Shown: positions 1 through 62,384 of the stretch, piece by piece
Numbering within the stretch: the first letter of the stretch is position 1
Layout of the letters: every line of letters starts with the position of its first letter
NCBI GenBank assembly: GCA_025454925.1
Contig: JALONM010000019.1
Location: 1-62,384, forward strand
Reading direction: 5' to 3'
DNA from: Cytophagaceae bacterium
Lineage (GTDB): Bacteria > Bacteroidota > Bacteroidia > Cytophagales > Cytophagaceae
Length of the DNA: 62,384 bases
Position numbers and translations under genes: made by a program
Notes under the pieces: generated by a model
What the model saw: the letters and a program-made list of their open reading frames with translations, nothing else
Database searches by the model: none
Told to the model about the DNA's origin: nothing

Positions 1-441
1 AAGATCCCAATGCGGAACAGCATCGGCAGGCAAGTGGGGGATTTGCCCCCAAGTAAAGACCTCCTTGTTGTCTTCGGCGCTGCGGCCTTCCGGCACTGAA
101 GTATGGGGAAGATTTGGTAATTTTACCAATAATTGCTGAAGATCGGTTTCCGACTGGGTTAGTTTGTCCTGAAGTTCTTTGGATTTCTCTTTCAAAACCC
201 CGGTTTTATGTTTCAGATTTTCTGCCTCCTCTTTTTTGCCGGATTTCATAAGATTTCCAATTTCTTTGGAAATGGAATTACTTTCCGCCAACAGCAGGTC
301 CAATTCCCGCTGCGTATCGCGGCGGAACTGATCCATAGAAAGAATCGTTTCTACTTGCTCTTCGGCTTGTTTAACATGTTTTTTAGCAAGACCTGCTAAT
401 ACCAGGTCTTTTTGCTCTCGGAGTTGTGATAATTGAAGCAT
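1..441 (-). CDS. serS: Seryl-tRNA synthetase, N-terminal part (partial)
   Basis: Charges tRNA-Ser with serine in the cytoplasm. Reading the minus strand from the ATG at 441 gives 147 residues that run off the window edge. Residues ~1-100 form the long antiparallel coiled coil that binds the tRNA variable arm (MLQLSQLREQKDLVLAGL onward, rich in K, E and Q). The PNLPHTSVPEG stretch and the PHWDL motif at the edge mark the start of the class II catalytic core. The catalytic domain lies outside the window. It is transcribed divergently from rho. A TACTTTTG element at 477-484 on the minus strand may be its -7 box. Identification is firm. Confidence 0.95.
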   Translation of the reverse strand, partial: MLQLSQLREQKDLVLAGLAKKHVKQAEEQVETILSMDQFRRDTQRELDLLLAESNSISKEIGNLMKSGKKEEAENLKHKTGVLKEKSKELQDKLTQSETDLQQLLVKLPNLPHTSVPEGRSAEDNKEVFTWGQIPHLPADAVPHWDL

Positions 442-476
442 ATGCCGAACAATTTCCAGCGTTTTACGTTAAAAGA

Positions 477-484
477 CAAAAGTA
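477..484 (-). promoter_or_regulatory. Possible -7 element of serS
   Basis: On the minus strand this reads TACTTTTG, a full match to the Bacteroidetes TAnnTTTG consensus, about 36 nt before the serS ATG. The nearest upstream TTG is only 16 nt away rather than 19-21, so the -33 half is weak. Confidence 0.35.
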
Positions 485-541
485 ATTAATTCTTACGAAT
501 CAACATCTTGAGACTGAGCTCCGAAAAAAATATTTATCGGC

Positions 542-572
542 TTGACAAATACGAATGAAAAGACTAATATTG
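542..572 (+). promoter_or_regulatory. Putative rho promoter
   Basis: TTG at 542-544, 20 nt spacer, then TAATATTG at 565-572 (seven of eight positions of TAnnTTTG). It would give a 5' leader of about 130 nt before rho. Long leaders are common for autoregulated rho genes. Inferred from sequence only. Confidence 0.4.
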
Positions 573-709
573 CAAGACCAAGCGACATTGAGCTTTTTAT
601 AATAATAAGTCATTAGTTCATCCCTTGTCCTAAACCAGCGCAGAGTTGGTAATCACCTTCAAAAACAAAATACCCATAGGTACTTCAGTTCTGAACACAC
701 ACACCCTTT

Positions 710-2302
710 ATGTATACTATTGAAGCATTGGAAGACAAGTTATTGTCTGAACTTAGAGAGATCGCGGAATCGTTAGAAATAAGTAATTCCAAAAAACTTC
801 AAAAACAGGAACTAATCTACAAAATACTCGATCAACAGGCTACCAGGCCCGACAAAGAATCAAAACCACTAAACAACGTGTTAGAAGACGATAAAAAAGA
901 CGGCGAAATGAAACGTCGCCCACGCGTAAAACGCGAAAATGTAAAAGTCACTCCGGCTGGCTCTTCCGAAAACCCAACTCCTACCCCTACTCCCATGGAA
1001 GAGAAAAAAGGCATTACCGACATGAGTTTTGATCTCGACAAGGAGTTCTCTTTCTCTTCGGATCCTGTTTCCAATTTTAAAGTAGATTTTGGTGACGAGA
1101 AAACATTCGATACGCCTTCCGAAACCAAAAGCTTTGATACTCCAACGCCTGTAAAAGAAGTTTCACCGTTTGTTATCGCCCGTGAATTTGATGGCCATAT
1201 TGTAAACAGTGGTGTCCTTGAAATTATGCAGGAAGGGTACGGATTCCTACGCTCTGCCGACTACAACTACCTGGCATCGCCAGACGATATTTACGTTTCT
1301 CCTTCTCAGATTAAATTATTCGGACTTAAAACCGGAGATTGTATTCGTGGTGGTGTTCGTCCTCCTAAAGAAGGTGAAAAATATTTTGCCTTGCTTCGTG
1401 TAGAAACTGTAAATGGAAAAACCACGGAAGAAATTCGTGACAGGGTTCCTTTTGAATACCTAACACCTTTGTTTCCAAACGAACGTTTGCAACTAAGTAC
1501 TCGTCACGACGAGTTATCTACCCGTATTCTGGATCTTTTTGCTCCAATCGGTAAAGGTCAGCGCGGTATGATTGTGGCGCAACCTAAAACAGGTAAAACG
1601 GTTTTGCTAAAACAAATAGCTAACGCCATCAGCCAAAACCATCCCGAAGTACACCTGTTGATTTTGTTGATCGACGAGCGTCCGGAAGAGGTAACCGATA
1701 TGGCGCGCAATGTGAAGGCAGAAGTGATTTCTTCTACTTTCGATGAGCAAGCAGATAAACACGTAAAAGTAGCGAGCTTAGTTTTAGAAAAAGCAAAACG
1801 TATGGTTGAGTGCGGTCACGACGTGGTGATCCTACTCGATTCCATTACTCGTTTGGCTCGAGCCTATAATACGGTAGTGCCTTCATCTGGAAAAATTCTT
1901 TCGGGTGGTGTGGATGCCAATGCCTTACATAAACCTAAGCGTTTCTTTGGTGCGGCTCGTAACGTGGAAAATGGCGGATCTCTGACCATTATCGCTACAG
2001 CCCTGATCGATACTGGTTCTAAAATGGATGAGGTTATCTTTGAAGAATTCAAAGGTACCGGTAACATGGAACTTCAGTTGGATCGTAAACTTTCCAACAA
2101 GCGTATTTATCCAGCCATTGATGTGCCTGCTTCTGGTACGCGTCGTGAAGACCTACTTATGGACAAAGATGAGTTACAACGTGTGTGGATCCTTCGCAAA
2201 TACATGGCCGATATGACTTCTGTAGAAGCTATGGAATTCCTCGTTGATAAAATGAAGAAATCAAAAGACAATTCAGAGTTCCTGGTTTCTATGAATGGTT
2301 AA
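710..2302 (+). CDS. rho: Transcription termination factor Rho
   Basis: Hexameric RNA-dependent helicase that terminates transcription. The 530 residues run: Rho N-terminal helical domain ~1-45; a polar, proline/threonine- and charge-rich linker ~46-150 that is absent from E. coli Rho; cold-shock-like RNA-binding domain ~155-235 (EGYGFLRS); RecA-type ATPase ~260-530. Walker A is QPKTGKT near 291-297, Walker B is DVVILLD at 371-377, and the Q-loop SGKILSGG and R-loop EFKGTGN are intact. The 530-residue length fits Bacteroidetes Rho, which carries such insertions. It is monocistronic, ending at a strong hairpin. Start ATG 710 gives the conserved helical N-terminus. Confidence 0.97.
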
Positions 2303-2330
2303 TCGATTTCACAGTACGTCTTTTTAAATT

Positions 2331-2365
2331 GAAGTGCCTCATATGTTGTCATATGAGGCGCTTTC
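2331..2365. terminator. Bidirectional terminator between rho and the TPR gene
   Basis: A 10-bp perfect stem (2336-2345 with 2350-2359, loop TTGT), extended by A-T, G-C and wobble pairs to about 14 bp. It lies between two convergent genes and is followed by T-rich sequence on the plus side. Confidence 0.75.
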
Positions 2366-2392
2366 ATTTTGACTGTGTTACAATCTAAGGGC

Positions 2393-3592
2393 TTACTTTT
2401 TCTTCTTTTGTTCTTTTTCAATTTTTTTGATATGCTCTTTTGCTTCTTTAAAAAGTGGGTTCTTTCTTTCCGCATTGTCGACTACTTTCTCATAATACTC
2501 CAACGCCTTATTAAAATCCTTTTCTTCCTCGCTCAACTTTCCCAAATCGGTAAGCGCCTGCAAATAATAATTTTGTTCGGTAGCTTTCGATTTTTCGGCA
2601 TATTCCAATGATTTCACATAATACTCTTTTGCTTTAACTTTATCCCGGCGGTAATAGTATCGACCAAGAAAAAACGCGGCATAGCGTGCACTTGTTTCCT
2701 CATAGCCTGGCATCTTAATGGAATATTTATAGAGTATCGTTTCTGACAGTTCTTTGCATTTAGGCCAATTGCCCATGGTAAATGACAGTCGGCAATGCAT
2801 GCGCTGAAAATACGCATTATCAGGAAAGGTATTCGCAAGGTATTCCGCTACAGGCAAGGCCTTCGCATCATCGTCTTCTTCGTTGTAATAAATCCTCATC
2901 AGAAAATATTGAGCCTCAGTACGTGTCCAAAAAGCAAAATTGGTAACTTCTACCAGTTGCTTTATCCCAAGGGGCTTGTCGCCCTTCGGGAAAAATGCCA
3001 ATACAGGTCGCAACATCGGAAACTCTTCATGAAACCAAGCTGCGTAATATTTAAACAATGCGGAGCCAAATAAAAACTCCGGACTTAATTTATTGTTATC
3101 ATCTACTTTCTTGAAATAAGAAAACACCTTTCGCGCATGGTTGATTGATTTTACCTTATGCCCATTTTCAGCATAATACCTGGCGAGTAAACCATAGGAA
3201 GCACACAGGAAAAAGGAGGCTTCGATATCATTTTCATCTTTGTCGTAAAGTTCCTCGGCCTTTTCAGCGGCTTTTTCCATGTAATCGATAAAATCAGGAG
3301 CAAAGTTCTCCAGGCGTTCATCCTCTTCGGGATACGGCATCATTTTCCACCACTGATTCAATCCCATCAAATAGTATGGCAAAGGATGCTCGGGCATGCG
3401 CTCGATGAGCTGTTTAAATTTCACTTCAGCCTGTTCAAATTTGTTGTCGTACATTTGATTGATGGCGTCGGTGGCTTCCATCTGAAGCCGCATATCCATC
3501 ATGATGTACCTGGGCTTGGGCTTAGAGCTTTGCCCAACCAGAGAAAGTCCGGAAATAAAAACTAACAGAACAATTAAAACCCTCATATTCAA
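2393..3592 (-). CDS. Exported tetratricopeptide-repeat protein
   Basis: 399 residues. A signal peptide at ~1-22 (VLIVLLVFISGLSLVGQ) directs export. The rest is helical TPR-like repeats, e.g. ANQMYDNKFEQAEVKFKQL near 45 and a C-terminal pair with LGKLSEEEKDFNKALEYYEK. It ends in a lysine-rich tail. TPR proteins act as scaffolds for protein partners, and no enzymatic motif is visible. The start could be M1 or M3. A TAGGTTTG element on the minus strand at 3607-3614 may be its -7 box, but no TTG sits at the right distance. It is convergent with rho and divergent from the M42 peptidase. Specific function unknown. Confidence 0.85.
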   Translation of the reverse strand: MNMRVLIVLLVFISGLSLVGQSSKPKPRYIMMDMRLQMEATDAINQMYDNKFEQAEVKFKQLIERMPEHPLPYYLMGLNQWWKMMPYPEEDERLENFAPDFIDYMEKAAEKAEELYDKDENDIEASFFLCASYGLLARYYAENGHKVKSINHARKVFSYFKKVDDNNKLSPEFLFGSALFKYYAAWFHEEFPMLRPVLAFFPKGDKPLGIKQLVEVTNFAFWTRTEAQYFLMRIYYNEEDDDAKALPVAEYLANTFPDNAYFQRMHCRLSFTMGNWPKCKELSETILYKYSIKMPGYEETSARYAAFFLGRYYYRRDKVKAKEYYVKSLEYAEKSKATEQNYYLQALTDLGKLSEEEKDFNKALEYYEKVVDNAERKNPLFKEAKEHIKKIEKEQKKKK

Positions 3593-3643
3593 TGTATACT
3601 ACCTTGCAAACCTAAAAGTTACATAAATTTGCGTATTATGCAA

Positions 3644-3675
3644 TTGGGAGCAATTGAAATTGGATAGTAAGTTTG
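3644..3675 (+). promoter_or_regulatory. Promoter of the M42 peptidase gene
   Basis: TTG at 3644-3646, 21 nt spacer, TAAGTTTG at 3668-3675. This is a full match to the Bacteroidetes consensus and would give a leader of about 20 nt before the ATG at 3701. Confidence 0.6.
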
Positions 3676-3700
3676 GCAGCAATTAATAGTAAAAGAGAGT

Positions 3701-4627
3701 ATGGCAAGTCAATCCTATAAGTTATTAGAAACCCTGTGTAAGATCCACGCACCTTCTGGCAACGAAGGAGCCATGAAAGCATTCATCTTGGGTTATGTTA
3801 AAAAAAATGCTTCCAAATGGAAGAAAAAACCAAGAATCATTGCAGATGGATTGCAAGACGGATTGATGCTGGTTTTTGGAAAACCAAGAACTGCCGTATT
3901 TGCACACATGGACTCCATTGGATTTACTGTTCGCTACGACAACCATTTGGTGCCTATCGGAGGGCCTGTGATGAAAACAGGCATTTTGCTTACAGGGGAA
4001 GATTCCGCCGGCGTTATCCAAACCAGAATGGTCGTAGACAAAGAGGAGCATTACGTTGTATGCGACTCCCAACGAATCTTAGACAGAGGAACGGAGTTGG
4101 TTTTCGCTTGCAATTTCAGGGAAAACGAGACCAGCATCCAATCTTGCTATCTGGATAATCGTCTGGGTGTTTACAATGCATTAAAGCTGGCCGAAACGAT
4201 GGAAAACGGAGTACTCTGCTTCTCCTGTTGGGAAGAACACGGAGGAGGAACGGTAAGCATTATGGCGAAATTGTTGGCAGAAAAATACAAAGTAACACAG
4301 GCACTCATCTCTGATATTACCTGGATTACCGAAGGTGTAAAACCAGGTGAAGGAGTAGTAATCAGCATGCGCGACCGCAGCATTCCAAGACGATCGTTTG
4401 TAAATAAAATAATTGCGCTTGCAAAAAAATCGAAGATACCTTTTCAATTGGAAGTAGAAGGATCCGGTGGCAGCGATGGTAAAGACTTACAAGCTTCCCC
4501 CTATCCCTTCGACTGGATCTTTATTGGCGCTGCCGAAGAGCATGTGCACAGTCCGGATGAAAAAGTAAACAAAAAAGATATAGAGTCTATGATAAAACTC
4601 TACCGGTATTTGATGGATAAACTGTAG
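3701..4627 (+). CDS. M42-family metallo-aminopeptidase
   Basis: Cytoplasmic dinuclear-metal aminopeptidase of the M42 (glutamyl aminopeptidase / endoglucanase M) family. The 308 residues show the family order of metal ligands: H69-x-D71 (AHMDSIGF), bridging D152 (CYLDNRLG), the E178/E179 pair of CWEEHGGG including the general base, D205 (ISDITW) and a C-terminal histidine in EEHVHSPDE (281/283). It is somewhat shorter than typical 340-360-residue members. It has its own promoter and a strong terminator, so it is monocistronic. Family assignment is confident; the peptide substrate is unknown. Confidence 0.9.
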   Translation: MASQSYKLLETLCKIHAPSGNEGAMKAFILGYVKKNASKWKKKPRIIADGLQDGLMLVFGKPRTAVFAHMDSIGFTVRYDNHLVPIGGPVMKTGILLTGEDSAGVIQTRMVVDKEEHYVVCDSQRILDRGTELVFACNFRENETSIQSCYLDNRLGVYNALKLAETMENGVLCFSCWEEHGGGTVSIMAKLLAEKYKVTQALISDITWITEGVKPGEGVVISMRDRSIPRRSFVNKIIALAKKSKIPFQLEVEGSGGSDGKDLQASPYPFDWIFIGAAEEHVHSPDEKVNKKDIESMIKLYRYLMDKL

Positions 4628-4720
4628 TCCTTTTGAGTCCGCTTTACATAGACTCTTCTTCCTTTTGTATTCATAAGTTTGACTCTTTTGTGTCAACTCA
4701 TTCCAGGACTATTCATTATA

Positions 4721-4762
4721 AACATAAAAAAAGGTCCCGCAAGCAGGACCTTTTTTTATGTT
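4721..4762. terminator. Strong bidirectional terminator
   Basis: A perfect 17-bp inverted repeat (4721-4737 with 4746-4762, loop 8 nt) with a GGTCC core and seven A/T on either side. It can terminate the M42 gene on plus and the porin gene on minus. Confidence 0.9.
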
Positions 4763-4790
4763 TAATCTTAGTAAGAAAAGCTTATTCTGC

Positions 4791-6032
4791 TTAGAACTTA
4801 AAGATAGTGGCCAAACCGATTGTTTTTTGTTCTTTGATGGCTCCTCCGTTCTTATCTTCATACAGAGCAACACTGCTTCCATCAAATCTGAACTCAGGTT
4901 TCAGGATGAAATTACCGTTAGCCAGAGTGAATGCACCTGTAATTGTAAGTGAGTTGTTGTTTACTTTCGGATTTGCAGCACCAGCAGCAGCAGGCATTGT
5001 ACCACCTAAGTAACGCACACCAAAATAGTCTTCAAAGTACTCGTAACGAGCTCCGATGGTAAATACATCACTAACTTTGTAAGTTGTGTAAATTGCTACA
5101 CCACCCCAGTCCAATCTGGTTCTAGATGAATCTTTGAACTTAGCTGCATTAGCGGTTAAGGCTTTAATTTGATCTTCCACTACCGAATTCTTCCCAACGT
5201 AATAACCATAGGCAGCATTCAATCCAACATAAAACTTATCTGTTAACTGATAACCAGTTGTTAAGTCATACAAATGTCTGTTATACTCACCATATCTTTT
5301 AGCACTTGTGATTTTGTATGGAGCTAATTCGTCGTTGTCTCCACCGATATAGTTTAAATACACGTTGAATCCATCTGTAGGTTTGATATATACCTGACCG
5401 ATTACTGATTTTTGCTCGTTATTATCCAACAGGTTATCCCAATTGTTAACAACACCTCCCATTACAGCCAATTTATCGCTGATAGCATAATTCACCTTAG
5501 CACCTACATGGTAAAATGGTCCATTGTTGAACAAGTTAGAAAGTGAATAATGAAAGTTAACCGGTGCATCGATCACTTCATATCCGATATGTGTACCAAA
5601 TTGACCAACTGTGAAGGATAATTTGTCCGTTGCTTTGTAGGTTCCATATGCTTGTTTAATTGCAGCGGAAGTACCATACAAGCTTGTGAACGCTGGGTTT
5701 GCACTTACGGCTGGTAAGTTACCAAAGTTACCAAGCTCAGCGTTAGGACCAAAGGTAAGGTCCGCCACGATATCCACCTTACTGGAAGAATACATGGTTT
5801 TTAATTGTACCAAACCTAATGAAAACTGATCAGTAGTTCTATCGAAAGCTCTACCAGAACCTCCACCACCTAATAAAGAACCAGATTTAGGCTTATTAAA
5901 TGCATAGTTATAATAAGCATCTACATAACCAGAAACGGTAAGCGCACCATCGGGTTTTGCTGCTGTTGAATCCTGAGCCACTGCATTCCATGCAAGACCC
6001 ACCATAAATGGAAATAATAATAGTTTACGCAT
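4791..6032 (-). CDS. Outer-membrane beta-barrel porin, BBP2 (OmpL-like) type
   Basis: 413 residues with a signal peptide (~1-19, ending in NAVAQ) and a mature part of alternating aromatic/hydrophobic strands such as GYVDAYYNYAFNKP, GVAIYTTYKVSD and FTIGARYEYFEDYFGVRYLG. It ends in the C-terminal phenylalanine signature of outer-membrane barrels (TIFKF). The N-terminal GYVDAYY pattern is typical of the BBP2 group of Bacteroidetes porins. It probably lets small solutes cross the outer membrane; the substrate cannot be read from sequence. A near-perfect promoter precedes a 70-nt leader, consistent with strong expression. Confidence 0.85.
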   Translation of the reverse strand: MRKLLLFPFMVGLAWNAVAQDSTAAKPDGALTVSGYVDAYYNYAFNKPKSGSLLGGGGSGRAFDRTTDQFSLGLVQLKTMYSSSKVDIVADLTFGPNAELGNFGNLPAVSANPAFTSLYGTSAAIKQAYGTYKATDKLSFTVGQFGTHIGYEVIDAPVNFHYSLSNLFNNGPFYHVGAKVNYAISDKLAVMGGVVNNWDNLLDNNEQKSVIGQVYIKPTDGFNVYLNYIGGDNDELAPYKITSAKRYGEYNRHLYDLTTGYQLTDKFYVGLNAAYGYYVGKNSVVEDQIKALTANAAKFKDSSRTRLDWGGVAIYTTYKVSDVFTIGARYEYFEDYFGVRYLGGTMPAAAGAANPKVNNNSLTITGAFTLANGNFILKPEFRFDGSSVALYEDKNGGAIKEQKTIGLATIFKF

Positions 6033-6106
6033 AGGTTTGTTTGTTTAAACGGTATTGTTAAAATGAAATTTAACCTTACTCTGTTATGTGTTGTTTAATT
6101 ATGAAT

Positions 6107-6137
6107 CAAAACTATAAAATTTGATCTTATCTATCAA
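6107..6137 (-). promoter_or_regulatory. Porin promoter
   Basis: On the minus strand: TTG (6137-6135), 20 nt, TAGTTTTG (6114-6107). Full match to the Bacteroidetes promoter. The transcript start would lie near 6103, about 70 nt before the ATG at 6032. Confidence 0.7.
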
Positions 6138-6544
6138 CTTTTTTTGCATTTTTTTAAAAAATGACCTCAAAATCTAAGCTACTTTTTAAAATTAACACCA
6201 AAAATGAAACATAACCGATATTTTTTAATACCATTCAAGGCCGATTATATAAAAATTAGACTTATTGATCATTTTTTGAATCAATAAATCGAAAAATGAG
6301 TCTTATTACGTAGACTGACATCCATTATTAAGCCTAAATAGCAAGTTTTATCAGCTTTTTTAAAAAAATAGCTTCATCACAGAAGTGATGAATACTTAAC
6401 ACTATGTAAGTCAGAAGTAATATAAAATACAATTTTGGCCTCTTGTAAATGAGATACTCCCTTGGCATTAAGATCCAATTTGCTCTTCTACCTTAAACAA
6501 CCTATCGGAAAACAAATTTTGACTAAACGAACCCGTTAGACATA

Positions 6545-6572
6545 AAAAAGTCCCGCCTGGAAGGCGGGACCT
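6545..6572 (-). terminator. Terminator of the pirin/nitroreductase operon
   Basis: 8-bp GC-rich stem GTCCCGCC/GGCGGGAC (6550-6557 with 6563-6570, 5-nt loop), followed on the minus strand by six T residues, 30-50 nt after the pirin stop codon. Confidence 0.85.
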
Positions 6573-6598
6573 ACTATTTGGTTTGTACCCTTCACAAA

Positions 6599-7303
6599 TT
6601 ACATTGGCACTTCAAAAACAATCAACTGAGAATCATCCAGAGCATGGATAGTTATCGATTCTACCTGTGAAATACCTAATGCGTCTCGCGTTTTCAGAGG
6701 GATGGAATGCACATTCAACGCTCCGGAAACCGCAAATATATAAAGCCCCTGACCGGCTGCGTGCAAGGTATAGCGTACTTCCTCATTTTTACTAAGGTTT
6801 AACCGCGAAATCCATGCATGCTGGTTGATTTTTAAACTTTGTTGTTCTCCATCCGGCGATACTAGCAATTGCCAATGATTGTGAGCAGCCTCTTCAAATT
6901 TTTTCTGTTGATACGAAGGCTCCAATTCTTGGGTATGTGGCAATATCCATACTTGCAGAAATTTCGCAGGATCCACCGAAGAGGCGTTATGTTCTGAGTG
7001 ATAAATGCCCTTGCCTGCACTCATTACTTGTACTTCCCCCGACTGAAGCACTTCCTGATGTCCGGTAGAGTCTTTGTGACGTATACCTCCGGATAGAGGA
7101 ATGGAAATTATTTCCATGTTTTTATGAGGATGCATGCCAAAACCTGCCCCACCTTGCACCCAATCGTCGTTGAGTACTCGCAAGGCCCCAAACTGAATAC
7201 GGTCAGGATGATAGTACCCGGCAAAACTAAAACTATGATAAGACTTTAGCCAACCATGGTCGGCATAACCTCTGGAATCAGCGGCATGGAATACCGTTTT
7301 CAT
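6599..7303 (-). CDS. Pirin family protein (bicupin, quercetinase-like)
   Basis: 234 residues, the size of YhhW-type pirins. The N-terminal cupin has the metal-binding set H58, H60 (GMHPHKNMEI), H102 and E104 (KGIYHSEHN). The C-terminal cupin is degenerate, as usual. Members bind Fe or another divalent metal; some show quercetin dioxygenase activity and others act as regulators, so the substrate is open. It lies 20 nt downstream of the nitroreductase gene on the same strand and shares its terminator, suggesting a redox/stress response pair. Confidence 0.92.
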   Translation of the reverse strand: MKTVFHAADSRGYADHGWLKSYHSFSFAGYYHPDRIQFGALRVLNDDWVQGGAGFGMHPHKNMEIISIPLSGGIRHKDSTGHQEVLQSGEVQVMSAGKGIYHSEHNASSVDPAKFLQVWILPHTQELEPSYQQKKFEEAAHNHWQLLVSPDGEQQSLKINQHAWISRLNLSKNEEVRYTLHAAGQGLYIFAVSGALNVHSIPLKTRDALGISQVESITIHALDDSQLIVFEVPM

Positions 7304-7323
7304 ACAAGTAGTAATTAAAAATT

Positions 7324-7872
7324 TTAAACTAAAAGATCTTGAAGCATTTTCCGAGTACGCGGTGCATTTTCACGCTCCTGAAGCACGGAAGGCAATGCGG
7401 TGGCGTCTCCCGGATATCCCAGTGCCATCACTACCACCACTTCCAATGTTTCTGCCAAGCCTAAATCCGATTTTATTTTGGCAGCGTCGATACCTCCCAT
7501 CTGATGGACTTGTATACCCTCTTCTGCAGCCTGAAGGCTTAAAAGAGCGTTAGCAGCTCCGGTGTCGTACAAGGCATGGCGATTGGGTTGATTGTTTCTG
7601 CTGAAGTGTAGTGCTGCCAGACTTACAATCAATACAGGTGCTTTGGCGGCCCATACACGATTGGCTTCCATCAATCCGCTGGCAATTAAATCAAATAAGG
7701 GCTCTCCCTTGTTGGCAATTACATAACGCCAGGGTTGTTCGTTCATGCTGGATGGAGCCCAACGAGCGGCCTCCAAAATTCTTTGCAAGCGCTCTTCCGG
7801 AATGGGAGTATCAGCAAATGCCCTAATACTTTTTCGTTCTAAAATAGCTGGAATTAATGTTTCTGTTTTCAT
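7324..7872 (-). CDS. Nitroreductase family protein
   Basis: 182-residue FMN-dependent oxidoreductase of the nitroreductase fold. The N-terminal ERKSIRAFADTPIP and AARWAPSSMNEQPWRYVIA motifs bind FMN phosphate and the isoalloxazine ring; VVVVMALGYPGD marks the C-terminal part. It probably reduces quinone- or nitro-type compounds with NAD(P)H. First gene of a two-gene operon with pirin. A TATATTTG element (7899-7906 on plus) and an adjacent perfect inverted repeat (7911-7932) suggest a repressor-controlled promoter. Confidence 0.92.
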   Translation of the reverse strand: MKTETLIPAILERKSIRAFADTPIPEERLQRILEAARWAPSSMNEQPWRYVIANKGEPLFDLIASGLMEANRVWAAKAPVLIVSLAALHFSRNNQPNRHALYDTGAANALLSLQAAEEGIQVHQMGGIDAAKIKSDLGLAETLEVVVVMALGYPGDATALPSVLQERENAPRTRKMLQDLLV

Positions 7873-7898
7873 AGTAATGAGTCTTTATTAAGGTATTT

Positions 7899-7932
7899 CA
7901 AATATATCAAATTAAATGTAATAACATTTAAT
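7899..7932 (-). promoter_or_regulatory. Nitroreductase promoter element with operator-like inverted repeat
   Basis: On the minus strand a TATATTTG -7 box (7906-7899) lies 4 nt downstream of a perfect 9-bp inverted repeat, ATTAAATGT-AATA-ACATTTAAT (7911-7932). No TTG occurs at the -33 position. A repeat at this spot is where a dimeric repressor or activator would act. Inferred. Confidence 0.45.
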
Positions 7933-8231
7933 GTTTAAACATTATTTAACATTAAAAAGTTTCATCTTCATTCTTGTAATCGAAAATCAAAGCTTCTCGT
8001 TTGCTCCCAGGATATGGAAAAAAGCACAAATATATGATTATAAGTATATTACAAAAAATCAACCATTTGGAATTTTTGAAATTCCAAACAAACAAATCTA
8101 CGAATACATGCTTGAAGGACTTATAATTCCTTCCATTGACTTACATGAACAAGAAAACCTACAATAAAGACAGATGTAAGGATGTGCATTAAAATGCCCG
8201 AGGATCTGTGCTTCGCGACAAGGATAATTGT

Positions 8232-8262
8232 TGTTCTGGTGCCTTCGCTTCCTTACCTTTGT
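8232..8262 (+). promoter_or_regulatory. glyA promoter
   Basis: TTG at 8232-8234, 20 nt, TACCTTTG at 8255-8262: full match to the Bacteroidetes consensus. The predicted start near 8266 fits translation from 8285 and rules out the upstream in-frame ATG at 8228. Confidence 0.7.
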
Positions 8263-8284
8263 GGTTCAAAATCTGAAAGAAACA

Positions 8285-9577
8285 ATGGAGACATTAACTT
8301 CAAAAATCACCCGTGATACGGCCATTTTCGACTTAATTCGTCAAGAAGCGGATCGGCAAGAGCACGGTATCGAACTAATCGCTTCCGAAAACTTTACTTC
8401 TAAACAAGTAATGGAAGCTATGGGAAGTGTACTTACAAATAAATATGCGGAAGGACTTCCAGGCAAGCGGTATTACGGGGGATGTGAAGTAGTGGATCAA
8501 ATAGAACAATTAGCTATTGACCGGGTAAAAAAATTATTCGGAGCTGCCTGGGCCAACGTTCAACCCCATTCTGGCGCTCAGGCCAATGCGGCGGTAATGC
8601 TGGCATGTCTGCAACCAGGAGACAAAATTATGGGCTTTGACCTTTCGCACGGTGGACACCTATCGCATGGTTCTCCGGTAAACTTATCAGGAAAATATTA
8701 CCAGCCCGTTTTCTATGGCGTGGAGCAAGAAAGTGGGGTAATTGACATGAATAAGGTTGAAGCTCTTGCTTTAAAAGAAAAACCAAAACTAATTATTTGT
8801 GGGGCCTCTGCCTATTCCAGAGACTGGGATTACCAGCGTTTCCGTCAGATTGCCGATCAGGTAGGTGCCTTATTATTAGCTGATATTTCACACCCAGCAG
8901 GTCTTATTGCAAAAGGATTGTTAAACAACCCTATGCAGTACTGCCACATCGTTACTACCACTACCCACAAAACACTTCGTGGACCTAGAGGTGGGTTGAT
9001 AATGTTGGGTAATGATTTTGAAAATCCATATGGTTTCAAAACTCCCAAAGGCGAAATCCGCATGATGTCTAATTTATTGGACATGGGCGTGTTCCCTGGC
9101 ACACAGGGCGGACCTCTGGAGCACGTTATTGGCGCGAAAGCCGTTGCCTTCCAGGAGGCATTAAGCGATGACTACCTGGAGTACGCCAAGCAAGTGAAGA
9201 AAAATGCAGCGGTGATGGCGCAAGCATTCCTGGATTTAGGTTACAAAATTATTTCAGGTGGCACAGATAATCACTTAATGCTGATCGACCTACGCTCTAA
9301 AAACCTTACAGGTAAAATTGCTGAGACAACACTCATCAAAGCGGATATTACGATCAATAAAAACATGGTTCCTTTCGACGATAAATCTCCGATGGTAACT
9401 TCGGGTATGCGCGTTGGTACTGCAGCCATGACTACCCGTCATTTGAAAGAAGCCGATATGCTCCGCATTGTGGAATTCATTGATGCGGTATTGATGAATC
9501 ATGAAAACGAAAGCAAAATTACTTCCGTTCGTAAAGAAGTAAATAAAATGATGGAACAATTCCCATTGTACCGTTAA
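8285..9577 (+). CDS. glyA: Serine hydroxymethyltransferase
   Basis: PLP enzyme that interconverts serine and glycine and loads tetrahydrofolate with a one-carbon unit. 430 residues from the ATG at 8285; the frame is open to an ATG at 8228 but those 19 residues are not family sequence and lie over the promoter. Landmarks: LIASENFTS near 31, [13 protein letters not shown] at 54-66, and the PLP-binding [14 protein letters not shown] with K229. Monocistronic, flanked by a good promoter and a terminator. Confidence 0.97.
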
Positions 9578-9596
9578 TTTTTTCCAACAATTCTAC

Positions 9597-9630
9597 TAGG
9601 GATTACAAGCCTGGCTTGTAATCCCTAATT
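9597..9630 (+). terminator. glyA terminator
   Basis: Perfect 14-bp stem (9597-9610 with 9614-9627, loop CTG) followed by an AATTTTATT run, about 20 nt after the glyA stop. Confidence 0.85.
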
Positions 9631-9641
9631 TTATTATTCCT

Positions 9642-10457
9642 ATGTCGGAACAAAACGAAATGTCTTTCCTTGACCACCTTGAGGACCTGCGCTCAACCTT
9701 GTTGAAGTGTGTAATTGCCATATTTATAGGGGCCTTGGGAGCTTTTATTTTCATGGATAAAATTTTTAAATATGTTTTAATCGCTCCGGCCAAGCCAGAC
9801 TTCTGGACTTATAAATATCTATGTAAAATCAGCGAATCAACATGCGTCGACCACATTGATTTCGCATTACAAAACCGGACACTTACTGGTCAGTTTTCCA
9901 TGCATATTTTAGCTGCCATCATTACAGGATTCGTTGTGTCGGCGCCGTTTGTATTTTATCAGATTTGGAAATTTATTTCACCTGCATTACATCCTGGTGA
10001 GAAAAAATATGCCGCCAAAGCGGTGTTCTTTGTCAGTTTTCTTTTCTTTTTAGGCGTTTTATTCGGATACTTTCTGCTGTCTCCTCTTTCCATCAACTTC
10101 CTCGCCAACTACCAAATTTTTACCGACGACACCATACAGGTACATAATGACTTTGATATTACAGATTACATTTCCATGTTGTGCATGATGGTGCTTAGTG
10201 GCGGCATAGCATTTCAATTGCCTGTAGCAATTTATGTATTGAGCAGCCTGGGAATACTAGGGCCAGCCTTGTTACGCAAGTATAGAAGGCATGCCATTCT
10301 TATTATTATGATCGCGGCCGCCATTCTCACCCCCTCTCCCGATATCTTTAGTCAGTTGGTGGTAGGCCTACCTATGCTCTTATTGTACGAGATAAGCATA
10401 TGGCTTTCCGTATCTATTGAAAAACGAAAAATTAAAAAAGCTCAAGCATATGTCTAA
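9642..10457 (+). CDS. tatC: Sec-independent protein translocase TatC
   Basis: Inner-membrane receptor of the twin-arginine translocation system, which moves folded proteins. 271 residues with six membrane segments. The N-terminal MSFLDHLEDLR motif and the loop motif FISPALHPGEKKY are diagnostic. The TatA/TatB partners are not in the window. The 3' end overlaps rpiB by 8 nt, so the two are translationally coupled. The pairing with rpiB has no obvious functional logic. Confidence 0.95.
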   Translation: MSEQNEMSFLDHLEDLRSTLLKCVIAIFIGALGAFIFMDKIFKYVLIAPAKPDFWTYKYLCKISESTCVDHIDFALQNRTLTGQFSMHILAAIITGFVVSAPFVFYQIWKFISPALHPGEKKYAAKAVFFVSFLFFLGVLFGYFLLSPLSINFLANYQIFTDDTIQVHNDFDITDYISMLCMMVLSGGIAFQLPVAIYVLSSLGILGPALLRKYRRHAILIIMIAAAILTPSPDIFSQLVVGLPMLLLYEISIWLSVSIEKRKIKKAQAYV

Positions 10458-10884
10458 GATTGCAATTGGCGGCGATCATGCCGGATATGAATACAAAAAA
10501 GCATTAATTGAATTCTTATCCCAAAAGGGATTTGAGGTGAAAGACTTTGGCCCATTTAGCACCGACTCGGTCGATTATCCGGACTTTGCTCACCCCTTGG
10601 CTACGGCCGTAGAAAACAAAGAATTTGATTTTGGAATCCTTATTTGCGGGTCCGGTAACGGCGTTAATATTACCGCCAACAAACACCAGCAGATTCGCTC
10701 CGGACTTGCCTGGAATGTAGAAGTGGCCGCCTTGATCCGTCAACACAACGATGCCAATGTGATGGCTCTTCCTGCCCGATTCATCAGTCTGGAACTTGCC
10801 AAAGCTTGTGTGGAAACCTTTCTGAATACTCCTTTCGAAGGAGGTAGACATCAAAACCGTGTCAATAAAATCAGGTGCGCTTAG
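10450..10884 (+). CDS. rpiB: Ribose-5-phosphate isomerase B
   Basis: Interconverts ribose 5-phosphate and ribulose 5-phosphate in the pentose phosphate pathway. 144 residues from ATG 10450 (MSKIAIGGDHAGYEYKK), which fits the family length of ~145-150; an in-frame ATG at 10417 lies inside tatC and adds no family sequence. Landmarks are GGDHAGY, the active-site loop ICGSGNGVNITANK with its cysteine, and HNDANVMALPARF. Overlaps tatC by 8 nt. Confidence 0.95.
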   Translation: MSKIAIGGDHAGYEYKKALIEFLSQKGFEVKDFGPFSTDSVDYPDFAHPLATAVENKEFDFGILICGSGNGVNITANKHQQIRSGLAWNVEVAALIRQHNDANVMALPARFISLELAKACVETFLNTPFEGGRHQNRVNKIRCA

Positions 10885-10901
10885 CACTACAGGAGTGCTA
10901 A
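10881..10901 (+). terminator. Hairpin at the rpiB stop codon (weak terminator)
   Basis: 8-bp stem TTAGCACT/AGTGCTAA (10881-10888 with 10894-10901), followed by CCTTTCC. It has no proper T tract, so termination is uncertain and readthrough into the histidine kinase is possible. Confidence 0.35.
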
Positions 10902-10939
10902 CCTTTCCAACTAAAGTATCGTACATTCTCTCGTAGAGA

Positions 10940-12298
10940 ATGAAACTATACCATCACTTTTTTTATAGGGTACTTTTAGGACTTCGTCATCACCCACTTG
11001 GAGAAAATCAGTGGAGAGAAGAGATGAGCAGGGCTATTTTTTGTGCCCAACTCATACTGGCTACTGCTGGCATTGTTTTGCCATTTATCTTTGTCAATGC
11101 TATTTTTCATCCACTGTTCAATGTATTGATAGATCTTGCCATTCTGGTTGTACTGGCTATTGGATTTAGTCTCATCCTGAAAGGCAGGTTTACATTTGCG
11201 AAATACTTCCTTATTTTCCTGATCAACCTCTGTGTTTTCATTAATGGATCCACATACGGAGAAAATGCAGGTTTTCAGTTTTTATGGTATGTCATCATCT
11301 GCGCAGTCTTCTTACTTTTCTCCATCAAACAGTACTTTCATTTGCTTAGCAGCCTGGCTATTTGTTTAGGCTTTATAACGGCCGCAGAGCTCAGTCACTA
11401 CTCCTTATTCTTACTTGAAAACACCAGTGCCTATTCCGATAAAATCATGTACATCACTTGTATGGCAACCGGCATTCTGATGATCTCGTTTTACTTTTTT
11501 TATTTTCTAAGGCTATATTATAAATCCGAAGCCAAACTTCGGTGGTTTATAAAGACATTAAAAAACAAAAACCTGTCGTTGAATAAAATTAATGGAGAAT
11601 TGGATAGCTTTGTTTACAGAGCCTCCCATGACTTGAGAGCTCCTTTGTCGTCGCTGATGGCCCTTGTAACCCTGGCCAAATCGGAATCCAACATGGGTCA
11701 TCTAAAAGAATATATTTTCCATCAGGAAAAATCCATTCAAAAATTAGACTCTTATATCGTCGATATTCTTAACCTTTCAAAAAATGCACGCAAGGACATT
11801 GAACTTTCAGAGATTCGTTTAACTGAATTGCTGGATGAAATTTTAACACAATATGCCTTTCTAAAAGGATACGACCGCATAGTTAAGCAATTCGAATTCG
11901 ACGCCTCTTTTGTTTTGATCACTGATAAAAAGCGTCTTGTTGTAGTATTAAACAATTTGATTTCAAACTCCTTGCGCTATCATGACCTTAATAAGAGGGA
12001 ACCATACATTCGCATCAAGGCTACTGTGAATTCATCCGAATACGAAATTTCAGTTCGAGATAATGGGATTGGCATTGAAAAAAAACACTTGCCTAATATT
12101 TTCCAGATGTTTTATCGGGCGTCCAATCACAGCGAGGGATCGGGACTGGGGCTCTACCTCGTACAGGAAACCGTACTCAAATTAGGGGGGACGATTTCCG
12201 TAGATTCTGAGCAACACGAATGGACTGAATTTACAATAAGGCTCCCAATCCAGGCTGGATTTGTACAACAAAATCAGGCGCCACACATAGACGCCTAA
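10940..12298 (+). CDS. Membrane-bound sensor histidine kinase
   Basis: 452 residues. Residues ~30-195 form about six hydrophobic segments with no extracytoplasmic sensor domain, so sensing is probably intramembrane. A short coiled segment leads to the DHp domain with H230 (SFVYRASHDLRAP), then the HATPase_c domain with N box NNLISNSLRY, G1 DNGIGIEKKH and G2 GSGLGLYLV. No receiver domain and no adjacent response regulator. Its DHp is strikingly like that of the PAS kinase at 27554. The start codon sits in a perfect 8-bp hairpin (10924-10942). Confidence 0.92.
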   Translation: MKLYHHFFYRVLLGLRHHPLGENQWREEMSRAIFCAQLILATAGIVLPFIFVNAIFHPLFNVLIDLAILVVLAIGFSLILKGRFTFAKYFLIFLINLCVFINGSTYGENAGFQFLWYVIICAVFLLFSIKQYFHLLSSLAICLGFITAAELSHYSLFLLENTSAYSDKIMYITCMATGILMISFYFFYFLRLYYKSEAKLRWFIKTLKNKNLSLNKINGELDSFVYRASHDLRAPLSSLMALVTLAKSESNMGHLKEYIFHQEKSIQKLDSYIVDILNLSKNARKDIELSEIRLTELLDEILTQYAFLKGYDRIVKQFEFDASFVLITDKKRLVVVLNNLISNSLRYHDLNKREPYIRIKATVNSSEYEISVRDNGIGIEKKHLPNIFQMFYRASNHSEGSGLGLYLVQETVLKLGGTISVDSEQHEWTEFTIRLPIQAGFVQQNQAPHIDA

Positions 12299-12493
12299 AT
12301 GAGCGAATGCCCTGACTCTACCTTCCCAGCAAGAGGATAATATTCCCAGGTACGGAAATTCTCATGCTCTTCCTTATTCTATTTCCTTGATTTTCTGACA
12401 CTCCACATTCTGGTAGGAAGTATGTATTCTATTGCATAGCCGTTTAATCGCGGAACTTGACAACAGAAAATGTTCACTTAACTCAATACGTGT

Positions 12494-12748
12494 ATGAAAA
12501 CTATTCTACTTTCCGTCTTACTGATCGCTGTGTGCTATGTAGATGTACTTTCTTTTCCATATTGGCTGGCTCGATTGAAAAATCCCTTCCCTTGCAAGCA
12601 AGTAGGTGTTCAAAAAATAAAGCCGTACAAATTCAAAAAAGCTGTTGTAAAAGCAACGAAAATGGAGCCTAAAAAAAATCTGGCAAATGAAAAGACCAAG
12701 GTATTAAACCCATCCTTTAAGTCTTCAGCCTTTGTCATCAAAAATTAA
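12494..12748 (+). CDS. Small secreted basic protein of unknown function
   Basis: 84 residues. A clear signal peptide (MKTILLSVLLIAVCYVDVLS) is followed by a lysine-rich, low-complexity mature peptide of ~64 residues with one cysteine. No family is recognised. A second reading frame overlaps it (12457-12672) but lacks a signal peptide or other gene-like trait. It sits alone between a kinase and a convergent cluster, with no clear promoter. It could be a real exported peptide or a chance frame; the signal peptide favours the first. Confidence 0.5.
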   Translation: MKTILLSVLLIAVCYVDVLSFPYWLARLKNPFPCKQVGVQKIKPYKFKKAVVKATKMEPKKNLANEKTKVLNPSFKSSAFVIKN

Positions 12749-12768
12749 AAGTTAGAAACAATGTAGCA

Positions 12769-14124
12769 TCAAATCATACCGCGGGCTTTCAGCTCCAGGT
12801 ATTTATTTACACTGCTAACGGTAAGTTGCTCCGGAGAAGTGAGTATGCAATGGATTCCATAGCGTTGAAGCTCTTTGGCAATCTGACGCTTTTCAAAGGC
12901 AAATTTTTCGGCGATGGCTTTCACGTATACTTCTTCCAAACGATCTGCTTTCATTTGTGTGAGCGAACGCAACTCGGTGTTTTCAAAAAACACAACTACC
13001 AGTAAATGTTGAGAAGCAATTTTCCGAAGGGAAGGCAATTGTCGATGCAAAGAAACCAAGGATTCAAAATTCGTGTACAACATAAGCAAACTTCGTTGCT
13101 TTATTTGAGCACTCACCTGCATATACAATCGGGCAACATCCGATTCTTTGAATTCCATATCCTGACTATACAAGGCTTCGAGAATACGGGCCATTTGATT
13201 GGGTTTCTTATCTGCCTTTACAAAGTGTCCCAATTTATTGGAATACGTAAGCAGTCCGGCTTTATCCTCCTTACGAATCGCAATATTCGACAATACCAAC
13301 GAAGAGTTTATGGCATAATCCAATAAGCTCATATCTTCGAAAGGCATTTTCATAGTGCGCCCCTTATCGATAATACAATAAAGCTGCTGCGATTTTTCAT
13401 CCTGGTAGGTATTTACCATTAAGTAACTTTTCCTGGCTGTAGCCTTCCAGTTAATGGTGCGAATATCATCGCCAGCCACATACTCCTTTATTTGATCAAA
13501 CTCTCTGTTGTGTCCGATCTTTCGTATCTTTTTAATTCCTAAATCTGTAAGGCGATTGGAAATAGCCAACAATTCGAATTTTCTTAATTGCAAATACGAA
13601 GGATACACTGAAACAGACTGAGGCTTTTCCAGAATAAAACGTCTGGACACCAAGCCTAATGGTGAATTCACATAGATGCGCAGGTATCCGAAATGATAAA
13701 TTCCTCTTCGCACCGGGCGCAGGGTATAATGCAGCGTGCAGGCGCTGTTCGCTTTCATGCGCATGCGATGATTAAAATTGCGGATCTCAAATTCCACAGG
13801 TGCTTCATCAATTACTTGCATCAAGACCGGAATAGAATATTTATTCTGAATCGAAAGGTAAATACTGTTTTGATCACCGTTTGAAAACCGTTCACTGCAA
13901 TTGCGCTTTCCGGAAACAGCATCGCGTAGTCTAAAAAGAATGATGCACTCGAGCAAGGCTAATATGGGCAGAGCAACCATAAGCACAAACGCAAAAAAAT
14001 AGAGCTGCTTCCAAATAAAACTCAGGAAAAACAATGCTGCGCAAAGTGCCCACCATTTGTAAAACCTAGGGCGTAGGAATAATGGATTATTAAACCATTG
14101 TCGTATAAGCTGAATTATGTACAT
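12769..14124 (-). CDS. DUF58 domain protein
   Basis: 451 residues. Two N-terminal membrane segments (~22-60), then an extracytoplasmic beta region and a C-terminal vWA-like DUF58 domain. The family signature EYVAGDDIRTINWKATAR is at ~212-229. DUF58 proteins are encoded with MoxR ATPases and are thought to be their partners in assembly or maturation of other complexes. The gene starts 2 nt after the MoxR stop, so the two are certainly one operon. Last gene of the cluster. Confidence 0.92.
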   Translation of the reverse strand: MYIIQLIRQWFNNPLFLRPRFYKWWALCAALFFLSFIWKQLYFFAFVLMVALPILALLECIILFRLRDAVSGKRNCSERFSNGDQNSIYLSIQNKYSIPVLMQVIDEAPVEFEIRNFNHRMRMKANSACTLHYTLRPVRRGIYHFGYLRIYVNSPLGLVSRRFILEKPQSVSVYPSYLQLRKFELLAISNRLTDLGIKKIRKIGHNREFDQIKEYVAGDDIRTINWKATARKSYLMVNTYQDEKSQQLYCIIDKGRTMKMPFEDMSLLDYAINSSLVLSNIAIRKEDKAGLLTYSNKLGHFVKADKKPNQMARILEALYSQDMEFKESDVARLYMQVSAQIKQRSLLMLYTNFESLVSLHRQLPSLRKIASQHLLVVVFFENTELRSLTQMKADRLEEVYVKAIAEKFAFEKRQIAKELQRYGIHCILTSPEQLTVSSVNKYLELKARGMI

Positions 14125-14126
14125 CC

Positions 14127-15110
14127 CTATCTCGGCACTTCTACCTTTTCAACCAATTCACGGATAATTTCTTTAACACTAATTCCTTCCATTTCTTTTT
14201 CAGGGGTAAGCACTATACGGTGCACTAATACCGGGTAGGCTACCTCGCGAACATCTTCCGGGGTTACGAAATCCCTACCGCGCATGGCCGCCATGGCTTT
14301 GGCGCCACGCAACATGGCTATGGAAGCTCTTGGGGAGGCGCCCAGATACAACGAAGCATTGTTCCTTGTTTGACAAACAATAGCACTGATGTATCGAATT
14401 ACATTCGGATCTACCCTCAATTGATTTACTTTCTCCCGGAAATACTTGATTTTGTCTACGCTCAACACTTTTGAGAGTGTCGTTAAATCATTGCTGTTAT
14501 TTCTCAAATGAAACCCTGAAAGAATTTTTTCTTCCTCCTCCGGGCTTGGATATTCTACTTCAATCTTATATAAAAAGCGATCGAGTTGGGCTTCCGGCAA
14601 ACGATAGGTACCTTCCTGCTCTATAGGGTTTTGAGTGGCAAGTACCATAAAAGGTGGCGACATAAGATAGGTCTTCCCATCCAGCGTAACCTGACGCTCT
14701 TCCATAATCTCAAACAATGCCGCTTGAGTTTTGGCCGGGGCTCTGTTGATCTCGTCAATTAATACAATATTGGCAAAAACCGGCCCTTTTCGGAATTCGA
14801 ACTCTGAAGTCTTGGTATTGAACACTGAAGTACCAAGAACGTCCGAAGGCATTAAATCTGGAGTAAACTGAATTCTTGAATAATGGGCATCAATGGTATG
14901 TGCCACAATTTTTGCCGTAAGTGTTTTGGCCACCCCTGGCACCCCTTCTATGAGCACATGTCCATCCGCCAGAATAGCTGACACAATCAGATCCACCATT
15001 TTCTGTTGACCCACCACCAAACGGGCAATCTCAGAACGTAACGTATGTACGGCTTGACTCAGTTCTTGCAGATCAATACGTGAATTAAACAATGACTCTT
15101 CGGGTTCCAT
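14127..15110 (-). CDS. MoxR family AAA+ ATPase
   Basis: 327-residue cytoplasmic AAA+ ATPase of the MoxR/RavA group, a chaperone-like ATPase. Walker A is GVPGVAKT at 56-63; Walker B is VLIDEINR with D119-E120; sensor 1 is [26 protein letters not shown] (given here by its ends at ~158 and 183); the C-terminal lid has [16 protein letters not shown]. The operon order DUF4129, DUF4350, MoxR, DUF58 is standard in Bacteroidetes. Spacing to both neighbours is under 7 nt. Confidence 0.94.
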
Positions 15111-15116
15111 ATTTGT

Positions 15117-16544
15117 TTATCGTTTACTTCTGGTTTTAAAGGAATCAATAGACTTACTTAATCGAAGCAAGTCGTCTTCTGAACAAAATTTAGATTTTTG
15201 TAATTGCGCGAGCAAGCCAACAAGCTGCTTAATGTCATCTTCTGAAATTCCACTTTTTTTAGAAAGCCTGCCTACAAATTCTAGGTTAAGCTCATGGGTA
15301 GGCAAATAATAATGTTGGCGTATGTATTCTAAAAAATATTGAATTTTCTTTTGTGCTAAATCCGAATGGTCGCCTCGTTGCTTATACAACATCGCCATGG
15401 TATGCACAAACTCTACCGAAGTATTGCGTAGTTTCTTATAAACGGGAATAAGTCGCTGGTATCGTTTCGACTCAAACAACATAAATAGCAGCACACCAAA
15501 CAAAACCATGTTCCAGGCCGACTTAAGCGATACATGTTTGTCGAACAGGTATTTTTTTCCTTTGTTGTGATGTCTTCCCACTTTATAATATTCATCCCAT
15601 AATAATGTTGGCGCAACCAGGTAGGATAATGCAGTGGAGGCATAATCGGCGCAGGGCCTGGTGGCAAATGAAAAATTAGTAAAGGCATGGGGTAAGGAAG
15701 AAAAATAAAAATAGCCAGCACCATGTTGAATACGAAAATACGTAATTTCGTTGCGATCATTTACACTCAACACTTCCGCTCGTGCTGAATCAAAGGTCTT
15801 GAAGCTATTGCCATAAACCAATCCCGATAAATCAAAACGGAAAGGTTTTAAAAATGCTTTGTTCGTAAAGCTACACGGAATCACCCGACGCTTTTTATCC
15901 CTAAACTCAAGAAACGCCAAAGAATCTTCCAGGTAAGAATTGGTAGTCGAAAGATGAAAAGTATCGGCGAGCGTCCCTGAAAAAAAAGCGGCCGAAAGAA
16001 GCACTGCGTTACCTTCCGAGACGAATCGCATCAAGGCATGAACATCCGTTTCAGAAATCGCCAAATGATTATTTATGAAGAGATAAGAAGTCCGGGCAGG
16101 CTGTATAATTTTATCTTGTATGGATGGATTATTGACGTACTCTATGGCTTTTTCAATAGTATCATTCTCCGAATTCGAAATTTCATCAGGTTCATTCAAA
16201 AACTCATCCGAGCGACTTTCGAGATCGGGAACATCGGCCGTGGTCTCCGGAGCCTCCAATACCTGCTCATCAATTTCAACATCCGTGAGCGAGTCATCAG
16301 GAATTTGATTGGTTATATTTTCTATTCCCGACAGTTGTTCGAAGGCCGTTTTATCAACCTTTACTATTTCTTGTGTTGGAAATAGAGTTCTTAAATTTTC
16401 ATAAAAATTTTTAGAACCATAGGCTTTGTTGCTCGACAGCGAAAAAGAATCCGACCAATCTTCTTCCGCAGGAGCCATGTAAATAGTCACCATGAGCAGC
16501 ACCAGCACAACGGAAGCAATAAGTATGACTATGCGATCCTTCAT
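15117..16544 (-). CDS. DUF4350 domain membrane protein
   Basis: 475 residues: an N-terminal membrane segment (~5-25), a long extracytoplasmic region with an acidic Glu/Asp-rich low-complexity part (~75-130), a GATase-like DUF4350 part including LFINNHLAISETDVHALMRF, then a second membrane segment (~345-365) and a cytoplasmic helical tail rich in lysine. The family is found only in MoxR clusters and its role is unknown. Four nt from the upstream gene and six from MoxR. Confidence 0.85.
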   Translation of the reverse strand: MKDRIVILIASVVLVLLMVTIYMAPAEEDWSDSFSLSSNKAYGSKNFYENLRTLFPTQEIVKVDKTAFEQLSGIENITNQIPDDSLTDVEIDEQVLEAPETTADVPDLESRSDEFLNEPDEISNSENDTIEKAIEYVNNPSIQDKIIQPARTSYLFINNHLAISETDVHALMRFVSEGNAVLLSAAFFSGTLADTFHLSTTNSYLEDSLAFLEFRDKKRRVIPCSFTNKAFLKPFRFDLSGLVYGNSFKTFDSARAEVLSVNDRNEITYFRIQHGAGYFYFSSLPHAFTNFSFATRPCADYASTALSYLVAPTLLWDEYYKVGRHHNKGKKYLFDKHVSLKSAWNMVLFGVLLFMLFESKRYQRLIPVYKKLRNTSVEFVHTMAMLYKQRGDHSDLAQKKIQYFLEYIRQHYYLPTHELNLEFVGRLSKKSGISEDDIKQLVGLLAQLQKSKFCSEDDLLRLSKSIDSFKTRSKR

Positions 16545-16548
16545 GATT

Positions 16549-17223
16549 TTAATGGGAAGACGCTAAGGCGACGTTAAATTGTGGTTTTATTCGTTTGTAA
16601 AGAAGTTCGTTTACCTGGTAATCACCGTACCAGGCACGTTCAAAGTAATCGCTGGCTTTGGAAAACTGCTGACGGCGCTGTGGGTCTTTTACTTCGTAAA
16701 AATAATCCCGATTCGTTTTATTTATCTCCCATTGAATTTCCTTGCGTTCATCCATTTGTTTCAGCAATTGCAAAAACAAATACCGTATGGCAACATTAAA
16801 GCTTCCTTTGGCCTCTGCCTCTGAAATCAATACGTCGAAATTCATATCGTGAATATTTTCCGAAAGCAACTCGGCTTCCGTGCCAGAAGAGCCCGGATTT
16901 CGCTTATAAAACAAACCGATTTTTTGCATGCGAAGAATGTAAAAAACAGCAATGGCAATCACAATCACCGAAAGCACCCAATAAGTAGCATCTGAAGCTC
17001 CGGCACTAGCACGCATACTATCAATCAGAAATTCGGAAATAGCCCTGGAAATTCGTTGCAAAAGTGAATTTTCATCAACTTCCTTTTGTTGATAGGCCTT
17101 GGAAGCTTCTGCAATTTTTTCAGGATCAAAAAAGCGCTGCCTCACCGCACTGGCAGTATCTTCGGTAACAGCCTGCAACCGAAAAACAAATAGTATCAAA
17201 ACAAGATGTACGACCTGTTTCAT
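16549..17223 (-). CDS. DUF4129-like membrane protein of the MoxR cluster
   Basis: 224 residues: signal-like N-terminus, one central membrane segment (~80-97) and a C-terminal helical domain with FNVAIRYLFLQLLKQMDER and FERAWYGDYQVNE, the pattern seen in DUF4129 proteins. Its ATG overlaps the stop of the SpoIIM gene by 4 nt (ATGA), implying coupled translation. Function unknown; probably anchors or serves the MoxR/DUF58 machinery. Confidence 0.8.
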   Translation of the reverse strand: MKQVVHLVLILFVFRLQAVTEDTASAVRQRFFDPEKIAEASKAYQQKEVDENSLLQRISRAISEFLIDSMRASAGASDATYWVLSVIVIAIAVFYILRMQKIGLFYKRNPGSSGTEAELLSENIHDMNFDVLISEAEAKGSFNVAIRYLFLQLLKQMDERKEIQWEINKTNRDYFYEVKDPQRRQQFSKASDYFERAWYGDYQVNELLYKRIKPQFNVALASSH

Positions 17224-18251
17224 ACTTCTTCCTCCGTTCCTTCGAGCATTGCGGTTCCCTGAGTCACCTCCAGGCTTATGGAGCTCGCAGCGGACTTAGT
17301 ACTATAATGCAACCAAATAGGATATACCAGGTAGTAACCGAGGATAATTAATGAAGAAAGCACTAAAATCAAAACGTTCAGCGCAAAGGGCATGGTAGCA
17401 TAATGCCGAGTCACAAATCCTTCGAGTGTGCCGGCTATTACAAAGAGAGGAATGAGTCCGATGATGATTTTAATTCCGGTTTTTGCTCCTTTTGCAAAAG
17501 ACAACATGCGGCTATACGTACCTGGATACAATATGCTATTGCCAAGCATAATACCTGCTCCGCCTGCCAGAACGATGGCAGAAAGCTCCAGCACGCCATG
17601 AATCATGACTCCCATGAGCGCGGCACCTAAAATTCCCCGTTGGTAAAAGAAACAAAAGAAAGCGCCCAACATGGTTCCATTTATATATAAAACATAAGCC
17701 GTGCCCAGAGAAAGGAAAACACCCAACACAAAGGCCATGAATGAAACCTGAATATTATTCAGCGTAATTCTGTACGCAGAGCTACTCTCCGAGTCCCCTC
17801 CATATACTGCGAGCGGATCTCCCTTTTCGATATTCGAAATGGTCATGTTTACGTACTCATCTCCCAGAATGGTGCGCACGTATTCTTCATCGTAATACGT
17901 ACTCATGGCTCCTACCAGGGTAGCTAATCCAAAAAGGAGGAGAGAATAAAAAAAGTATTTTCGAGCTTTATATAATTCCTGGGGCAACTCAGTTATCCAA
18001 AACTCCACAAGGCGATTGCTTCGTTCGCGTTTGTTTTTATAAATCTGCTGGTAAATCTGTGTGGTGATACCATTCAAATAAATAGTAGATTTGCTGGTGG
18101 GATAATTGGTTTGGGCAAAAGCCAGGTCATCGTTCAATTCCAGATACATGTCGGCCAGGCGGTCAGGGGCTGTGGAATCCGGATGCCGCAACATTTCCTC
18201 AGCTTCCTTCCATTTCTGATAATTATTTTTTAAAAATAATGCTTCTCTCAT
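17220..18251 (-). CDS. SpoIIM-like (stage II sporulation protein M) membrane protein
   Basis: 343 residues. A soluble helical N-terminus (~1-95) precedes six or more membrane segments. The signature YVLYINGTMLGAFFCFF...GVMIHGVLELSAIVLAGGAG typifies the SpoIIM family. In B. subtilis SpoIIM belongs to the DMP complex that thins peptidoglycan during engulfment. This organism shows no sporulation genes, and family members in MoxR clusters must do something else at the envelope. First gene of the minus-strand cluster, divergent from the RDD gene. Confidence 0.88.
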   Translation of the reverse strand: MREALFLKNNYQKWKEAEEMLRHPDSTAPDRLADMYLELNDDLAFAQTNYPTSKSTIYLNGITTQIYQQIYKNKRERSNRLVEFWITELPQELYKARKYFFYSLLLFGLATLVGAMSTYYDEEYVRTILGDEYVNMTISNIEKGDPLAVYGGDSESSSAYRITLNNIQVSFMAFVLGVFLSLGTAYVLYINGTMLGAFFCFFYQRGILGAALMGVMIHGVLELSAIVLAGGAGIMLGNSILYPGTYSRMLSFAKGAKTGIKIIIGLIPLFVIAGTLEGFVTRHYATMPFALNVLILVLSSLIILGYYLVYPIWLHYSTKSAASSISLEVTQGTAMLEGTEEEV

Positions 18252-18350
18252 CTGGTTACGAAACGTTGATCAATGTACTAAAGTGAAATACGTTTCGCAA
18301 ATTTTAAATGAAATTGCTTGCAAGCCCGCATAATTTTATAATTTTAAGCT

Positions 18351-19085
18351 ATGGCCAGAATTCAAATAGAAACAACACAAAATGTATTGCTGGAATTTGA
18401 ACTGGGAGGTGTGGGCGACCGACTCATGGCTTCTATGATTGATTTTGCCATTGCTACGGCCTATACGTTGTTTGGTTATATTACCGCCAGCCAGGTAGCA
18501 GGCCCATCGTTTTTGTGGGGCGATTCTACTTCCATTCTGATTCATATTGTCTTTATAGGTCCCAACTTTTTTTACCATTGGTACATGGAATTTTTCTTAA
18601 ATGGTCAAACACCAGGAAAAAAAATCATGCAACTAAAAGTTATAAAACTGGATGGAGCAGCCCCATCTTTTGGCGAGTATTTTATGCGTTGGATGATGCG
18701 AATTGCCGATTCTTTTTTATTCGCCGGAATAGTATTGATGGCTTCCAACCGCAACGAACAAAGGTTTGGGGACTTAGCTGCCGGAACGACGGTAATAAAA
18801 ATTCGAAAAAGGGCCCGGCTGGAAGATACCGTATTAAAACTTATTACCCGCCAGGATTATGAACCTGTTTTTTTTGAAGTATTGAAATTTAGTGACAAGG
18901 ACATTAATCTTATAAAAGAGACCGTTGATTATGCCAGGAAAACTGGAAAACTGGAACGTGTAGTGAAACTTTCAAAAAAAGTAAGGGATTTACATGCGGA
19001 AGTTCCGCATATGTCGCCCATGCAAACCCTGGAAGTGCTGCTGTACGACTACAATTACCTGGCGCAAAAAACAGGCAGCAAATAA
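18351..19085 (+). CDS. RDD family membrane protein
   Basis: 244 residues. The RDD domain spans ~1-150 with three membrane segments; the conserved Arg (GGVGDRLMASMIDF) and Asp residues are present, as is the NGQTPGKKIMQLKV motif. A cytoplasmic helical tail of ~90 residues follows. RDD proteins have been proposed as transporters (some as ion antiporters), but the substrate is unknown. Divergent from SpoIIM by 99 nt, and SpoIIM/RDD adjacency is common in Bacteroidetes, so it likely belongs to the same functional module. Confidence 0.88.
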   Translation: MARIQIETTQNVLLEFELGGVGDRLMASMIDFAIATAYTLFGYITASQVAGPSFLWGDSTSILIHIVFIGPNFFYHWYMEFFLNGQTPGKKIMQLKVIKLDGAAPSFGEYFMRWMMRIADSFLFAGIVLMASNRNEQRFGDLAAGTTVIKIRKRARLEDTVLKLITRQDYEPVFFEVLKFSDKDINLIKETVDYARKTGKLERVVKLSKKVRDLHAEVPHMSPMQTLEVLLYDYNYLAQKTGSK

Positions 19086-19121
19086 CGATTTGATAGAAAA
19101 AGTACGCAGGAAAAACAAGTA

Positions 19122-19946
19122 CTAATAATATTCTCCTTCTTTCGGAAAATCTTTAGTCTTCACATCCTGAATATAATTTTTAAACGCATCGGTCATGATG
19201 GAGTGAAGATCAGCATAGGTTCGAAGAAAACGAGGCTGAAACTCTTTATTGATTCCGAGCATATCATGGGTCACCAATACTTGTCCGTCTACAAAAGGTC
19301 CGGCACCGATGCCAATGATCGGAATACTTAATCGGATACTTACCTGCTTGGCTAGTTCAGCAGGAATTTTCTCCAACACCAATCCAAAGCATCCGCATTC
19401 CTGCAGCAATACGGCGTCTTCCATGAGCTTGGCCGCCTCGGCCTCTTCTTTCGCACGCACGGCGTACGTTCCGAATTTGTATATGGATTGTGGTGTAAGG
19501 CCTAAATGTCCCATCACTGGAATTCCTGCGCTGAGAATTCGAAGTACCGATTCTTTGATCTCGAGTCCCCCTTCTATCTTAATGCCATGTGCTCCCGACT
19601 CCTTCATAATGCGAATAGCAGAGCGCAAGGCTTCCGAAGAATTCCCCTGGTAAGAACCAAATGGCAGGTCAACAACCACGAACGCCCTTTCTACCGCACG
19701 CACAACCGATGAAGCATGATAAATCATCTGATCCAACGTAATGGGTAATGTGGTCTCATGTCCGGCAATAACATTGGAGGCGGAATCTCCCACCAGAATT
19801 ACATCAATGCCTGCCGCATCCACAATCTTAGCCATGGAATAATCGTAACAAGTAAGCATGGAGATTTTTTCTCCACGATTTTTCATTTCCTGTAATTGGT
19901 GTGTCGTAACTTTTTTTACTTGAACGATTTGTGTTGACATATGCAA
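19122..19946 (-). CDS. panB: 3-methyl-2-oxobutanoate hydroxymethyltransferase
   Basis: First step of pantothenate synthesis: transfers a one-carbon unit from methylene-tetrahydrofolate to ketoisovalerate. 274 residues with the metal-binding [26 protein letters not shown], and [20 protein letters not shown] near the C-terminus. The start is MHMSTQ or the MSTQ two codons later; the second gives a more usual N-terminus. It stands alone; panC is not in the window. It uses the product of IlvD chemistry, whose gene lies 30 kb away. Confidence 0.96.
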
Positions 19947-20013
19947 TTATATAGCGGTCGTTCGACCTATAAAACTTTTATCTGAGCTTCTTTCTCGAAT
20001 GCGTACCTGAGAG

Positions 20014-20898
20014 TTAAATATGTCGCTCAGCATGGTAGGAAGAACGCACCAATGGACCTGATTCAACATAACTGAAACCTCTCTTCAGGCCCTCTTCTTT
20101 ATATTTGGCAAACTGATCCGGATGGATAAACGAAGCTACTTCCAGGTGCATTTTAGTAGGCTGAAGGTATTGACCTAAAGTCAACACATCCAAACCATGT
20201 GCTCGCAGGTCATCCATGGCCTCGTATACTTCCTCTTCCGTTTCTCCCAAGCCTAGCATAATGCCGGATTTGGTTCGTTTGCCAGCGTCTTTTATGCGTT
20301 GTATTTGTTCGAGGCTACGTTCGTATTTTGCCTGAGGACGCACAATGCGGTACAAGCGCTTTACGGTTTCCATGTTGTGCGAAACCACCTCCTGACCGCC
20401 GCTGATCATGCGTGCCAAGGCGTCCCAACTTCCTTTTACATCCGGAATCAGCGTTTCAATCGTAGTGGAAGGTGAAAGTTCCTTTACCTTTACTACCGTT
20501 TGATACCAGATTTCTGCACCACGATCTTTCAGTTCGTCTCTGTTTACGGAGGTGATCACGGCATGTTTTACACGCATCAATTTAATGGCTTCGGCCACAC
20601 GGCGAGGCTCATCGGTATCATATTCATTCGGCTTTCCGGTAGCTACAGCACAAAATGAACAGCTCCTGGTGCATACATTTCCCAGGATCATAAACGTAGC
20701 CGTACCTTCCCCCCAGCACTCTCCCATATTCGGACAATTACCGCTCTGACAGATCGTATGCAGCTTATGCTCATCCACAATGGAACGGACTTCTGCATAC
20801 GCTTTTCCTATTGGAAGTTTAACCCTTAACCAGTCGGGCTTTGCTTTGCGCTGGTTTTCGCTCGGTATTATTGGTAACTCAATCATCCCACCATTCAT
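20014..20898 (-). CDS. lipA: Lipoyl synthase
   Basis: Radical-SAM enzyme that inserts two sulfurs into octanoyl groups on 2-oxoacid dehydrogenases. 294 residues carry both clusters: the auxiliary cluster C50-x4-C55-x5-C61 ([12 protein letters not shown]) and the radical-SAM C76-x3-C80-x2-C83 (CTRSCSFC). The C-terminal RSSYHAE holds the serine that ligates the auxiliary cluster. M1 and M5 are both possible starts. Divergent from nuoA across 254 nt. Confidence 0.97.
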
Positions 20899-21097
20899 TT
20901 AGATTCTGCAATATGCCAGCCGGTATTCTTCAACACGCGGTGCCGCATTTTGTATGCACAAGAACAAAAGACCTGTACTCACAGTTCCGCGAGCACAGCT
21001 CGTAAATATACACATTACGGTTTATAAAAATACAATCAAAGGGGTATTGAACTGGTTTGCAAAAGGTTACTTGTGGGTATGGGACTGCTTAGATGCG

Positions 21098-21105
21098 TAG
21101 ATTTG
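21098..21105 (+). promoter_or_regulatory. Possible -7 element of the nuo operon
   Basis: TAGATTTG, a full match to TAnnTTTG, about 48 nt before the nuoA ATG. No TTG lies 19-21 nt upstream (the nearest is at 24), so the call is tentative. A second match at 21141-21148 is too near the ATG to be used. Confidence 0.35.
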
Positions 21106-21152
21106 TTGGCATTTCATTACAAGATTTAGCGGGAATGTCTTAGTTTTGTTGT

Positions 21153-21638
21153 ATGACGCCCGAGTATCTATCCCGGTTTGGTGGAATTTTAATTTTTATC
21201 CTTGGAGGAATTGCCTTTGTGTTGCTGGTGGTAGGCATTGCACGAATGATACGCCCCAACCGTCCGGATGAAAACAAATTAAGTCCCTACGAATGTGGGG
21301 AAGACCCGGTGGGAAATGTATGGACCAATTTCAATGTTCGATTTTATTTGGTGGCGCTATTGTTTCTTCTTTTTGAGGTGGAGCTGGTGCTGCTGTTCCC
21401 TTGGGCGGTTTTATTTTCGGATGCGGAAAGCCTGGCTACCTTTGGCACTTCATGGATTTGGATTTCGATCACAGAAATCACCCTCTTTCTTGGAATGCTT
21501 ATTGCAGGCCTGGCGTATGCTTGGCGCAAAGGGTATCTGGCATGGGTAAAACCTGATCCTAAACCCGAAACTATAGAACCTGTAGTGCCTGGGGCTTTGT
21601 ACGAAGAGATCAACAGGCAATATGAACGGAAGAAATAA
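21153..21638 (+). CDS. nuoA: NADH-quinone oxidoreductase subunit A
   Basis: Membrane subunit of respiratory complex I next to the quinone site. 161 residues with three membrane segments (~8-30, ~68-88, ~95-120). The conserved loop [13 protein letters not shown], with the cysteine near the quinone cavity, and the [17 protein letters not shown] helix with its acidic residues are present. The C-terminal tail of ~30 residues is longer than in E. coli. Its stop overlaps the nuoB ATG by one base. Confidence 0.95.
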
Positions 21639-22162
21639 TGCAAAGTCTCTTAGATCATAAGTTTGAACAAGGAGGAGTTATCCTTACCTCCGTTGAAGAT
21701 GTGTTGAACTGGGCACGGTTGTCTTCGCTTTTCCCCATGGGGTTTGGCATTGCATGCTGTGCCATAGAAATGATGTCGGCGTTTGCCTCTTCTTATGACC
21801 TGGACCGGTTCGGTGTATTGATGCGTACTTCACCCCGGCAATCCGATGTGATTATTATTGCCGGCACTGTTACGTTCAAAATGGCAGATCGCATAAAACG
21901 ACTGTACGATCAGATGCCGGAGCCTCGATACGTTATTTCCATGGGCTCTTGCTCTAACTGCGGAGGCCCTTACTGGGAGCATGGGTACCATGTGGTGAAA
22001 GGTGTCGACCGAGTAATTCCGGTAGATGTATATGTACCTGGTTGTCCGCCCAGGCCAGAAGCCCTGATTGGAGGGATTTTAAAATTACAGGAAAAAATAC
22101 GCAAGGAAACACTGCGAGCCCCGCTGGCCGCATTGGAATTACAAAAACTGGAACAAGCATGA
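21638..22162 (+). CDS. nuoB: NADH-quinone oxidoreductase subunit B
   Basis: Carries the terminal N2 [4Fe-4S] cluster that reduces quinone. 174 residues; the ligands are C40 and C41 ([10 protein letters not shown]), C105 (GSCSNCGG) and C136 (VPGCPPRPE). Located in the connecting module of complex I. Overlaps nuoA by one base and nuoC by four. Confidence 0.97.
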
Positions 22163-22644
22163 ATTTCGGCGAATTGACCTCTCTGCTTACAGAAACCTTC
22201 GGTGAAGGGTTGATGCTGGCCAGCCATACCCAACACCTGCAACCACAGTTGCAGGTGGCACCCGAACGATTGCTGGAGGTAACAGAATTCCTTAAACGGC
22301 ATCCTTCCTGCTATTTTGATACATTGTCTTGCCTTACCGCCATAGACAATGGACCGGAGAAAGGAACAATGGAAGTCATATATCATTTATATTCCATTCC
22401 CTTCCACCACAGCCTGGTGTTAAAGATTGAAATTCCCCGCACGGAACCTAGGGTGGAGTCTCTAAGCGCTGTATGGCGCACCGCAGAGTGGCACGAACGA
22501 GAAGCCTATGATTTTTTCGGAATCACGTTTCTGCATCATCCCGACTTACGAAGAATCCTTTTGCCTGCAGATTGGGAAGGCTTTCCGCTGCGCAAAGACT
22601 ATACAGAACAAGAATATTATCACGGCATAAAAGTCCGGTATTGA
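22159..22644 (+). CDS. nuoC: NADH-quinone oxidoreductase subunit C
   Basis: 30-kDa subunit of the peripheral arm of complex I. 161 residues from ATG 22159, which overlaps the nuoB stop (ATGA); the frame is open further upstream but that sequence lies inside nuoB. The signature ERREAYD-like motif reads [20 protein letters not shown], followed by [18 protein letters not shown]. NuoC and NuoD are separate, not fused. Confidence 0.95.
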
Positions 22645-22653
22645 TTTCCGGAA

Positions 22654-23898
22654 ATGGAATCAAAAGAAAAAATGTCAACGGAACGAATTCAATACCGATA
22701 TGAACCGGGCAACTTATACAAGTCAGAGCCATTGGTCAGAGAGCTTTCCAGCCTGGAGCCTGATGAATTGCTGGTAAATATCGGACCGCAGCACCCTTCG
22801 ACGCATGGTGTGTTGCGGCTTGAGGTAGTTACCGACGGCGAAATCATCAAGGAAGTGATTCCGCACATGGGCTACCTGCATCGCTGTTTTGAAAAACACG
22901 CCGAAAAGCTCCCTTTTAATCAGATTATTCCGTTTGTAGACCGACTCGATTATGTAGCGGCCATGAATTCGGAACATGCCTATGCCATGGGCGTGGAAAA
23001 AATGCTCGGCATCGACCAACAGATTCCCAAACGGGTAGAATACATCCGAGTGCTGGTAGCCGAGCTCAACCGGATTGCCTCGCATTTTGTTGCAATCGGA
23101 ACCTACGGATTAGACATTGGCACCTTTACTCCGTTTCTTTGGCTGATGCGCGACCGTGAGCACATCAACCGCATGCTGGAATGGGTATCGGGCGCCCGGA
23201 TGCTATACAACTACATTTGGATTGGAGGCTTATATTACGACATTCCAGTTGGCTTTGAAGAGCAATGCCAGGAACTGGTGAAGTATTTAAAACCTAAGTT
23301 GGAGGAATTACAAACGATTGTTGTTGACAATAAAATATTTGTTGAACGCACTGCTTCCATTGGTGTACTTCCGCTCGATCTGGCGATTTCGTATGGCGTT
23401 ACGGGCCCTTGCTTGCGCGGTTCTGGCCTGCGGTTTGACCTTCGTCGTGTAGACGCGTACTCGGTGTACCCGGAACTGGAATTTGATATTCCGATTGGAT
23501 CGGGGGCGATGGGAAAAAAAGGAGATTGCTGGGATCGAAATTTTGTGCGAGTACAAGAATGCAGAGAATCCATCAAGATCATAGAGCAATGCCTGCAACG
23601 CCTTACCGGCGATCTGAAGCGCGACCGCAGCTTTGACCCTCAGGCCTTGGTACCTAAAAAGATCCGGCCAAAACAACAAGATTTTTATTGTCGTGCTGAA
23701 AATTCCAAAGGCGAGCTTGGTTTCTTCTTCCGCACCGGAACGGGCGCCGGAGCCGATGTGCCTGTACGTGTTAAAGTACGGGCTTGCAGCTTTCATAATC
23801 TTTCCGTTTTACCGGCCATCTCCAAAGGCGTTATGCTGGCGGATTTGATTGCCATCCTAGGATCCCTGGATTTTGTGATGGGAGAAGTAGACCGTTGA
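22654..23898 (+). CDS. nuoD: NADH-quinone oxidoreductase subunit D
   Basis: 49-kDa subunit, with NuoB forming the quinone-binding pocket. 414 residues; motifs are NIGPQHPSTHGVLR (~42-55), HRCFEKHAEKLPFNQIIPFVDRLDY-type text beginning near 72, and the C-terminal DLIAILGSLDFVMGEVDR typical of the family end. The operon stops here: the next gene is an M16 peptidase and nuoE-N are not in the window, so complex I genes are split between loci in this genome or continue elsewhere. Confidence 0.97.
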   Translation: MESKEKMSTERIQYRYEPGNLYKSEPLVRELSSLEPDELLVNIGPQHPSTHGVLRLEVVTDGEIIKEVIPHMGYLHRCFEKHAEKLPFNQIIPFVDRLDYVAAMNSEHAYAMGVEKMLGIDQQIPKRVEYIRVLVAELNRIASHFVAIGTYGLDIGTFTPFLWLMRDREHINRMLEWVSGARMLYNYIWIGGLYYDIPVGFEEQCQELVKYLKPKLEELQTIVVDNKIFVERTASIGVLPLDLAISYGVTGPCLRGSGLRFDLRRVDAYSVYPELEFDIPIGSGAMGKKGDCWDRNFVRVQECRESIKIIEQCLQRLTGDLKRDRSFDPQALVPKKIRPKQQDFYCRAENSKGELGFFFRTGTGAGADVPVRVKVRACSFHNLSVLPAISKGVMLADLIAILGSLDFVMGEVDR

Positions 23899-23925
23899 TG
23901 CCACCAAGGATCCATAGTTGATACC

Positions 23926-25164
23926 ATGAACGAAGAACTGATACATTTTCAATATAAAAACGGAATCCGTGTAATATTCAGACCGGTAAAAAATACCAAA
24001 ATCATGCACTGTGGCTTTGCCCTTGACATTGGTAGCCGCGATGAAGACTGGGCTCAGGAAGGCCTGGCTCATTTCTGGGAACACATGGCTTTTAAGGGCA
24101 CACAAACTCGAAAATCCTTTCATGTGCTTAGCCGATTGGAAGTGGTAGGCGGCGATTTAAATGCCTACACCACCAAAGAAAAAATCTGGTTTCATGCCTC
24201 GGCCCTGGATACGCATTTTGAACGATGCCTGGAATTACTCCGCGACATCACTTTTTTTTCCACCTTCCCCGAAAAAGAAATTGAAAAAGAAAAAGGAGTA
24301 ATACTCGAAGAAATGGCCATGTACCAGGATTCTCCGGAAGAATCCATCATTGACGATTTTGAACAATTGGTGTTTGGGAACCACCCCTTAGGCCATAACA
24401 TCCTGGGCAGAAACGAAACGGTATCTCATTTCACCCAAAAAGATTTCAAAAAATTCCTGGCGAATAGAATTTCTAATGAACGTCTTATTTTTTCCCTGAC
24501 AGGCAATTTAAAGACGGAAGAGGTAGAACGGTTGTGTCGTCATTATTTATCGGATTTACCAACGGCCAGGGTTTCTTACGAGCGTAAGAAATTTTCGGGC
24601 TATAAAGCCAGGCACCTCGAACAACATAAGCCCATTACGCAAGCGCATACCATGTTGGGAGTGCCTGCGTATTCGCTTCATCACAAACACCGCATTCCGC
24701 TGTTTATGCTTACGCATTTGCTGGGTGGAACGGGTATGACCTCCCGCCTGAACATGAGCCTGCGCGAACGCAAGGGCCTCGTATACTCGGTGGAAGCTAA
24801 TTATACTCCTTTTGTAGATACCGGTTTATTTCACATTTATTTCGGAACTGAAAAAAAGAATACGGAAAAAGCAACGGAACTGGTGCGCAAAGAAATGCAG
24901 TTGCTGCGTGAAAAAAAACTCGGCACCTTGCAATTGCACCAATTGAAAGAACAGATCAAAGGGCAACTGGCGATGGCCGAAGAAAACAACATGAGCTTTA
25001 TGCAAATGATGGGCAAAAGTATGTTGGATTTGGGAAAAGTCGAAAGCCTTCATCGGTTGCTTCAATCCATTGATGGCATCAGCGCAGAGGTGCTATGCGA
25101 TGTGGCCAACGAAGTCCTCAATGAAAAAAAATTCAGCCGTTTAGATTATATACCTGAATCATGA
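23926..25164 (+). CDS. M16 family zinc metallopeptidase
   Basis: 412 residues, the size of processing-peptidase-like bacterial M16B proteins. The inverted zinc motif HxxEH is H49-F-W-E52-H53 (LAHFWEHMAFKGT), with the third ligand in EKEKGVILEEMAMYQD ~76 residues on. The C-terminal half has the usual inactive M16 domain with LLGGTGMTSRLNMSLRERKGLVYSVEA. No signal peptide, so it acts in the cytoplasm or a leaderless complex. It lies 27 nt after nuoD and overlaps the next gene, so it is part of the run of genes. Confidence 0.92.
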   Translation: MNEELIHFQYKNGIRVIFRPVKNTKIMHCGFALDIGSRDEDWAQEGLAHFWEHMAFKGTQTRKSFHVLSRLEVVGGDLNAYTTKEKIWFHASALDTHFERCLELLRDITFFSTFPEKEIEKEKGVILEEMAMYQDSPEESIIDDFEQLVFGNHPLGHNILGRNETVSHFTQKDFKKFLANRISNERLIFSLTGNLKTEEVERLCRHYLSDLPTARVSYERKKFSGYKARHLEQHKPITQAHTMLGVPAYSLHHKHRIPLFMLTHLLGGTGMTSRLNMSLRERKGLVYSVEANYTPFVDTGLFHIYFGTEKKNTEKATELVRKEMQLLREKKLGTLQLHQLKEQIKGQLAMAEENNMSFMQMMGKSMLDLGKVESLHRLLQSIDGISAEVLCDVANEVLNEKKFSRLDYIPES

Positions 25165-25799
25165 TGGTTGTTCATCCAGATATCGAGCGCTACGTGGTAG
25201 CCCACAGTTCCGGAGAGCCGGAATTACTGGCGAAATTACGGTATGAAACAGAGCGTAAAGTATTATTACCACGCATGCTGAGCGGTCCTCTGCAGGGAAG
25301 AATTCTTGCGCTGCTGAGTAAAATGCTTCGTCCCAAAAAAATTCTTGAAATTGGCACCTTTACCGGCTATTCCGCCTTGTGCCTGGCAGAAGGCCTGGAC
25401 AAAGACGGCATGCTCATCAGCATAGACATCAACGAAGAATTGGAAGACATGGTCAGGTCTTATTGGCTGCAGTCGCCCTGGGCCACTCAGCTGCACATGA
25501 AAATTGGCCCTGCGCTTCAAGTGATTCCAGCGTTAGAAGGTTCTTTTGATTTGGTATTCATCGATGCCGATAAGGTGAATAACGAACACTATTTTAACCT
25601 GGTGGTTGATCGGGTGCCTGCTGGAGGATTGATTCTGGTTGATAACGTGCTATGGAATGGGAAAGTGGCAAACGAAGAATTTCAAGACAAAGACACGAAC
25701 GTGATACGTCGATTTAACGATCTCGTGCATGCCGATCCCCGCGTAGAGAATACCCTATTGCCCGTCCGCGACGGGTTGCTCGTTTTACGTAAAATTTAG
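25161..25799 (+). CDS. Class I SAM-dependent O-methyltransferase
   Basis: 212 residues of the catechol/caffeoyl-CoA O-methyltransferase-like family. SAM motif I is ILEIGTFTGYSALCLAEGL at 61-79; metal-binding and post-motif residues are in FDLVFIDADKVNNEHYF and GLILVDNVLWNGKV. The acceptor is unknown. The ATG overlaps the M16 stop (ATGA), with a second ATG as the next codon. Confidence 0.93.
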   Translation: MMVVHPDIERYVVAHSSGEPELLAKLRYETERKVLLPRMLSGPLQGRILALLSKMLRPKKILEIGTFTGYSALCLAEGLDKDGMLISIDINEELEDMVRSYWLQSPWATQLHMKIGPALQVIPALEGSFDLVFIDADKVNNEHYFNLVVDRVPAGGLILVDNVLWNGKVANEEFQDKDTNVIRRFNDLVHADPRVENTLLPVRDGLLVLRKI

Positions 25800-25827
25800 T
25801 AGTTTTACCTATATTTTCTTTAGCAGA

Positions 25828-27552
25828 ATGCACGCTCCAAGACCTTTCTTTAAGGTAGTATTGATCTGTATGGCCATGGTGCTGAAAGCCCAGCTTCCCA
25901 TGGTAGAAGTTCCAAACGAAATTGAATTTGGAGGAATGATTTTGAAGCCAACAATAGCGGCGAAAAAGATCATTCAGGACGATGTCAACAAGTTGATGAA
26001 ATTACCCAAATATACGCAGATTAAGATCGACCTGGCGAATTTGTATTTCCCATTGATGGAAAAATTAATGGAGGAAGAAAATTTCCCCACCGATTTTAAA
26101 TTCCTGGCTTTGCAGGAAAGTAGTTTGGATGCGGATGCGGTATCGTCCAGCAACGCTGTGGGGTATTGGCAGTTCAAAAAAGAAAGTGCCATTGAAGTAG
26201 GCATTCGGGTAGACAGTAAAGTCGACGAACGTAAAAACATTATCGCGGCTACCAGCGGTGCCATAAAATATTTGAAGCGCAACAACCAAACCTTTGACAA
26301 TTGGGTGTATGCTCTGCTCTCCTATAACCTGGGTCTTACAGGGGCAAAAAACAAGGTAGATACACGCTATTACGGCGCTCGTAAAATGGAGATTGATGAA
26401 AATACTCATTGGTATGTTTTACGTTTTATCGCACACAAACTCGCTTTTCAAAATACCATTGGTCGCAGCGGAAAGATGGATCTCTTTTTGGTAGAATATA
26501 TTGATGGTGCCAATAAATCGCTGGCGGAAATTGCCCAGGAACAGCAGATTGATCTGGAGCTATTGAAGAAATACAATCGGTGGTTGAAGGCAGATAAAGT
26601 ACCTGATGATAAAATTTACTCCGTCATACTGCCGGTTCCTTTTGCCAAGAAAGAGCAATACAACCAGCCATCCAACGCCTTGGCTTCAGAAAATAAAATA
26701 AAAAAGGCATCCTTCCAAACCCTTGACCAGGCACCTATTAAAAGCGATGTAGTGTATACAGTAGTGGTAAATAAAACCAAAGTCATATTGGCTCGCCGCG
26801 GCGATACCCCTGCCAAGCTGGCTTTTAAAGGTGGAATTACACGGGAAGAATTTTTTGAATTCAATGAAATGAAATCCTTTGAGGAAGTTAAACCCTTTAC
26901 TTTTTACTACCTCGAAAAGAAAAGAAACAAAGCCATGGTCTTGTTTCATACCGTGCAGTATGGTGAACGCCTATGGGAAATAGCCCACAACTATGGTGTG
27001 CGCATGGAGGCCTTGCGCGACAAAAACAGAATGGATGAAACAGAAGCGCTTGTGCCTGGCAGGGTGCTGTACCTTCGCACCAAAAGACCTAAAAACAAAC
27101 CGGTAGAAATGCGGCAATTACCTGCCCCAAAAGTGCCCAGCTTGCCAGCGCGGGATACCTTGAGTGCCGAAGAAATTTTGAAAAAATTTGACATTCCCGA
27201 CACATCCCAGGCACAGGGAACTTTAAAAAAAGAAACACAGGACCAATGGAAATATCATACTGTTGCTCAAGGAGAAACAATATTCTCCATCGCGCGGCTC
27301 TATAAAATACCAAACGACAGCCTGGTAGAATGGAACCAAATGAGGGATTATAAGTTAAACATTGGGCAGTCTCTAATTGTTGGAAAAGAAATTCCCGAAA
27401 ACAAAGAAACCTTACATACCGTATTGGCCGGTGAAACCTTGTATAAAATAGCTACCTTATACAAAGTCAGTCCAAAAGAAATTCTTGAATGGAATAACAA
27501 AACAGATAACCAGTTAAAAGTTGGTGAAAAACTGATTATCCGAAAACCCTAG
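25828..27552 (+). CDS. Membrane-bound lytic transglycosylase with LysM repeats (MltD-like)
   Basis: 574 residues. Signal peptide ~1-21; SLT domain ~75-200 with catalytic E97 (FLALQESSLDADAVS) and GYWQFKKESA; a divergent LysM-like segment ~305-365; and clear LysM domains at ~376-420, ~475-518 and ~530-573 (YHTVAQGETIFSIARLYKIP; LHTVLAGETLYKIATLYKV). It cleaves peptidoglycan glycan strands in the periplasm, with LysM domains holding it to the wall. It ends one base before the PAS kinase gene. Confidence 0.93.
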   Translation: MHAPRPFFKVVLICMAMVLKAQLPMVEVPNEIEFGGMILKPTIAAKKIIQDDVNKLMKLPKYTQIKIDLANLYFPLMEKLMEEENFPTDFKFLALQESSLDADAVSSSNAVGYWQFKKESAIEVGIRVDSKVDERKNIIAATSGAIKYLKRNNQTFDNWVYALLSYNLGLTGAKNKVDTRYYGARKMEIDENTHWYVLRFIAHKLAFQNTIGRSGKMDLFLVEYIDGANKSLAEIAQEQQIDLELLKKYNRWLKADKVPDDKIYSVILPVPFAKKEQYNQPSNALASENKIKKASFQTLDQAPIKSDVVYTVVVNKTKVILARRGDTPAKLAFKGGITREEFFEFNEMKSFEEVKPFTFYYLEKKRNKAMVLFHTVQYGERLWEIAHNYGVRMEALRDKNRMDETEALVPGRVLYLRTKRPKNKPVEMRQLPAPKVPSLPARDTLSAEEILKKFDIPDTSQAQGTLKKETQDQWKYHTVAQGETIFSIARLYKIPNDSLVEWNQMRDYKLNIGQSLIVGKEIPENKETLHTVLAGETLYKIATLYKVSPKEILEWNNKTDNQLKVGEKLIIRKP

Positions 27553-27553
27553 C

Positions 27554-30067
27554 ATGCAGCAAGCCACAAGCCATAGCGCCGATTGGAACGTCCTGATAGA
27601 TTTTAATCAGGATGGAAAAATTCTATCGGTAATGGGCTCCTACCGCGAAGTGGAATGGTCTTCCTTACTTAATACCAACTACCAGGAGGCACTTACCTTG
27701 TACGATTGCCACGGAGACATTTTCAATTTTGATTCCTTGCGGAAAAAGAAAAAAGTGTTTCTTTGTTCTGTTTCACTTCATGGTTCCAGGCCAGTAGCCA
27801 TGCGGGCTGAAGTAAAACTCCAAACACTGCTCCGATTGGAATTATCTTCAATAGATTCCTTTCTGGAAGAATTTAACAGCCTTCGCGAAAGCGAAAGTCG
27901 CTTTAGGAGTTTATATGATCACCTGAGTGAAGGCGTTTTAATCTGCGATTCTACCGGCAAATTTGTAGAATGGAACAAGGCTGCATGTCTCATCTACAAC
28001 CGACCCGATTTTGAGGGTATGACGGTGTTTGAATTATTCCCACACAATACCATAGAACAGAACGACTGGTATTGGAAGAGTTTCATGGACTCGGGCGTTA
28101 TTGAAGGATTTTATCGATTTAATACAGACCAGGGGCTGCGTTACATTGAATTTACTGGTAAAGCCAATGTATTTCGCGGTATGCACCTGGTGGTGTTCAG
28201 TGATCTCACGGAAAAGAAAAATACCGAAAAAGCATTACTTCAATCGCAGGCAAATCTTAAAACAATTTTTGATTACAGCGACCAGAATATTTTACTGATT
28301 AATCCAGACTATACAGTTATTGCAGCCAACCCGGCAGCGCAGAAAGTATGTTTCATGCTCTTTGGGAAAGAAATGGAATTGCCTTGTAATGTGCTGGACT
28401 ATGTAATCGATAAGGAGTTATTCGTTCATGAGTTTGAACGTGCCAAAACCGGACAACACGTAGTTTCCGAACGCTTGATCAAACCACAGGCGAACAATGA
28501 TATTTGGATGGAATTCAATTTTCTTCCCATCATTGACAATAAAGGATCTGTTAAAAGTATTTGTTATACCGCCAAAGACATCAGTTCGCGCAAGCGCAAA
28601 GCCATAGTGCTCGAAAACAGCGAACGCCGTTTCCGTCAACTTGCGGAAAACTCTCCGGACATCATTTATATTATTGATCTCTCTGAGCGAAAAATCACCT
28701 ACATCAACCGCCCGCACATCTTCGGATACGAAAGTACCGAAATGCTGGGCCCTGAAATATGGCGCGACATCGTACATCCCGACGATGTAGAATACGTAGA
28801 ATCGCATTGGACCAAGTTTCTTACTCGAAACAACAACAAGGTGGGCTCGTTGGAATACCGACTACGGACTAAAGATAAACATTACGAATGGGTCAACAAC
28901 CGCCACCTCATTGTTGAGCGGAATGAAAATAAAGAACCTCTCAAAGTTCTGTTGAATGTAACCATCATTACCGAGCGCAAACAAGCAGAACAAGCCCTCA
29001 TTGAAAGTGAAAGTAAGCTTACTTCCCTGATTGAAAACACGAGCGATTTGGTTTGGTCGATCGATACATCTTATTCGCTAACGGCTTCAAACAGTGCCTT
29101 CAAGAATTTAATTCGAAATAACTACCAGATTGAACTGACTAACGGCGATAATCTGATTGCATCCATTAAAGACATTGAAAAAGACGGATGGCTGGAACTG
29201 CATAAAAGTGCATTAAAAGGTAAACGTGTAACGGCAGAATTTTCCTGGTTTTCCGAAACCCGGGAAAATCTTTTTTACGAAATCACTTACAACCCAATCA
29301 TGGACAGCCTTGGCGAGGTAATCGGAGTGAGTGTTTTTGCCCGCGATATTACCCAGCGCAAACTCAACGAAGCCGTAATTATCCAAACCAATTTTGAATT
29401 AGACAGCTTTGTATACCGGGCTTCGCACGATTTACGTGCTCCTTTGCGTTCCATTCTCGGGCTTACCTCTATTATACGAACCGAGGCCAACGAAACAGAA
29501 AAAAAGAGATACCTGGGGTTAATTGAAAAAAGTGCTCATAAACTCGACAACTTCATTAGTGACCTTATCAACTTCTCACGAAATTCGCGTCTGGCCATTG
29601 AAGTAGAAGAAGTTGACTTTGCCCTTTTGCTTTCCGAAGCCAAAGAACATTTGAGGTTTATGGAAGATGCTGAGCGTGTAAATCTTCGTGAAGACATCCG
29701 GTTGGCCGCTCCTTTTTACTCAGACTCCAAAAGAATTCTCATCTTTCTCAATAACCTGCTCTCGAACGCTATTAAATATCAATCCTATCATACTGACCGA
29801 AAACCCTTTGTGCAGGTGCAAATCCTCGGCGATCAGGAAAAGGTTAGTATCCTCATCGAAGACAATGGCATTGGAATTCAAAAAGAATACCTGCCCCGGA
29901 TTTTTGAAATGTTCTTCCGAGCCTCGGAAAAGTCCTTTGGCTCGGGGCTTGGATTATATATCGTAAAACAAACCGTAGAAAAACTTGGTGGCAGTATTAC
30001 CGTCAGTTCTCAGCCTAACAAAGGTACCCGGTTCGAAATCATCCTCCCTAACAGACCCTTGGCATAA
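27554..30067 (+). CDS. PAS-domain sensor histidine kinase (soluble)
   Basis: 837 residues, no membrane segments. A non-PAS-like N-terminus (~1-110) is followed by four PAS domains (~112-222, ~228-350, ~355-478 with a PAC motif, ~482-605), a DHp domain with H625 (SFVYRASHDLRAP) and HATPase_c with LNNLLSNAIKYQ, DNGIGIQKEYL and GSGLGLYIV. It should sense a cytoplasmic cue. There is no nearby receiver. The DHp helix matches the kinase at 10940, so the two may share a response regulator. It starts 1 nt after the transglycosylase gene, so it is in the same operon. Confidence 0.93.
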   Translation: MQQATSHSADWNVLIDFNQDGKILSVMGSYREVEWSSLLNTNYQEALTLYDCHGDIFNFDSLRKKKKVFLCSVSLHGSRPVAMRAEVKLQTLLRLELSSIDSFLEEFNSLRESESRFRSLYDHLSEGVLICDSTGKFVEWNKAACLIYNRPDFEGMTVFELFPHNTIEQNDWYWKSFMDSGVIEGFYRFNTDQGLRYIEFTGKANVFRGMHLVVFSDLTEKKNTEKALLQSQANLKTIFDYSDQNILLINPDYTVIAANPAAQKVCFMLFGKEMELPCNVLDYVIDKELFVHEFERAKTGQHVVSERLIKPQANNDIWMEFNFLPIIDNKGSVKSICYTAKDISSRKRKAIVLENSERRFRQLAENSPDIIYIIDLSERKITYINRPHIFGYESTEMLGPEIWRDIVHPDDVEYVESHWTKFLTRNNNKVGSLEYRLRTKDKHYEWVNNRHLIVERNENKEPLKVLLNVTIITERKQAEQALIESESKLTSLIENTSDLVWSIDTSYSLTASNSAFKNLIRNNYQIELTNGDNLIASIKDIEKDGWLELHKSALKGKRVTAEFSWFSETRENLFYEITYNPIMDSLGEVIGVSVFARDITQRKLNEAVIIQTNFELDSFVYRASHDLRAPLRSILGLTSIIRTEANETEKKRYLGLIEKSAHKLDNFISDLINFSRNSRLAIEVEEVDFALLLSEAKEHLRFMEDAERVNLREDIRLAAPFYSDSKRILIFLNNLLSNAIKYQSYHTDRKPFVQVQILGDQEKVSILIEDNGIGIQKEYLPRIFEMFFRASEKSFGSGLGLYIVKQTVEKLGGSITVSSQPNKGTRFEIILPNRPLA

Positions 30068-30072
30068 ACGCC

Positions 30073-30095
30073 AAAATGCAACAACATTGCATTTT
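30073..30095. promoter_or_regulatory. Operator-like palindrome upstream of the metal-uptake-like operon
   Basis: Perfect 9-bp inverted repeat AAAATGCAA-CAACA-TTGCATTTT (centre 30084). The right arm covers the -33 TTG of the promoter at 30087-30116, so a bound dimer would block RNA polymerase. Size and symmetry fit a Fur/Zur-family box. The identity of the regulator is inferred from the operon content. Confidence 0.65.
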
Positions 30096-30116
30096 AATCA
30101 ATTATTCTTACCTTTG
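30087..30116 (+). promoter_or_regulatory. Promoter of the His-rich protein/TonB receptor/lipoprotein operon
   Basis: TTG at 30087-30089, 19 nt, TACCTTTG at 30109-30116: full match to the Bacteroidetes consensus. The predicted start falls at about 30120-30121, on or next to the GTG start codon of the first gene. Confidence 0.65.
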
Positions 30117-30120
30117 CGCT

Positions 30121-30447
30121 GTGAAGGGGTTTTCGCGCATATTGACAGTTGCATTGATAGGACTTGTGTTGTTTACGCAAGTGTTGGTGCATCTGTGGCA
30201 TGACCACGAAGAACACGAACACGCTGAATTTACCACCGCTGCCACCGTGCTCGCACAGGAAGAAGAAGCGTGCATCCTGTGCAAATTCGATGCGTTCACT
30301 CTATATCTTGTACCCGCCTTGCTGCTGTTGTTGTTTACCGTTTTTCAGCAACAAATTCCTTATACATTTAGTACTGAAGCAATTTTCTTTGTACCTGTAT
30401 TTCAACAGAAATCACGAGGCCCCCCTTTGCTAGCTATTCATCCATAA
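30121..30447 (+). CDS. Small His-rich membrane protein of a metal-uptake-like operon
   Basis: 108 residues from GTG 30121. One N-terminal membrane segment (~6-22) leads to a histidine/acid cluster, HLWHDHEEHEHAEF, then a Cys-x2-Cys pair (ACILCKF) and a second hydrophobic segment (~64-82). This resembles small metal-binding proteins found before TonB receptors in Bacteroidetes. The frame also has an ATG at 30076 (123 residues), but that lies upstream of the promoter and within the operator; with the promoter as read, GTG would be almost leaderless. Function inferred: metal binding or sensing at the membrane. Confidence 0.65.
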   Translation: MKGFSRILTVALIGLVLFTQVLVHLWHDHEEHEHAEFTTAATVLAQEEEACILCKFDAFTLYLVPALLLLLFTVFQQQIPYTFSTEAIFFVPVFQQKSRGPPLLAIHP

Positions 30448-30519
30448 GCTTTAGCGGCTTTCCTATCGGGGGACTCCCCCCTGTCATCTTATTCCTGTCA
30501 TTTATTTTAATTGTTCAAC

Positions 30520-32835
30520 ATGCGCATAGCGTGGCTCTATTCCAGTTTGCTGCTGGCAATCCTTTCGGCTTTCGGTCAGGAACGCTGCCATCTGCATTTA
30601 TCGGGCAGAGTGATTAATGCAGAAGATGGGAGCTTTATTCAAGGAGCAAAGGTTTCGGTGGGCAACCGCCTTGTTACAAGTGACATTGCCGGAAATTACG
30701 ACTTCCATGATCTATGCGCGGATACCTTGCTGATTGAGTGTGTATATCCTGGATTTAAAAAACTGCGCTATACAATTTTCCTGAGTGAAAGTCGCCTTGA
30801 AAACATTAATCTGCACCGCGATACCTGCGTTATGGAATCGGTGATTGTAAAAGGGAAAAAAAATAAAATAGAATTGCGCCGCCAGCAAAGTATTAGCTCG
30901 GAAGATTTGTTACGTTCCCAAGGCTTGTCGCTGGGAGAACAACTGCGTTCGATAGAGGGGGTTACGGTCGTACAAACCGGTCCCACCATATTTAAACCTG
31001 TGATACAAGGGCTCTACGGACAGCGGGTAGTGATGATGAACAACGGCATTCGCCAGGAAAGTCAACAATGGGGATCGGAACATGCACCGGAAATTGATCC
31101 GTTTGTTTTCGACCGGATCAGTATTATAAAAGGTGCAGCCTCCGTTCGTTACGGAGCCGATGCATTGGGAGGAGTCATCTTATTAGATCAAAATCCCTAC
31201 CGCAAAAAGGATGGTTTGGAAGGGGCCATTCAGACCTCAGCGTTTGATAATAATCAAATGCTGAGTGCGGCAGGGAAACTGGAAGGCCGGTATAAATTAA
31301 TTAGCGGGCGCCTGCAAGCTTCTACCCGCCAGGCAGGCGATTCCAGAACACCTTCTTATGTATTGAGTAATACTGGTTTTCAGGAATACAATTTTTCTTA
31401 TGGCCTGGCAGTGCAAAAAAGAAAATGGGGGCTGGACTTTTATTACAGTCAATTCAATACGAAAGTAGGAATTCTTTCTGCAGCACACATCGGGAATTTA
31501 ACAGACCTAAACCGCGCCATTCAAAACGAAAAACCGTTGGTCATTGATTCTTGGACCCGATCCATTGAACGCCCCTACCAGCTTGTAGCCCATGAGTTAC
31601 TAAAAGCGCAAGCTTTTGCCAGAGTAAGCACCTGGTTGAAAGTAAGTTCTTATTATGCTCTGCAATACAACGACCGTAAAGAATTCGATAAGCATCGTCC
31701 TTACAACGACGAATTGGCCAGTAAAAATTTGCCAGAGCTTGATATGCGCATTTCCACGCATCAGGCGCAGGTACTGGCAGAACATAATTTTCATACCGAA
31801 CATTACGGAACCTTGGGTGTGTTTTATGCTCAACAAAGCAATGCATCCCTGGGACGTCCTTTTATTCCTAATTTTAAGAGTACTACCTTAGCGGTATTCG
31901 CTACCGAAGCCTGGCAACACAAGCGCTGGCAGGCAGAAATAGGAGCTCGTGCCGAGCGAAAATTCATTCAGGTTTTTTATTACCGCAGGAATGAATTGCA
32001 AACGCCCGATCATCTTTTTCAAAATGTAGCTATTCATTTGGGTGGGAATTATGAATTACGGCCTCATTTAAAATTATACGGAAATTTATCTACCGGATTT
32101 CGTCCACCGCATGTAAGTGAGTTGTACAGCAATGGTGTGCATCATGGAACAGCCTCTGTGGAACTGGGCGATTCTACCTTAGTTCCGGAGAAGGCCTATT
32201 CGGCTTCCCTTTCCCTGCCTTTTCATACTAAAAAAATAAAGGGTGAAATTTTAGTGTATCAAAATTACATACAGGATTTCATTTATCTACGACCCATCTT
32301 CCCTTCTACTTTAACCATTCGTGGTGCCTTTCCTACGTTTGCCTACACCCAGCATCACGCCCGCTTTACAGGATGTGATGTATCGATTCAAGACACCGTT
32401 CGGGCACGATGGGTATTAAAAGGAAAAGGAAGTGTGGTCAACAGCCGTTTGGTGCCGGAACGAGAAGTTATTTTTCTAAGTCCTCCAGCTCGTGCCGAGG
32501 CCGAATTACGATTTCTGATGGGGAAAAAGAAATTGAATTATCCGGCATATGCACAAGCCAGTGTTCAGAAAACATTCCGGAAAACGGAAGTTTCGGCCAG
32601 CCAGGATTATGCCGCAGCGCCGGATGGATATTGGCTGTTGCACCTGGAAGCAGGATTTACAAGAAACAAAGAGAAAGTAAGCCTGTGGTGGAGTGCAGGG
32701 ATTAACAATGTGTTAAACACGCGCTACCGCGACTATCTAGATCGCTTCCGTTACTTTGCGGATGCTACTGGAAGAGTCATTTACCTTAAATGCAGAATTT
32801 ATTTCAATCAACAATCTAATCATGTTTCACTTTAA
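30520..32835 (+). CDS. TonB-dependent outer-membrane receptor
   Basis: 771 residues from ATG 30520 (a TTG three codons earlier is possible). Signal peptide ~1-19; CarboxypepD-regulatory-like domain ~22-95 (HLSGRVINAEDGSFIQGAKV); plug ~110-215 with SIEGVTVVQTG, GLYGQRVVMMNNGIRQES, and IIKGAASVRYGADALGGVI; then a ~550-residue barrel with STGFRPPHVSELYSNG. The upstream His-rich protein and Fur/Zur-like operator point to a metal or metal complex as substrate, but barrel sequence alone does not define it. Confidence 0.92.
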   Translation: MRIAWLYSSLLLAILSAFGQERCHLHLSGRVINAEDGSFIQGAKVSVGNRLVTSDIAGNYDFHDLCADTLLIECVYPGFKKLRYTIFLSESRLENINLHRDTCVMESVIVKGKKNKIELRRQQSISSEDLLRSQGLSLGEQLRSIEGVTVVQTGPTIFKPVIQGLYGQRVVMMNNGIRQESQQWGSEHAPEIDPFVFDRISIIKGAASVRYGADALGGVILLDQNPYRKKDGLEGAIQTSAFDNNQMLSAAGKLEGRYKLISGRLQASTRQAGDSRTPSYVLSNTGFQEYNFSYGLAVQKRKWGLDFYYSQFNTKVGILSAAHIGNLTDLNRAIQNEKPLVIDSWTRSIERPYQLVAHELLKAQAFARVSTWLKVSSYYALQYNDRKEFDKHRPYNDELASKNLPELDMRISTHQAQVLAEHNFHTEHYGTLGVFYAQQSNASLGRPFIPNFKSTTLAVFATEAWQHKRWQAEIGARAERKFIQVFYYRRNELQTPDHLFQNVAIHLGGNYELRPHLKLYGNLSTGFRPPHVSELYSNGVHHGTASVELGDSTLVPEKAYSASLSLPFHTKKIKGEILVYQNYIQDFIYLRPIFPSTLTIRGAFPTFAYTQHHARFTGCDVSIQDTVRARWVLKGKGSVVNSRLVPEREVIFLSPPARAEAELRFLMGKKKLNYPAYAQASVQKTFRKTEVSASQDYAAAPDGYWLLHLEAGFTRNKEKVSLWWSAGINNVLNTRYRDYLDRFRYFADATGRVIYLKCRIYFNQQSNHVSL

Positions 32836-32851
32836 TGTACCATACAACTCT

Positions 32852-33418
32852 ATGAAAAAAGTAATGTTATCGGCAGCTCTTGTATTGGCTGCATTTTCTT
32901 GCAAGAAAAAAGAAGAAGTAAAACCAGAAAATCCGGTAAATCCGAATGAAACAGAACTAATTACCACCTTGTTGTGGTCGTTCACCGAAGGCTCCAATGC
33001 TAGTGAATTCAAATTCAAAGATGTGGATGGTGAAGGAGGAAATGCCCCTACCATTGATACGATCCGTTTGAAAGCAAATACGACCTACACAACAGTGATT
33101 ACATTGCTGGATGAAACGAAAAATCCGGCAGATACCATTTCCAATGAGGTGATGGAAGAAGACGATGAGCATCAATTCTTTTTCGTTTCCAGTGAAATTG
33201 CCGGACTTACCATTTCTTATGAATCCTATGATGTAGATGCTAATAATGTACCTTTAGGAATTTTACCCAAAGTAGTTACAGGTAATACTACTGGAATCGG
33301 AAAAATTAAGGTGACCTTGAAACATCAGGCGGAGGACAAACCCAAAACCGGAAATGGAGACAGCTCTATTGGCGATACTGATATTGAGGTGACATTCCCG
33401 GTAAAAATCACCAATTAA
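32852..33418 (+). CDS. Lipoprotein paired with the TonB receptor
   Basis: 188 residues from ATG 32852, 16 nt after the receptor stop. The lipobox (MKKVMLSAALVLAAFSC) gives a lipidated cysteine at 17, followed by a charged KKKEE linker. The mature part is a beta-rich domain (ELITTLLWSFTEGSNASEF; LTISYESYDVD; IGKIKVTLKHQAED). The open frame extends to an ATG at 32756 inside the receptor, but only the 32852 start gives a signal sequence. Proteins of this type often sit beside TonB receptors; it may be a surface ligand-binding partner. No precise family named. Confidence 0.8.
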   Translation: MKKVMLSAALVLAAFSCKKKEEVKPENPVNPNETELITTLLWSFTEGSNASEFKFKDVDGEGGNAPTIDTIRLKANTTYTTVITLLDETKNPADTISNEVMEEDDEHQFFFVSSEIAGLTISYESYDVDANNVPLGILPKVVTGNTTGIGKIKVTLKHQAEDKPKTGNGDSSIGDTDIEVTFPVKITN

Positions 33419-33526
33419 ACCCCTAGAAGCGTACGATGGAGCAAGCGCATGGATCGCAGATCCATGGCAAGTAATCTCGTGATTTTATTGGTCGTTTTTC
33501 CATAGAAAAATTTCTATGGAGGTCCT

Positions 33527-33557
33527 AAAAAAGCAGCGTAAAACGCTGCTTTTTTTG
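33527..33557 (+). terminator. Terminator of the TonB receptor/lipoprotein operon
   Basis: 12-bp stem AAAAAAGCAGCG/CGCTGCTTTTTT (33527-33538 with 33544-33555), 5-nt loop, followed by further T. About 110 nt after the lipoprotein stop. Confidence 0.9.
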
Positions 33558-33564
33558 TGTCTTC

Positions 33565-33702
33565 AACCTTGGTGGTTGTGGAAATGATTTGATGAGCTGG
33601 TATAAAAAAATAATCCTAATAATATCCGTCTGATATTATTAGGACCCCAAACACTATGACTTATGAAAGCAACTAAATCTAAGTATATATACGGAGGGTT
33701 TT
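33565..33702 (+). repeat. Element A, copy 1
   Basis: Starts with AACCTTGGTGGTT and includes the 77-nt core (33604-33680) that is identical in all three copies: A-tract, 12-bp hairpin (33614-33644, loop CCGTCTG), CCCCAAACACT and the first codons of a short ORF. The unit repeats with a 169-nt period in copy 2. On the minus strand the hairpin is followed by a T-rich run and looks like a terminator. Confidence 0.85.
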
Positions 33703-33728
33703 GGTCTAAGGTTTTCCTGTTTTTATAA
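33663..33728 (+). other. Short ORF of element A copy 1 (21 residues)
   Basis: Begins MKATKSKYIYGGF and ends in a hydrophobic SKVFLFL tail. The first six codons lie in the invariant core. No ribosome-binding site or promoter is clear. It could be a translated peptide or an accident of the repeat. Confidence 0.3.
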
Positions 33729-33733
33729 AATTT

Positions 33734-33872
33734 AACCTTGGAGGTTGCGAAATTTATTTCCTGAGTTGGCATAAAAAAATAATCCTAATAATATCCGTCT
33801 GATATTATTAGGACCCCAAACACTATGACTTATGAAAGCAACTAAATCTGAATATATATACGGAGGGTTTTG
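33734..33872 (+). repeat. Element A, copy 2
   Basis: Same unit as copy 1, including the AACCTTGG flank (about 75 % identical there) and the invariant 77-nt core at 33773-33849; hairpin at 33783-33813. Similarity to copy 1 continues to the GGAGGGTTTT at ~33872, then stops. Confidence 0.85.
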
Positions 33873-33918
33873 TACCAGGGTTGTTCTTCTGCGCAAAAAA
33901 AACGAATTTATTTTTTAA
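33832..33918 (+). other. Short ORF of element A copy 2 (28 residues)
   Basis: Begins MKATKSEYIYGGF and ends in a different, basic tail (LLRKKNEFIF). Codon 7 is GAA here and GAG in copy 3, both glutamate. Coding status unproven. Confidence 0.3.
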
Positions 33919-33929
33919 ACCGGTATTTC

Positions 33930-34015
33930 CCCATCGTGCACTTCGCTTCTATTGAGAAAGCTTATGGATCCTAGATCGATAGCGGTAATCCCGACAAAGA
34001 AATTATAGGCTTCGG
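33930..34015 (-). repeat. Element B, inverted degenerate copy
   Basis: Read on the minus strand it contains GTCGGGATTACCG, the GATC-containing palindrome (ATCGATCTAGGATCCAT) and AAGCTTTCTC followed by AATAGAAGCGAAGTGCAC. The last part is the reverse of the loop found in the forward copy at 34337. Confidence 0.6.
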
Positions 34016-34039
34016 GAAAAAAATCTATGGAGAATTCCA

Positions 34040-34172
34040 TCTAAAACATGGCTAGTGTTGCGTGAGGGATAGAGTGTAAAGCCATGGCGCAATAAGCGCC
34101 ATGGCTTGCAGCGATAGCCCGGCCCGCCGTGGTGGTGGCGCCTGTGGCGCCACTCCGCCACAAGGGACACGC
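34040..34172 (-). repeat. Element C, GC-rich structured repeat
   Basis: On the minus strand: GGGCGTGTCCC, a GC-rich hairpin (GGCGCC arms at ~34137-34158), GGGCCGGGCTATCGCTGCAAG, a second hairpin CCATGGCGC-TTATT-GCGCCATGG (~34081-34104), then CTATCCCTCACGCAAC. Far richer in G+C than its surroundings. I recall similar sequence in intergenic DNA of many Bacteroidetes genomes, but cannot check that here. A shorter copy is at 51304-51362. Confidence 0.7.
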
Positions 34173-34336
34173 CCAACTTAAAATCTGGAGTTTGAATACT
34201 GGCTAAAGGCAATGCGATGGTTAGAGCTTTAGCTGCATAAAAAACGATTATCACGATCTTAACAATTAGGTTAATGATACCTATATGCCATAAAACCAGG
34301 GAATTGCCATAATTTTTGAGGGTATTGAAATAAAAT

Positions 34337-34530
34337 TAACCCTAATTTCTCCATAGAAATTCTTCTATTGAAAAACAACTACTAAAATCAAGGGCTTCAG
34401 ATGGTATCGAATAAAAGAAATTCTTTTCTAAGCCCATGATTTTCTAAGTCGGGATTACCGACCATGGATCTACGATCCATGAGCTTTCTCCATAGTGCGC
34501 TTCGCTTCTATCGAGAAAAGCCGGATTAAT
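34337..34530 (+). repeat. Element B, long forward copy
   Basis: About 150 nt (34337-34487) matching 51147-51293 at roughly 90 % identity, including AAAGAAATTCTTTTC, GTCGGGATTACCG and the palindrome CATGGATC-TAC-GATCCATG (34463-34481). It then carries TTTCTC...GAGAAA arms around a TGCGCTTCGCTT loop. Confidence 0.8.
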
Positions 34531-34573
34531 ATATGTTTGGCTGGCTGCGGATGGAATAAAACCTAAAAGCCTT

Positions 34574-34666
34574 AAAAAAAAATAATCCTAATAATATCCG
34601 TCTGATATTATTAGGACCCCAAACACTATGACTTATGAAAGCAACTAAATCTGAGTATATAAACGG
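34574..34666 (+). repeat. Element A, copy 3
   Basis: Holds the invariant 77-nt core (34576-34652; hairpin 34586-34616) but lacks the AACCTTGG flank; similarity ends at GTATATA. It lies ~230 nt past the rsmI stop in the orientation where its hairpin plus T-rich run could end rsmI transcripts. Confidence 0.85.
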
Positions 34667-34694
34667 CACAAGGAAACATAGGGTTACGTTTTAA
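34635..34694 (+). other. Short ORF of element A copy 3 (19 residues)
   Basis: MKATKSEYINGTRKHRVTF and stop. Same first nine residues as copy 2, then a different tail. Coding status unproven. Confidence 0.3.
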
Positions 34695-34744
34695 CCCGGA
34701 TTTTAAAAAGATTTTTTTTGGGGGAGCCTGTACATTACAATGCC

Positions 34745-34821
34745 AGGATTAGCGTTGATGGATATGCGATCCATGAATGTTTTGTTCTTATGGCTGCGTG
34801 TTTAGTGAGAAAAGCAGGTTT
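34745..34821 (+). repeat. Element B, degenerate forward copy
   Basis: GGATTAGCG followed by ATGGAT-ATGCG-ATCCAT (34758-34774) and, 40 nt later, GAGAAAAGCAGG. Order and spacing match the copy at 34337, but the sequence is decayed. Confidence 0.5.
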
Positions 34822-34892
34822 TTAAAGAAAAAAATATTTAATAGGGGGGATTACCAATAAAGTAAGGAAAACGGCATGGAAAAGCAGACTTT

Positions 34893-35579
34893 CTACTGTT
34901 TCAATCCTGAAACGACTACAACAAATTCCCCTTTGGGTTCATGTTGTATAAAATGTGCGAGTACTTCTTCTACAGATCCTCGAACGGTTTGTTCAAATTT
35001 TTTTGTCAGCTCTCGCGATACGGAAATGTAACGTTCTGCACCGCCCTCTTCTTTCAGTTGCTCCAACAGTTTGATCATACGATGTGGAGATTCGTAAAGC
35101 ACGGTTGTGTATTCCGATTGAAGAATAAATCGAACGGCTGTTTGCCTGCCCTTTTTATGGGGTAAAAAGCCATAGAAGAAAAATTGATCGCAGGGTAAGC
35201 CTGAGTTGACCAGGGCTGGCACGAAGGCGGTGGCTCCGGGAAGGCTTTCTACGGAAATGCCTGCCTGTATGCAGGCGCGAACCAACAAAAATCCAGGATC
35301 GGAAATGCCGGGGGTACCGGCATCGGTAACCAAGGCGAAGTGTTCCCCTTGTTTCAACCTGTTTACGAGAGAAGCTAGTACAGCATGCTCGTTGTGGGCA
35401 TGGTAACTTTGCAAAGGTGTTTTAATCTGAAAATGTTCCAGCAGCGAACGGCTGGTGCGAGTATCTTCGGCCAAAATGAGGTCTACCTGTTTAAGCACCT
35501 GAAGCGCTCTCAACGTAATGTCATCGAGATTTCCGATGGGTGTTGGAACTAAAACAAGAGATGCAGAAAAGGAAGACAT
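34893..35579 (-). CDS. rsmI: 16S rRNA 2'-O-ribose C1402 methyltransferase
   Basis: 228-residue SAM-dependent tetrapyrrole-methylase-fold enzyme that 2'-O-methylates C1402 of 16S rRNA. Signatures are LVLVPTPIGNLDDITLRAL at 7-25, LAEDTRTSRSLLEHF, VTDAGTPGISDPG and YESPHRMIKLLEQL. It lacks the extra C-terminal domain of E. coli RsmI (286 residues), as in many Bacteroidetes. Downstream of the pterin dehydratase gene by 30 nt, likely one transcript. Confidence 0.95.
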   Translation of the reverse strand: MSSFSASLVLVPTPIGNLDDITLRALQVLKQVDLILAEDTRTSRSLLEHFQIKTPLQSYHAHNEHAVLASLVNRLKQGEHFALVTDAGTPGISDPGFLLVRACIQAGISVESLPGATAFVPALVNSGLPCDQFFFYGFLPHKKGRQTAVRFILQSEYTTVLYESPHRMIKLLEQLKEEGGAERYISVSRELTKKFEQTVRGSVEEVLAHFIQHEPKGEFVVVVSGLKQ

Positions 35580-35609
35580 AGGGGTGGATTTCTTCAGGAA
35601 ATAAATTCG

Positions 35610-35840
35610 TTATACGAGGGCATCAATGGCTTTGGCCAATATACGATCGCGATCGGTTACGATGTTGCCTGCATCGTGTGTGGAAAGTTGAATATCCACT
35701 TTGTTCCAGGCATTGCTCCAGGTAGGATGGTGATCCATTTTTTCTGCCAGCATGGCTACGCGTGTCATAAAAGCAAAGGCTTCGGAAAAATCGTTGAACA
35801 CAAAGGATTTGCATAGGGCATTATTTTCTTCCTTCCACAT
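35610..35840 (-). CDS. 4a-hydroxytetrahydrobiopterin dehydratase (PCD/DCoH family)
   Basis: 76 residues, a short but complete pterin-4a-carbinolamine dehydratase. It has the [33 protein letters not shown] signature in two parts: DHHP (catalytic histidines, ~36-38) and THDAG. It recycles pterin cofactor after aromatic hydroxylation; some relatives in bacteria without such hydroxylases act in other pterin or molybdopterin steps. No hydroxylase is in the window. Overlaps the upstream small gene by 20 nt. Confidence 0.9.
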
Positions 35841-36012
35841 GGCTGCTGTCTTTTAAACGTTTGGTGGTGTGATCGAGTCGGTATTTGTAAATGGTTTGCT
35901 TGCGTTTTTCCCACGGTGGGCTTGTTTGGTATGCCATGTGTATGGTAAAAGCAATGACCACCAGCACAAACAGAGCCCCCGTTACCATTACAATTTTCGC
36001 ATTGCGACTCAT
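35821..36012 (-). CDS. Small single-pass membrane protein, unknown function
   Basis: 63 residues: a membrane helix at ~8-29 ([21 protein letters not shown]) and a basic cytoplasmic tail with [20 protein letters not shown]. It starts 5 nt after the kup stop and overlaps the next gene by 20 nt, so its place in an operon supports it being real. No family recognised. Confidence 0.65.
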
Positions 36013-36016
36013 GAAG

Positions 36017-38008
36017 TTATTGTACGCGTTTCAGTTCAAAATCATCCTTAGGAGAAATAATCAAAGGCACTTTCTCCACCACCACGGAACTGGTATCGAG
36101 GCCGAAGGCACTTGGCTCCGACAAAGACATTTCTTTCAGAAGAAAATGTCCGTCCATCACAATTTGTTCCAACGGTGTAAGTTCGTTGTCGTGGCTCAAA
36201 TGTTTTTCCAATACGACAAAGCGGAAATCACCAATCACATTTCTGTTTTTAAGTGAATTGTAGCGTGAAGTAAAATCAACTTCTTTGTTACGCACCATAT
36301 CTTCCACCACTTTTCTGAAATACAAATTCACTTTCTGTTCCACCCGGAATCCCAGGCGAAAATCGATGCGCACCAAATCATTAGGCAAAATTACATCTAC
36401 CTTATATTCCATGGTATAAGGTTCGTCAACCACATCAATATGCACGAACCAATACACATCGGCGCGTTTGGGTTGCTTATTAAAAATGGAATACATGATT
36501 TTCGATTCGATATGCTTGGGATTATCGGCGCTGGAAAGGTATACGAGGTGTGTAGCGTATTTAGGAATGGACATATCGTGGCTTAATTCCACGAGCATAT
36601 CGTGATACTCTTCCAACAACACAAATTCTGTAAGTCGGTTTTTAATTTTTCGCGACGCATACCAGATCCACATCACCATCATAATCAAACCGGCGATGAG
36701 CAGGGTTACATATCCCAGGTGCAGGAATTTTTTAAGATTGGCGACCAGAAATGCTAATTCGATAGAAAGAAAAACCAACAGCATTCCAAGCACATAAATG
36801 TAATGCACCCTTTTTAGAATAAGTAACCAATACGACAACAGGAGCGTCGTCATGAGCATGGTTAAACTGATGGCCAATCCATACGCACCTTCCATGTTGC
36901 TGGATTCGCGAAACAAGAGTACCACGAAAATACAGCCGGCCAGCAAGAGCCAGTTAATGCTGGGCACATAGATCTGACCTTTCTGATTGGTAGGATACAC
37001 GATGCGTACTTTGGGCCACAAGTTTAACCGTATGGCTTCGCTGATAAGTGTATAGGATCCGGAGATAAGCGCCTGAGAGGCAATGATGGCAGCCATGGTA
37101 GCTACCGCAATACCTATCCAAAGGAACCAGGGCGGCATGATTTCGAAAAACGGATTGAGGGCGATGCTGGAATGTGGATCACCGGAAGGGTCTACCAGGT
37201 AGGTTCCAACGCGGGAAGAAGAGAGTAACCAGGCACCCTGACCAAAATAATTTACGAGTAAACAAATTTTCACAAAGGTCCAACTCACCCGAATGTTCTT
37301 TCGCCCACAATGACCGAGATCGGAATAGAGCGCTTCTGCCCCAGTAGTACAGAGAAATACAGCACCCAGAAGCCAGAAACCACCGGGATAATTAACCAAC
37401 ATGTTAAAGGCATAATAGGGATTGATGGCTTTAAATATGGTAGGGTCTTTCAGGATTTGATTGGCGCCCAAAATAAAAAGCATGGAAAACCAAATAAACA
37501 TGATGGGGCCGAAACTGCTTCCCATGAATTTAGTACCGAAGCGCTGCACAAGGAATAATAAAATCAGAATGAAAATAACGATGGGTACTGTATCTATTTC
37601 CGGCATTCTGATCTTCAAACCTTCCACGGCGGAGGATACTGAAATGGGTGGTGTAATGATGCCATCGGCAAGCAAGGCTGCGCCACCGATAATGGCTGGC
37701 CATACCAGGCGTGGATTGCGTCGACGCAGCAAGGCGAACAAAGAAAAGATCCCTCCTTCTCCTTTGTTATCGGCGCGCAAGGTAAGCATCACATACTTGA
37801 TGGTTGTCTGCATAAAAAGCGTCCAGAAAACACAGGAGAGCCCACCGAGCACCAGATCCGGATTGATTTGATCTGAACCGATGATGGCTTTCATCACATA
37901 TAATGGGGAAGTACCGATGTCTCCAAAAATAATCCCGAGGGTAACGAGCAAACCTGCAGCGCTGAGCTTATCTACAGAGCTGGAGTGGGATGAAGAGTCT
38001 AACGACAT
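36017..38008 (-). CDS. kup: Low-affinity potassium transporter, KUP/HAK family
   Basis: 663 residues from ATG 38008 (MSLDSSSHSS). The frame is open to 38146 but the extra 46 residues are not family sequence. Twelve membrane segments; the family marker GIIFGDIGTSPLYV lies at ~20-33, with GEGGIFSLFALLRRR and TGAEALYSDLGHCGR downstream; a C-terminal cytoplasmic domain of ~180 residues follows. It imports K+ with protons. Probably separately transcribed from the gene at 38149 given the 140-nt gap. Confidence 0.95.
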   Translation of the reverse strand: MSLDSSSHSSSVDKLSAAGLLVTLGIIFGDIGTSPLYVMKAIIGSDQINPDLVLGGLSCVFWTLFMQTTIKYVMLTLRADNKGEGGIFSLFALLRRRNPRLVWPAIIGGAALLADGIITPPISVSSAVEGLKIRMPEIDTVPIVIFILILLFLVQRFGTKFMGSSFGPIMFIWFSMLFILGANQILKDPTIFKAINPYYAFNMLVNYPGGFWLLGAVFLCTTGAEALYSDLGHCGRKNIRVSWTFVKICLLVNYFGQGAWLLSSSRVGTYLVDPSGDPHSSIALNPFFEIMPPWFLWIGIAVATMAAIIASQALISGSYTLISEAIRLNLWPKVRIVYPTNQKGQIYVPSINWLLLAGCIFVVLLFRESSNMEGAYGLAISLTMLMTTLLLSYWLLILKRVHYIYVLGMLLVFLSIELAFLVANLKKFLHLGYVTLLIAGLIMMVMWIWYASRKIKNRLTEFVLLEEYHDMLVELSHDMSIPKYATHLVYLSSADNPKHIESKIMYSIFNKQPKRADVYWFVHIDVVDEPYTMEYKVDVILPNDLVRIDFRLGFRVEQKVNLYFRKVVEDMVRNKEVDFTSRYNSLKNRNVIGDFRFVVLEKHLSHDNELTPLEQIVMDGHFLLKEMSLSEPSAFGLDTSSVVVEKVPLIISPKDDFELKRVQ

Positions 38009-38148
38009 AGGAAATTGGTCATTTGAGGTCCAATTTAATAAAAAACTAAGATGCCTGCCAAGTCGCAGGAAAAAATTAGCCTGGAGGAAGTTTGGCATGA
38101 AGAAATTGAAACAACTAAGTGACAAGCTTGTATTCCAATTCCCCAAAC

Positions 38149-39801
38149 TTAGTTAGCAGCCTGGCCAAGGAGAGACCGCCGAAAACTTGGTTCCCTCACT
38201 AAATCACGCATCGAAAAAATGCAAAAGTCTGCATCCGCATACACGGGATGCACGGGAGCCATGCGGTAGGAGGATTTTGCTTCCAGAATGAAGTAATCGA
38301 GTGTAAAATGGGAAGACGCTTCTATCCAATCCGAAGGTTGTAATTGTTGGTAATGGGAATACCGGTGCAGTACCGGGTTTGATTGCCTTGTCCAATTTTT
38401 CTTATCGCCATATATAAGACGTGCCCGATGGTAATATTCCAGAAAAGCGTCTTCGTGGAAAGGAAAACACTCTCCGGCAAACACAGCGCGTCTGGCGAGA
38501 TAGCGCACATCCATTTCATCGATGATAAATTCCTGAGTAGCGATAACCGCATCAGGCGGCGTATGGGATCGAATCCAGGCCAAACAGGGCTTGTCTTTTT
38601 CTACCGGTGGATTGTCGATGGAAAAAAGCACGTAGCAAAACAATGCGGCACATCCTGCAGCCATTCCTCCTTGCACCTTTAAGGAACTTATCCAGCCCCA
38701 CGATTGCCCTCGGATCGCCCGATCTGGCATCCAGGTAGCAAACAAGTAGGCATACATTAAAATCAATGCCCATGCCGTAAAGAGCAGGTAGCGACTGGGC
38801 CCCAGGATGCAAAAGAATTTTACCGGATATTTCTCTACCCATATCCATTGAATCAACAGAATTGCATGCAAGCCCAACAAAACAACTGCACTGGCTTTCA
38901 GTAACCAATGTATTTTATTTTTCCAGGCATACCCCGCCACTCCGAGCAAGAGAATCAGCACCCAGAAATACACGAGCTTGGTACTGAAGGCCATGGATCC
39001 AAACTGGGAAGGTAAATAATGTGGCGCGTGCTTGTACTCGATGTAAATTTTAAAAAAGCTGGAAACGTCCAGGGGTGTTTGTGGACTAAAAAAATAGGCC
39101 TGTGCTACTAAAGGTAGTACCACGGAAATTAAGGTAACAACCGAAAGTAAGAGATCATTGCGGAAGGATTTCCAATAATACCAGACTGAAACCATCGTAA
39201 AAAAAATTCCCAGACTGGGATGCAAGGCCAGACAGGCCACAAGAGCGGGGATCGCTTTCCAATGAGGAAAGCTGTGCAGTGCTAGCAAGCCAAACAGTAT
39301 CGAAAGATTATGGGCATTGGCATCGGGCTGCAGGGGCGGCCACCAGGCCATGGCAAAAAAATGAGGGGCATACGAGTTGCTGCACATGAGCATGCAAGCC
39401 AGTGCGACGAATAAATTCCGGACACTATTTTTCTCTGAGGTCAATTGATGCAGCCATTTGGTAATAACCAAGAAGTAGGCAACCGGAATGGCAATTATCA
39501 GCAATAGCTTCACAAAGTACAAGGCCCCATACCAGTGGCCTCCAAAAAGTGCCGCTAAGGCATGAATCAAATATCCCCACACATGTCGTGCATTGGGTAG
39601 TTGGGAAGCATTGGTAAAAAAATCCTGAGGAATAAAATTGACATCCTTTTTTCTTTCCCAGAAAGGAAGCATGTCAATGTCGTTGTATTGATAAGCGCTG
39701 AGCCCCTGTATGGAGAGAGGAATCAACGCGGATAGCACGATGGCCAGAACCAGGCTACGATCGCTCAATGGTATTGAATTGGTTTCCTTCTCTGCAATCA
39801 T
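38149..39801 (-). CDS. Polytopic membrane protein, possibly a GT-C-like glycosyltransferase
   Basis: 550 residues with about 10-12 membrane segments. The N-terminal loop between the first two has acidic residues (YQYNDIDMLPFWERKKDVNF), which is where GT-C enzymes hold catalytic Asp/Glu; a large soluble part follows the last helix (~420-550). This is suggestive only. The ATG overlaps the MBOAT stop (TAATG), so it is co-translated with the acyltransferase and probably acts on the same exported glycan. Confidence 0.65.
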   Translation of the reverse strand: MIAEKETNSIPLSDRSLVLAIVLSALIPLSIQGLSAYQYNDIDMLPFWERKKDVNFIPQDFFTNASQLPNARHVWGYLIHALAALFGGHWYGALYFVKLLLIIAIPVAYFLVITKWLHQLTSEKNSVRNLFVALACMLMCSNSYAPHFFAMAWWPPLQPDANAHNLSILFGLLALHSFPHWKAIPALVACLALHPSLGIFFTMVSVWYYWKSFRNDLLLSVVTLISVVLPLVAQAYFFSPQTPLDVSSFFKIYIEYKHAPHYLPSQFGSMAFSTKLVYFWVLILLLGVAGYAWKNKIHWLLKASAVVLLGLHAILLIQWIWVEKYPVKFFCILGPSRYLLFTAWALILMYAYLFATWMPDRAIRGQSWGWISSLKVQGGMAAGCAALFCYVLFSIDNPPVEKDKPCLAWIRSHTPPDAVIATQEFIIDEMDVRYLARRAVFAGECFPFHEDAFLEYYHRARLIYGDKKNWTRQSNPVLHRYSHYQQLQPSDWIEASSHFTLDYFILEAKSSYRMAPVHPVYADADFCIFSMRDLVREPSFRRSLLGQAAN

Positions 39802-41255
39802 TAAAATTGGAAATAGATGAACGGTTGCACAGACTCACTTCTCAATTGTATGTAGCCTTGAATAACCAGCAACAGCACCAGAACTTTAAACCAGAAAGGT
39901 GTATCTCTAAACGCATCTTTCCATTGCTGAAAATAGCGATTGTCCATTACATGATACGACAGTCCGAATATAATAAAGAAAAATACCAGGGAGCGGGTTT
40001 GGATAAAAGGCCCCACATAGCTCAAATCCATATCAAAGAAAACTTGCTTTAAAATAAGTATTGCGCCCTCAAAAGTTTCGGCACGAAAAAACACCCATAG
40101 TACAATGACAAAATGAAATGTAAGGGCAATACTGGCAGCACGAGCCAGGCCCGTGGATTTCTTTTTATTGTCGCCACTTACCCATTTATGAAGCCCTAAG
40201 GCAAGTCCGTGCATGGCTCCCCAAAACACAAATTTCCAAGAGGCCCCATGCCAAAAGCCTCCAATCAGCATGGTTAAAAATTGATTAAGATAGGCACGCC
40301 ATTTACCCAAGCGGTTGCCACCTAATGGAATGTATACATAGTCTCGCAGCCACAGCGAAAGAGACATGTGCCAACGACGCCAAAATTCAGTGATGGAAGC
40401 GGCATTGTAAGGCAACGTGAAATTAACTCCCAAGTCGTAGCCCATTAACCTGGCGATGCCAATGGCCATGTCGGAGTACCCTGAAAAGTCGCAGTAAATT
40501 TGTAAGGCATAGCCATAGATGGCCATCAAACTTTCGAAGCCGCTGTAGGTGCCCGGAGCCCCAAAGATCAGATCGTTGTATTGTGCGACAAAGTCGGCCA
40601 ATACCGCTTTTTTAAAGAGCCCTTTAATAATGAAATACATTCCGTAATTCAAGTCGGAGTTTTTAATCACCACTTCTTGCCGAATCTGTGGTAAGAATAA
40701 GCTTGCCCGTACGATAGGCCCCGCCACCAAATGCGGGAAAAAGGTCATGTAAAATGAGTAATCGAGCATGCTCTCGCGAGGTTCAATCTCTCCTTTGTAT
40801 ACATCTACGAGGTAGGAAATTGATTGAAAGGTATAAAAGGAAATGCCAATAGGGAGTATTATATCTAAGGGAGAAAATGGCTGCTGCAGCAGATTGGAAA
40901 TATTTTGCAGCAGAAAATTGGTGTATTTAAAATAAAAAAGAACGCCCAAACTTATTACCAGCGCACATATCAAATAGAATGTCCGCAATGATTTGGCTTT
41001 GGTTCGGTAAAGCAAAAGTGAAAAATAATAATCGGTGAATATGGTAGCCATCAAAACCAAGAGATACCAGCCGCTTGATTTATAGTAGAAGAATAAGCTG
41101 AAGCCAAGCACGTATAAAAGCCGCGATACCGTATGCTTGTATACAATGGCGTAAACAGAAAGGAAAATTATAAAACAAAATAAAAACTCACCGGTATTAA
41201 AGATCATCGGAGCTTCCGGATGATACGATAAAAGATTCGTTATACGTTCGAGCAT
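39801..41255 (-). CDS. MBOAT family O-acyltransferase (AlgI-like)
   Basis: 484-residue integral membrane acyltransferase. Catalytic H336 in GGFWHGASWKFVFWGAMHG and the conserved EFWRRWHMSLSLWLRDYVYIPLGG motif (two parts, H296) mark the AlgI/DltB-type family, which passes acyl groups across the membrane to polysaccharides or teichoic acids. Encoded just after an SGNH protein, the classic partner that finishes the transfer in the periplasm. Confidence 0.93.
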   Translation of the reverse strand: MLERITNLLSYHPEAPMIFNTGEFLFCFIIFLSVYAIVYKHTVSRLLYVLGFSLFFYYKSSGWYLLVLMATIFTDYYFSLLLYRTKAKSLRTFYLICALVISLGVLFYFKYTNFLLQNISNLLQQPFSPLDIILPIGISFYTFQSISYLVDVYKGEIEPRESMLDYSFYMTFFPHLVAGPIVRASLFLPQIRQEVVIKNSDLNYGMYFIIKGLFKKAVLADFVAQYNDLIFGAPGTYSGFESLMAIYGYALQIYCDFSGYSDMAIGIARLMGYDLGVNFTLPYNAASITEFWRRWHMSLSLWLRDYVYIPLGGNRLGKWRAYLNQFLTMLIGGFWHGASWKFVFWGAMHGLALGLHKWVSGDNKKKSTGLARAASIALTFHFVIVLWVFFRAETFEGAILILKQVFFDMDLSYVGPFIQTRSLVFFFIIFGLSYHVMDNRYFQQWKDAFRDTPFWFKVLVLLLVIQGYIQLRSESVQPFIYFQF

Positions 41256-41265
41256 GGCGGTATTC

Positions 41266-42126
41266 TTATAAGCCCGGTGGAGGGTTGGGTTGCAAAATAA
41301 CTGTGGCAGGAAGTCCTTTGTAAAAGCGTGCCGGACGATTCAACTTGACAGGACAACAACTTTTGTGTACGATGTAGCTGGCCACCGAATCCATCCAGAT
41401 GCGGGCAGAAGCCAAAGTAGGGTGTGCGCCATCCCTGGAGCGTGCGTACGTGAGTTTTTTGGATTCAAAATAATGATCGCTGCCCGCGTAACTCACTATC
41501 AAGTCATTGATTCCTGTATCGGGCTTCCAGTTAGGCGGACCAATCCAAACGTAGGGAAGATCTCCCATTTGCCGAACGATGTTGGCTACTAGCGAAGCTC
41601 TGTCTTTTTTAATATCGCGGATAAATAGTTCGTTGGCACCCAAACACAGCAGGACATAGGTGGGTTTATATTTCTTAATGAAATACGATAGTGTATCGCT
41701 GTTTCCATACCACAGGGAAGAAGAACTGTACCAGATGACCGTAACCATGGTATCCCCGTTCTCTTTGCAATAGTCGTACATTCTTCTTCGCAATCCTTCG
41801 AGCATGGAGTCACCAATGAACAGAAACGTTTGACGCGTAGTGTCCATGCTGCGTCGCTCCGGCTTATACGTGGAATCTTTGGGAAGTATCCTGGGGCCAT
41901 CGGTGTTGGTATTGGCGGTTGCCTTTGCCGTGCCAACGCTCTGCAGGCTATCGCCGGCAGGGCCCAGGGTTGAATCTGAGGCGGGACTCAGATATTCGCG
42001 GAGCTCTGTCTTTTTAAGCTTTAGGGTAGCTACTTTTACATCGCCCGGATAAAAAGAATAAGCTGCCAATATCAAAAAAATTATTGTCAGCGCTAGAATT
42101 ACCTTAGGATATGGATTGGCATTCAT
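41266..42126 (-). CDS. SGNH-fold hydrolase/acyltransferase, membrane anchored
   Basis: 286 residues. An N-terminal membrane anchor (~8-25) leads to a Ser/Thr/Pro-rich linker (~45-98) and an SGNH domain with S107 (FIGDSMLEG), N165 (LCLGANE) and the D232-x2-H235 pair (RDGAHPT). The third G block is GNS. It likely acts with the MBOAT protein to O-acetylate a glycan in the periplasm, as AlgJ/X or PatB do. It is 10 nt upstream of the MBOAT gene. Confidence 0.85.
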   Translation of the reverse strand: MNANPYPKVILALTIIFLILAAYSFYPGDVKVATLKLKKTELREYLSPASDSTLGPAGDSLQSVGTAKATANTNTDGPRILPKDSTYKPERRSMDTTRQTFLFIGDSMLEGLRRRMYDYCKENGDTMVTVIWYSSSSLWYGNSDTLSYFIKKYKPTYVLLCLGANELFIRDIKKDRASLVANIVRQMGDLPYVWIGPPNWKPDTGINDLIVSYAGSDHYFESKKLTYARSRDGAHPTLASARIWMDSVASYIVHKSCCPVKLNRPARFYKGLPATVILQPNPPPGL

Positions 42127-42130
42127 GAAA

Positions 42131-42931
42131 TTATTTTTTGCGTTGCTGAAAAAGCCATTGATGTACCGCCGGATTGGCGAAGGTAGGCGTCCAGCTATTG
42201 TGACCTACTTTAGGATATACTGTATATTTTACTTTTTTGTTTCCAGCTTTTTTTAGCGCTGCTACCATATTGGCACTTCGTTGAGGTATAATAACCTTGT
42301 CGTTGCTTCCATGAAAGGCCCAAACCGGCAAATCCTTGATGCGTGACACCATCTTTTCATCTCCGCCACCGCATACCGCAAGCGCCGCAGCAAACAAAGC
42401 AGGCTCCCTGCAAATTGCATCCCAGGTGCCAAATCCTCCCATAGACAATCCTGCAATGTATATTCTCGTGTCATCGATAAACAAACTATCTTTGTATTGC
42501 TTCACCAATTCCAGCAGCATACCGAGCGGCACAGAAACAGAATCTGGCATTTGATTCGATGCAAGCTTCCAATCAACGTTTACCCACTTTTTGCCAGAAG
42601 GACATTGGGGAGCAAGCACAAAGGCCGGGCGCTTGGCTTGATTAGCAGAATCTACAAAAGTGAAAATTCCATTGCACAATTGAGCCTCATTATCCGACCC
42701 TCGCTCCCCAGCCCCATGTAAAAAAACAACCAGCGGTAATTTTGTTTCACCTTTCTGCTGGGGGGCATACCATCGGTACTTCAACGTGTCGCCTTGTGCA
42801 TTGATGTAACTCCTGCGGAGAAATAATTCTTTTTGCGCCCAAGCCACCGTGGTGCTGTTTATCCACAGAAGCAAGGTGGCCATCAATAACAGTAAGCGCT
42901 TGAAAAATGATATTAAAAATACGTGCATCAT
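42131..42931 (-). CDS. Secreted alpha/beta hydrolase (PHB-depolymerase/prolyl-oligopeptidase-like esterase)
   Basis: 266 residues. A signal peptide (~1-32) is followed by an alpha/beta hydrolase with oxyanion motif LHGAGERGSDN at 71-81, nucleophile S163 (AGLSMGGFGTW), acid D211 (HGSNDKVI) and base H244 (KVGHNSW). This class contains glycan deacetylases and feruloyl/xylan esterases. It lies 4 nt upstream of the SGNH gene and could trim the same acylated glycan. Substrate not determined. Confidence 0.88.
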   Translation of the reverse strand: MMHVFLISFFKRLLLLMATLLLWINSTTVAWAQKELFLRRSYINAQGDTLKYRWYAPQQKGETKLPLVVFLHGAGERGSDNEAQLCNGIFTFVDSANQAKRPAFVLAPQCPSGKKWVNVDWKLASNQMPDSVSVPLGMLLELVKQYKDSLFIDDTRIYIAGLSMGGFGTWDAICREPALFAAALAVCGGGDEKMVSRIKDLPVWAFHGSNDKVIIPQRSANMVAALKKAGNKKVKYTVYPKVGHNSWTPTFANPAVHQWLFQQRKK

Positions 42932-43100
42932 GCTTTTTACTCCTCAAAAAGGTTGCCTGAATTTTGACAACTTCTACCTACCACTCTCCAATTTCGGTGC
43001 AATCTCATTTCTGATCAAAAGTACATATTTCTACCTACTATTTTTTAGTAATCGAAGGTATGTACGTGAAAAAAGTGGAAAGATATTCTCCTTTTAGAAT

Positions 43101-43739
43101 TCAGGAATAAATCCTGCGGTGCAGGAATCTTTCAACTACTATCAGATTAGGAATCCAACTCATCCAGGAAACTAATACATACATCTCTACCCCACGGATA
43201 TCCGAAATCATTGGAAGCAGCCATACATAGAGCCTAAGTGTAATAGCACTCAGGGTTAACGCGTAACTGCGATACATGTCTGCTTGGTGTCCTTTGTAAT
43301 CGCCTTTGCGAATGCGAAGAATAGCCCGGCAAGTCCAAAACCACCACAACATAGAAATGAGTAAAAAGGAAATTCGGGCAGGCCAACCACCGTTGGCATA
43401 AAAGGCCATTACCAAGCCTGAAGGTGCTGCCAAAAAAAGGATGGCGAAGGTATATGCAAAGCCCGCTCTGCGATGCCAGAGCGCTCCTTTTTGTTGCCAG
43501 GGTTTATAAAATTGTATAACCCCAGCAAGCAAAACCAAAGGGCTGGTAGCAATGTGTGTGTAAAAAGAAATTCTCCATGCCCAATTGGAGAGTAGCTCTT
43601 GTTTGACTAATAGAAAATCAACTTCGTTGGAAAATGAAAAATATGGAATTGTGATCCTGATCATCAGGAATGAAAAAAAGAAGATGAGCAAGGCGAACAC
43701 CCAATAGAGGTATACCTTTCGAAAATATGGGGCAGGCAT
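43101..43739 (-). CDS. DUF2306 family membrane protein
   Basis: 212 residues from ATG 43739 (MPAPYFRKVYLYW). The frame is open to 43850, but that stretch lies within the TPR gene upstream, whose TGA overlaps this ATG as TGATG. Six or so membrane segments. Conserved histidines are in THIATSPLVLLAGVIQF, LWHRRAGFAYT and GHQADMYRSYALT, as in DUF2306, a family of unknown role with cytochrome-like helices. Confidence 0.82.
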   Translation of the reverse strand: MPAPYFRKVYLYWVFALLIFFFSFLMIRITIPYFSFSNEVDFLLVKQELLSNWAWRISFYTHIATSPLVLLAGVIQFYKPWQQKGALWHRRAGFAYTFAILFLAAPSGLVMAFYANGGWPARISFLLISMLWWFWTCRAILRIRKGDYKGHQADMYRSYALTLSAITLRLYVWLLPMISDIRGVEMYVLVSWMSWIPNLIVVERFLHRRIYS

Positions 43740-44908
43740 CAGGGAGTCTTCAATAACCCATCTTCGTCCAGCGATAACAGTAAGGTATCGGTGGGGATTA
43801 CCTGAAGAACTTCGTTCGCCATGTCGTTTTTGGTAAACGGATTTTTCCATACCCTGCGTGCGGCCAGCATCCTTACGGTAGCATTGGGCAGAATTTCATA
43901 TCCCACCAATTGTTCTCCGGCATGAATTCCAATCGGATAGGAAGAAAGTAACTCGCCTTGTGAGCTGTATACACAAAGGCGATGGATAATGCAGCGGTTT
44001 TGACGTAAGCTCGCCGGAGCGGATGTGTCGGCACTGTACACCACGGCTCTGTAATTGCCCATTCTGAAGGTATACTTATAATCGAAATCGGGATAGTAAT
44101 TCACTTGTTCCAATCGCTCGTACAAAAAGTTACTGTAATCTTTGGAGGGATCGTAATCAAAATACTCTTCGGAATATGTATGTTTTGTTATATCCGTTGC
44201 GTTGACTTGTAAGGGTAATTCAATTTCTTTGAAAGCGGAAAGAAACATGGCATAATTGGCTACGGAGGTATCGGCCTCGCTGTTCACGGCCTCGATAAAG
44301 CGTAGAAAATCTGTAATATCATCCGGGGTAAGCTTGTGTTGAATTTCCGGATCTTTCACCAATTGTTTAATATCCTCGGCGGTGGCTCCCAATTCCTGAG
44401 CTCTTTTTCCAATAGCATAGCGCGCATCCACCCGATCTCCTAACATAGCGGCTTTAATAATCGAAAGCATTTCTTCTTTGCCTGGTTTTTCTTCGGAAAG
44501 CAAATACATGGAGTATGCCTGGTGTGCTTCATTGTATTGATTTAACTCCATGAGCAATTCTGCCAACGATTTATACCAGGACGTTTCCGGGTACAAGGTA
44601 AGAGCCTTTTTAATTTGATAGATCGCTTCCTCCGGATTTTGATCGCGCAGAGCTTTACTTTTCTCCATATATGCGATCGCCTTTTCTTGATTTTGCGTAC
44701 CTAGCGACCGAATAAACGCAGCTACGGAATCCGCTTTATACAAATTGGAAGGACGCAATCTGGCAGAAAGTTCGTAAGTGGAATCCACGGCTACAGATGC
44801 ATCTTTCTGTACCTTATTACAAGAACAAAAAAAGACCGTTGCGATCAGCCAATAAAATCCGTTATTGTGCAACTTCTGTAAGATTTTTAAATCTGCCATT
44901 TGCTTCAA
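43739..44908 (-). CDS. TPR-containing lipoprotein, paralogue 2
   Basis: 389 residues. The N-terminus has a hydrophobic segment ending in a lipobox-like VFFCSC near 28-30. TPR-like helices occur in ~60-150 (NQNEKAIAYMEK-type; EEAIYQIKKALTLYPETSWYKSLAELLMELNQYNEAH) and a beta-rich C-terminal half resembles the gene upstream. Start M1 or M4. It overlaps the upstream gene by ~40 nt and has no alternative later start, so translation is probably coupled. Function unknown. Confidence 0.75.
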   Translation of the reverse strand: MKQMADLKILQKLHNNGFYWLIATVFFCSCNKVQKDASVAVDSTYELSARLRPSNLYKADSVAAFIRSLGTQNQEKAIAYMEKSKALRDQNPEEAIYQIKKALTLYPETSWYKSLAELLMELNQYNEAHQAYSMYLLSEEKPGKEEMLSIIKAAMLGDRVDARYAIGKRAQELGATAEDIKQLVKDPEIQHKLTPDDITDFLRFIEAVNSEADTSVANYAMFLSAFKEIELPLQVNATDITKHTYSEEYFDYDPSKDYSNFLYERLEQVNYYPDFDYKYTFRMGNYRAVVYSADTSAPASLRQNRCIIHRLCVYSSQGELLSSYPIGIHAGEQLVGYEILPNATVRMLAARRVWKNPFTKNDMANEVLQVIPTDTLLLSLDEDGLLKTP

Positions 44909-46010
44909 TGGTATAGTGGGTAGTAGACTTCGTGCGGTACTCTTTTATTTTATTTTTTTCGATGGATACTTCTGTAATCGGAGATTCCCAAACGCGCTCC
45001 TTTTGCTCTACAGTAATTGTTGATCCATCAAAACGACCAACTTGTACAGATTCTGCAGAACAATTACAGGCAAATACTTTTTTATCGATCAATTCTCCTG
45101 TTGAGGCATGATAACTCGCCATCATGGTATACACTGGAGGATAAACGGCATACATTTCTACTGATTTATATAAAAGCACGATGTAGGAAGGTGTTTCAGC
45201 TAATATCCCTTCTGCAATAAACACATTGGAAACATCTCTCCCAAAACTTACATTTTCCATCTCTTCAATAAAGTCGGAATATTCGTATGCCAAATCATTT
45301 TTATAATCGGCTGCACCAACCTCGCTTTCGGGCATGGAATATGGAAGGCTAAGCGTTGGAAAAGAAAATAAGAATGCCTGGAAATGAGGATTCCGACGTG
45401 CCTGGTCGGCTGAAAAATGTTTCATGAATAACGCAGAATAGGTGCGCGAACCTCTAAAATTTTTCAGATAGGGTTCTGAAACGAATCGGGTAGAATCGCT
45501 GAAACCATTGCGGAATGCAAGCTGTAAAAGTCCGCCAACATCCCCGTATTCGGTTTCGGTTTCCATACAAGCCATGTTAAAATAGGTTTCGCCCAAAGGT
45601 TGGTATTGCAATCGAATGGCAAGATTGTAAGCAGCTTGTGCCTTTTGAAATTGGTGCTTCTGAAAATATGCATCTCCGAGCAGCTTATAGGTTTTGGCCG
45701 ACGGAAAAATTTTCAGCGAAGAAATAAACAATGGAATACTTTCTTCCACCTGCTTTTTATTTTGCAAAAGATCTACTGCCTTGAGTTGTACTTCTTTGCT
45801 CCGGGCTTCTACGGAATCCGTATTCCGTTCGTGTTGATCGAAAAGAAAATCGTAAACCAAATCTTCGTTGAACAATTCATCTTCACGGAGAGATGGCAAG
45901 GGCGCCAGCCCTTTCTTGGAACTTGTTTCGCTGGCCTTTCCTTCAGTACATCCGTACCAAGCTAGGGAAGCGGCCAGCAGCGCTGCCAGCAAAACCAAAA
46001 ACTTCTTCAT
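44862..46010 (-). CDS. TPR-containing lipoprotein, paralogue 1
   Basis: 382 residues from ATG 46010 (MKKFLVLLAALLAASLAWYGC), which gives a clean lipoprotein signal with C21. The frame is open to 46055 but those residues spoil the signal. TPR-like repeats at ~60-150 (FPSAKTYKLLGDAYFQKHQFQKAQAAYN), then a beta-rich domain with EYSDFIEEMENVSFGRDVSN. Same order of parts and similar phrases (KDYSNFLYERLEQV in the partner) indicate a tandem duplication. Function unknown. Confidence 0.78.
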   Translation of the reverse strand: MKKFLVLLAALLAASLAWYGCTEGKASETSSKKGLAPLPSLREDELFNEDLVYDFLFDQHERNTDSVEARSKEVQLKAVDLLQNKKQVEESIPLFISSLKIFPSAKTYKLLGDAYFQKHQFQKAQAAYNLAIRLQYQPLGETYFNMACMETETEYGDVGGLLQLAFRNGFSDSTRFVSEPYLKNFRGSRTYSALFMKHFSADQARRNPHFQAFLFSFPTLSLPYSMPESEVGAADYKNDLAYEYSDFIEEMENVSFGRDVSNVFIAEGILAETPSYIVLLYKSVEMYAVYPPVYTMMASYHASTGELIDKKVFACNCSAESVQVGRFDGSTITVEQKERVWESPITEVSIEKNKIKEYRTKSTTHYTIEANGRFKNLTEVAQ

Positions 46011-46286
46011 GCACAGAAATTTTAATGTGTAGGAGCATTTTTTTGAGCCTTTCATTCGTTTGAAATACTCAATAAAAGGGTCACTAACTGCTCTTGGAAA
46101 GTTAGCTAAATTTGTGAAGAAAGAAATAGTATCTGAAGAGGAATTAGAAATGGAATCAACCGCTCTGCAGAAAAGAAATCCTCACCGAACCGCTGCAAGC
46201 ATGTGACGGATTTCGGACATAAACGTATAAAATGCCGGAGGAATTTATTCGAATACTCTGGATTTAAATAGAACATTGAAACCTAC

Positions 46287-46640
46287 TTATTTTCCAGGTT
46301 TGTCGGCTTCGTGGATGAGTTTGGAAATATTACGCACCACAAGATCCAGTTCTTTGGATTCTGATTTCATGCGAGCAATAATTTCTTTCCCCTCGTCCGA
46401 CAACTCCAGGTGAGAACATAATTCAACCAATCCAATAATCCGGGCAATGGGAGCGCGCAATTGGTGCGCATTAATGTAGGCATATTGATCCAATGCCCTA
46501 TTTTTCCGTTCAATTTCTAAATTCTGTTTCTCAAGAATTTGCTCTAAGCTGTTATTCATAAGCAAGCTAGCCGTTACAGTGCGCATGGCAACCGCGGCAG
46601 TGTTTGGGATGTTGATGGTTATTTGAATTTGGGGGAACAA
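46287..46640 (-). CDS. DHp-only histidine kinase fragment
   Basis: At most 117 residues; the start may be M28 (46559), giving ~90. It has a short coiled coil (LEQILEKQNLEIERKNRALDQ) and a DHp helix pair with the H-box histidine H59 (AYINAHQLRAPIARIIGLVEL), then ends after KLIHEADKPGK with no HATPase domain. Either a kinase truncated at both ends, or a stand-alone histidine phosphotransfer protein. The first ~25 residues look non-native. Confidence 0.55.
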   Translation of the reverse strand: MFPQIQITINIPNTAAVAMRTVTASLLMNNSLEQILEKQNLEIERKNRALDQYAYINAHQLRAPIARIIGLVELCSHLELSDEGKEIIARMKSESKELDLVVRNISKLIHEADKPGK

Positions 46641-46748
46641 ACAACCGGTTTAGCCTCCTTACCTCAGACAGGAATTGCTAAGCGTATGCAATATACGATT
46701 TTTTCCCTAATAAGTCTTCAGAATATCCCAGTGCTTGATGCCTAAAAT

Positions 46749-46788
46749 GAAAGCGGCAGCCCGGAACGAACCTCGGCTGCCGCTTTTT
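46749..46788 (-). terminator. ilvB terminator
   Basis: 12-bp stem AAAGCGGCAGCC/GGCTGCCGCTTT (46750-46761 with 46775-46786), 13-nt loop, T-rich on both outer sides, ~20 nt after the ilvB stop. Confidence 0.8.
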
Positions 46789-46806
46789 ATAATTTAGGTA
46801 AATGAA

Positions 46807-48528
46807 TTATTTCACTATTTTCTCTTTCACTACTTTGTTAGGATAGTAGATGGTATCTGACAAGCTAGTACCCGGAGCCACCATTGGCCAAACATTTTCT
46901 TCCTTCATTACACGCGCATGAATAAGGAATGGTCCTTTGGAACGATGGGCCCGTTTGATTGCTTCCCGCAGTTGTTCAGGATTATCTGCCGAACAGGCTT
47001 CCAGGCCAAACGCTTCTGCCATTTTTACAAAGTCCGGATTCAATAATTCTACTCCGCTGTAATTTTTAGCATAGAATTGTTCTTGCCACTGACGGACCAT
47101 ACCCAGGTAGGCATTGTCCAAAACAAGCACTTTAACTGGCCACTTTTCTTGCACGCACGTGATGAGCTCCTGCAAGTTCATTTGAAAAGAACCATCGCCG
47201 GTGATGCACCAAACATCGTTTTCGGGCATGGCGGCCTGAGCCCCCATGGCAGCCGGTAACCCAAATCCCATGGATCCTAAACCACCACTGGTGAGGAAAT
47301 GATTGGGTTTCATACGCACCAAGTATTGTGCCGACCACATCTGATGCTGACCTACGTCGGTAGTCACTACCGCATCAGAAGCCATTTCTTCTTCTAAGAC
47401 CTTCAAGGCAGAAACTTCGCTGAACTTGGAAAAATCAGCTGGCATCAACGGATATTCTTCGCGAAGCTCATTGAGGTGTTGCACCCAGGAAGCACGCCAG
47501 CCTTGGTTATCGGCATGGAGCGTTTCTGGTAATGCGGAAAGAACTTTTTTAACATCCCCATGCAAAAATACTTCTGTAGGGACATTTTTACTATGCTCAC
47601 TCTTGTCTACATCGCAATGGATGATTTTAGCATTGGGAGCAAAATTGGAAAGAATTCCAGTGATACGGTCATCAAAACGTATCCCGAGGGCAATGATGAG
47701 ATCTGCTTCCTGAACAGCTTGGTTGGCGTATTTCATGCCATGCATACCCAGCCATTGGAAAAACAATGGATCGTTGTATTCCAGCGCGCCAATACCTAAG
47801 ATGGTAGTGACCGCAGGAATATTCTCCCGATGAACGAAATTTCTTAATTCATCCCAGGCTTTGGAAAGAAGTACTCCGTGCCCTGCGATGATGAGAGGCT
47901 TCTTCGAAGAAGCCAAAACCTCAGAGGCTTTTTGTATATCGGAAGGGGATACTTCGTAAATCTTACGAATTTCCGGAACTATAAACTTAGATTCCCAGTC
48001 TTCTTCCAAATCAATGAATTCGCCCTGTACGGAGCGGGGAATATCAATAAGCACAGGCCCTGGTCTTCCTTCCTGACAGATGCGATAGGCATCCTGGAAA
48101 ATTTGAGCCGCACTTTCTAAATTTCTTATCAGGAATGTTTTTTTCGTGATAGGGATACAGATCCCAGTGATATCAGTTTCCTGAAAGGCATCCGAACCTA
48201 TCAGTTCCAACCGAACTTGTCCGGTAATCGCAATCATGGGAACACTGTCGGCGTAGGCATCCGCGATGCCTGTAACCAGGTTGGTAGCTCCAGGCCCAGA
48301 CGTAGCGAGGCAAAAGCCAGGTCTACCGGCCACTCGGGCATACCCATTGGCGGCGAATGAAGCTCCTTGTTCATGTCGCACTAATACTGAATTAAGTTTA
48401 CTGAAGGCCAATGCATCATAAATTGGCAAAATGGCCCCTCCGGGGTAAGCGAATAAATCTCTCGCATCCAACAACTCAATGAGTTTTACGATGTATTCTG
48501 CTCCTCTTAATTTAATAGTTGGCTTCAT
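46807..48528 (-). CDS. ilvB: Acetolactate synthase, catalytic (large) subunit
   Basis: ThDP- and FAD-dependent enzyme that condenses pyruvate to acetolactate or acetohydroxybutyrate for branched-chain amino acids. 573 residues: N-terminal ThDP-binding domain with catalytic E53 (VRHEQGASFAANGYARV), central FAD domain, and C-terminal domain with the ThDP/Mg motif ITGDGSFQMNLQEL. The regulatory subunit gene ilvN and ilvC do not follow; the transcript ends at a hairpin. Fits biosynthetic AHAS length (560-590). Confidence 0.95.
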   Translation of the reverse strand: MKPTIKLRGAEYIVKLIELLDARDLFAYPGGAILPIYDALAFSKLNSVLVRHEQGASFAANGYARVAGRPGFCLATSGPGATNLVTGIADAYADSVPMIAITGQVRLELIGSDAFQETDITGICIPITKKTFLIRNLESAAQIFQDAYRICQEGRPGPVLIDIPRSVQGEFIDLEEDWESKFIVPEIRKIYEVSPSDIQKASEVLASSKKPLIIAGHGVLLSKAWDELRNFVHRENIPAVTTILGIGALEYNDPLFFQWLGMHGMKYANQAVQEADLIIALGIRFDDRITGILSNFAPNAKIIHCDVDKSEHSKNVPTEVFLHGDVKKVLSALPETLHADNQGWRASWVQHLNELREEYPLMPADFSKFSEVSALKVLEEEMASDAVVTTDVGQHQMWSAQYLVRMKPNHFLTSGGLGSMGFGLPAAMGAQAAMPENDVWCITGDGSFQMNLQELITCVQEKWPVKVLVLDNAYLGMVRQWQEQFYAKNYSGVELLNPDFVKMAEAFGLEACSADNPEQLREAIKRAHRSKGPFLIHARVMKEENVWPMVAPGTSLSDTIYYPNKVVKEKIVK

Positions 48529-48688
48529 TTATTAATGATTTACCTATAACGTGGGATTAAAGGTAATTATTAATTCAACTGGGATGTGGCATTAATTAAG
48601 AATAAATACTACCAACAAGAGATATAAAAACAATACAAATACCTAAAAAACAATGATTTAAATAAAAAATAACTACGCCCTTAATCTC

Positions 48689-49237
48689 CTATTCAAAGGA
48701 AATTCCACTCAATGGACCTGCTGTAAAGTTTTGTGTGGCCTCATTGATGATGATCATACGGAATTTGTAAAGCACTGCCGGAAATTGTTTTCCGCCATTC
48801 ATACCCCAGATCTGGCTCATGTTCATAGCTTCTTGCGGAAGCATTTCAGCATTTACCTTTTCAATTTCCATCGGCAAGTCAGGAGTATTGTAAGGTGTCA
48901 TGAGCGGATTGGCTTGGAAATACGAAATCACTCCCGACAAATTGCGCAAAGAAGTTAAGTAGTCGGCTTCTGTATACTTGAAAGAGCTAAACATAACGAC
49001 CAGGTTGAGGCTTACGGTAGGCTGCGTTCCTACTGGGCGGGGCACGTTTACATTTACCCGCTCTTCCTGAATTTGCATCAGCGAAATCACCACACTACCT
49101 TTTTCTCCAAAAGCATAATTACCATCCCGGTCAATGATATTACTTACCATCACAGGCTTGTCTTCCGGCAAACCGCATTTTGCCTGTAAAAACGAATTAA
49201 GGCGGGAAGCAATGGTGTCGAGAACCTGGTCAATCAT
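48689..49237 (-). CDS. DUF4255 (Pvc16 N-terminal-like) protein
   Basis: 182 residues. The pattern MIDQVLDTIASRLNSFLQAKCG, then VSLMQIQEERVNVN, LNLVVMFSSFKYTEADYLTSLRNLSGVISYFQANPLM and KFRMIIIN fits the DUF4255 family. The family is normally encoded in extracellular contractile injection systems and phage-tail-like particles, where it caps the sheath/tube. None of the other parts are nearby. It sits between ilvD (with its own terminator) and ilvB, so it may be a transferred or relic gene, or one serving a machine encoded elsewhere. Family call made from sequence pattern alone. Confidence 0.75.
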   Translation of the reverse strand: MIDQVLDTIASRLNSFLQAKCGLPEDKPVMVSNIIDRDGNYAFGEKGSVVISLMQIQEERVNVNVPRPVGTQPTVSLNLVVMFSSFKYTEADYLTSLRNLSGVISYFQANPLMTPYNTPDLPMEIEKVNAEMLPQEAMNMSQIWGMNGGKQFPAVLYKFRMIIINEATQNFTAGPLSGISFE

Positions 49238-49302
49238 AGCAACTAGAGGAATAAAAAATTCTGTTCAATAAAAATAAAATTAGAAAAACGCCCCGAATAA
49301 AC

Positions 49303-49334
49303 AAAGCTGCAACGAGCTAAATCGTTGCAGCTTT
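49303..49334 (-). terminator. ilvD terminator
   Basis: 12-bp stem AAAGCTGCAACG/CGTTGCAGCTTT (49303-49314 with 49323-49334), 8-nt loop, ~30 nt after the ilvD stop. Only a short T run on the minus side. Confidence 0.7.
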
Positions 49335-49365
49335 TCAAATTGAAACATATTTTTTATTTCTTTCC

Positions 49366-51051
49366 TTAGATGTTTCCGTCTGTCACGCAGCCTTCGCTTG
49401 CGCTGGATACTGTTTTCAGATATTTATAAAGAATACCCGAGGTAGCTTTATAAGCAGGTTTAACCCATGCTGCGCGGCGAGTAGCTAATTCTGCTTCAGA
49501 TACCAATACTTCTAATTTATTTGTAATCGAATCGATAATGATTTTATCACCGTTTTTAACCAAGGCAATGGTACCACCTTCCTGAGCCTCTGGAGTAATG
49601 TGTCCAACTACGAAGCCATGGGTTCCCCCGGAGAAACGGCCATCGGTAATTAAAGCCACTTTATCGCCCAAGCCAGCACCAATAATCAATGCCGTTGGTT
49701 TCAGCATTTCAGGCATTCCCGGAGCTCCCTTAGGACCTACATATCGGATCACCACAACGTTTCCAGCTTTTACTTCTCCACGCTCAATACCTTTGTTAAG
49801 TTCTTCTTCCGAATCAAAACAGATGGCTGTGCCTTCGAATTTTTCACCTTCTTTTCCGGTGATTTTCGCCACGGAACCATCGGGGGCCAGATTACCCCAT
49901 AGCATTTGCAAATGTCCGGTTTGCTTGATTGGGTTGGAAAGTGGACGGATGATGTCTTGTTCTTTTGGCAACACAGGGTATTCCTGAAGGTTTTCACGCA
50001 AAGTCTTACCAGTAACGGTTAAACAATCGCCATGCAATAAGCCTTCATCCAGCATCATGCGCATAATGGCAGGCACACCTCCAATATTGTCGAGGTCTTC
50101 CATCATGTATTTACCGCTTGGTTTTAAATCTGCCAGCATGGGTGTTTTATCGCTCAAGGCCTGGAAGTCTTTCAATGTAAATTTAATTCCGGCTGTTTTA
50201 GCGATAGCCAAAAAATGCAGAATAAGGTTGGTAGAACCGCCAAGTATCATGGCTACACGAATGCCATTGCACAAGGATTCGTAGGTGATGATATCCTTGG
50301 GTTTGATATCTTTTTCTAATAACAAGCGCATGGCTTTACCGGCGTGCAGGCACTCTTGTTTTTTCTTATCGCTGATGGCTGGTGCCGATGAGCTGTATGG
50401 CAGCGACAATCCCAGGGCCTCAATGGCAGAGGCCATGGTATTAGCTGTGTACATTCCTCCGCATGCACCTGCTCCAGGAACGGCATTCATAACCACCCCT
50501 TTAAAATCTTCTTCCGAAATAGCGTTGGTAAACTTTTTTCCCAGTGCTTCAAAGGCGGAAACGATATTGAGTTTTTCGCCCTTCCAAACCCCGGAGCGAA
50601 TAGTGCCGCCATATACCATGATGCTGGGTCTGTTCACACGTGCCATAGCCATTACAGCCCCTGGCATATTTTTATCACACCCAACCACGGTGATTAAGGA
50701 ATCGTAATAATGGGCAGAGGTAATTGCCTCAATGGAATCGGCAATGACATCGCGGGAAACCAAAGAGAAGCGCATGCCATCGGTGCCCATAGACATCCCG
50801 TCGCTCACACCGATCGTGTTGAATTGAATAGGTTTAAGACCTGCTTGCTTCACCCCTTCTTTAATTAGCAAGGCCAAATCATTGAGGTGCATGTTACAAG
50901 TATTCCCTTCGTATCCGGTGCTGGCAATTCCTACCTGCGCTTTACTCATGTCTTCTTCGGTAAAGCCTGCTCCGTATAGCATAGCCTGTGAGGCCGGCTG
51001 CGAAGGATCTTGAGTAAGTCTTGAACTATATTTATTCAACATATCACACAT
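49366..51051 (-). CDS. ilvD: Dihydroxy-acid dehydratase
   Basis: Fe-S enzyme for the third common step of valine, isoleucine and leucine synthesis. 561 residues from 51051, or 558 from the ATG at 51042 ([11 protein letters not shown]), which fits the family better and leaves ~20 nt after the predicted transcript start. Cluster cysteines are in [25 protein letters not shown] and [14 protein letters not shown]. Own promoter (51066-51095) and terminator; monocistronic. Confidence 0.96.
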
Positions 51052-51065
51052 TGGTTTATAAACCT

Positions 51066-51095
51066 CAAAGTTAGAAACTAAGGTTGTAATGCCAA
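51066..51095 (-). promoter_or_regulatory. ilvD promoter
   Basis: Minus strand: TTG (51095-51093), 19 nt, TAACTTTG (51073-51066). Full match to the Bacteroidetes consensus, transcript start near 51062. Confidence 0.65.
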
Positions 51096-51146
51096 AGCTT
51101 CATTGGGGAATCGTACGCAGGAATTATTTTACCCGGATGTTTCAAC

Positions 51147-51293
51147 CCTAATTTGTCAATAGAAATTCTTCTATTGACAAACGACTAATAAAATCAAAGG
51201 CTTGAGAAGGAATCGAATAAAAGAAATTCTTTTCTAAGCCCATGATTTTCTAAGTCGGGATTACCGGCCATGGATCTACGATCCATGAGCTTT
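51147..51293 (+). repeat. Element B, copy near ilvD
   Basis: About 90 % identical to 34337-34487, with the perfect hairpin CAATAGAA-ATTC-TTCTATTG at its start (51158-51177) and the palindrome CATGGATC-TAC-GATCCATG (51269-51287). Similarity ends abruptly at TTTCTCC, where element C sequence begins. Confidence 0.8.
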
Positions 51294-51303
51294 CTCCCGC
51301 CGC

Positions 51304-51362
51304 CAAAGGCTTGCAGCGAAGGCCAGGCCCCGTGGCGCCATAAGCGCCACGCAGGGACACGC
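51304..51362 (-). repeat. Element C, short copy
   Basis: Minus strand: GGGCGTGTCCC, hairpin CGTGGCGC-TTATG-GCGCCACG, GGGCCTGGCCTTCGCTGCAAG. Same constant flanks as 34040-34172 but a different hairpin that still pairs, and the second hairpin is missing. Confidence 0.7.
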
Positions 51363-51404
51363 CCTCATTATAAACTTAAGTTTGGGTATTGAGTTTTGGG
51401 GAAA

Positions 51405-51530
51405 TCAAAGGCTTCAGAAGGAATCGAATACACGAAATGCTGGTCTATTTTGGGATTACCGTCCATGGCTCTAGGATCCATGGACTTTCTCCATCCCACT
51501 TCGATTCTGCAGAGAAAAGCCAGTTAAACC
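51405..51530 (+). repeat. Element B, degenerate copy
   Basis: Contains AAATCAAAGGCTTCAGAAGG, GGGATTACCG, a decayed palindrome CCATGG...GATCCATGG and ACTTTCTCCAT...GAGAAAAGCCAG in the same order as the copy at 34337. Confidence 0.6.
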
Positions 51531-51611
51531 GGAATTAGACTGGAGAACGTTTACTGCAACTTGAAATATCTGCTGTCTACTCCCGGTGGAAGAAACAAAA
51601 GTGTACCAACG

Positions 51612-51640
51612 AAAAAAGGTCCTGTTTCCAGGACCTTTTG
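51612..51640 (-). terminator. Terminator of the bamA/ompH operon
   Basis: 11-bp stem around AGGTCCT/AGGACCT (51614-51624 with 51629-51639), loop TTTC region, followed on the minus strand by six T. About 20 nt after the second ompH stop. Confidence 0.85.
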
Positions 51641-51660
51641 AAAATATTGGATGCGCTTGC

Positions 51661-52281
51661 CTATTTAGGCATTACCGGTGTTGAAGGTTTTATGGAAGTA
51701 TTGTTGGTGGGAGTAGCTGATTTTACACCCACGGCAGGTACTGTTACGCCTAACTCCTTTAACACCAAATTAGAAATATCGTCTTCTTTGATGCGGGCGT
51801 ATAAAATGATAGCGGATCCACCGAAATCAGCATGCGTACTGAAAATATAGGTATACCCATTGCGATCGGCCACACGCTCAATGGCTTTCTGGATGCTATC
51901 CAACACAGGCTCTAATAATTTTACTTGCTTCTGTTGCAGTGAAGTCTGGGCTTCTTCTTCAAATTCGCGAATGGAACTTTCCAATGCAATAAGTTCTTTT
52001 TCTTTATCTTGTTTTACCACATCGGTAAACATGCTGGCGCCTTTCTCATAAGCCGCTCTTTTGGTTTTGTATTCGTCTACTTTCCCTTGCAAATTGTTTT
52101 GCAATTGGGTTTCGTAAGCTTTTAGTTGGGTTTCTATTTCTTTGGTTTTAGGAAGCTGACCAAGAATATAATCCAGATTTGTATATCCTATTTTCAGAGC
52201 GGAAGCCGCTGCCACTGGAGCCTGTGAGAATGCTACACCTGAAAGCACCAAAGACAACATTACTACAAGAAACTTTTTCAT
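51661..52281 (-). CDS. OmpH/Skp-like periplasmic chaperone (second copy)
   Basis: 206 residues from ATG 52281 (MKKFLVVMLSLVLSGVAFSQ); the frame opens 4 codons earlier. Signal peptide ~1-19, then a long charged coiled coil typical of Skp (ETQLKAYETQLQNNLQGKVDEYKTK, VKQDKEKELIALESSIREFEEE). A Pro/Thr-rich tail of ~30 residues follows. Skp-type chaperones escort unfolded outer-membrane proteins to BamA. Last gene of the block. Confidence 0.9.
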   Translation of the reverse strand: MKKFLVVMLSLVLSGVAFSQAPVAAASALKIGYTNLDYILGQLPKTKEIETQLKAYETQLQNNLQGKVDEYKTKRAAYEKGASMFTDVVKQDKEKELIALESSIREFEEEAQTSLQQKQVKLLEPVLDSIQKAIERVADRNGYTYIFSTHADFGGSAIILYARIKEDDISNLVLKELGVTVPAVGVKSATPTNNTSIKPSTPVMPK

Positions 52282-52370
52282 TCTAACGTACATTTAATTT
52301 ACTATATCTAAACCAGGCCAGGGCCTCAGTAAGTTCAATTGACAAATATTATACCTTTCTTCTGAGAAAC

Positions 52371-52922
52371 CTAATATTTGTTGTTATATCGTTCGTTATC
52401 AGGCTTATCGTTTTTATCACCGAGGCCTAATTCATCCAATACATAATCCGAATAATCGTGAATGGGATTGGTGTAAATCATCACTAGATCGGCCGATTTA
52501 TCGAATACTATTTGAAGCTGATTTTTTTTGGCTACTTTTTCTACCGCTTCAAAAACTTTGTCTTGGACTGGCTTAATCAATTCCTGCTTTTTGAGAAAAT
52601 AGAGGCCTTCGTAGCCAAATATTTTCTTTTGACTTTCTCTCATGGCAGCCTCCCTGGCCTGAATAGTATCCAGCCGCTGCTTTTTCATTTCTTCGGTAAG
52701 TAAAACCTCTTCGGAGGCAAAGCGAGCCTTCAGATCTTCCAATGTTTTTTTTTGAGTTTCGATTTCTTTCTGCCACTTGTCCGACAACTTGTTCAGCTCT
52801 TCTTGTGCCTTTTTGTATTCAGGCATTTTTTTCATGATGAGATCCGAATCAATGTATCCAAACTTCTGTGCGCTCAAGGCACAGGATAATGTAAGCAATA
52901 AGATCAGAAAAAACGACTTCAT
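52371..52922 (-). CDS. OmpH/Skp-like periplasmic chaperone (first copy)
   Basis: 183 residues with a signal peptide (MKSFFLILLLTLSCALSAQ) and Skp-like coiled-coil body (KAQEELNKLSDKWQKEIETQKKTLEDLKARFASEE). It ends in a polar, Asn/Asp-rich tail. Six nt downstream of bamA, so directly coupled to the machine it serves. The two copies differ enough to suggest an old duplication. Confidence 0.92.
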   Translation of the reverse strand: MKSFFLILLLTLSCALSAQKFGYIDSDLIMKKMPEYKKAQEELNKLSDKWQKEIETQKKTLEDLKARFASEEVLLTEEMKKQRLDTIQAREAAMRESQKKIFGYEGLYFLKKQELIKPVQDKVFEAVEKVAKKNQLQIVFDKSADLVMIYTNPIHDYSDYVLDELGLGDKNDKPDNERYNNKY

Positions 52923-52928
52923 ACAACC

Positions 52929-55475
52929 TTAGCGTAAAGTTTGACCGATGGTAAAGGTAAATGCACCCTGATAAGGCTTCCAACTCGGCTGATTGAGCGG
53001 CACATCCATAGGCCATCCATAATCCAAACCAATCAGACCGAAGGCTGGCATAAAGATCCTGGCGCCTATACCCGCGGAGCGATATAAATCAAACGGATTG
53101 AACTTAGAGTTTTCATCCCAGGTATTGGCAGCTTCGAAGAAGCTCAATACCGTAAGTGATAGCGCTGCACTGGTTGCTACCGGATAACGCAACTCCATAG
53201 CGAACTTATTGTACACTGTGCCACCTACGTTGCTAAATTTACCAAAGGGCAAAAAGGTATTTTGGTATCCTCTTAATCCTATCAAATCGGTTCCAATAAA
53301 ACCAAATACACCAAACATACCGTTTCCACCGACCATAAAGCGTTCAAACGGACCAATTCCAGTGCTCCGTTTATACGATCCAATAACTCCGAAATTTGCT
53401 TTCGATCGCAGCACCAGTTTGCGTTTTTTACCCGATACCAATGGCGAGTACCAATCCATATCCAACATCCACTTGTGATACTCTACAAATCTGTAACGAT
53501 CGCGTGGAGAAAGATTCGGGTCTGCATAATTCAGGTTATTGAATAAAGAAAAAGGTGGAGTTAGCGAGACGGTAAGATTCAGACTCGATCCGCTTGTTGG
53601 AAAGTTCAATTCATCCAAACTATTTCTGGCCAGCGAGGTAACCAATGAAATGTTGTTGGAATAGCCGGTATCAATTCCAATTACGTTGAAACGGGTATAA
53701 TTTCGGTAATGATATAAGGAATAGGAGATGGAATTATTCAGTGTAAAGTGATCATCCGGAACTTTTAAGCGTCGTCCCAAGCCGGTGCTGATATTGGTAA
53801 TATCGAGATGCTGGTCAAAATCTTGGGTTGCCGGATTAAAATAATTTAATCTCGAGTGATTGACGCTGAAAGAATACGATACAGGTTTTTTACCACCGAA
53901 CCAAGGCTCCATGAACGACAATTGGTAGTTTTGATATGAGCGTCCATTAGATTGGAAATTGACACTGAGACGCTGTCCGTCGCCAGAAGGCAGGGGATCC
54001 CAGGTTTTGGTATTGGAAATATTGCGCAAAGAAAAATTATTGAATACGAGTCCGAGAGTACCTATAAAGCCTGCGGAGGGTGCTACAAAATTACCATTGC
54101 GACGATTGGAGCCACCGCCCCATCCACCGGACAACTGAATCTGGTCGCTCGGTTTTTCTTCCACTCTATAGTGTATGTCTACCGTTCCTTTGGCAGGGTT
54201 GGGTACTGGATTGATTTCAATTTTTTCAGGATCAAAATATCCGAGGACCGAAAGTTCGCGCTGTGAGCGAATGAGATTAGATCGGCTAAAAATATCGCCG
54301 GGTTTGGTGTACAATTCCCTCAGCACAACATGATCGTGGGTTTTAGTATTTCCACTTACGGTTACATTTTCAATAACGGCTTGGGCCCCTTCGTAAATTC
54401 GCATCTCTATATCGATAGAGTCACCATCCACATGTATTTCCACCGGATCTACACTAAAAAACAGGTAGCCGTTATCGAGATACAAGGAACTGATATCGAC
54501 TCCATTGGGATTAAAAGACAAGCGTCGTTGCAATAGATCGGTACTGTATACAGCACCTTTTTTAATGCTCAGAATACTATCGAGTGTTCTGGTCGGATAG
54601 ATAAAATTTCCTCTCCAAAAAATATTTCTGAAATAATATTTATTCCCTTCGTCCAAGGTCATCTTAATGCTAACCCTATCCTTACGAACGGCATATACGG
54701 TGTCTTTTGCTATTTTAAAATCGCGGTAGCCATTGGCAAAAAAGAATTCCGAAATTTTTTCTTTATCTGCTTCGTATAATTTCCGATTGAATTTTGAGGT
54801 GACAAAAAACTTGTATACTCTTTTTTCTTTGGTCTTTTTCATTTTACGCTTGAGTTTTTTCTCCTCAAACGCTGTTAGCCCTTCGAAATCGATATCCTGG
54901 ATTTTAACCTTTTCTTTTCTATCGACTTCAATCCTTAAAAAAATATTATTCGGAAGTATCGTGTCTTTCGCCTGCACTACTTTTACTTCCGTATTTAGAA
55001 ATCCCTTTTCGAGGTAAAAGTTTTTAATCTTTTTCTGAGTGTTTTTAATCATGGCATCGTTTACCACCGATCCCCGCGCCTGATCAATTTTTTCCAGAAG
55101 ATCTTCTTGCTCTCCTTTCTTAACTCCTTTCACAAAGACGAATTTGGAAAGACGTGGTCTTTCCTTCAGCATAAAATCCAGGTAAATAAGATTTCCTTCA
55201 ATTCTAGAAATACTTACGGAAGCATCTCCTACCAGTCCCTGATCCCAAATGCGTTGTATGGCTTTTGTGAGTTTATCGCCAGGAATGGTAATAGGGTCTC
55301 CTTCTTTCAATCCTGTAATGGCGATGATGGTGCCAGGATTTAAAAACTGGATGCCGCTTACGGTAATGCCTCCAATAGTATACTCTCGAGGGTTATTAAA
55401 GTCCCATTGCCCAGACGATTGAGCCAACAGAGGTAGGGAAATGAGTAAAGAAAATAATTTTAAAAAATTTTTCAC
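52929..55475 (-). CDS. bamA: Outer-membrane protein assembly factor BamA
   Basis: Omp85-family insertase of outer-membrane barrels. 848 residues: signal peptide ~1-19; POTRA domains across ~25-440 (e.g. ITGLKEGDPITIPGDKLTKAI, VTVSGNTKTHDHVVLRELYTKPGD, YFDPEKIEINPVPNPAKGTVDIHYRVEEK); and a C-terminal barrel with ELNFPTSGSSLNLTVSL, the VGGNGMFGVFGFIGTDLIGLRGYQ L6-like loop and a terminal GYL-type strand. Essential. Twelve nt after uppS. Confidence 0.97.
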   Translation of the reverse strand: MKNFLKLFSLLISLPLLAQSSGQWDFNNPREYTIGGITVSGIQFLNPGTIIAITGLKEGDPITIPGDKLTKAIQRIWDQGLVGDASVSISRIEGNLIYLDFMLKERPRLSKFVFVKGVKKGEQEDLLEKIDQARGSVVNDAMIKNTQKKIKNFYLEKGFLNTEVKVVQAKDTILPNNIFLRIEVDRKEKVKIQDIDFEGLTAFEEKKLKRKMKKTKEKRVYKFFVTSKFNRKLYEADKEKISEFFFANGYRDFKIAKDTVYAVRKDRVSIKMTLDEGNKYYFRNIFWRGNFIYPTRTLDSILSIKKGAVYSTDLLQRRLSFNPNGVDISSLYLDNGYLFFSVDPVEIHVDGDSIDIEMRIYEGAQAVIENVTVSGNTKTHDHVVLRELYTKPGDIFSRSNLIRSQRELSVLGYFDPEKIEINPVPNPAKGTVDIHYRVEEKPSDQIQLSGGWGGGSNRRNGNFVAPSAGFIGTLGLVFNNFSLRNISNTKTWDPLPSGDGQRLSVNFQSNGRSYQNYQLSFMEPWFGGKKPVSYSFSVNHSRLNYFNPATQDFDQHLDITNISTGLGRRLKVPDDHFTLNNSISYSLYHYRNYTRFNVIGIDTGYSNNISLVTSLARNSLDELNFPTSGSSLNLTVSLTPPFSLFNNLNYADPNLSPRDRYRFVEYHKWMLDMDWYSPLVSGKKRKLVLRSKANFGVIGSYKRSTGIGPFERFMVGGNGMFGVFGFIGTDLIGLRGYQNTFLPFGKFSNVGGTVYNKFAMELRYPVATSAALSLTVLSFFEAANTWDENSKFNPFDLYRSAGIGARIFMPAFGLIGLDYGWPMDVPLNQPSWKPYQGAFTFTIGQTLR

Positions 55476-55487
55476 CGGAAGCTCTAT

Positions 55488-56237
55488 TTATGATTTCTGT
55501 TCAGATAACTGCTCACTTGTTAATCCAAACCTTCGTTCTCTTTTTTGATAGTGATGTATGGCATCATATAAATCTTTTTTTCTGAAATCAGGCCACAAGA
55601 CTTCAGTGATAAACAATTCGGAATAGGCTAATTGCCATAACAGGAAATTGCTGATTCTCATTTCTCCACTGGTACGGATCATTAGTTCCGGATCAGGGCG
55701 ATTGGCAGTAGATAGACAGGCTGCAAACTGGTCTTCGGATAAAGGTCCAGCGATCTCACCTAGTTTTGCTTTATCCAGCAAGGAATTCACGGCTTGCATA
55801 ATGTCCCATCGGCCGCTGTAACTCAAAGCAAGAATTACCTCCAATCCGGTATTCCCTGAGGTTAGCTTAATGGATTCTTTTAATTGCTGCTGACATTTAT
55901 CCGGCAAATCCTGAAAATTCCCGATGGTATTAAGTCGTACGTTATTTTTATGCAGATTGGAAACTTCACTCATCAAAGTATCGACCAACAACTGCATTAA
56001 TCCCTGTATCTCTTCTTTCGGGCGATTCCAATTTTCAGTTGAAAAAGCGTATAAGGTTAGGTGTTTTACACCCAGCTCGCCACATCCTTCTACAATTTCG
56101 CGAACGGATTTTACTGCGCTCTGATGCCCAAAAATTCTCAACGCTCCTTTTTTCTTCGCCCATCTCCCATTTCCGTCCATGATAACAGCGATGTGTTGGG
56201 GAATATTATCAGCATTAAGTTTCTCCTTTATCGACAT
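55488..56237 (-). CDS. uppS: Isoprenyl transferase (undecaprenyl diphosphate synthase)
   Basis: Makes the C55 lipid carrier for peptidoglycan and glycan export. 249 residues; HIAVIMDGNGRWAKKKG at 15-31 holds the catalytic D21, with FSTENWNRPKEE, LALSYSGRWDI and RTSGEMRISNFLLWQLAYSE also present. Sits directly upstream of bamA, the usual order in Bacteroidetes. Confidence 0.97.
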   Translation of the reverse strand: MSIKEKLNADNIPQHIAVIMDGNGRWAKKKGALRIFGHQSAVKSVREIVEGCGELGVKHLTLYAFSTENWNRPKEEIQGLMQLLVDTLMSEVSNLHKNNVRLNTIGNFQDLPDKCQQQLKESIKLTSGNTGLEVILALSYSGRWDIMQAVNSLLDKAKLGEIAGPLSEDQFAACLSTANRPDPELMIRTSGEMRISNFLLWQLAYSELFITEVLWPDFRKKDLYDAIHHYQKRERRFGLTSEQLSEQKS

Positions 56238-56267
56238 GATTACAAATAAGGGGCAAAGGTAGCGATT

Positions 56268-56972
56268 TTATTGATATTTTTGATCGGATGGGCACTTAAC
56301 CCCATAAATGGTATAACTGAGAGTAAACATGGTTTGATAAAACCAATCCATATCGTTGGGATCCGCAGTCAGATAGGAACCTATGATTCCTTTGGATACT
56401 CCATCAATATGATCATTGAAAGTTTTATAGGCCCTGGCTTCCCATCCCAGATTAAGCACTTTGGTTAGCCGGTACTTAACTCCTCCTCCAAACGGTATCG
56501 CAACCTTAAAGAAATCAGCGTCTACATCCTCTGGCATAACATTTCCATACGTATTGGTACCGGTACCATATAATGCAAGGCCGCCACACAAGTACGGTGA
56601 GATCCTGCTATTCGTTTTCTTATCTCTGAAATTGATAAAATTGTATTCAGTAAGAAAACTTACCGCGCTATAGGTTGAGTTGAAATATGTGTTTCTTCGC
56701 TCTGGCAGTGGATCATCTGAATGAGACTCGGATCCGCGAATCATTCCTGCATTAAAATTTAAATTGAGAGCAATGACCTTGGACACGTTGTAACGATAAA
56801 ACAAGGTAAAAGCAGGCCGAATATCAGCGGGCCTGAATCTGGGATTGATATCTCCTGTGTAAGAAGACCCACCTACTCCAAATCCAAATTCATTGAATTG
56901 GGCATGAGCAGCTCCTGATAGGAGAATCAAAAGGGCATAAAAAAATCTTTGCATACTATAATGGAATAGCAT
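56268..56972 (-). CDS. DUF6089-type outer-membrane beta-barrel protein (second copy)
   Basis: 234 residues. Signal peptide ~1-24 (LLSGAAHAQF), then EFGFGVGGSSYTGDINPRFRPADIRPAFTLFYRYN, the opening of the DUF6089 family given here by its ends, and strands such as PFGGGVKYRLTKVLNLGWEARAYKTFND. An eight-stranded OmpA-like barrel is likely. Unknown role, but always next to uppS/bamA in Bacteroidetes. Ends 30 nt before uppS. Confidence 0.85.
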   Translation of the reverse strand: MLFHYSMQRFFYALLILLSGAAHAQFNEFGFGVGGSSYTGDINPRFRPADIRPAFTLFYRYNVSKVIALNLNFNAGMIRGSESHSDDPLPERRNTYFNSTYSAVSFLTEYNFINFRDKKTNSRISPYLCGGLALYGTGTNTYGNVMPEDVDADFFKVAIPFGGGVKYRLTKVLNLGWEARAYKTFNDHIDGVSKGIIGSYLTADPNDMDWFYQTMFTLSYTIYGVKCPSDQKYQ

Positions 56973-57001
56973 GCAAAGATAACGGTTTTTTTAAGTTAGT
57001 A

Positions 57002-58000
57002 TTATCTGAATTTTGGACAGATTACCTTTTGTGGGATAATGTAGGTTAAATGGAAACCTGTAATGATATAAGCGTCTCTTCTTCCTTTCTTGTCGCCACG
57101 TTGCTCGCCAGCAGCTCCAAATTCGCCGGCGCTGGTTAGTAAGTAATCTGGGGCTGGTTGCTCGCTGTAATTTACAATAGGGCCAGCGTAGGTAGCCAAA
57201 GCAGCAATATAGGCCTCATCCTGGTTATAGATCTCAGGAGTTTTATCAGACAATTGCACCGCTGTTAAACCTTTGGCATTGTATAATTGAACTTTGTCCG
57301 GATATTTACCTCCGATATCATCCAGATAATCAGTGGTAGTAAATCTCCAACCTATTTCAAACGACAAATCCAATTGCTTGGTTAATTTGTAACGCAATCC
57401 CAAACCAACAGGAAGAGCCACTTGGTGTAAACTGTATTTCTTGGGTGCGCCGTCTATGACACCCTGACCTTCCGTCGAATTTTCTCTTAAATTATACCAG
57501 GCACCGCTACCGCCAATTTGAGCCTGAGGATTATGATGAAAATAAGCAATTCCAATAAACCCATACGGAACAAAATCTGGTCTTTTCTGATATTTGCTGC
57601 GATGCTCAAAAAAATCTATAATCAAATCTGCTTTCAATTCGTAAATCTGGGATCTGAAAGAAAGGTTTCTAAGTTTACGGAAAACGTCTCCTCCCGCCTC
57701 TTGGAATTTGGAGTTTTCAGCATCGTCACCTTTAATACGACCATATGAGAATGTACCTCTCAAAAACATTCTAGGGTGGAAACGGTACTGAGCATCAATA
57801 CCGAAATTATATTTCGTAAATTTAATACCCGGGCTAATGAAACTTGGACCTGGATCAACCTCTCCCACATAATTCATTGCATTCAACGCGCCGCCGATTG
57901 CCCAATATTTATTTTTCTTAGCAAAACCTTGCCCGAAGGTCGCTGCTTCGATAAGCAACATAAAAGCTAGAAAAAATCCTAATTTAAACAGCTTGTTCAT
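57002..58000 (-). CDS. DUF6089-type outer-membrane beta-barrel protein (first copy)
   Basis: 332 residues. Signal peptide ~1-23 (EAATFGQGFAKK), then YWAIGGALNAMNYVGEVDPGPSF, repeated barrel strands and LRYKLTKQLDLSFEIGWRFTTTDYLDDIGG, parallel to the second copy. It is ~100 residues longer, with a loop insertion at ~225-305. Ends in IIPQKVICPKFR. The two copies arose by tandem duplication. Start supported by the signal peptide. Confidence 0.85.
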   Translation of the reverse strand: MNKLFKLGFFLAFMLLIEAATFGQGFAKKNKYWAIGGALNAMNYVGEVDPGPSFISPGIKFTKYNFGIDAQYRFHPRMFLRGTFSYGRIKGDDAENSKFQEAGGDVFRKLRNLSFRSQIYELKADLIIDFFEHRSKYQKRPDFVPYGFIGIAYFHHNPQAQIGGSGAWYNLRENSTEGQGVIDGAPKKYSLHQVALPVGLGLRYKLTKQLDLSFEIGWRFTTTDYLDDIGGKYPDKVQLYNAKGLTAVQLSDKTPEIYNQDEAYIAALATYAGPIVNYSEQPAPDYLLTSAGEFGAAGEQRGDKKGRRDAYIITGFHLTYIIPQKVICPKFR

Positions 58001-58142
58001 ATCCTATTTCGTTTATCCGAGGTACAAAATACCTAGACAAATGTAATTAATATCATATTAAAAAGGAAATTTTTGAAAAAGAAATATCGAATATATCCCA
58101 GAATTTATCGATAAAGTTCCATAGTAAATAAGAATAAATCTA

Positions 58143-59015
58143 TCAATTTCTAAGATCTAAGCCCCAATTCAGCTTATTACGCAATGTTTGGAAGTAGTTG
58201 TAGTTTCTCAGTTCAATTATTTTCACATAAAACGGAGCTTTACGCACAGTAAGTTTCGTTCCCGCAGGTACTTTTACCGAGCGGGAATCAAGCGAAATAA
58301 GAAAATTGTTACTTCGGCTTTCCACTTCAAAACTCAATTCACAATCGTCTGGTAAAATAAGCGGTCGAACATTTAAATTGTGGGGGCAAACGGGCGCTAT
58401 GATAAAATTCTTCGCCTGCGGCATAACCAATGGCCCTCCGCAACTCAGGGAATAACCCGTAGAGCCTGTTGGAGTAGAAATCAACAAACCATCTGCCCAA
58501 TAGGAATTTAGAAACTCATTATTCATGTGGGTATGAACCACAATCATTGATGAAGTATCTCGCTTGAGGATAGCAAATTCATTCAAACCAAAATTAACAC
58601 CGTTAAAATAGTTGTTCGGGTCATCTACCTGAATTAAGCTCCGATCTTTCACTTGAAAATCGCCGGAAATTAATTGATCGATGGCACCCACAATTTCATT
58701 GCGCGCCGTAGTAGCCAAAAATCCTAGCCGACCGGTGTTAACCCCAAGAATAGGAATAGACTTCGCCCCTACAAATGTCGATGTCTCCAGCAATGTTCCA
58801 TCTCCACCTATACTTAGCACCAAATCGACTGAAGGAAATTCTTCCCTGCTGGAATACACCTGGGCATCTGCATGCAAATGGCGCTTCCCAATCGACACCT
58901 TGAAAGACTGATTGATGTAAAGCTCAACGCCTTTGGTTGCCAAATGCGAAAGCATGGAACTTATGTAAGGAGCCGCCTCCTCGGTGATGGGTCTTCCATG
59001 CAACGCAATTTTCAT
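58143..59015 (-). CDS. nadK: NAD kinase
   Basis: Phosphorylates NAD to NADP in the cytoplasm. 290 residues with LSIGGDGTLLETS (catalytic D72), the GVNFGLNEFAILKRD motif, and LISTPTGSTGYSLSCGGPLV. Six nt after adk, so they share a transcript from the adk promoter; a 142-nt gap separates it from the DUF6089 genes. Confidence 0.97.
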   Translation of the reverse strand: MKIALHGRPITEEAAPYISSMLSHLATKGVELYINQSFKVSIGKRHLHADAQVYSSREEFPSVDLVLSIGGDGTLLETSTFVGAKSIPILGVNTGRLGFLATTARNEIVGAIDQLISGDFQVKDRSLIQVDDPNNYFNGVNFGLNEFAILKRDTSSMIVVHTHMNNEFLNSYWADGLLISTPTGSTGYSLSCGGPLVMPQAKNFIIAPVCPHNLNVRPLILPDDCELSFEVESRSNNFLISLDSRSVKVPAGTKLTVRKAPFYVKIIELRNYNYFQTLRNKLNWGLDLRN

Positions 59016-59021
59016 AAAAAC

Positions 59022-59600
59022 TTAGTTTGGAAATGAATCAATCGCTGAGCAAATAGCATTGAAAATAGTTTCAATTTCGCCCACCCCTTGTACAGGATGA
59101 TATTTTTTTTGAGCCGCATAAAAGTTCGCCACAGGTATGGTTTCCTCGTTATAAACCTTAATCCGGTTGTTTATTTTCTCTTCTTCCTGATCATCGGCCC
59201 TGCCAGAAGTTTCCCCTCTTTTACGTATACGGATTTTCAATTCCTCTTCAGGAACTTCTAAACCTACCATGCCCGATATTGACTGACCCATGGAAGCCAG
59301 CAATGCGTCAAGTGCCTGAGCCTGTGGAACGGTACGGGGAAAGCCATCAAAAATTACTCCGCTGGCACTTGGATTCTCCTTTATCTTCTCTCCCACCATT
59401 TTGATAACCACCTCGTCGGGGACCAAATTTCCTTCATTCATGTATTTTTTTGCCAGCAAGCCCAATTCTGTGCCTTCGCTAAGATGTTTTCTAAATAAAT
59501 CTCCGGTAGACAAATGAACGAACCCGTATTTCGCGATAATTTTTTCACTTTGGGTTCCTTTACCGGCACCTGGAGGGCCAAACAGTACTAGGTTTATCAT
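59022..59600 (-). CDS. adk: Adenylate kinase
   Basis: Interconverts 2 ADP with ATP and AMP. 192 residues, the short-lid form. P-loop GPPGAGKGTQ at 8-17, the AMP-binding HLSTGDLFRKHL and VIFDGFPRT. The short lid reads RKRGETSGRADDQEE and has no zinc cysteines. First gene of adk-nadK, behind a full-consensus promoter. Confidence 0.97.
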   Translation of the reverse strand: MINLVLFGPPGAGKGTQSEKIIAKYGFVHLSTGDLFRKHLSEGTELGLLAKKYMNEGNLVPDEVVIKMVGEKIKENPSASGVIFDGFPRTVPQAQALDALLASMGQSISGMVGLEVPEEELKIRIRKRGETSGRADDQEEEKINNRIKVYNEETIPVANFYAAQKKYHPVQGVGEIETIFNAICSAIDSFPN

Positions 59601-59648
59601 AAGAGGTATGGTATCGTATTACAATTGGTTTTCTTCTAAACCAAAGAT

Positions 59649-59679
59649 CAAAAATAAGGAGATGTGACATAGCTACCAA
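59649..59679 (-). promoter_or_regulatory. adk-nadK promoter
   Basis: Minus strand: TTG (59679-59677), 20 nt, TATTTTTG (59656-59649). Full match to the Bacteroidetes consensus; transcript start near 59645, ~45 nt before the adk ATG. Confidence 0.65.
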
Positions 59680-59736
59680 CCTCCTGACAGATTATTTTTG
59701 TGCAAAAAAGGCGGGTAATTATTCATTCAACTTTCA

Positions 59737-59788
59737 AACTGTCAATTTCTTAAAGCCCAAAAGCCCAAACGAACTGTCAATGTGGCAG
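59737..59788 (+). promoter_or_regulatory. Repeated CTGTCA elements upstream of dnaK
   Basis: AACTGTCAAT occurs twice, at 59737-59746 and 59772-59781, 35 nt apart. The second is half of an imperfect inverted repeat CTGTCA-ATG-TGGCAG (59774-59788). Placed ~80-130 nt before the dnaK ATG, they may bind a heat-shock regulator. No consensus TTG/TAnnTTTG pair was found for dnaK. Inferred. Confidence 0.4.
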
Positions 59789-59865
59789 AAAAAATGAACG
59801 AAAAACGCAATGGCATTACTGTTGTGTACAGGAGAATTACGAAAACGACATAAGTAAAAAATAAT

Positions 59866-61764
59866 ATGGGAAAAATTATTGGCATAGACTTGGGTACCAC
59901 CAATTCCTGCGTTGCAGTAATGGAAGGAAATGAACCCGTAGTAATTCCGAACAGTGAAGGCCGCAGAACTACTCCTTCTATTGTAGCATTTCTGGACAAT
60001 GGGAATGGTGAACGCAAAGTGGGTGACCCAGCAAAGCGTCAGGCCATTACCAACCCAATCAATACCATACAATCCATCAAGAGATTTATGGGTAAGAAGT
60101 TTTCCGAGGTAGGCAGCGCATCAAAAACTGTTTCTTATAAAGTAGAACAAGGGCCTAACGATACTGCCCGTGTGCGCATCGGAGACCGCCTGTATACTCC
60201 ACAAGAACTTTCAGCTATGATTCTTCAGAAAATGAAGACCACGGCGGAAGAATACCTGGGCACTACTGTAACGGAAGCGGTTATTACCGTTCCAGCATAT
60301 TTCAACGATGCAGAAAGACAAGCTACCAAAGAAGCTGGTCAAATCGCCGGACTAGAAGTAAAAAGGATCATCAACGAACCCACCGCAGCTGCCTTGGCTT
60401 ACGGCCTTGACAAGCTGAACCGTGACATGACCGTTGCCGTGTTTGACTTGGGCGGAGGTACTTTCGACATTTCTATTCTGGAACTTGGTGATGGCATGTT
60501 TGAAGTAAAATCTACCGATGGTGATACACACTTGGGTGGAGATGACTTTGACCAGAAAATTATCGATTGGCTGGCGGAAGAATTTATCAAAGAAGAGGGT
60601 ATTGACCTCCGCAAAGATCCAATGGCTCTTCAGCGCTTGAAAGAAGCTGCCGAAAAAGCGAAAATCGAACTTTCGAGCAGCCAGGATACCGAAATCAACC
60701 TGCCTTACATCATGCCAGTGAATGGCATTCCGAAACACTTGGTTAAAAAATTAAGCCGCGCCAAATTCGAACAACTGTGCGATGACTTAATTCAGCGCTC
60801 TCTTGAGCCTTGCCGCAGAGCCGTTAAAAACTCCGGACTTTCTCTTGACAAAATCAATGAAGTGATTCTTGTTGGTGGGTCAACCCGCATTCCAAGAATT
60901 CAGGAAGAAGTAGAAAAATTCTTCGGCAAAAAACCATCCAAAGGAGTTAACCCCGACGAGGCTGTTGCCATCGGTGCTGCTGTTCAAGGCGGCGTAATTA
61001 CCGGCGAAGTGAAAGACATCCTGTTGGTAGATGTAATTCCTCTTTCCCTGGGTATTGAAACCATGGGAAATGTGTTCCACAAATTAATTGAAGCCAACTC
61101 TACCATTCCTACCAAACGTTCGGAAACCTATACCACCGCTGCCGACAATCAGCCTCAGGTAGAAATTCACGTGCTGCAAGGCGAACGTCCGATGGCCAAA
61201 GACAACCGCACCATTGGTCGCTTTGTGCTCGATGGAATTCCTCCGGCTCCAAGGGGAGTACCTCAAATCGAAGTTACCTTTGATATTGATGTGAACGGTA
61301 TTCTCAACGTTTCTGCTAAAGACAAAGGCACAGGCAAAGAGCAAAAAATCCGTATCGAAGCTTCCAGCGGATTGTCTGAAGCGGAAATCGAGCGCATGCG
61401 TCAGGAAGCGAAAGCCAATGAAGAAAATGACCGCAAGGCCAAAGAACAAGCAGAAAAAGTAAATACCGCCGACAGCTTGATTTTCAATACTGAAAAACAA
61501 CTGAAAGAGTTTGGTGATAAACTTTCTGATGCCAACAAAGCATCCATTGAATCGGCGTTGAATGAATTGAAAGCTGCCCACGGAAGCAAAGACCTGGCTG
61601 CAATCGACAAAGCTTCAGAAGCCTTGAATGCTGCATGGCAAGCGGCTTCCGCAGAAATGTACAATGCTACACAAAACCCGGGAGCTTCCAACACGACCTC
61701 TTCCGAAAGTGGATCTCAGGATAATGTGAAAGATGTTGACTACGAAGAAGTAGACAAAAAATAA
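59866..61764 (+). CDS. dnaK: Chaperone protein DnaK (Hsp70)
   Basis: ATP-dependent chaperone for nascent and stress-damaged proteins. 632 residues: ATPase domain ~1-380 ([17 protein letters not shown] at 4-20; [47 protein letters not shown]), linker [11 protein letters not shown], substrate domain to ~505, helical lid, and the acidic tail [10 protein letters not shown]. dnaJ and grpE are not adjacent. Monocistronic with a strong terminator. Confidence 0.98.
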
Positions 61765-61785
61765 TTCCGACATTCACTGGAATAC

Positions 61786-61818
61786 AAAAGGCAAGAACCA
61801 AACGTTCTTGCCTTTTTT
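61786..61818 (+). terminator. dnaK terminator
   Basis: 13-bp perfect stem AAAAGGCAAGAAC/GTTCTTGCCTTTT (61786-61798 with 61804-61816), 5-nt loop, six-T run. About 20 nt after the dnaK stop. Confidence 0.93.
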
Positions 61819-62024
61819 AAAACCCGGAATCTAAGAAATTGCTAACTTCCGCCACCAACGACGGCTGTTAATCAGAAATTAAATAGAATTAATAATTATT
61901 TTCCTAACGATAAAAGAAGACAAAGCATGACATTAATGGATCAGAGAAAGCTATGCCAGTATTGCATACCAATGAATAAATCAATAGTTTTTATTATCTA
62001 TTGAATCACTCCCGCAATTTCAGA

Positions 62025-62230
62025 TTACGGAATATTGAGTTGAGTAGCAATATCTTTTACAGAGACCCCTGAAGAGAGAATATGGAAATGTGGATCCGTT
62101 GAATTTTCTCTTTCTCTTGCAGTGCTTTCTCCAATTTCAACTCAGCAGTTTCTTTATCACGCTTCAATGCTTTCCATTCTTCCTTGATCAGGTTTTCGCG
62201 TTGCATCTGTTCTATGATCTCTTTTCTCAT
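62025..62230 (-). pseudogene. Frameshifted C-terminal remnant of an Rpn-type recombination nuclease
   Basis: From the ATG at 62230 one reads 57 residues of charged coiled coil (MRKEIIEQMQRENLIKEEWK...) to a stop at 62057. A shift of one base near 62085-62115 restores the family ending SSGVSVKDIATQLNIP, then a stop at 62025-62027. The same ending is intact in the partial gene at 62293. The missing N-terminal nuclease domain and the frameshift show it is dead. Confidence 0.6.
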
Positions 62231-62292
62231 GCCTGCTTAATTCTCAAAATGGGATTCATTTTTCAACGATGAAGACTAGTTTATTCCAGCCA

Positions 62293-62384
62293 TCATTGTA
62301 TTTCAGATTCCGGAATGTTGAGCTGAGTAGCAATATCTTTTATAGATACTCCTGAAGAGAGGAGGTAGGAGATCAGGACTTTTT
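62293..62384 (-). CDS. C-terminal end of an Rpn/PD-(D/E)XK nuclease family transposase (partial)
   Basis: The last 29 residues, ending SSGVSIKDIATQLNIPESEIQ and a stop at 62293-62295; the rest lies beyond the window. This tail (a short helix-turn-helix-like segment after a hydrophobic helix LISYLL) is typical of Rpn family proteins, which have a PD-(D/E)XK nuclease domain upstream. The family call rests on the tail alone. Confidence 0.5.
   Translation of the reverse strand, partial: KVLISYLLSSGVSIKDIATQLNIPESEIQ

Follow-up and report, generated by a model that had tools for sequence, protein, structure and literature searches.

Three tandem units with an identical core in a Cytophagaceae genome are predicted minus-strand small RNA genes with a putative ECF-type promoter

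Analyzing a 62,384-nt stretch of DNA from a Cytophagaceae bacterium (the window), we identified three direct copies of an invariant 77-nt core, and we consider it likely that each is an independent small RNA (sRNA) gene on the minus strand, with a predicted promoter of the ECF-sigma type, a 77-nt transcript and an intrinsic terminator. Transcription of these units, their start site and their sigma factor are all inferred from sequence features. Small regulatory RNAs are a common kind of bacterial regulator; to our knowledge they are little known in Bacteroidota beyond Bacteroides and a few flavobacteria, and the sequence of these units matched no RNA family searched, with zero Rfam matches at gathering score in the whole window. 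If the prediction is right, a tandem sRNA with a recognizable ECF-type promoter would provide a direct handle on an envelope-stress or type IX secretion regulon in Cytophagales.

Extent and copy number of the repeated cores

The three cores are located at positions 33604-33680 (copy 1), 33773-33849 (copy 2) and 34576-34652 (copy 3), forming a single cluster with the same orientation throughout. The cluster lies between two convergent genes, a lipoprotein-like gene (plus strand, ending at 33418) and rsmI (minus strand, 34893-35579), the latter name being a reading of the sequence for which the backing is conserved matches to the same protein. An initial annotation of this DNA described the cores as identical over 77 nt and their flanks as either about 75% identical or unrelated, and our comparison confirmed both statements: identity extends over exactly 77 nt, the bases adjoining the cores differ between copies, and across the 80 non-core positions of the 157-nt family, copies 1 and 2 agree at 62, copies 1 and 3 at 33, and copies 2 and 3 at 32, with flank identity of the three copies ranging from 40 to 78%. 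A 29-nt piece of the core, allowing up to three mismatches, matched three times in the window vs no matches in 100 dinucleotide shuffles. The search for further copies in the same genome (4,523,365 bases in 135 contigs), which had been proposed with the annotation, recovered only these three by BLAST, the three other matches being palindromic stems on the other strand; a covariance model returned the three copies, three reverse-read stem matches and two weak matches (19.4 and 18.7 bits).

A strong plus-strand terminator (a 13-bp stem with a T-run) is also present behind the lipoprotein-like gene, at 33527-33555.

Minus-strand terminators and promoter-like elements

Each core contains a hairpin, which was annotated as a 12-bp stem with the loop CCGTCTG and which folding and a terminator scan showed to be a 13-bp stem with a 5-nt loop, TCCTAATAATATC-AGACG-GATATTATTAGGA. 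These stems, at 33614-33644, 33783-33813 and 34586-34616 on the minus strand, are directly followed by TTATTTTTTT on that strand only, and the scan at the three hairpins gave three minus-strand terminator-like sites and none on the plus strand. In a genome sample of 862,384 nt, made up of the window and 40 stretches of the same genome, 67 of 642 gene ends had a terminator-like site whose stem scored 10 or more, compared with 0 in shuffled sequence; the stems of the units score 13 and have the same form as these gene-end terminators, as an sRNA gene with an intrinsic terminator would.

Upstream of each core on the minus strand, we identified a predicted ECF-like promoter consisting of AAC, a 17-nt spacer and a hexamer: in copy 1 at 33688-33713 (AAC at 33713-33711, CGTATA at 33693-33688), in copy 2 at 33857-33882 (CGTATA) and in copy 3 at 34660-34685 (CGTTTA). 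All three copies therefore contain AAC-N17-CGTWTA, and AACC and CCGT are invariant blocks in an upstream sequence that diverges elsewhere. In every copy, the identical 77 nt begin 7 nt past the hexamer and finish in the T-run, and since the identity extends from just past the promoter-like element to the T-run, the core coincides with a predicted 77-nt RNA. By three-copy identity and the terminator scan, the predicted sRNA of copy 1 would run from a 5′ end at 33680 to a 3′ U-run at 33604, with its counterparts at 33773-33849 and 34576-34652, also on the minus strand. This predicted RNA, a segment of which is AGAUUUAGUUGCUUUCAUAAGUC, starts with AGAUUUAGUUGCUUUCAUAAGUCAUAGUGUUUGGGG, is mostly unpaired in its 5′ part, and carries the AU-rich intrinsic terminator at its 3′ end. 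One point against the sRNA reading concerns copy 3, where the hairpin could end rsmI read-through, because the minus-strand rsmI gene lies upstream of this copy.

Gene conversion could keep the cores alike, and a local tandem triplication maintained in this way, with no function, is an alternative that we consider improbable. The presence of the three copies at one locus only is consistent with it, as are the dispersed repeats around them, which show that the region gathers repeats. However, gene conversion alone does not predict tract limits at the T-run and just past the promoter-like element in all three copies, nor the retention of promoter elements separated by a divergent spacer. The initial annotation had named, as what would refute it, a core confined to these three copies, lacking transcript and translation, and explained by one recent local duplication; the copy number agrees with this, but local duplication alone leaves the promoter-to-terminator limits of the identity unexplained.

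A putative ECF-sigma regulon

Searching upstream of 313 sampled genes for AAC-N-CGTWW, we found 8 forward and 3 reverse occurrences with a spacer of 16 nt and 9 forward and 2 reverse with a spacer of 17 nt, vs 1 to 5 forward for each of the eight other spacers within 12-21 (mean 2.9 forward and 3.5 reverse). AAC-N16/17-CGTWW is over-represented upstream of genes in this genome. The narrower TAACC-N15-CGTWTA, whose spacing differs by one base from that in the window, showed no enrichment (4 matches vs 18 in the control). A longer form of the promoter with spacers of 16-18 nt occurs at 11 places in the sample, one of them 90 nt upstream of rsmI, and we ran Pfam on the proteins downstream of 7 of the 11, the place upstream of rsmI being among those left out. 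Two of these proteins are Band_7 proteins, one contains OmpA, PD40 and TPR domains, one contains kinase, AAA and SpoIIE domains, one is a GH8 protein with a Por_Secre_tail match of 26.9 bits (cut-off 27), one is a beta-helix protein with a weaker tail match, and one had no match. Genes with AAC-N16/17-CGTWW upstream include, for example, L241:11688-12680, L251:17430-18338 and L258:12776-15172.

The genome has clear vegetative TANNTTTG boxes (94 forward, 37 reverse, 33 shuffled). Near the units, a scan allowing up to one mismatch found no 6-of-6 TANNTTTG box on either strand; the best boxes there match at 5 of 6 positions with no matching -33 element, and thus do not constitute a sigmaABfr promoter.

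The passages of PMC9723704 that describe SM6 of Flavobacterium psychrophilum give a CGT box at -10, read as ECF-type, and list among the selected genes two Band 7 proteins, type IX secretion system (T9SS) components, a TPR protein, an ECF sigma/anti-sigma pair and the putative RNA Rfp11. The CGTATA, CGTATA and CGTTTA hexamers of our units resemble this CGT box, SM6 being compared by its description only in that source (PMC9723704). The genes with AAC-N16/17-CGTWW upstream, including those for the two Band_7 proteins and the OmpA/PD40/TPR protein, probably represent an ECF-sigma regulon resembling SM6, and by analogy the shared gene list is a suggestive parallel for an ECF-type promoter.

Plus-strand reading of the units

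The plus strand of each unit contains a short open reading frame (ORF) starting MKATKS, at 33663-33728 in copy 1, and translation of the three copies yielded peptides of 21, 28 and 19 residues with differing tails, as originally annotated. The start codon of these ORFs falls in the antisense of the predicted RNA, and translations of the three copies did not show the conservation of the frame beyond the start that would be expected of a small-peptide family. Given the unconserved tails and the failure to find a good plus-strand promoter, we regard the MKATKS peptide as probably an antisense reading of the 5′ part of the predicted sRNA. An opposite-strand terminator and promoter can make an RNA gene resemble a peptide gene in this way.

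The alternative that these are plus-strand genes for short peptides, with the hairpin and CCCCAAACACTATGACTT forming a leader and MKATKS... being translated, has in our estimation little chance of being correct. The ATG is kept in all three copies and in the SKYG76 site described below (MKTTLLK...), and at 29 of 72 genome loci with the motif TTTCATAAGTN{0,4}ATAGTGTT, many in Bacteroidota, an ATG ORF of 100 aa or more lies antisense to it, so that real genes can follow a sequence of this kind. Against this, the three peptides, of 21, 28 and 19 residues, have unrelated tails, only on the minus strand does a T-run follow the hairpin, no 6-of-6 TANNTTTG box occurs on the plus strand near the units, and across 19 family genomes the leader pattern AAACNCTATNNCTTATGAAA, with 2 mismatches, was in no excess over its reversed control.

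A type I toxin-antitoxin array, in which the plus-strand peptides would be toxins and the minus-strand RNA a cis antisense antitoxin, is highly improbable: tandem arrays do occur in type I toxin-antitoxin systems, and a short ORF and an opposed RNA overlap here by construction, but the peptide tails, expected to carry a toxic hydrophobic segment, are unconserved, and no plus-strand promoter box was found near the units.

A minus-strand frame, ...DLVAFISHSVWGPNNIRRILLGLFF... (33563-33896), is open through all three units despite their differing flanks; we provisionally rejected it as a coding gene, as no shared start codon was seen.

Searches in other genomes

A mobile cassette is unlikely as an explanation of the units because it would have copies elsewhere, and a small mobile or site-specific recombination element, suggested by the palindrome and by the dispersed repeats A and B nearby, is barely probable at all, given that there is no copy elsewhere in the same genome, that the search of other genomes proposed in the initial annotation found the unit in 0 of 97 by BLAST, that phage records gave no match and plasmids a single one at E = 1, and that the 21-nt core pattern was absent from viral contigs. 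Exact 25-nt and 21-nt patterns of the core had no match in either genome_contigs or viral_contigs. From the three options originally raised for the repeats, i.e., a cassette, a family of peptide genes or an RNA, the RNA has the best support, although it would be encoded on the strand not used by the ORF, with the cassette and the peptides disfavored.

Using a covariance model built from the three copies only (R1), we searched 19 family genomes and found one further site, in genome G003, with 38.7 bits and an E of 2.5e-4 for that genome. This site, single copy in G003 by BLAST, is the same locus as one on contig JANWYS010000032.1 of Cytophagaceae bacterium SKYG76. It is the only locus with an R1 score above 21 bits among the 72 from a pattern scan of genome_contigs, and it is one of the 72 by construction, because the pattern was designed with that locus in view. 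The stem differs from that of the units in its letters but still pairs and precedes a U-run. Both UUUCAUAAGU and AUAGUGUUU are retained, set apart by 2 inserted nt, and upstream is AACCCT-CGTTAA with a spacer of 16 nt (AAC-N16-CGTTAA). The 84 nt upstream of the SKYG76 stem score 17 against the units, vs a maximum of 15 in 132,774 windows of the units' own genome. A bias-corrected profile of the three promoters and 5′ parts gave the SKYG76 site 9.8 bits and an E of only 1.2, below chance-like loci, so the proposed relationship rests on sequence and terminator combined. In the sequence examined there is no upstream minus-strand ORF of at least 100 aa for the SKYG76 terminator to serve; a plus-strand ORF (402-2519) is located downstream of the site, and no minus-strand ORF of 120 aa or more intervenes. 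We regard this site as a probable single-copy relative of the units, for which sequence taken by itself argues weakly.

A second model, R2, built from four sequences, was searched in 390 genomes of the order, 10 of which had a match at E ≤0.05, about the chance expectation at that threshold. Leaving aside the window genome and G003, nine loci remain, all of which we rejected as background: L064, L065, L066, L071 and L072 are directly behind a gene on the same strand, L069 overlaps a gene start, L070 falls within an ORF, and next to L067 and L068 there is no ORF of 90 aa or more. A third model (R3), of the promoter and 5′ part, gave matches in 229 of the 390 genomes at E ≤0.5; apart from G000 and G003, the top score was 22.0 bits, vs 60.1 for G003, which was in the training set of R3. 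We detected rsmI at E ≤0.001 in 18 of 19 genomes searched, and the ORFs adjoining it differ across the 16 listed loci, so there is no shared interval for a comparison of synteny.

Proposed function

Should the three units be sRNA genes as predicted, their tandem arrangement means that one stress or envelope signal would yield a triple dose of one identical RNA. This RNA would act in trans, its 5′ part pairing with the start-codon regions of mRNAs, chiefly those of secreted or outer-membrane proteins, and blocking their translation as the FopS sRNAs do in Bacteroides. The predicted 5′ part contains UUUCAU, the complement of AUGAAA, and its antisense therefore resembles the start of an ORF; an sRNA that covers AUGAAA starts would account for the resemblance of the antisense strand to the beginning of a secreted protein. 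We offer as a tentative proposal, more doubtful than probable, that this triplicated Cytophagales sRNA is the RNA arm of an ECF-sigma regulon of type IX secretion and Band-7 genes, silencing AUGAAA starts under envelope stress. The sigmaE-dependent sRNAs of Pseudomonadota would then have a counterpart in another phylum.

Our tests of start-codon complementarity against dinucleotide shuffles showed no excess, either for 10-mers (4 of 613 start regions vs a shuffle mean of 2.08) or for 8-mers (35 vs 28.8), and duplexes at start regions were energetically no more favorable than those within coding regions. Across the genome, 19 near-matches to 15 nt were counted in addition to the three copies, vs 24 in the control. 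Individual target candidates include the start of a 302-codon lipoprotein ORF in stretch L211, with AAACACTTTTTAACTTATGAAA, and secreted-protein starts in stretches L234, L236 and L250.

Comparison with known systems

Multicopy sRNAs include LhrC of Listeria, and LhrC (Rfam RF00616) gave a weak chance match on the plus strand at copy 3, with 22.4 bits vs a gathering score of 110. Among the PMC papers listed by our literature searches on multicopy or ECF-driven sRNAs in Bacteroidota, none showed a tandem array of this kind. A close likeness within the phylum is to FopS of Bacteroides thetaiotaomicron, which the cited parts of PMC11697453 describe as multicopy paralogous sRNAs, with 14 members, partial similarity to GibS and canonical sigmaABfr promoters, that repress by pairing near susC-like start codons. 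FopS and the predicted RNA of our units share a multicopy nature and a layout of an unpaired 5′ part followed by a terminator, as far as that description extends (PMC11697453), whereas our units are three identical tandem copies with an ECF-like promoter. FopS was found neither among Rfam matches at gathering score nor among the 20 matches up to E 10 (FopS deposition being as stated in those parts of PMC11697453). In the sections cited from PMC9045159, the NsiR1 array of Nostoc comprises 12 copies of about 60 nt with a DIF1 promoter motif, and is partly antisense to hetF. It resembles our units in its tandem copies, several of them identical, each with its own promoter, which in our units is a putative one, and differs in being cyanobacterial, in having 12 copies and in its DIF1 motif (PMC9045159). 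Rfp11 of F. psychrophilum is similar as a putative regulatory RNA behind a CGT-box ECF-type promoter in a Band 7/T9SS regulon; it is not described as tandem in the passages concerned, and the comparison is by description only (PMC9723704).

Dispersed repeats between the units

The spacer between copies 2 and 3 consists largely of two repeats, A and B, found elsewhere in the same genome; 40 of 333 candidates were scored for the intergenic spacer query, and these matched. Repeat A is a non-coding sequence of about 194 nt at 34336-34529 (plus strand), outside the predicted sRNA genes, and is also present at 51144-51297, with remnants at 33426-33521, 33915-34024 and 34706-34821. The 862,384-nt sample contains 18 matches to it of at least 150 nt, with a mean identity of 84.5% among those below 100%. 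Of 17 placed copies, 8 are between convergent genes and 1 is between divergent genes, the background being 98 and 94, respectively, of 521 intergenic gaps. Repeat B, at 34046-34260 (plus strand), contains GC-rich palindromes (GCCATGGCGC...GCGCCATGGC) and has 16 matches in the same sample, often near repeat A.
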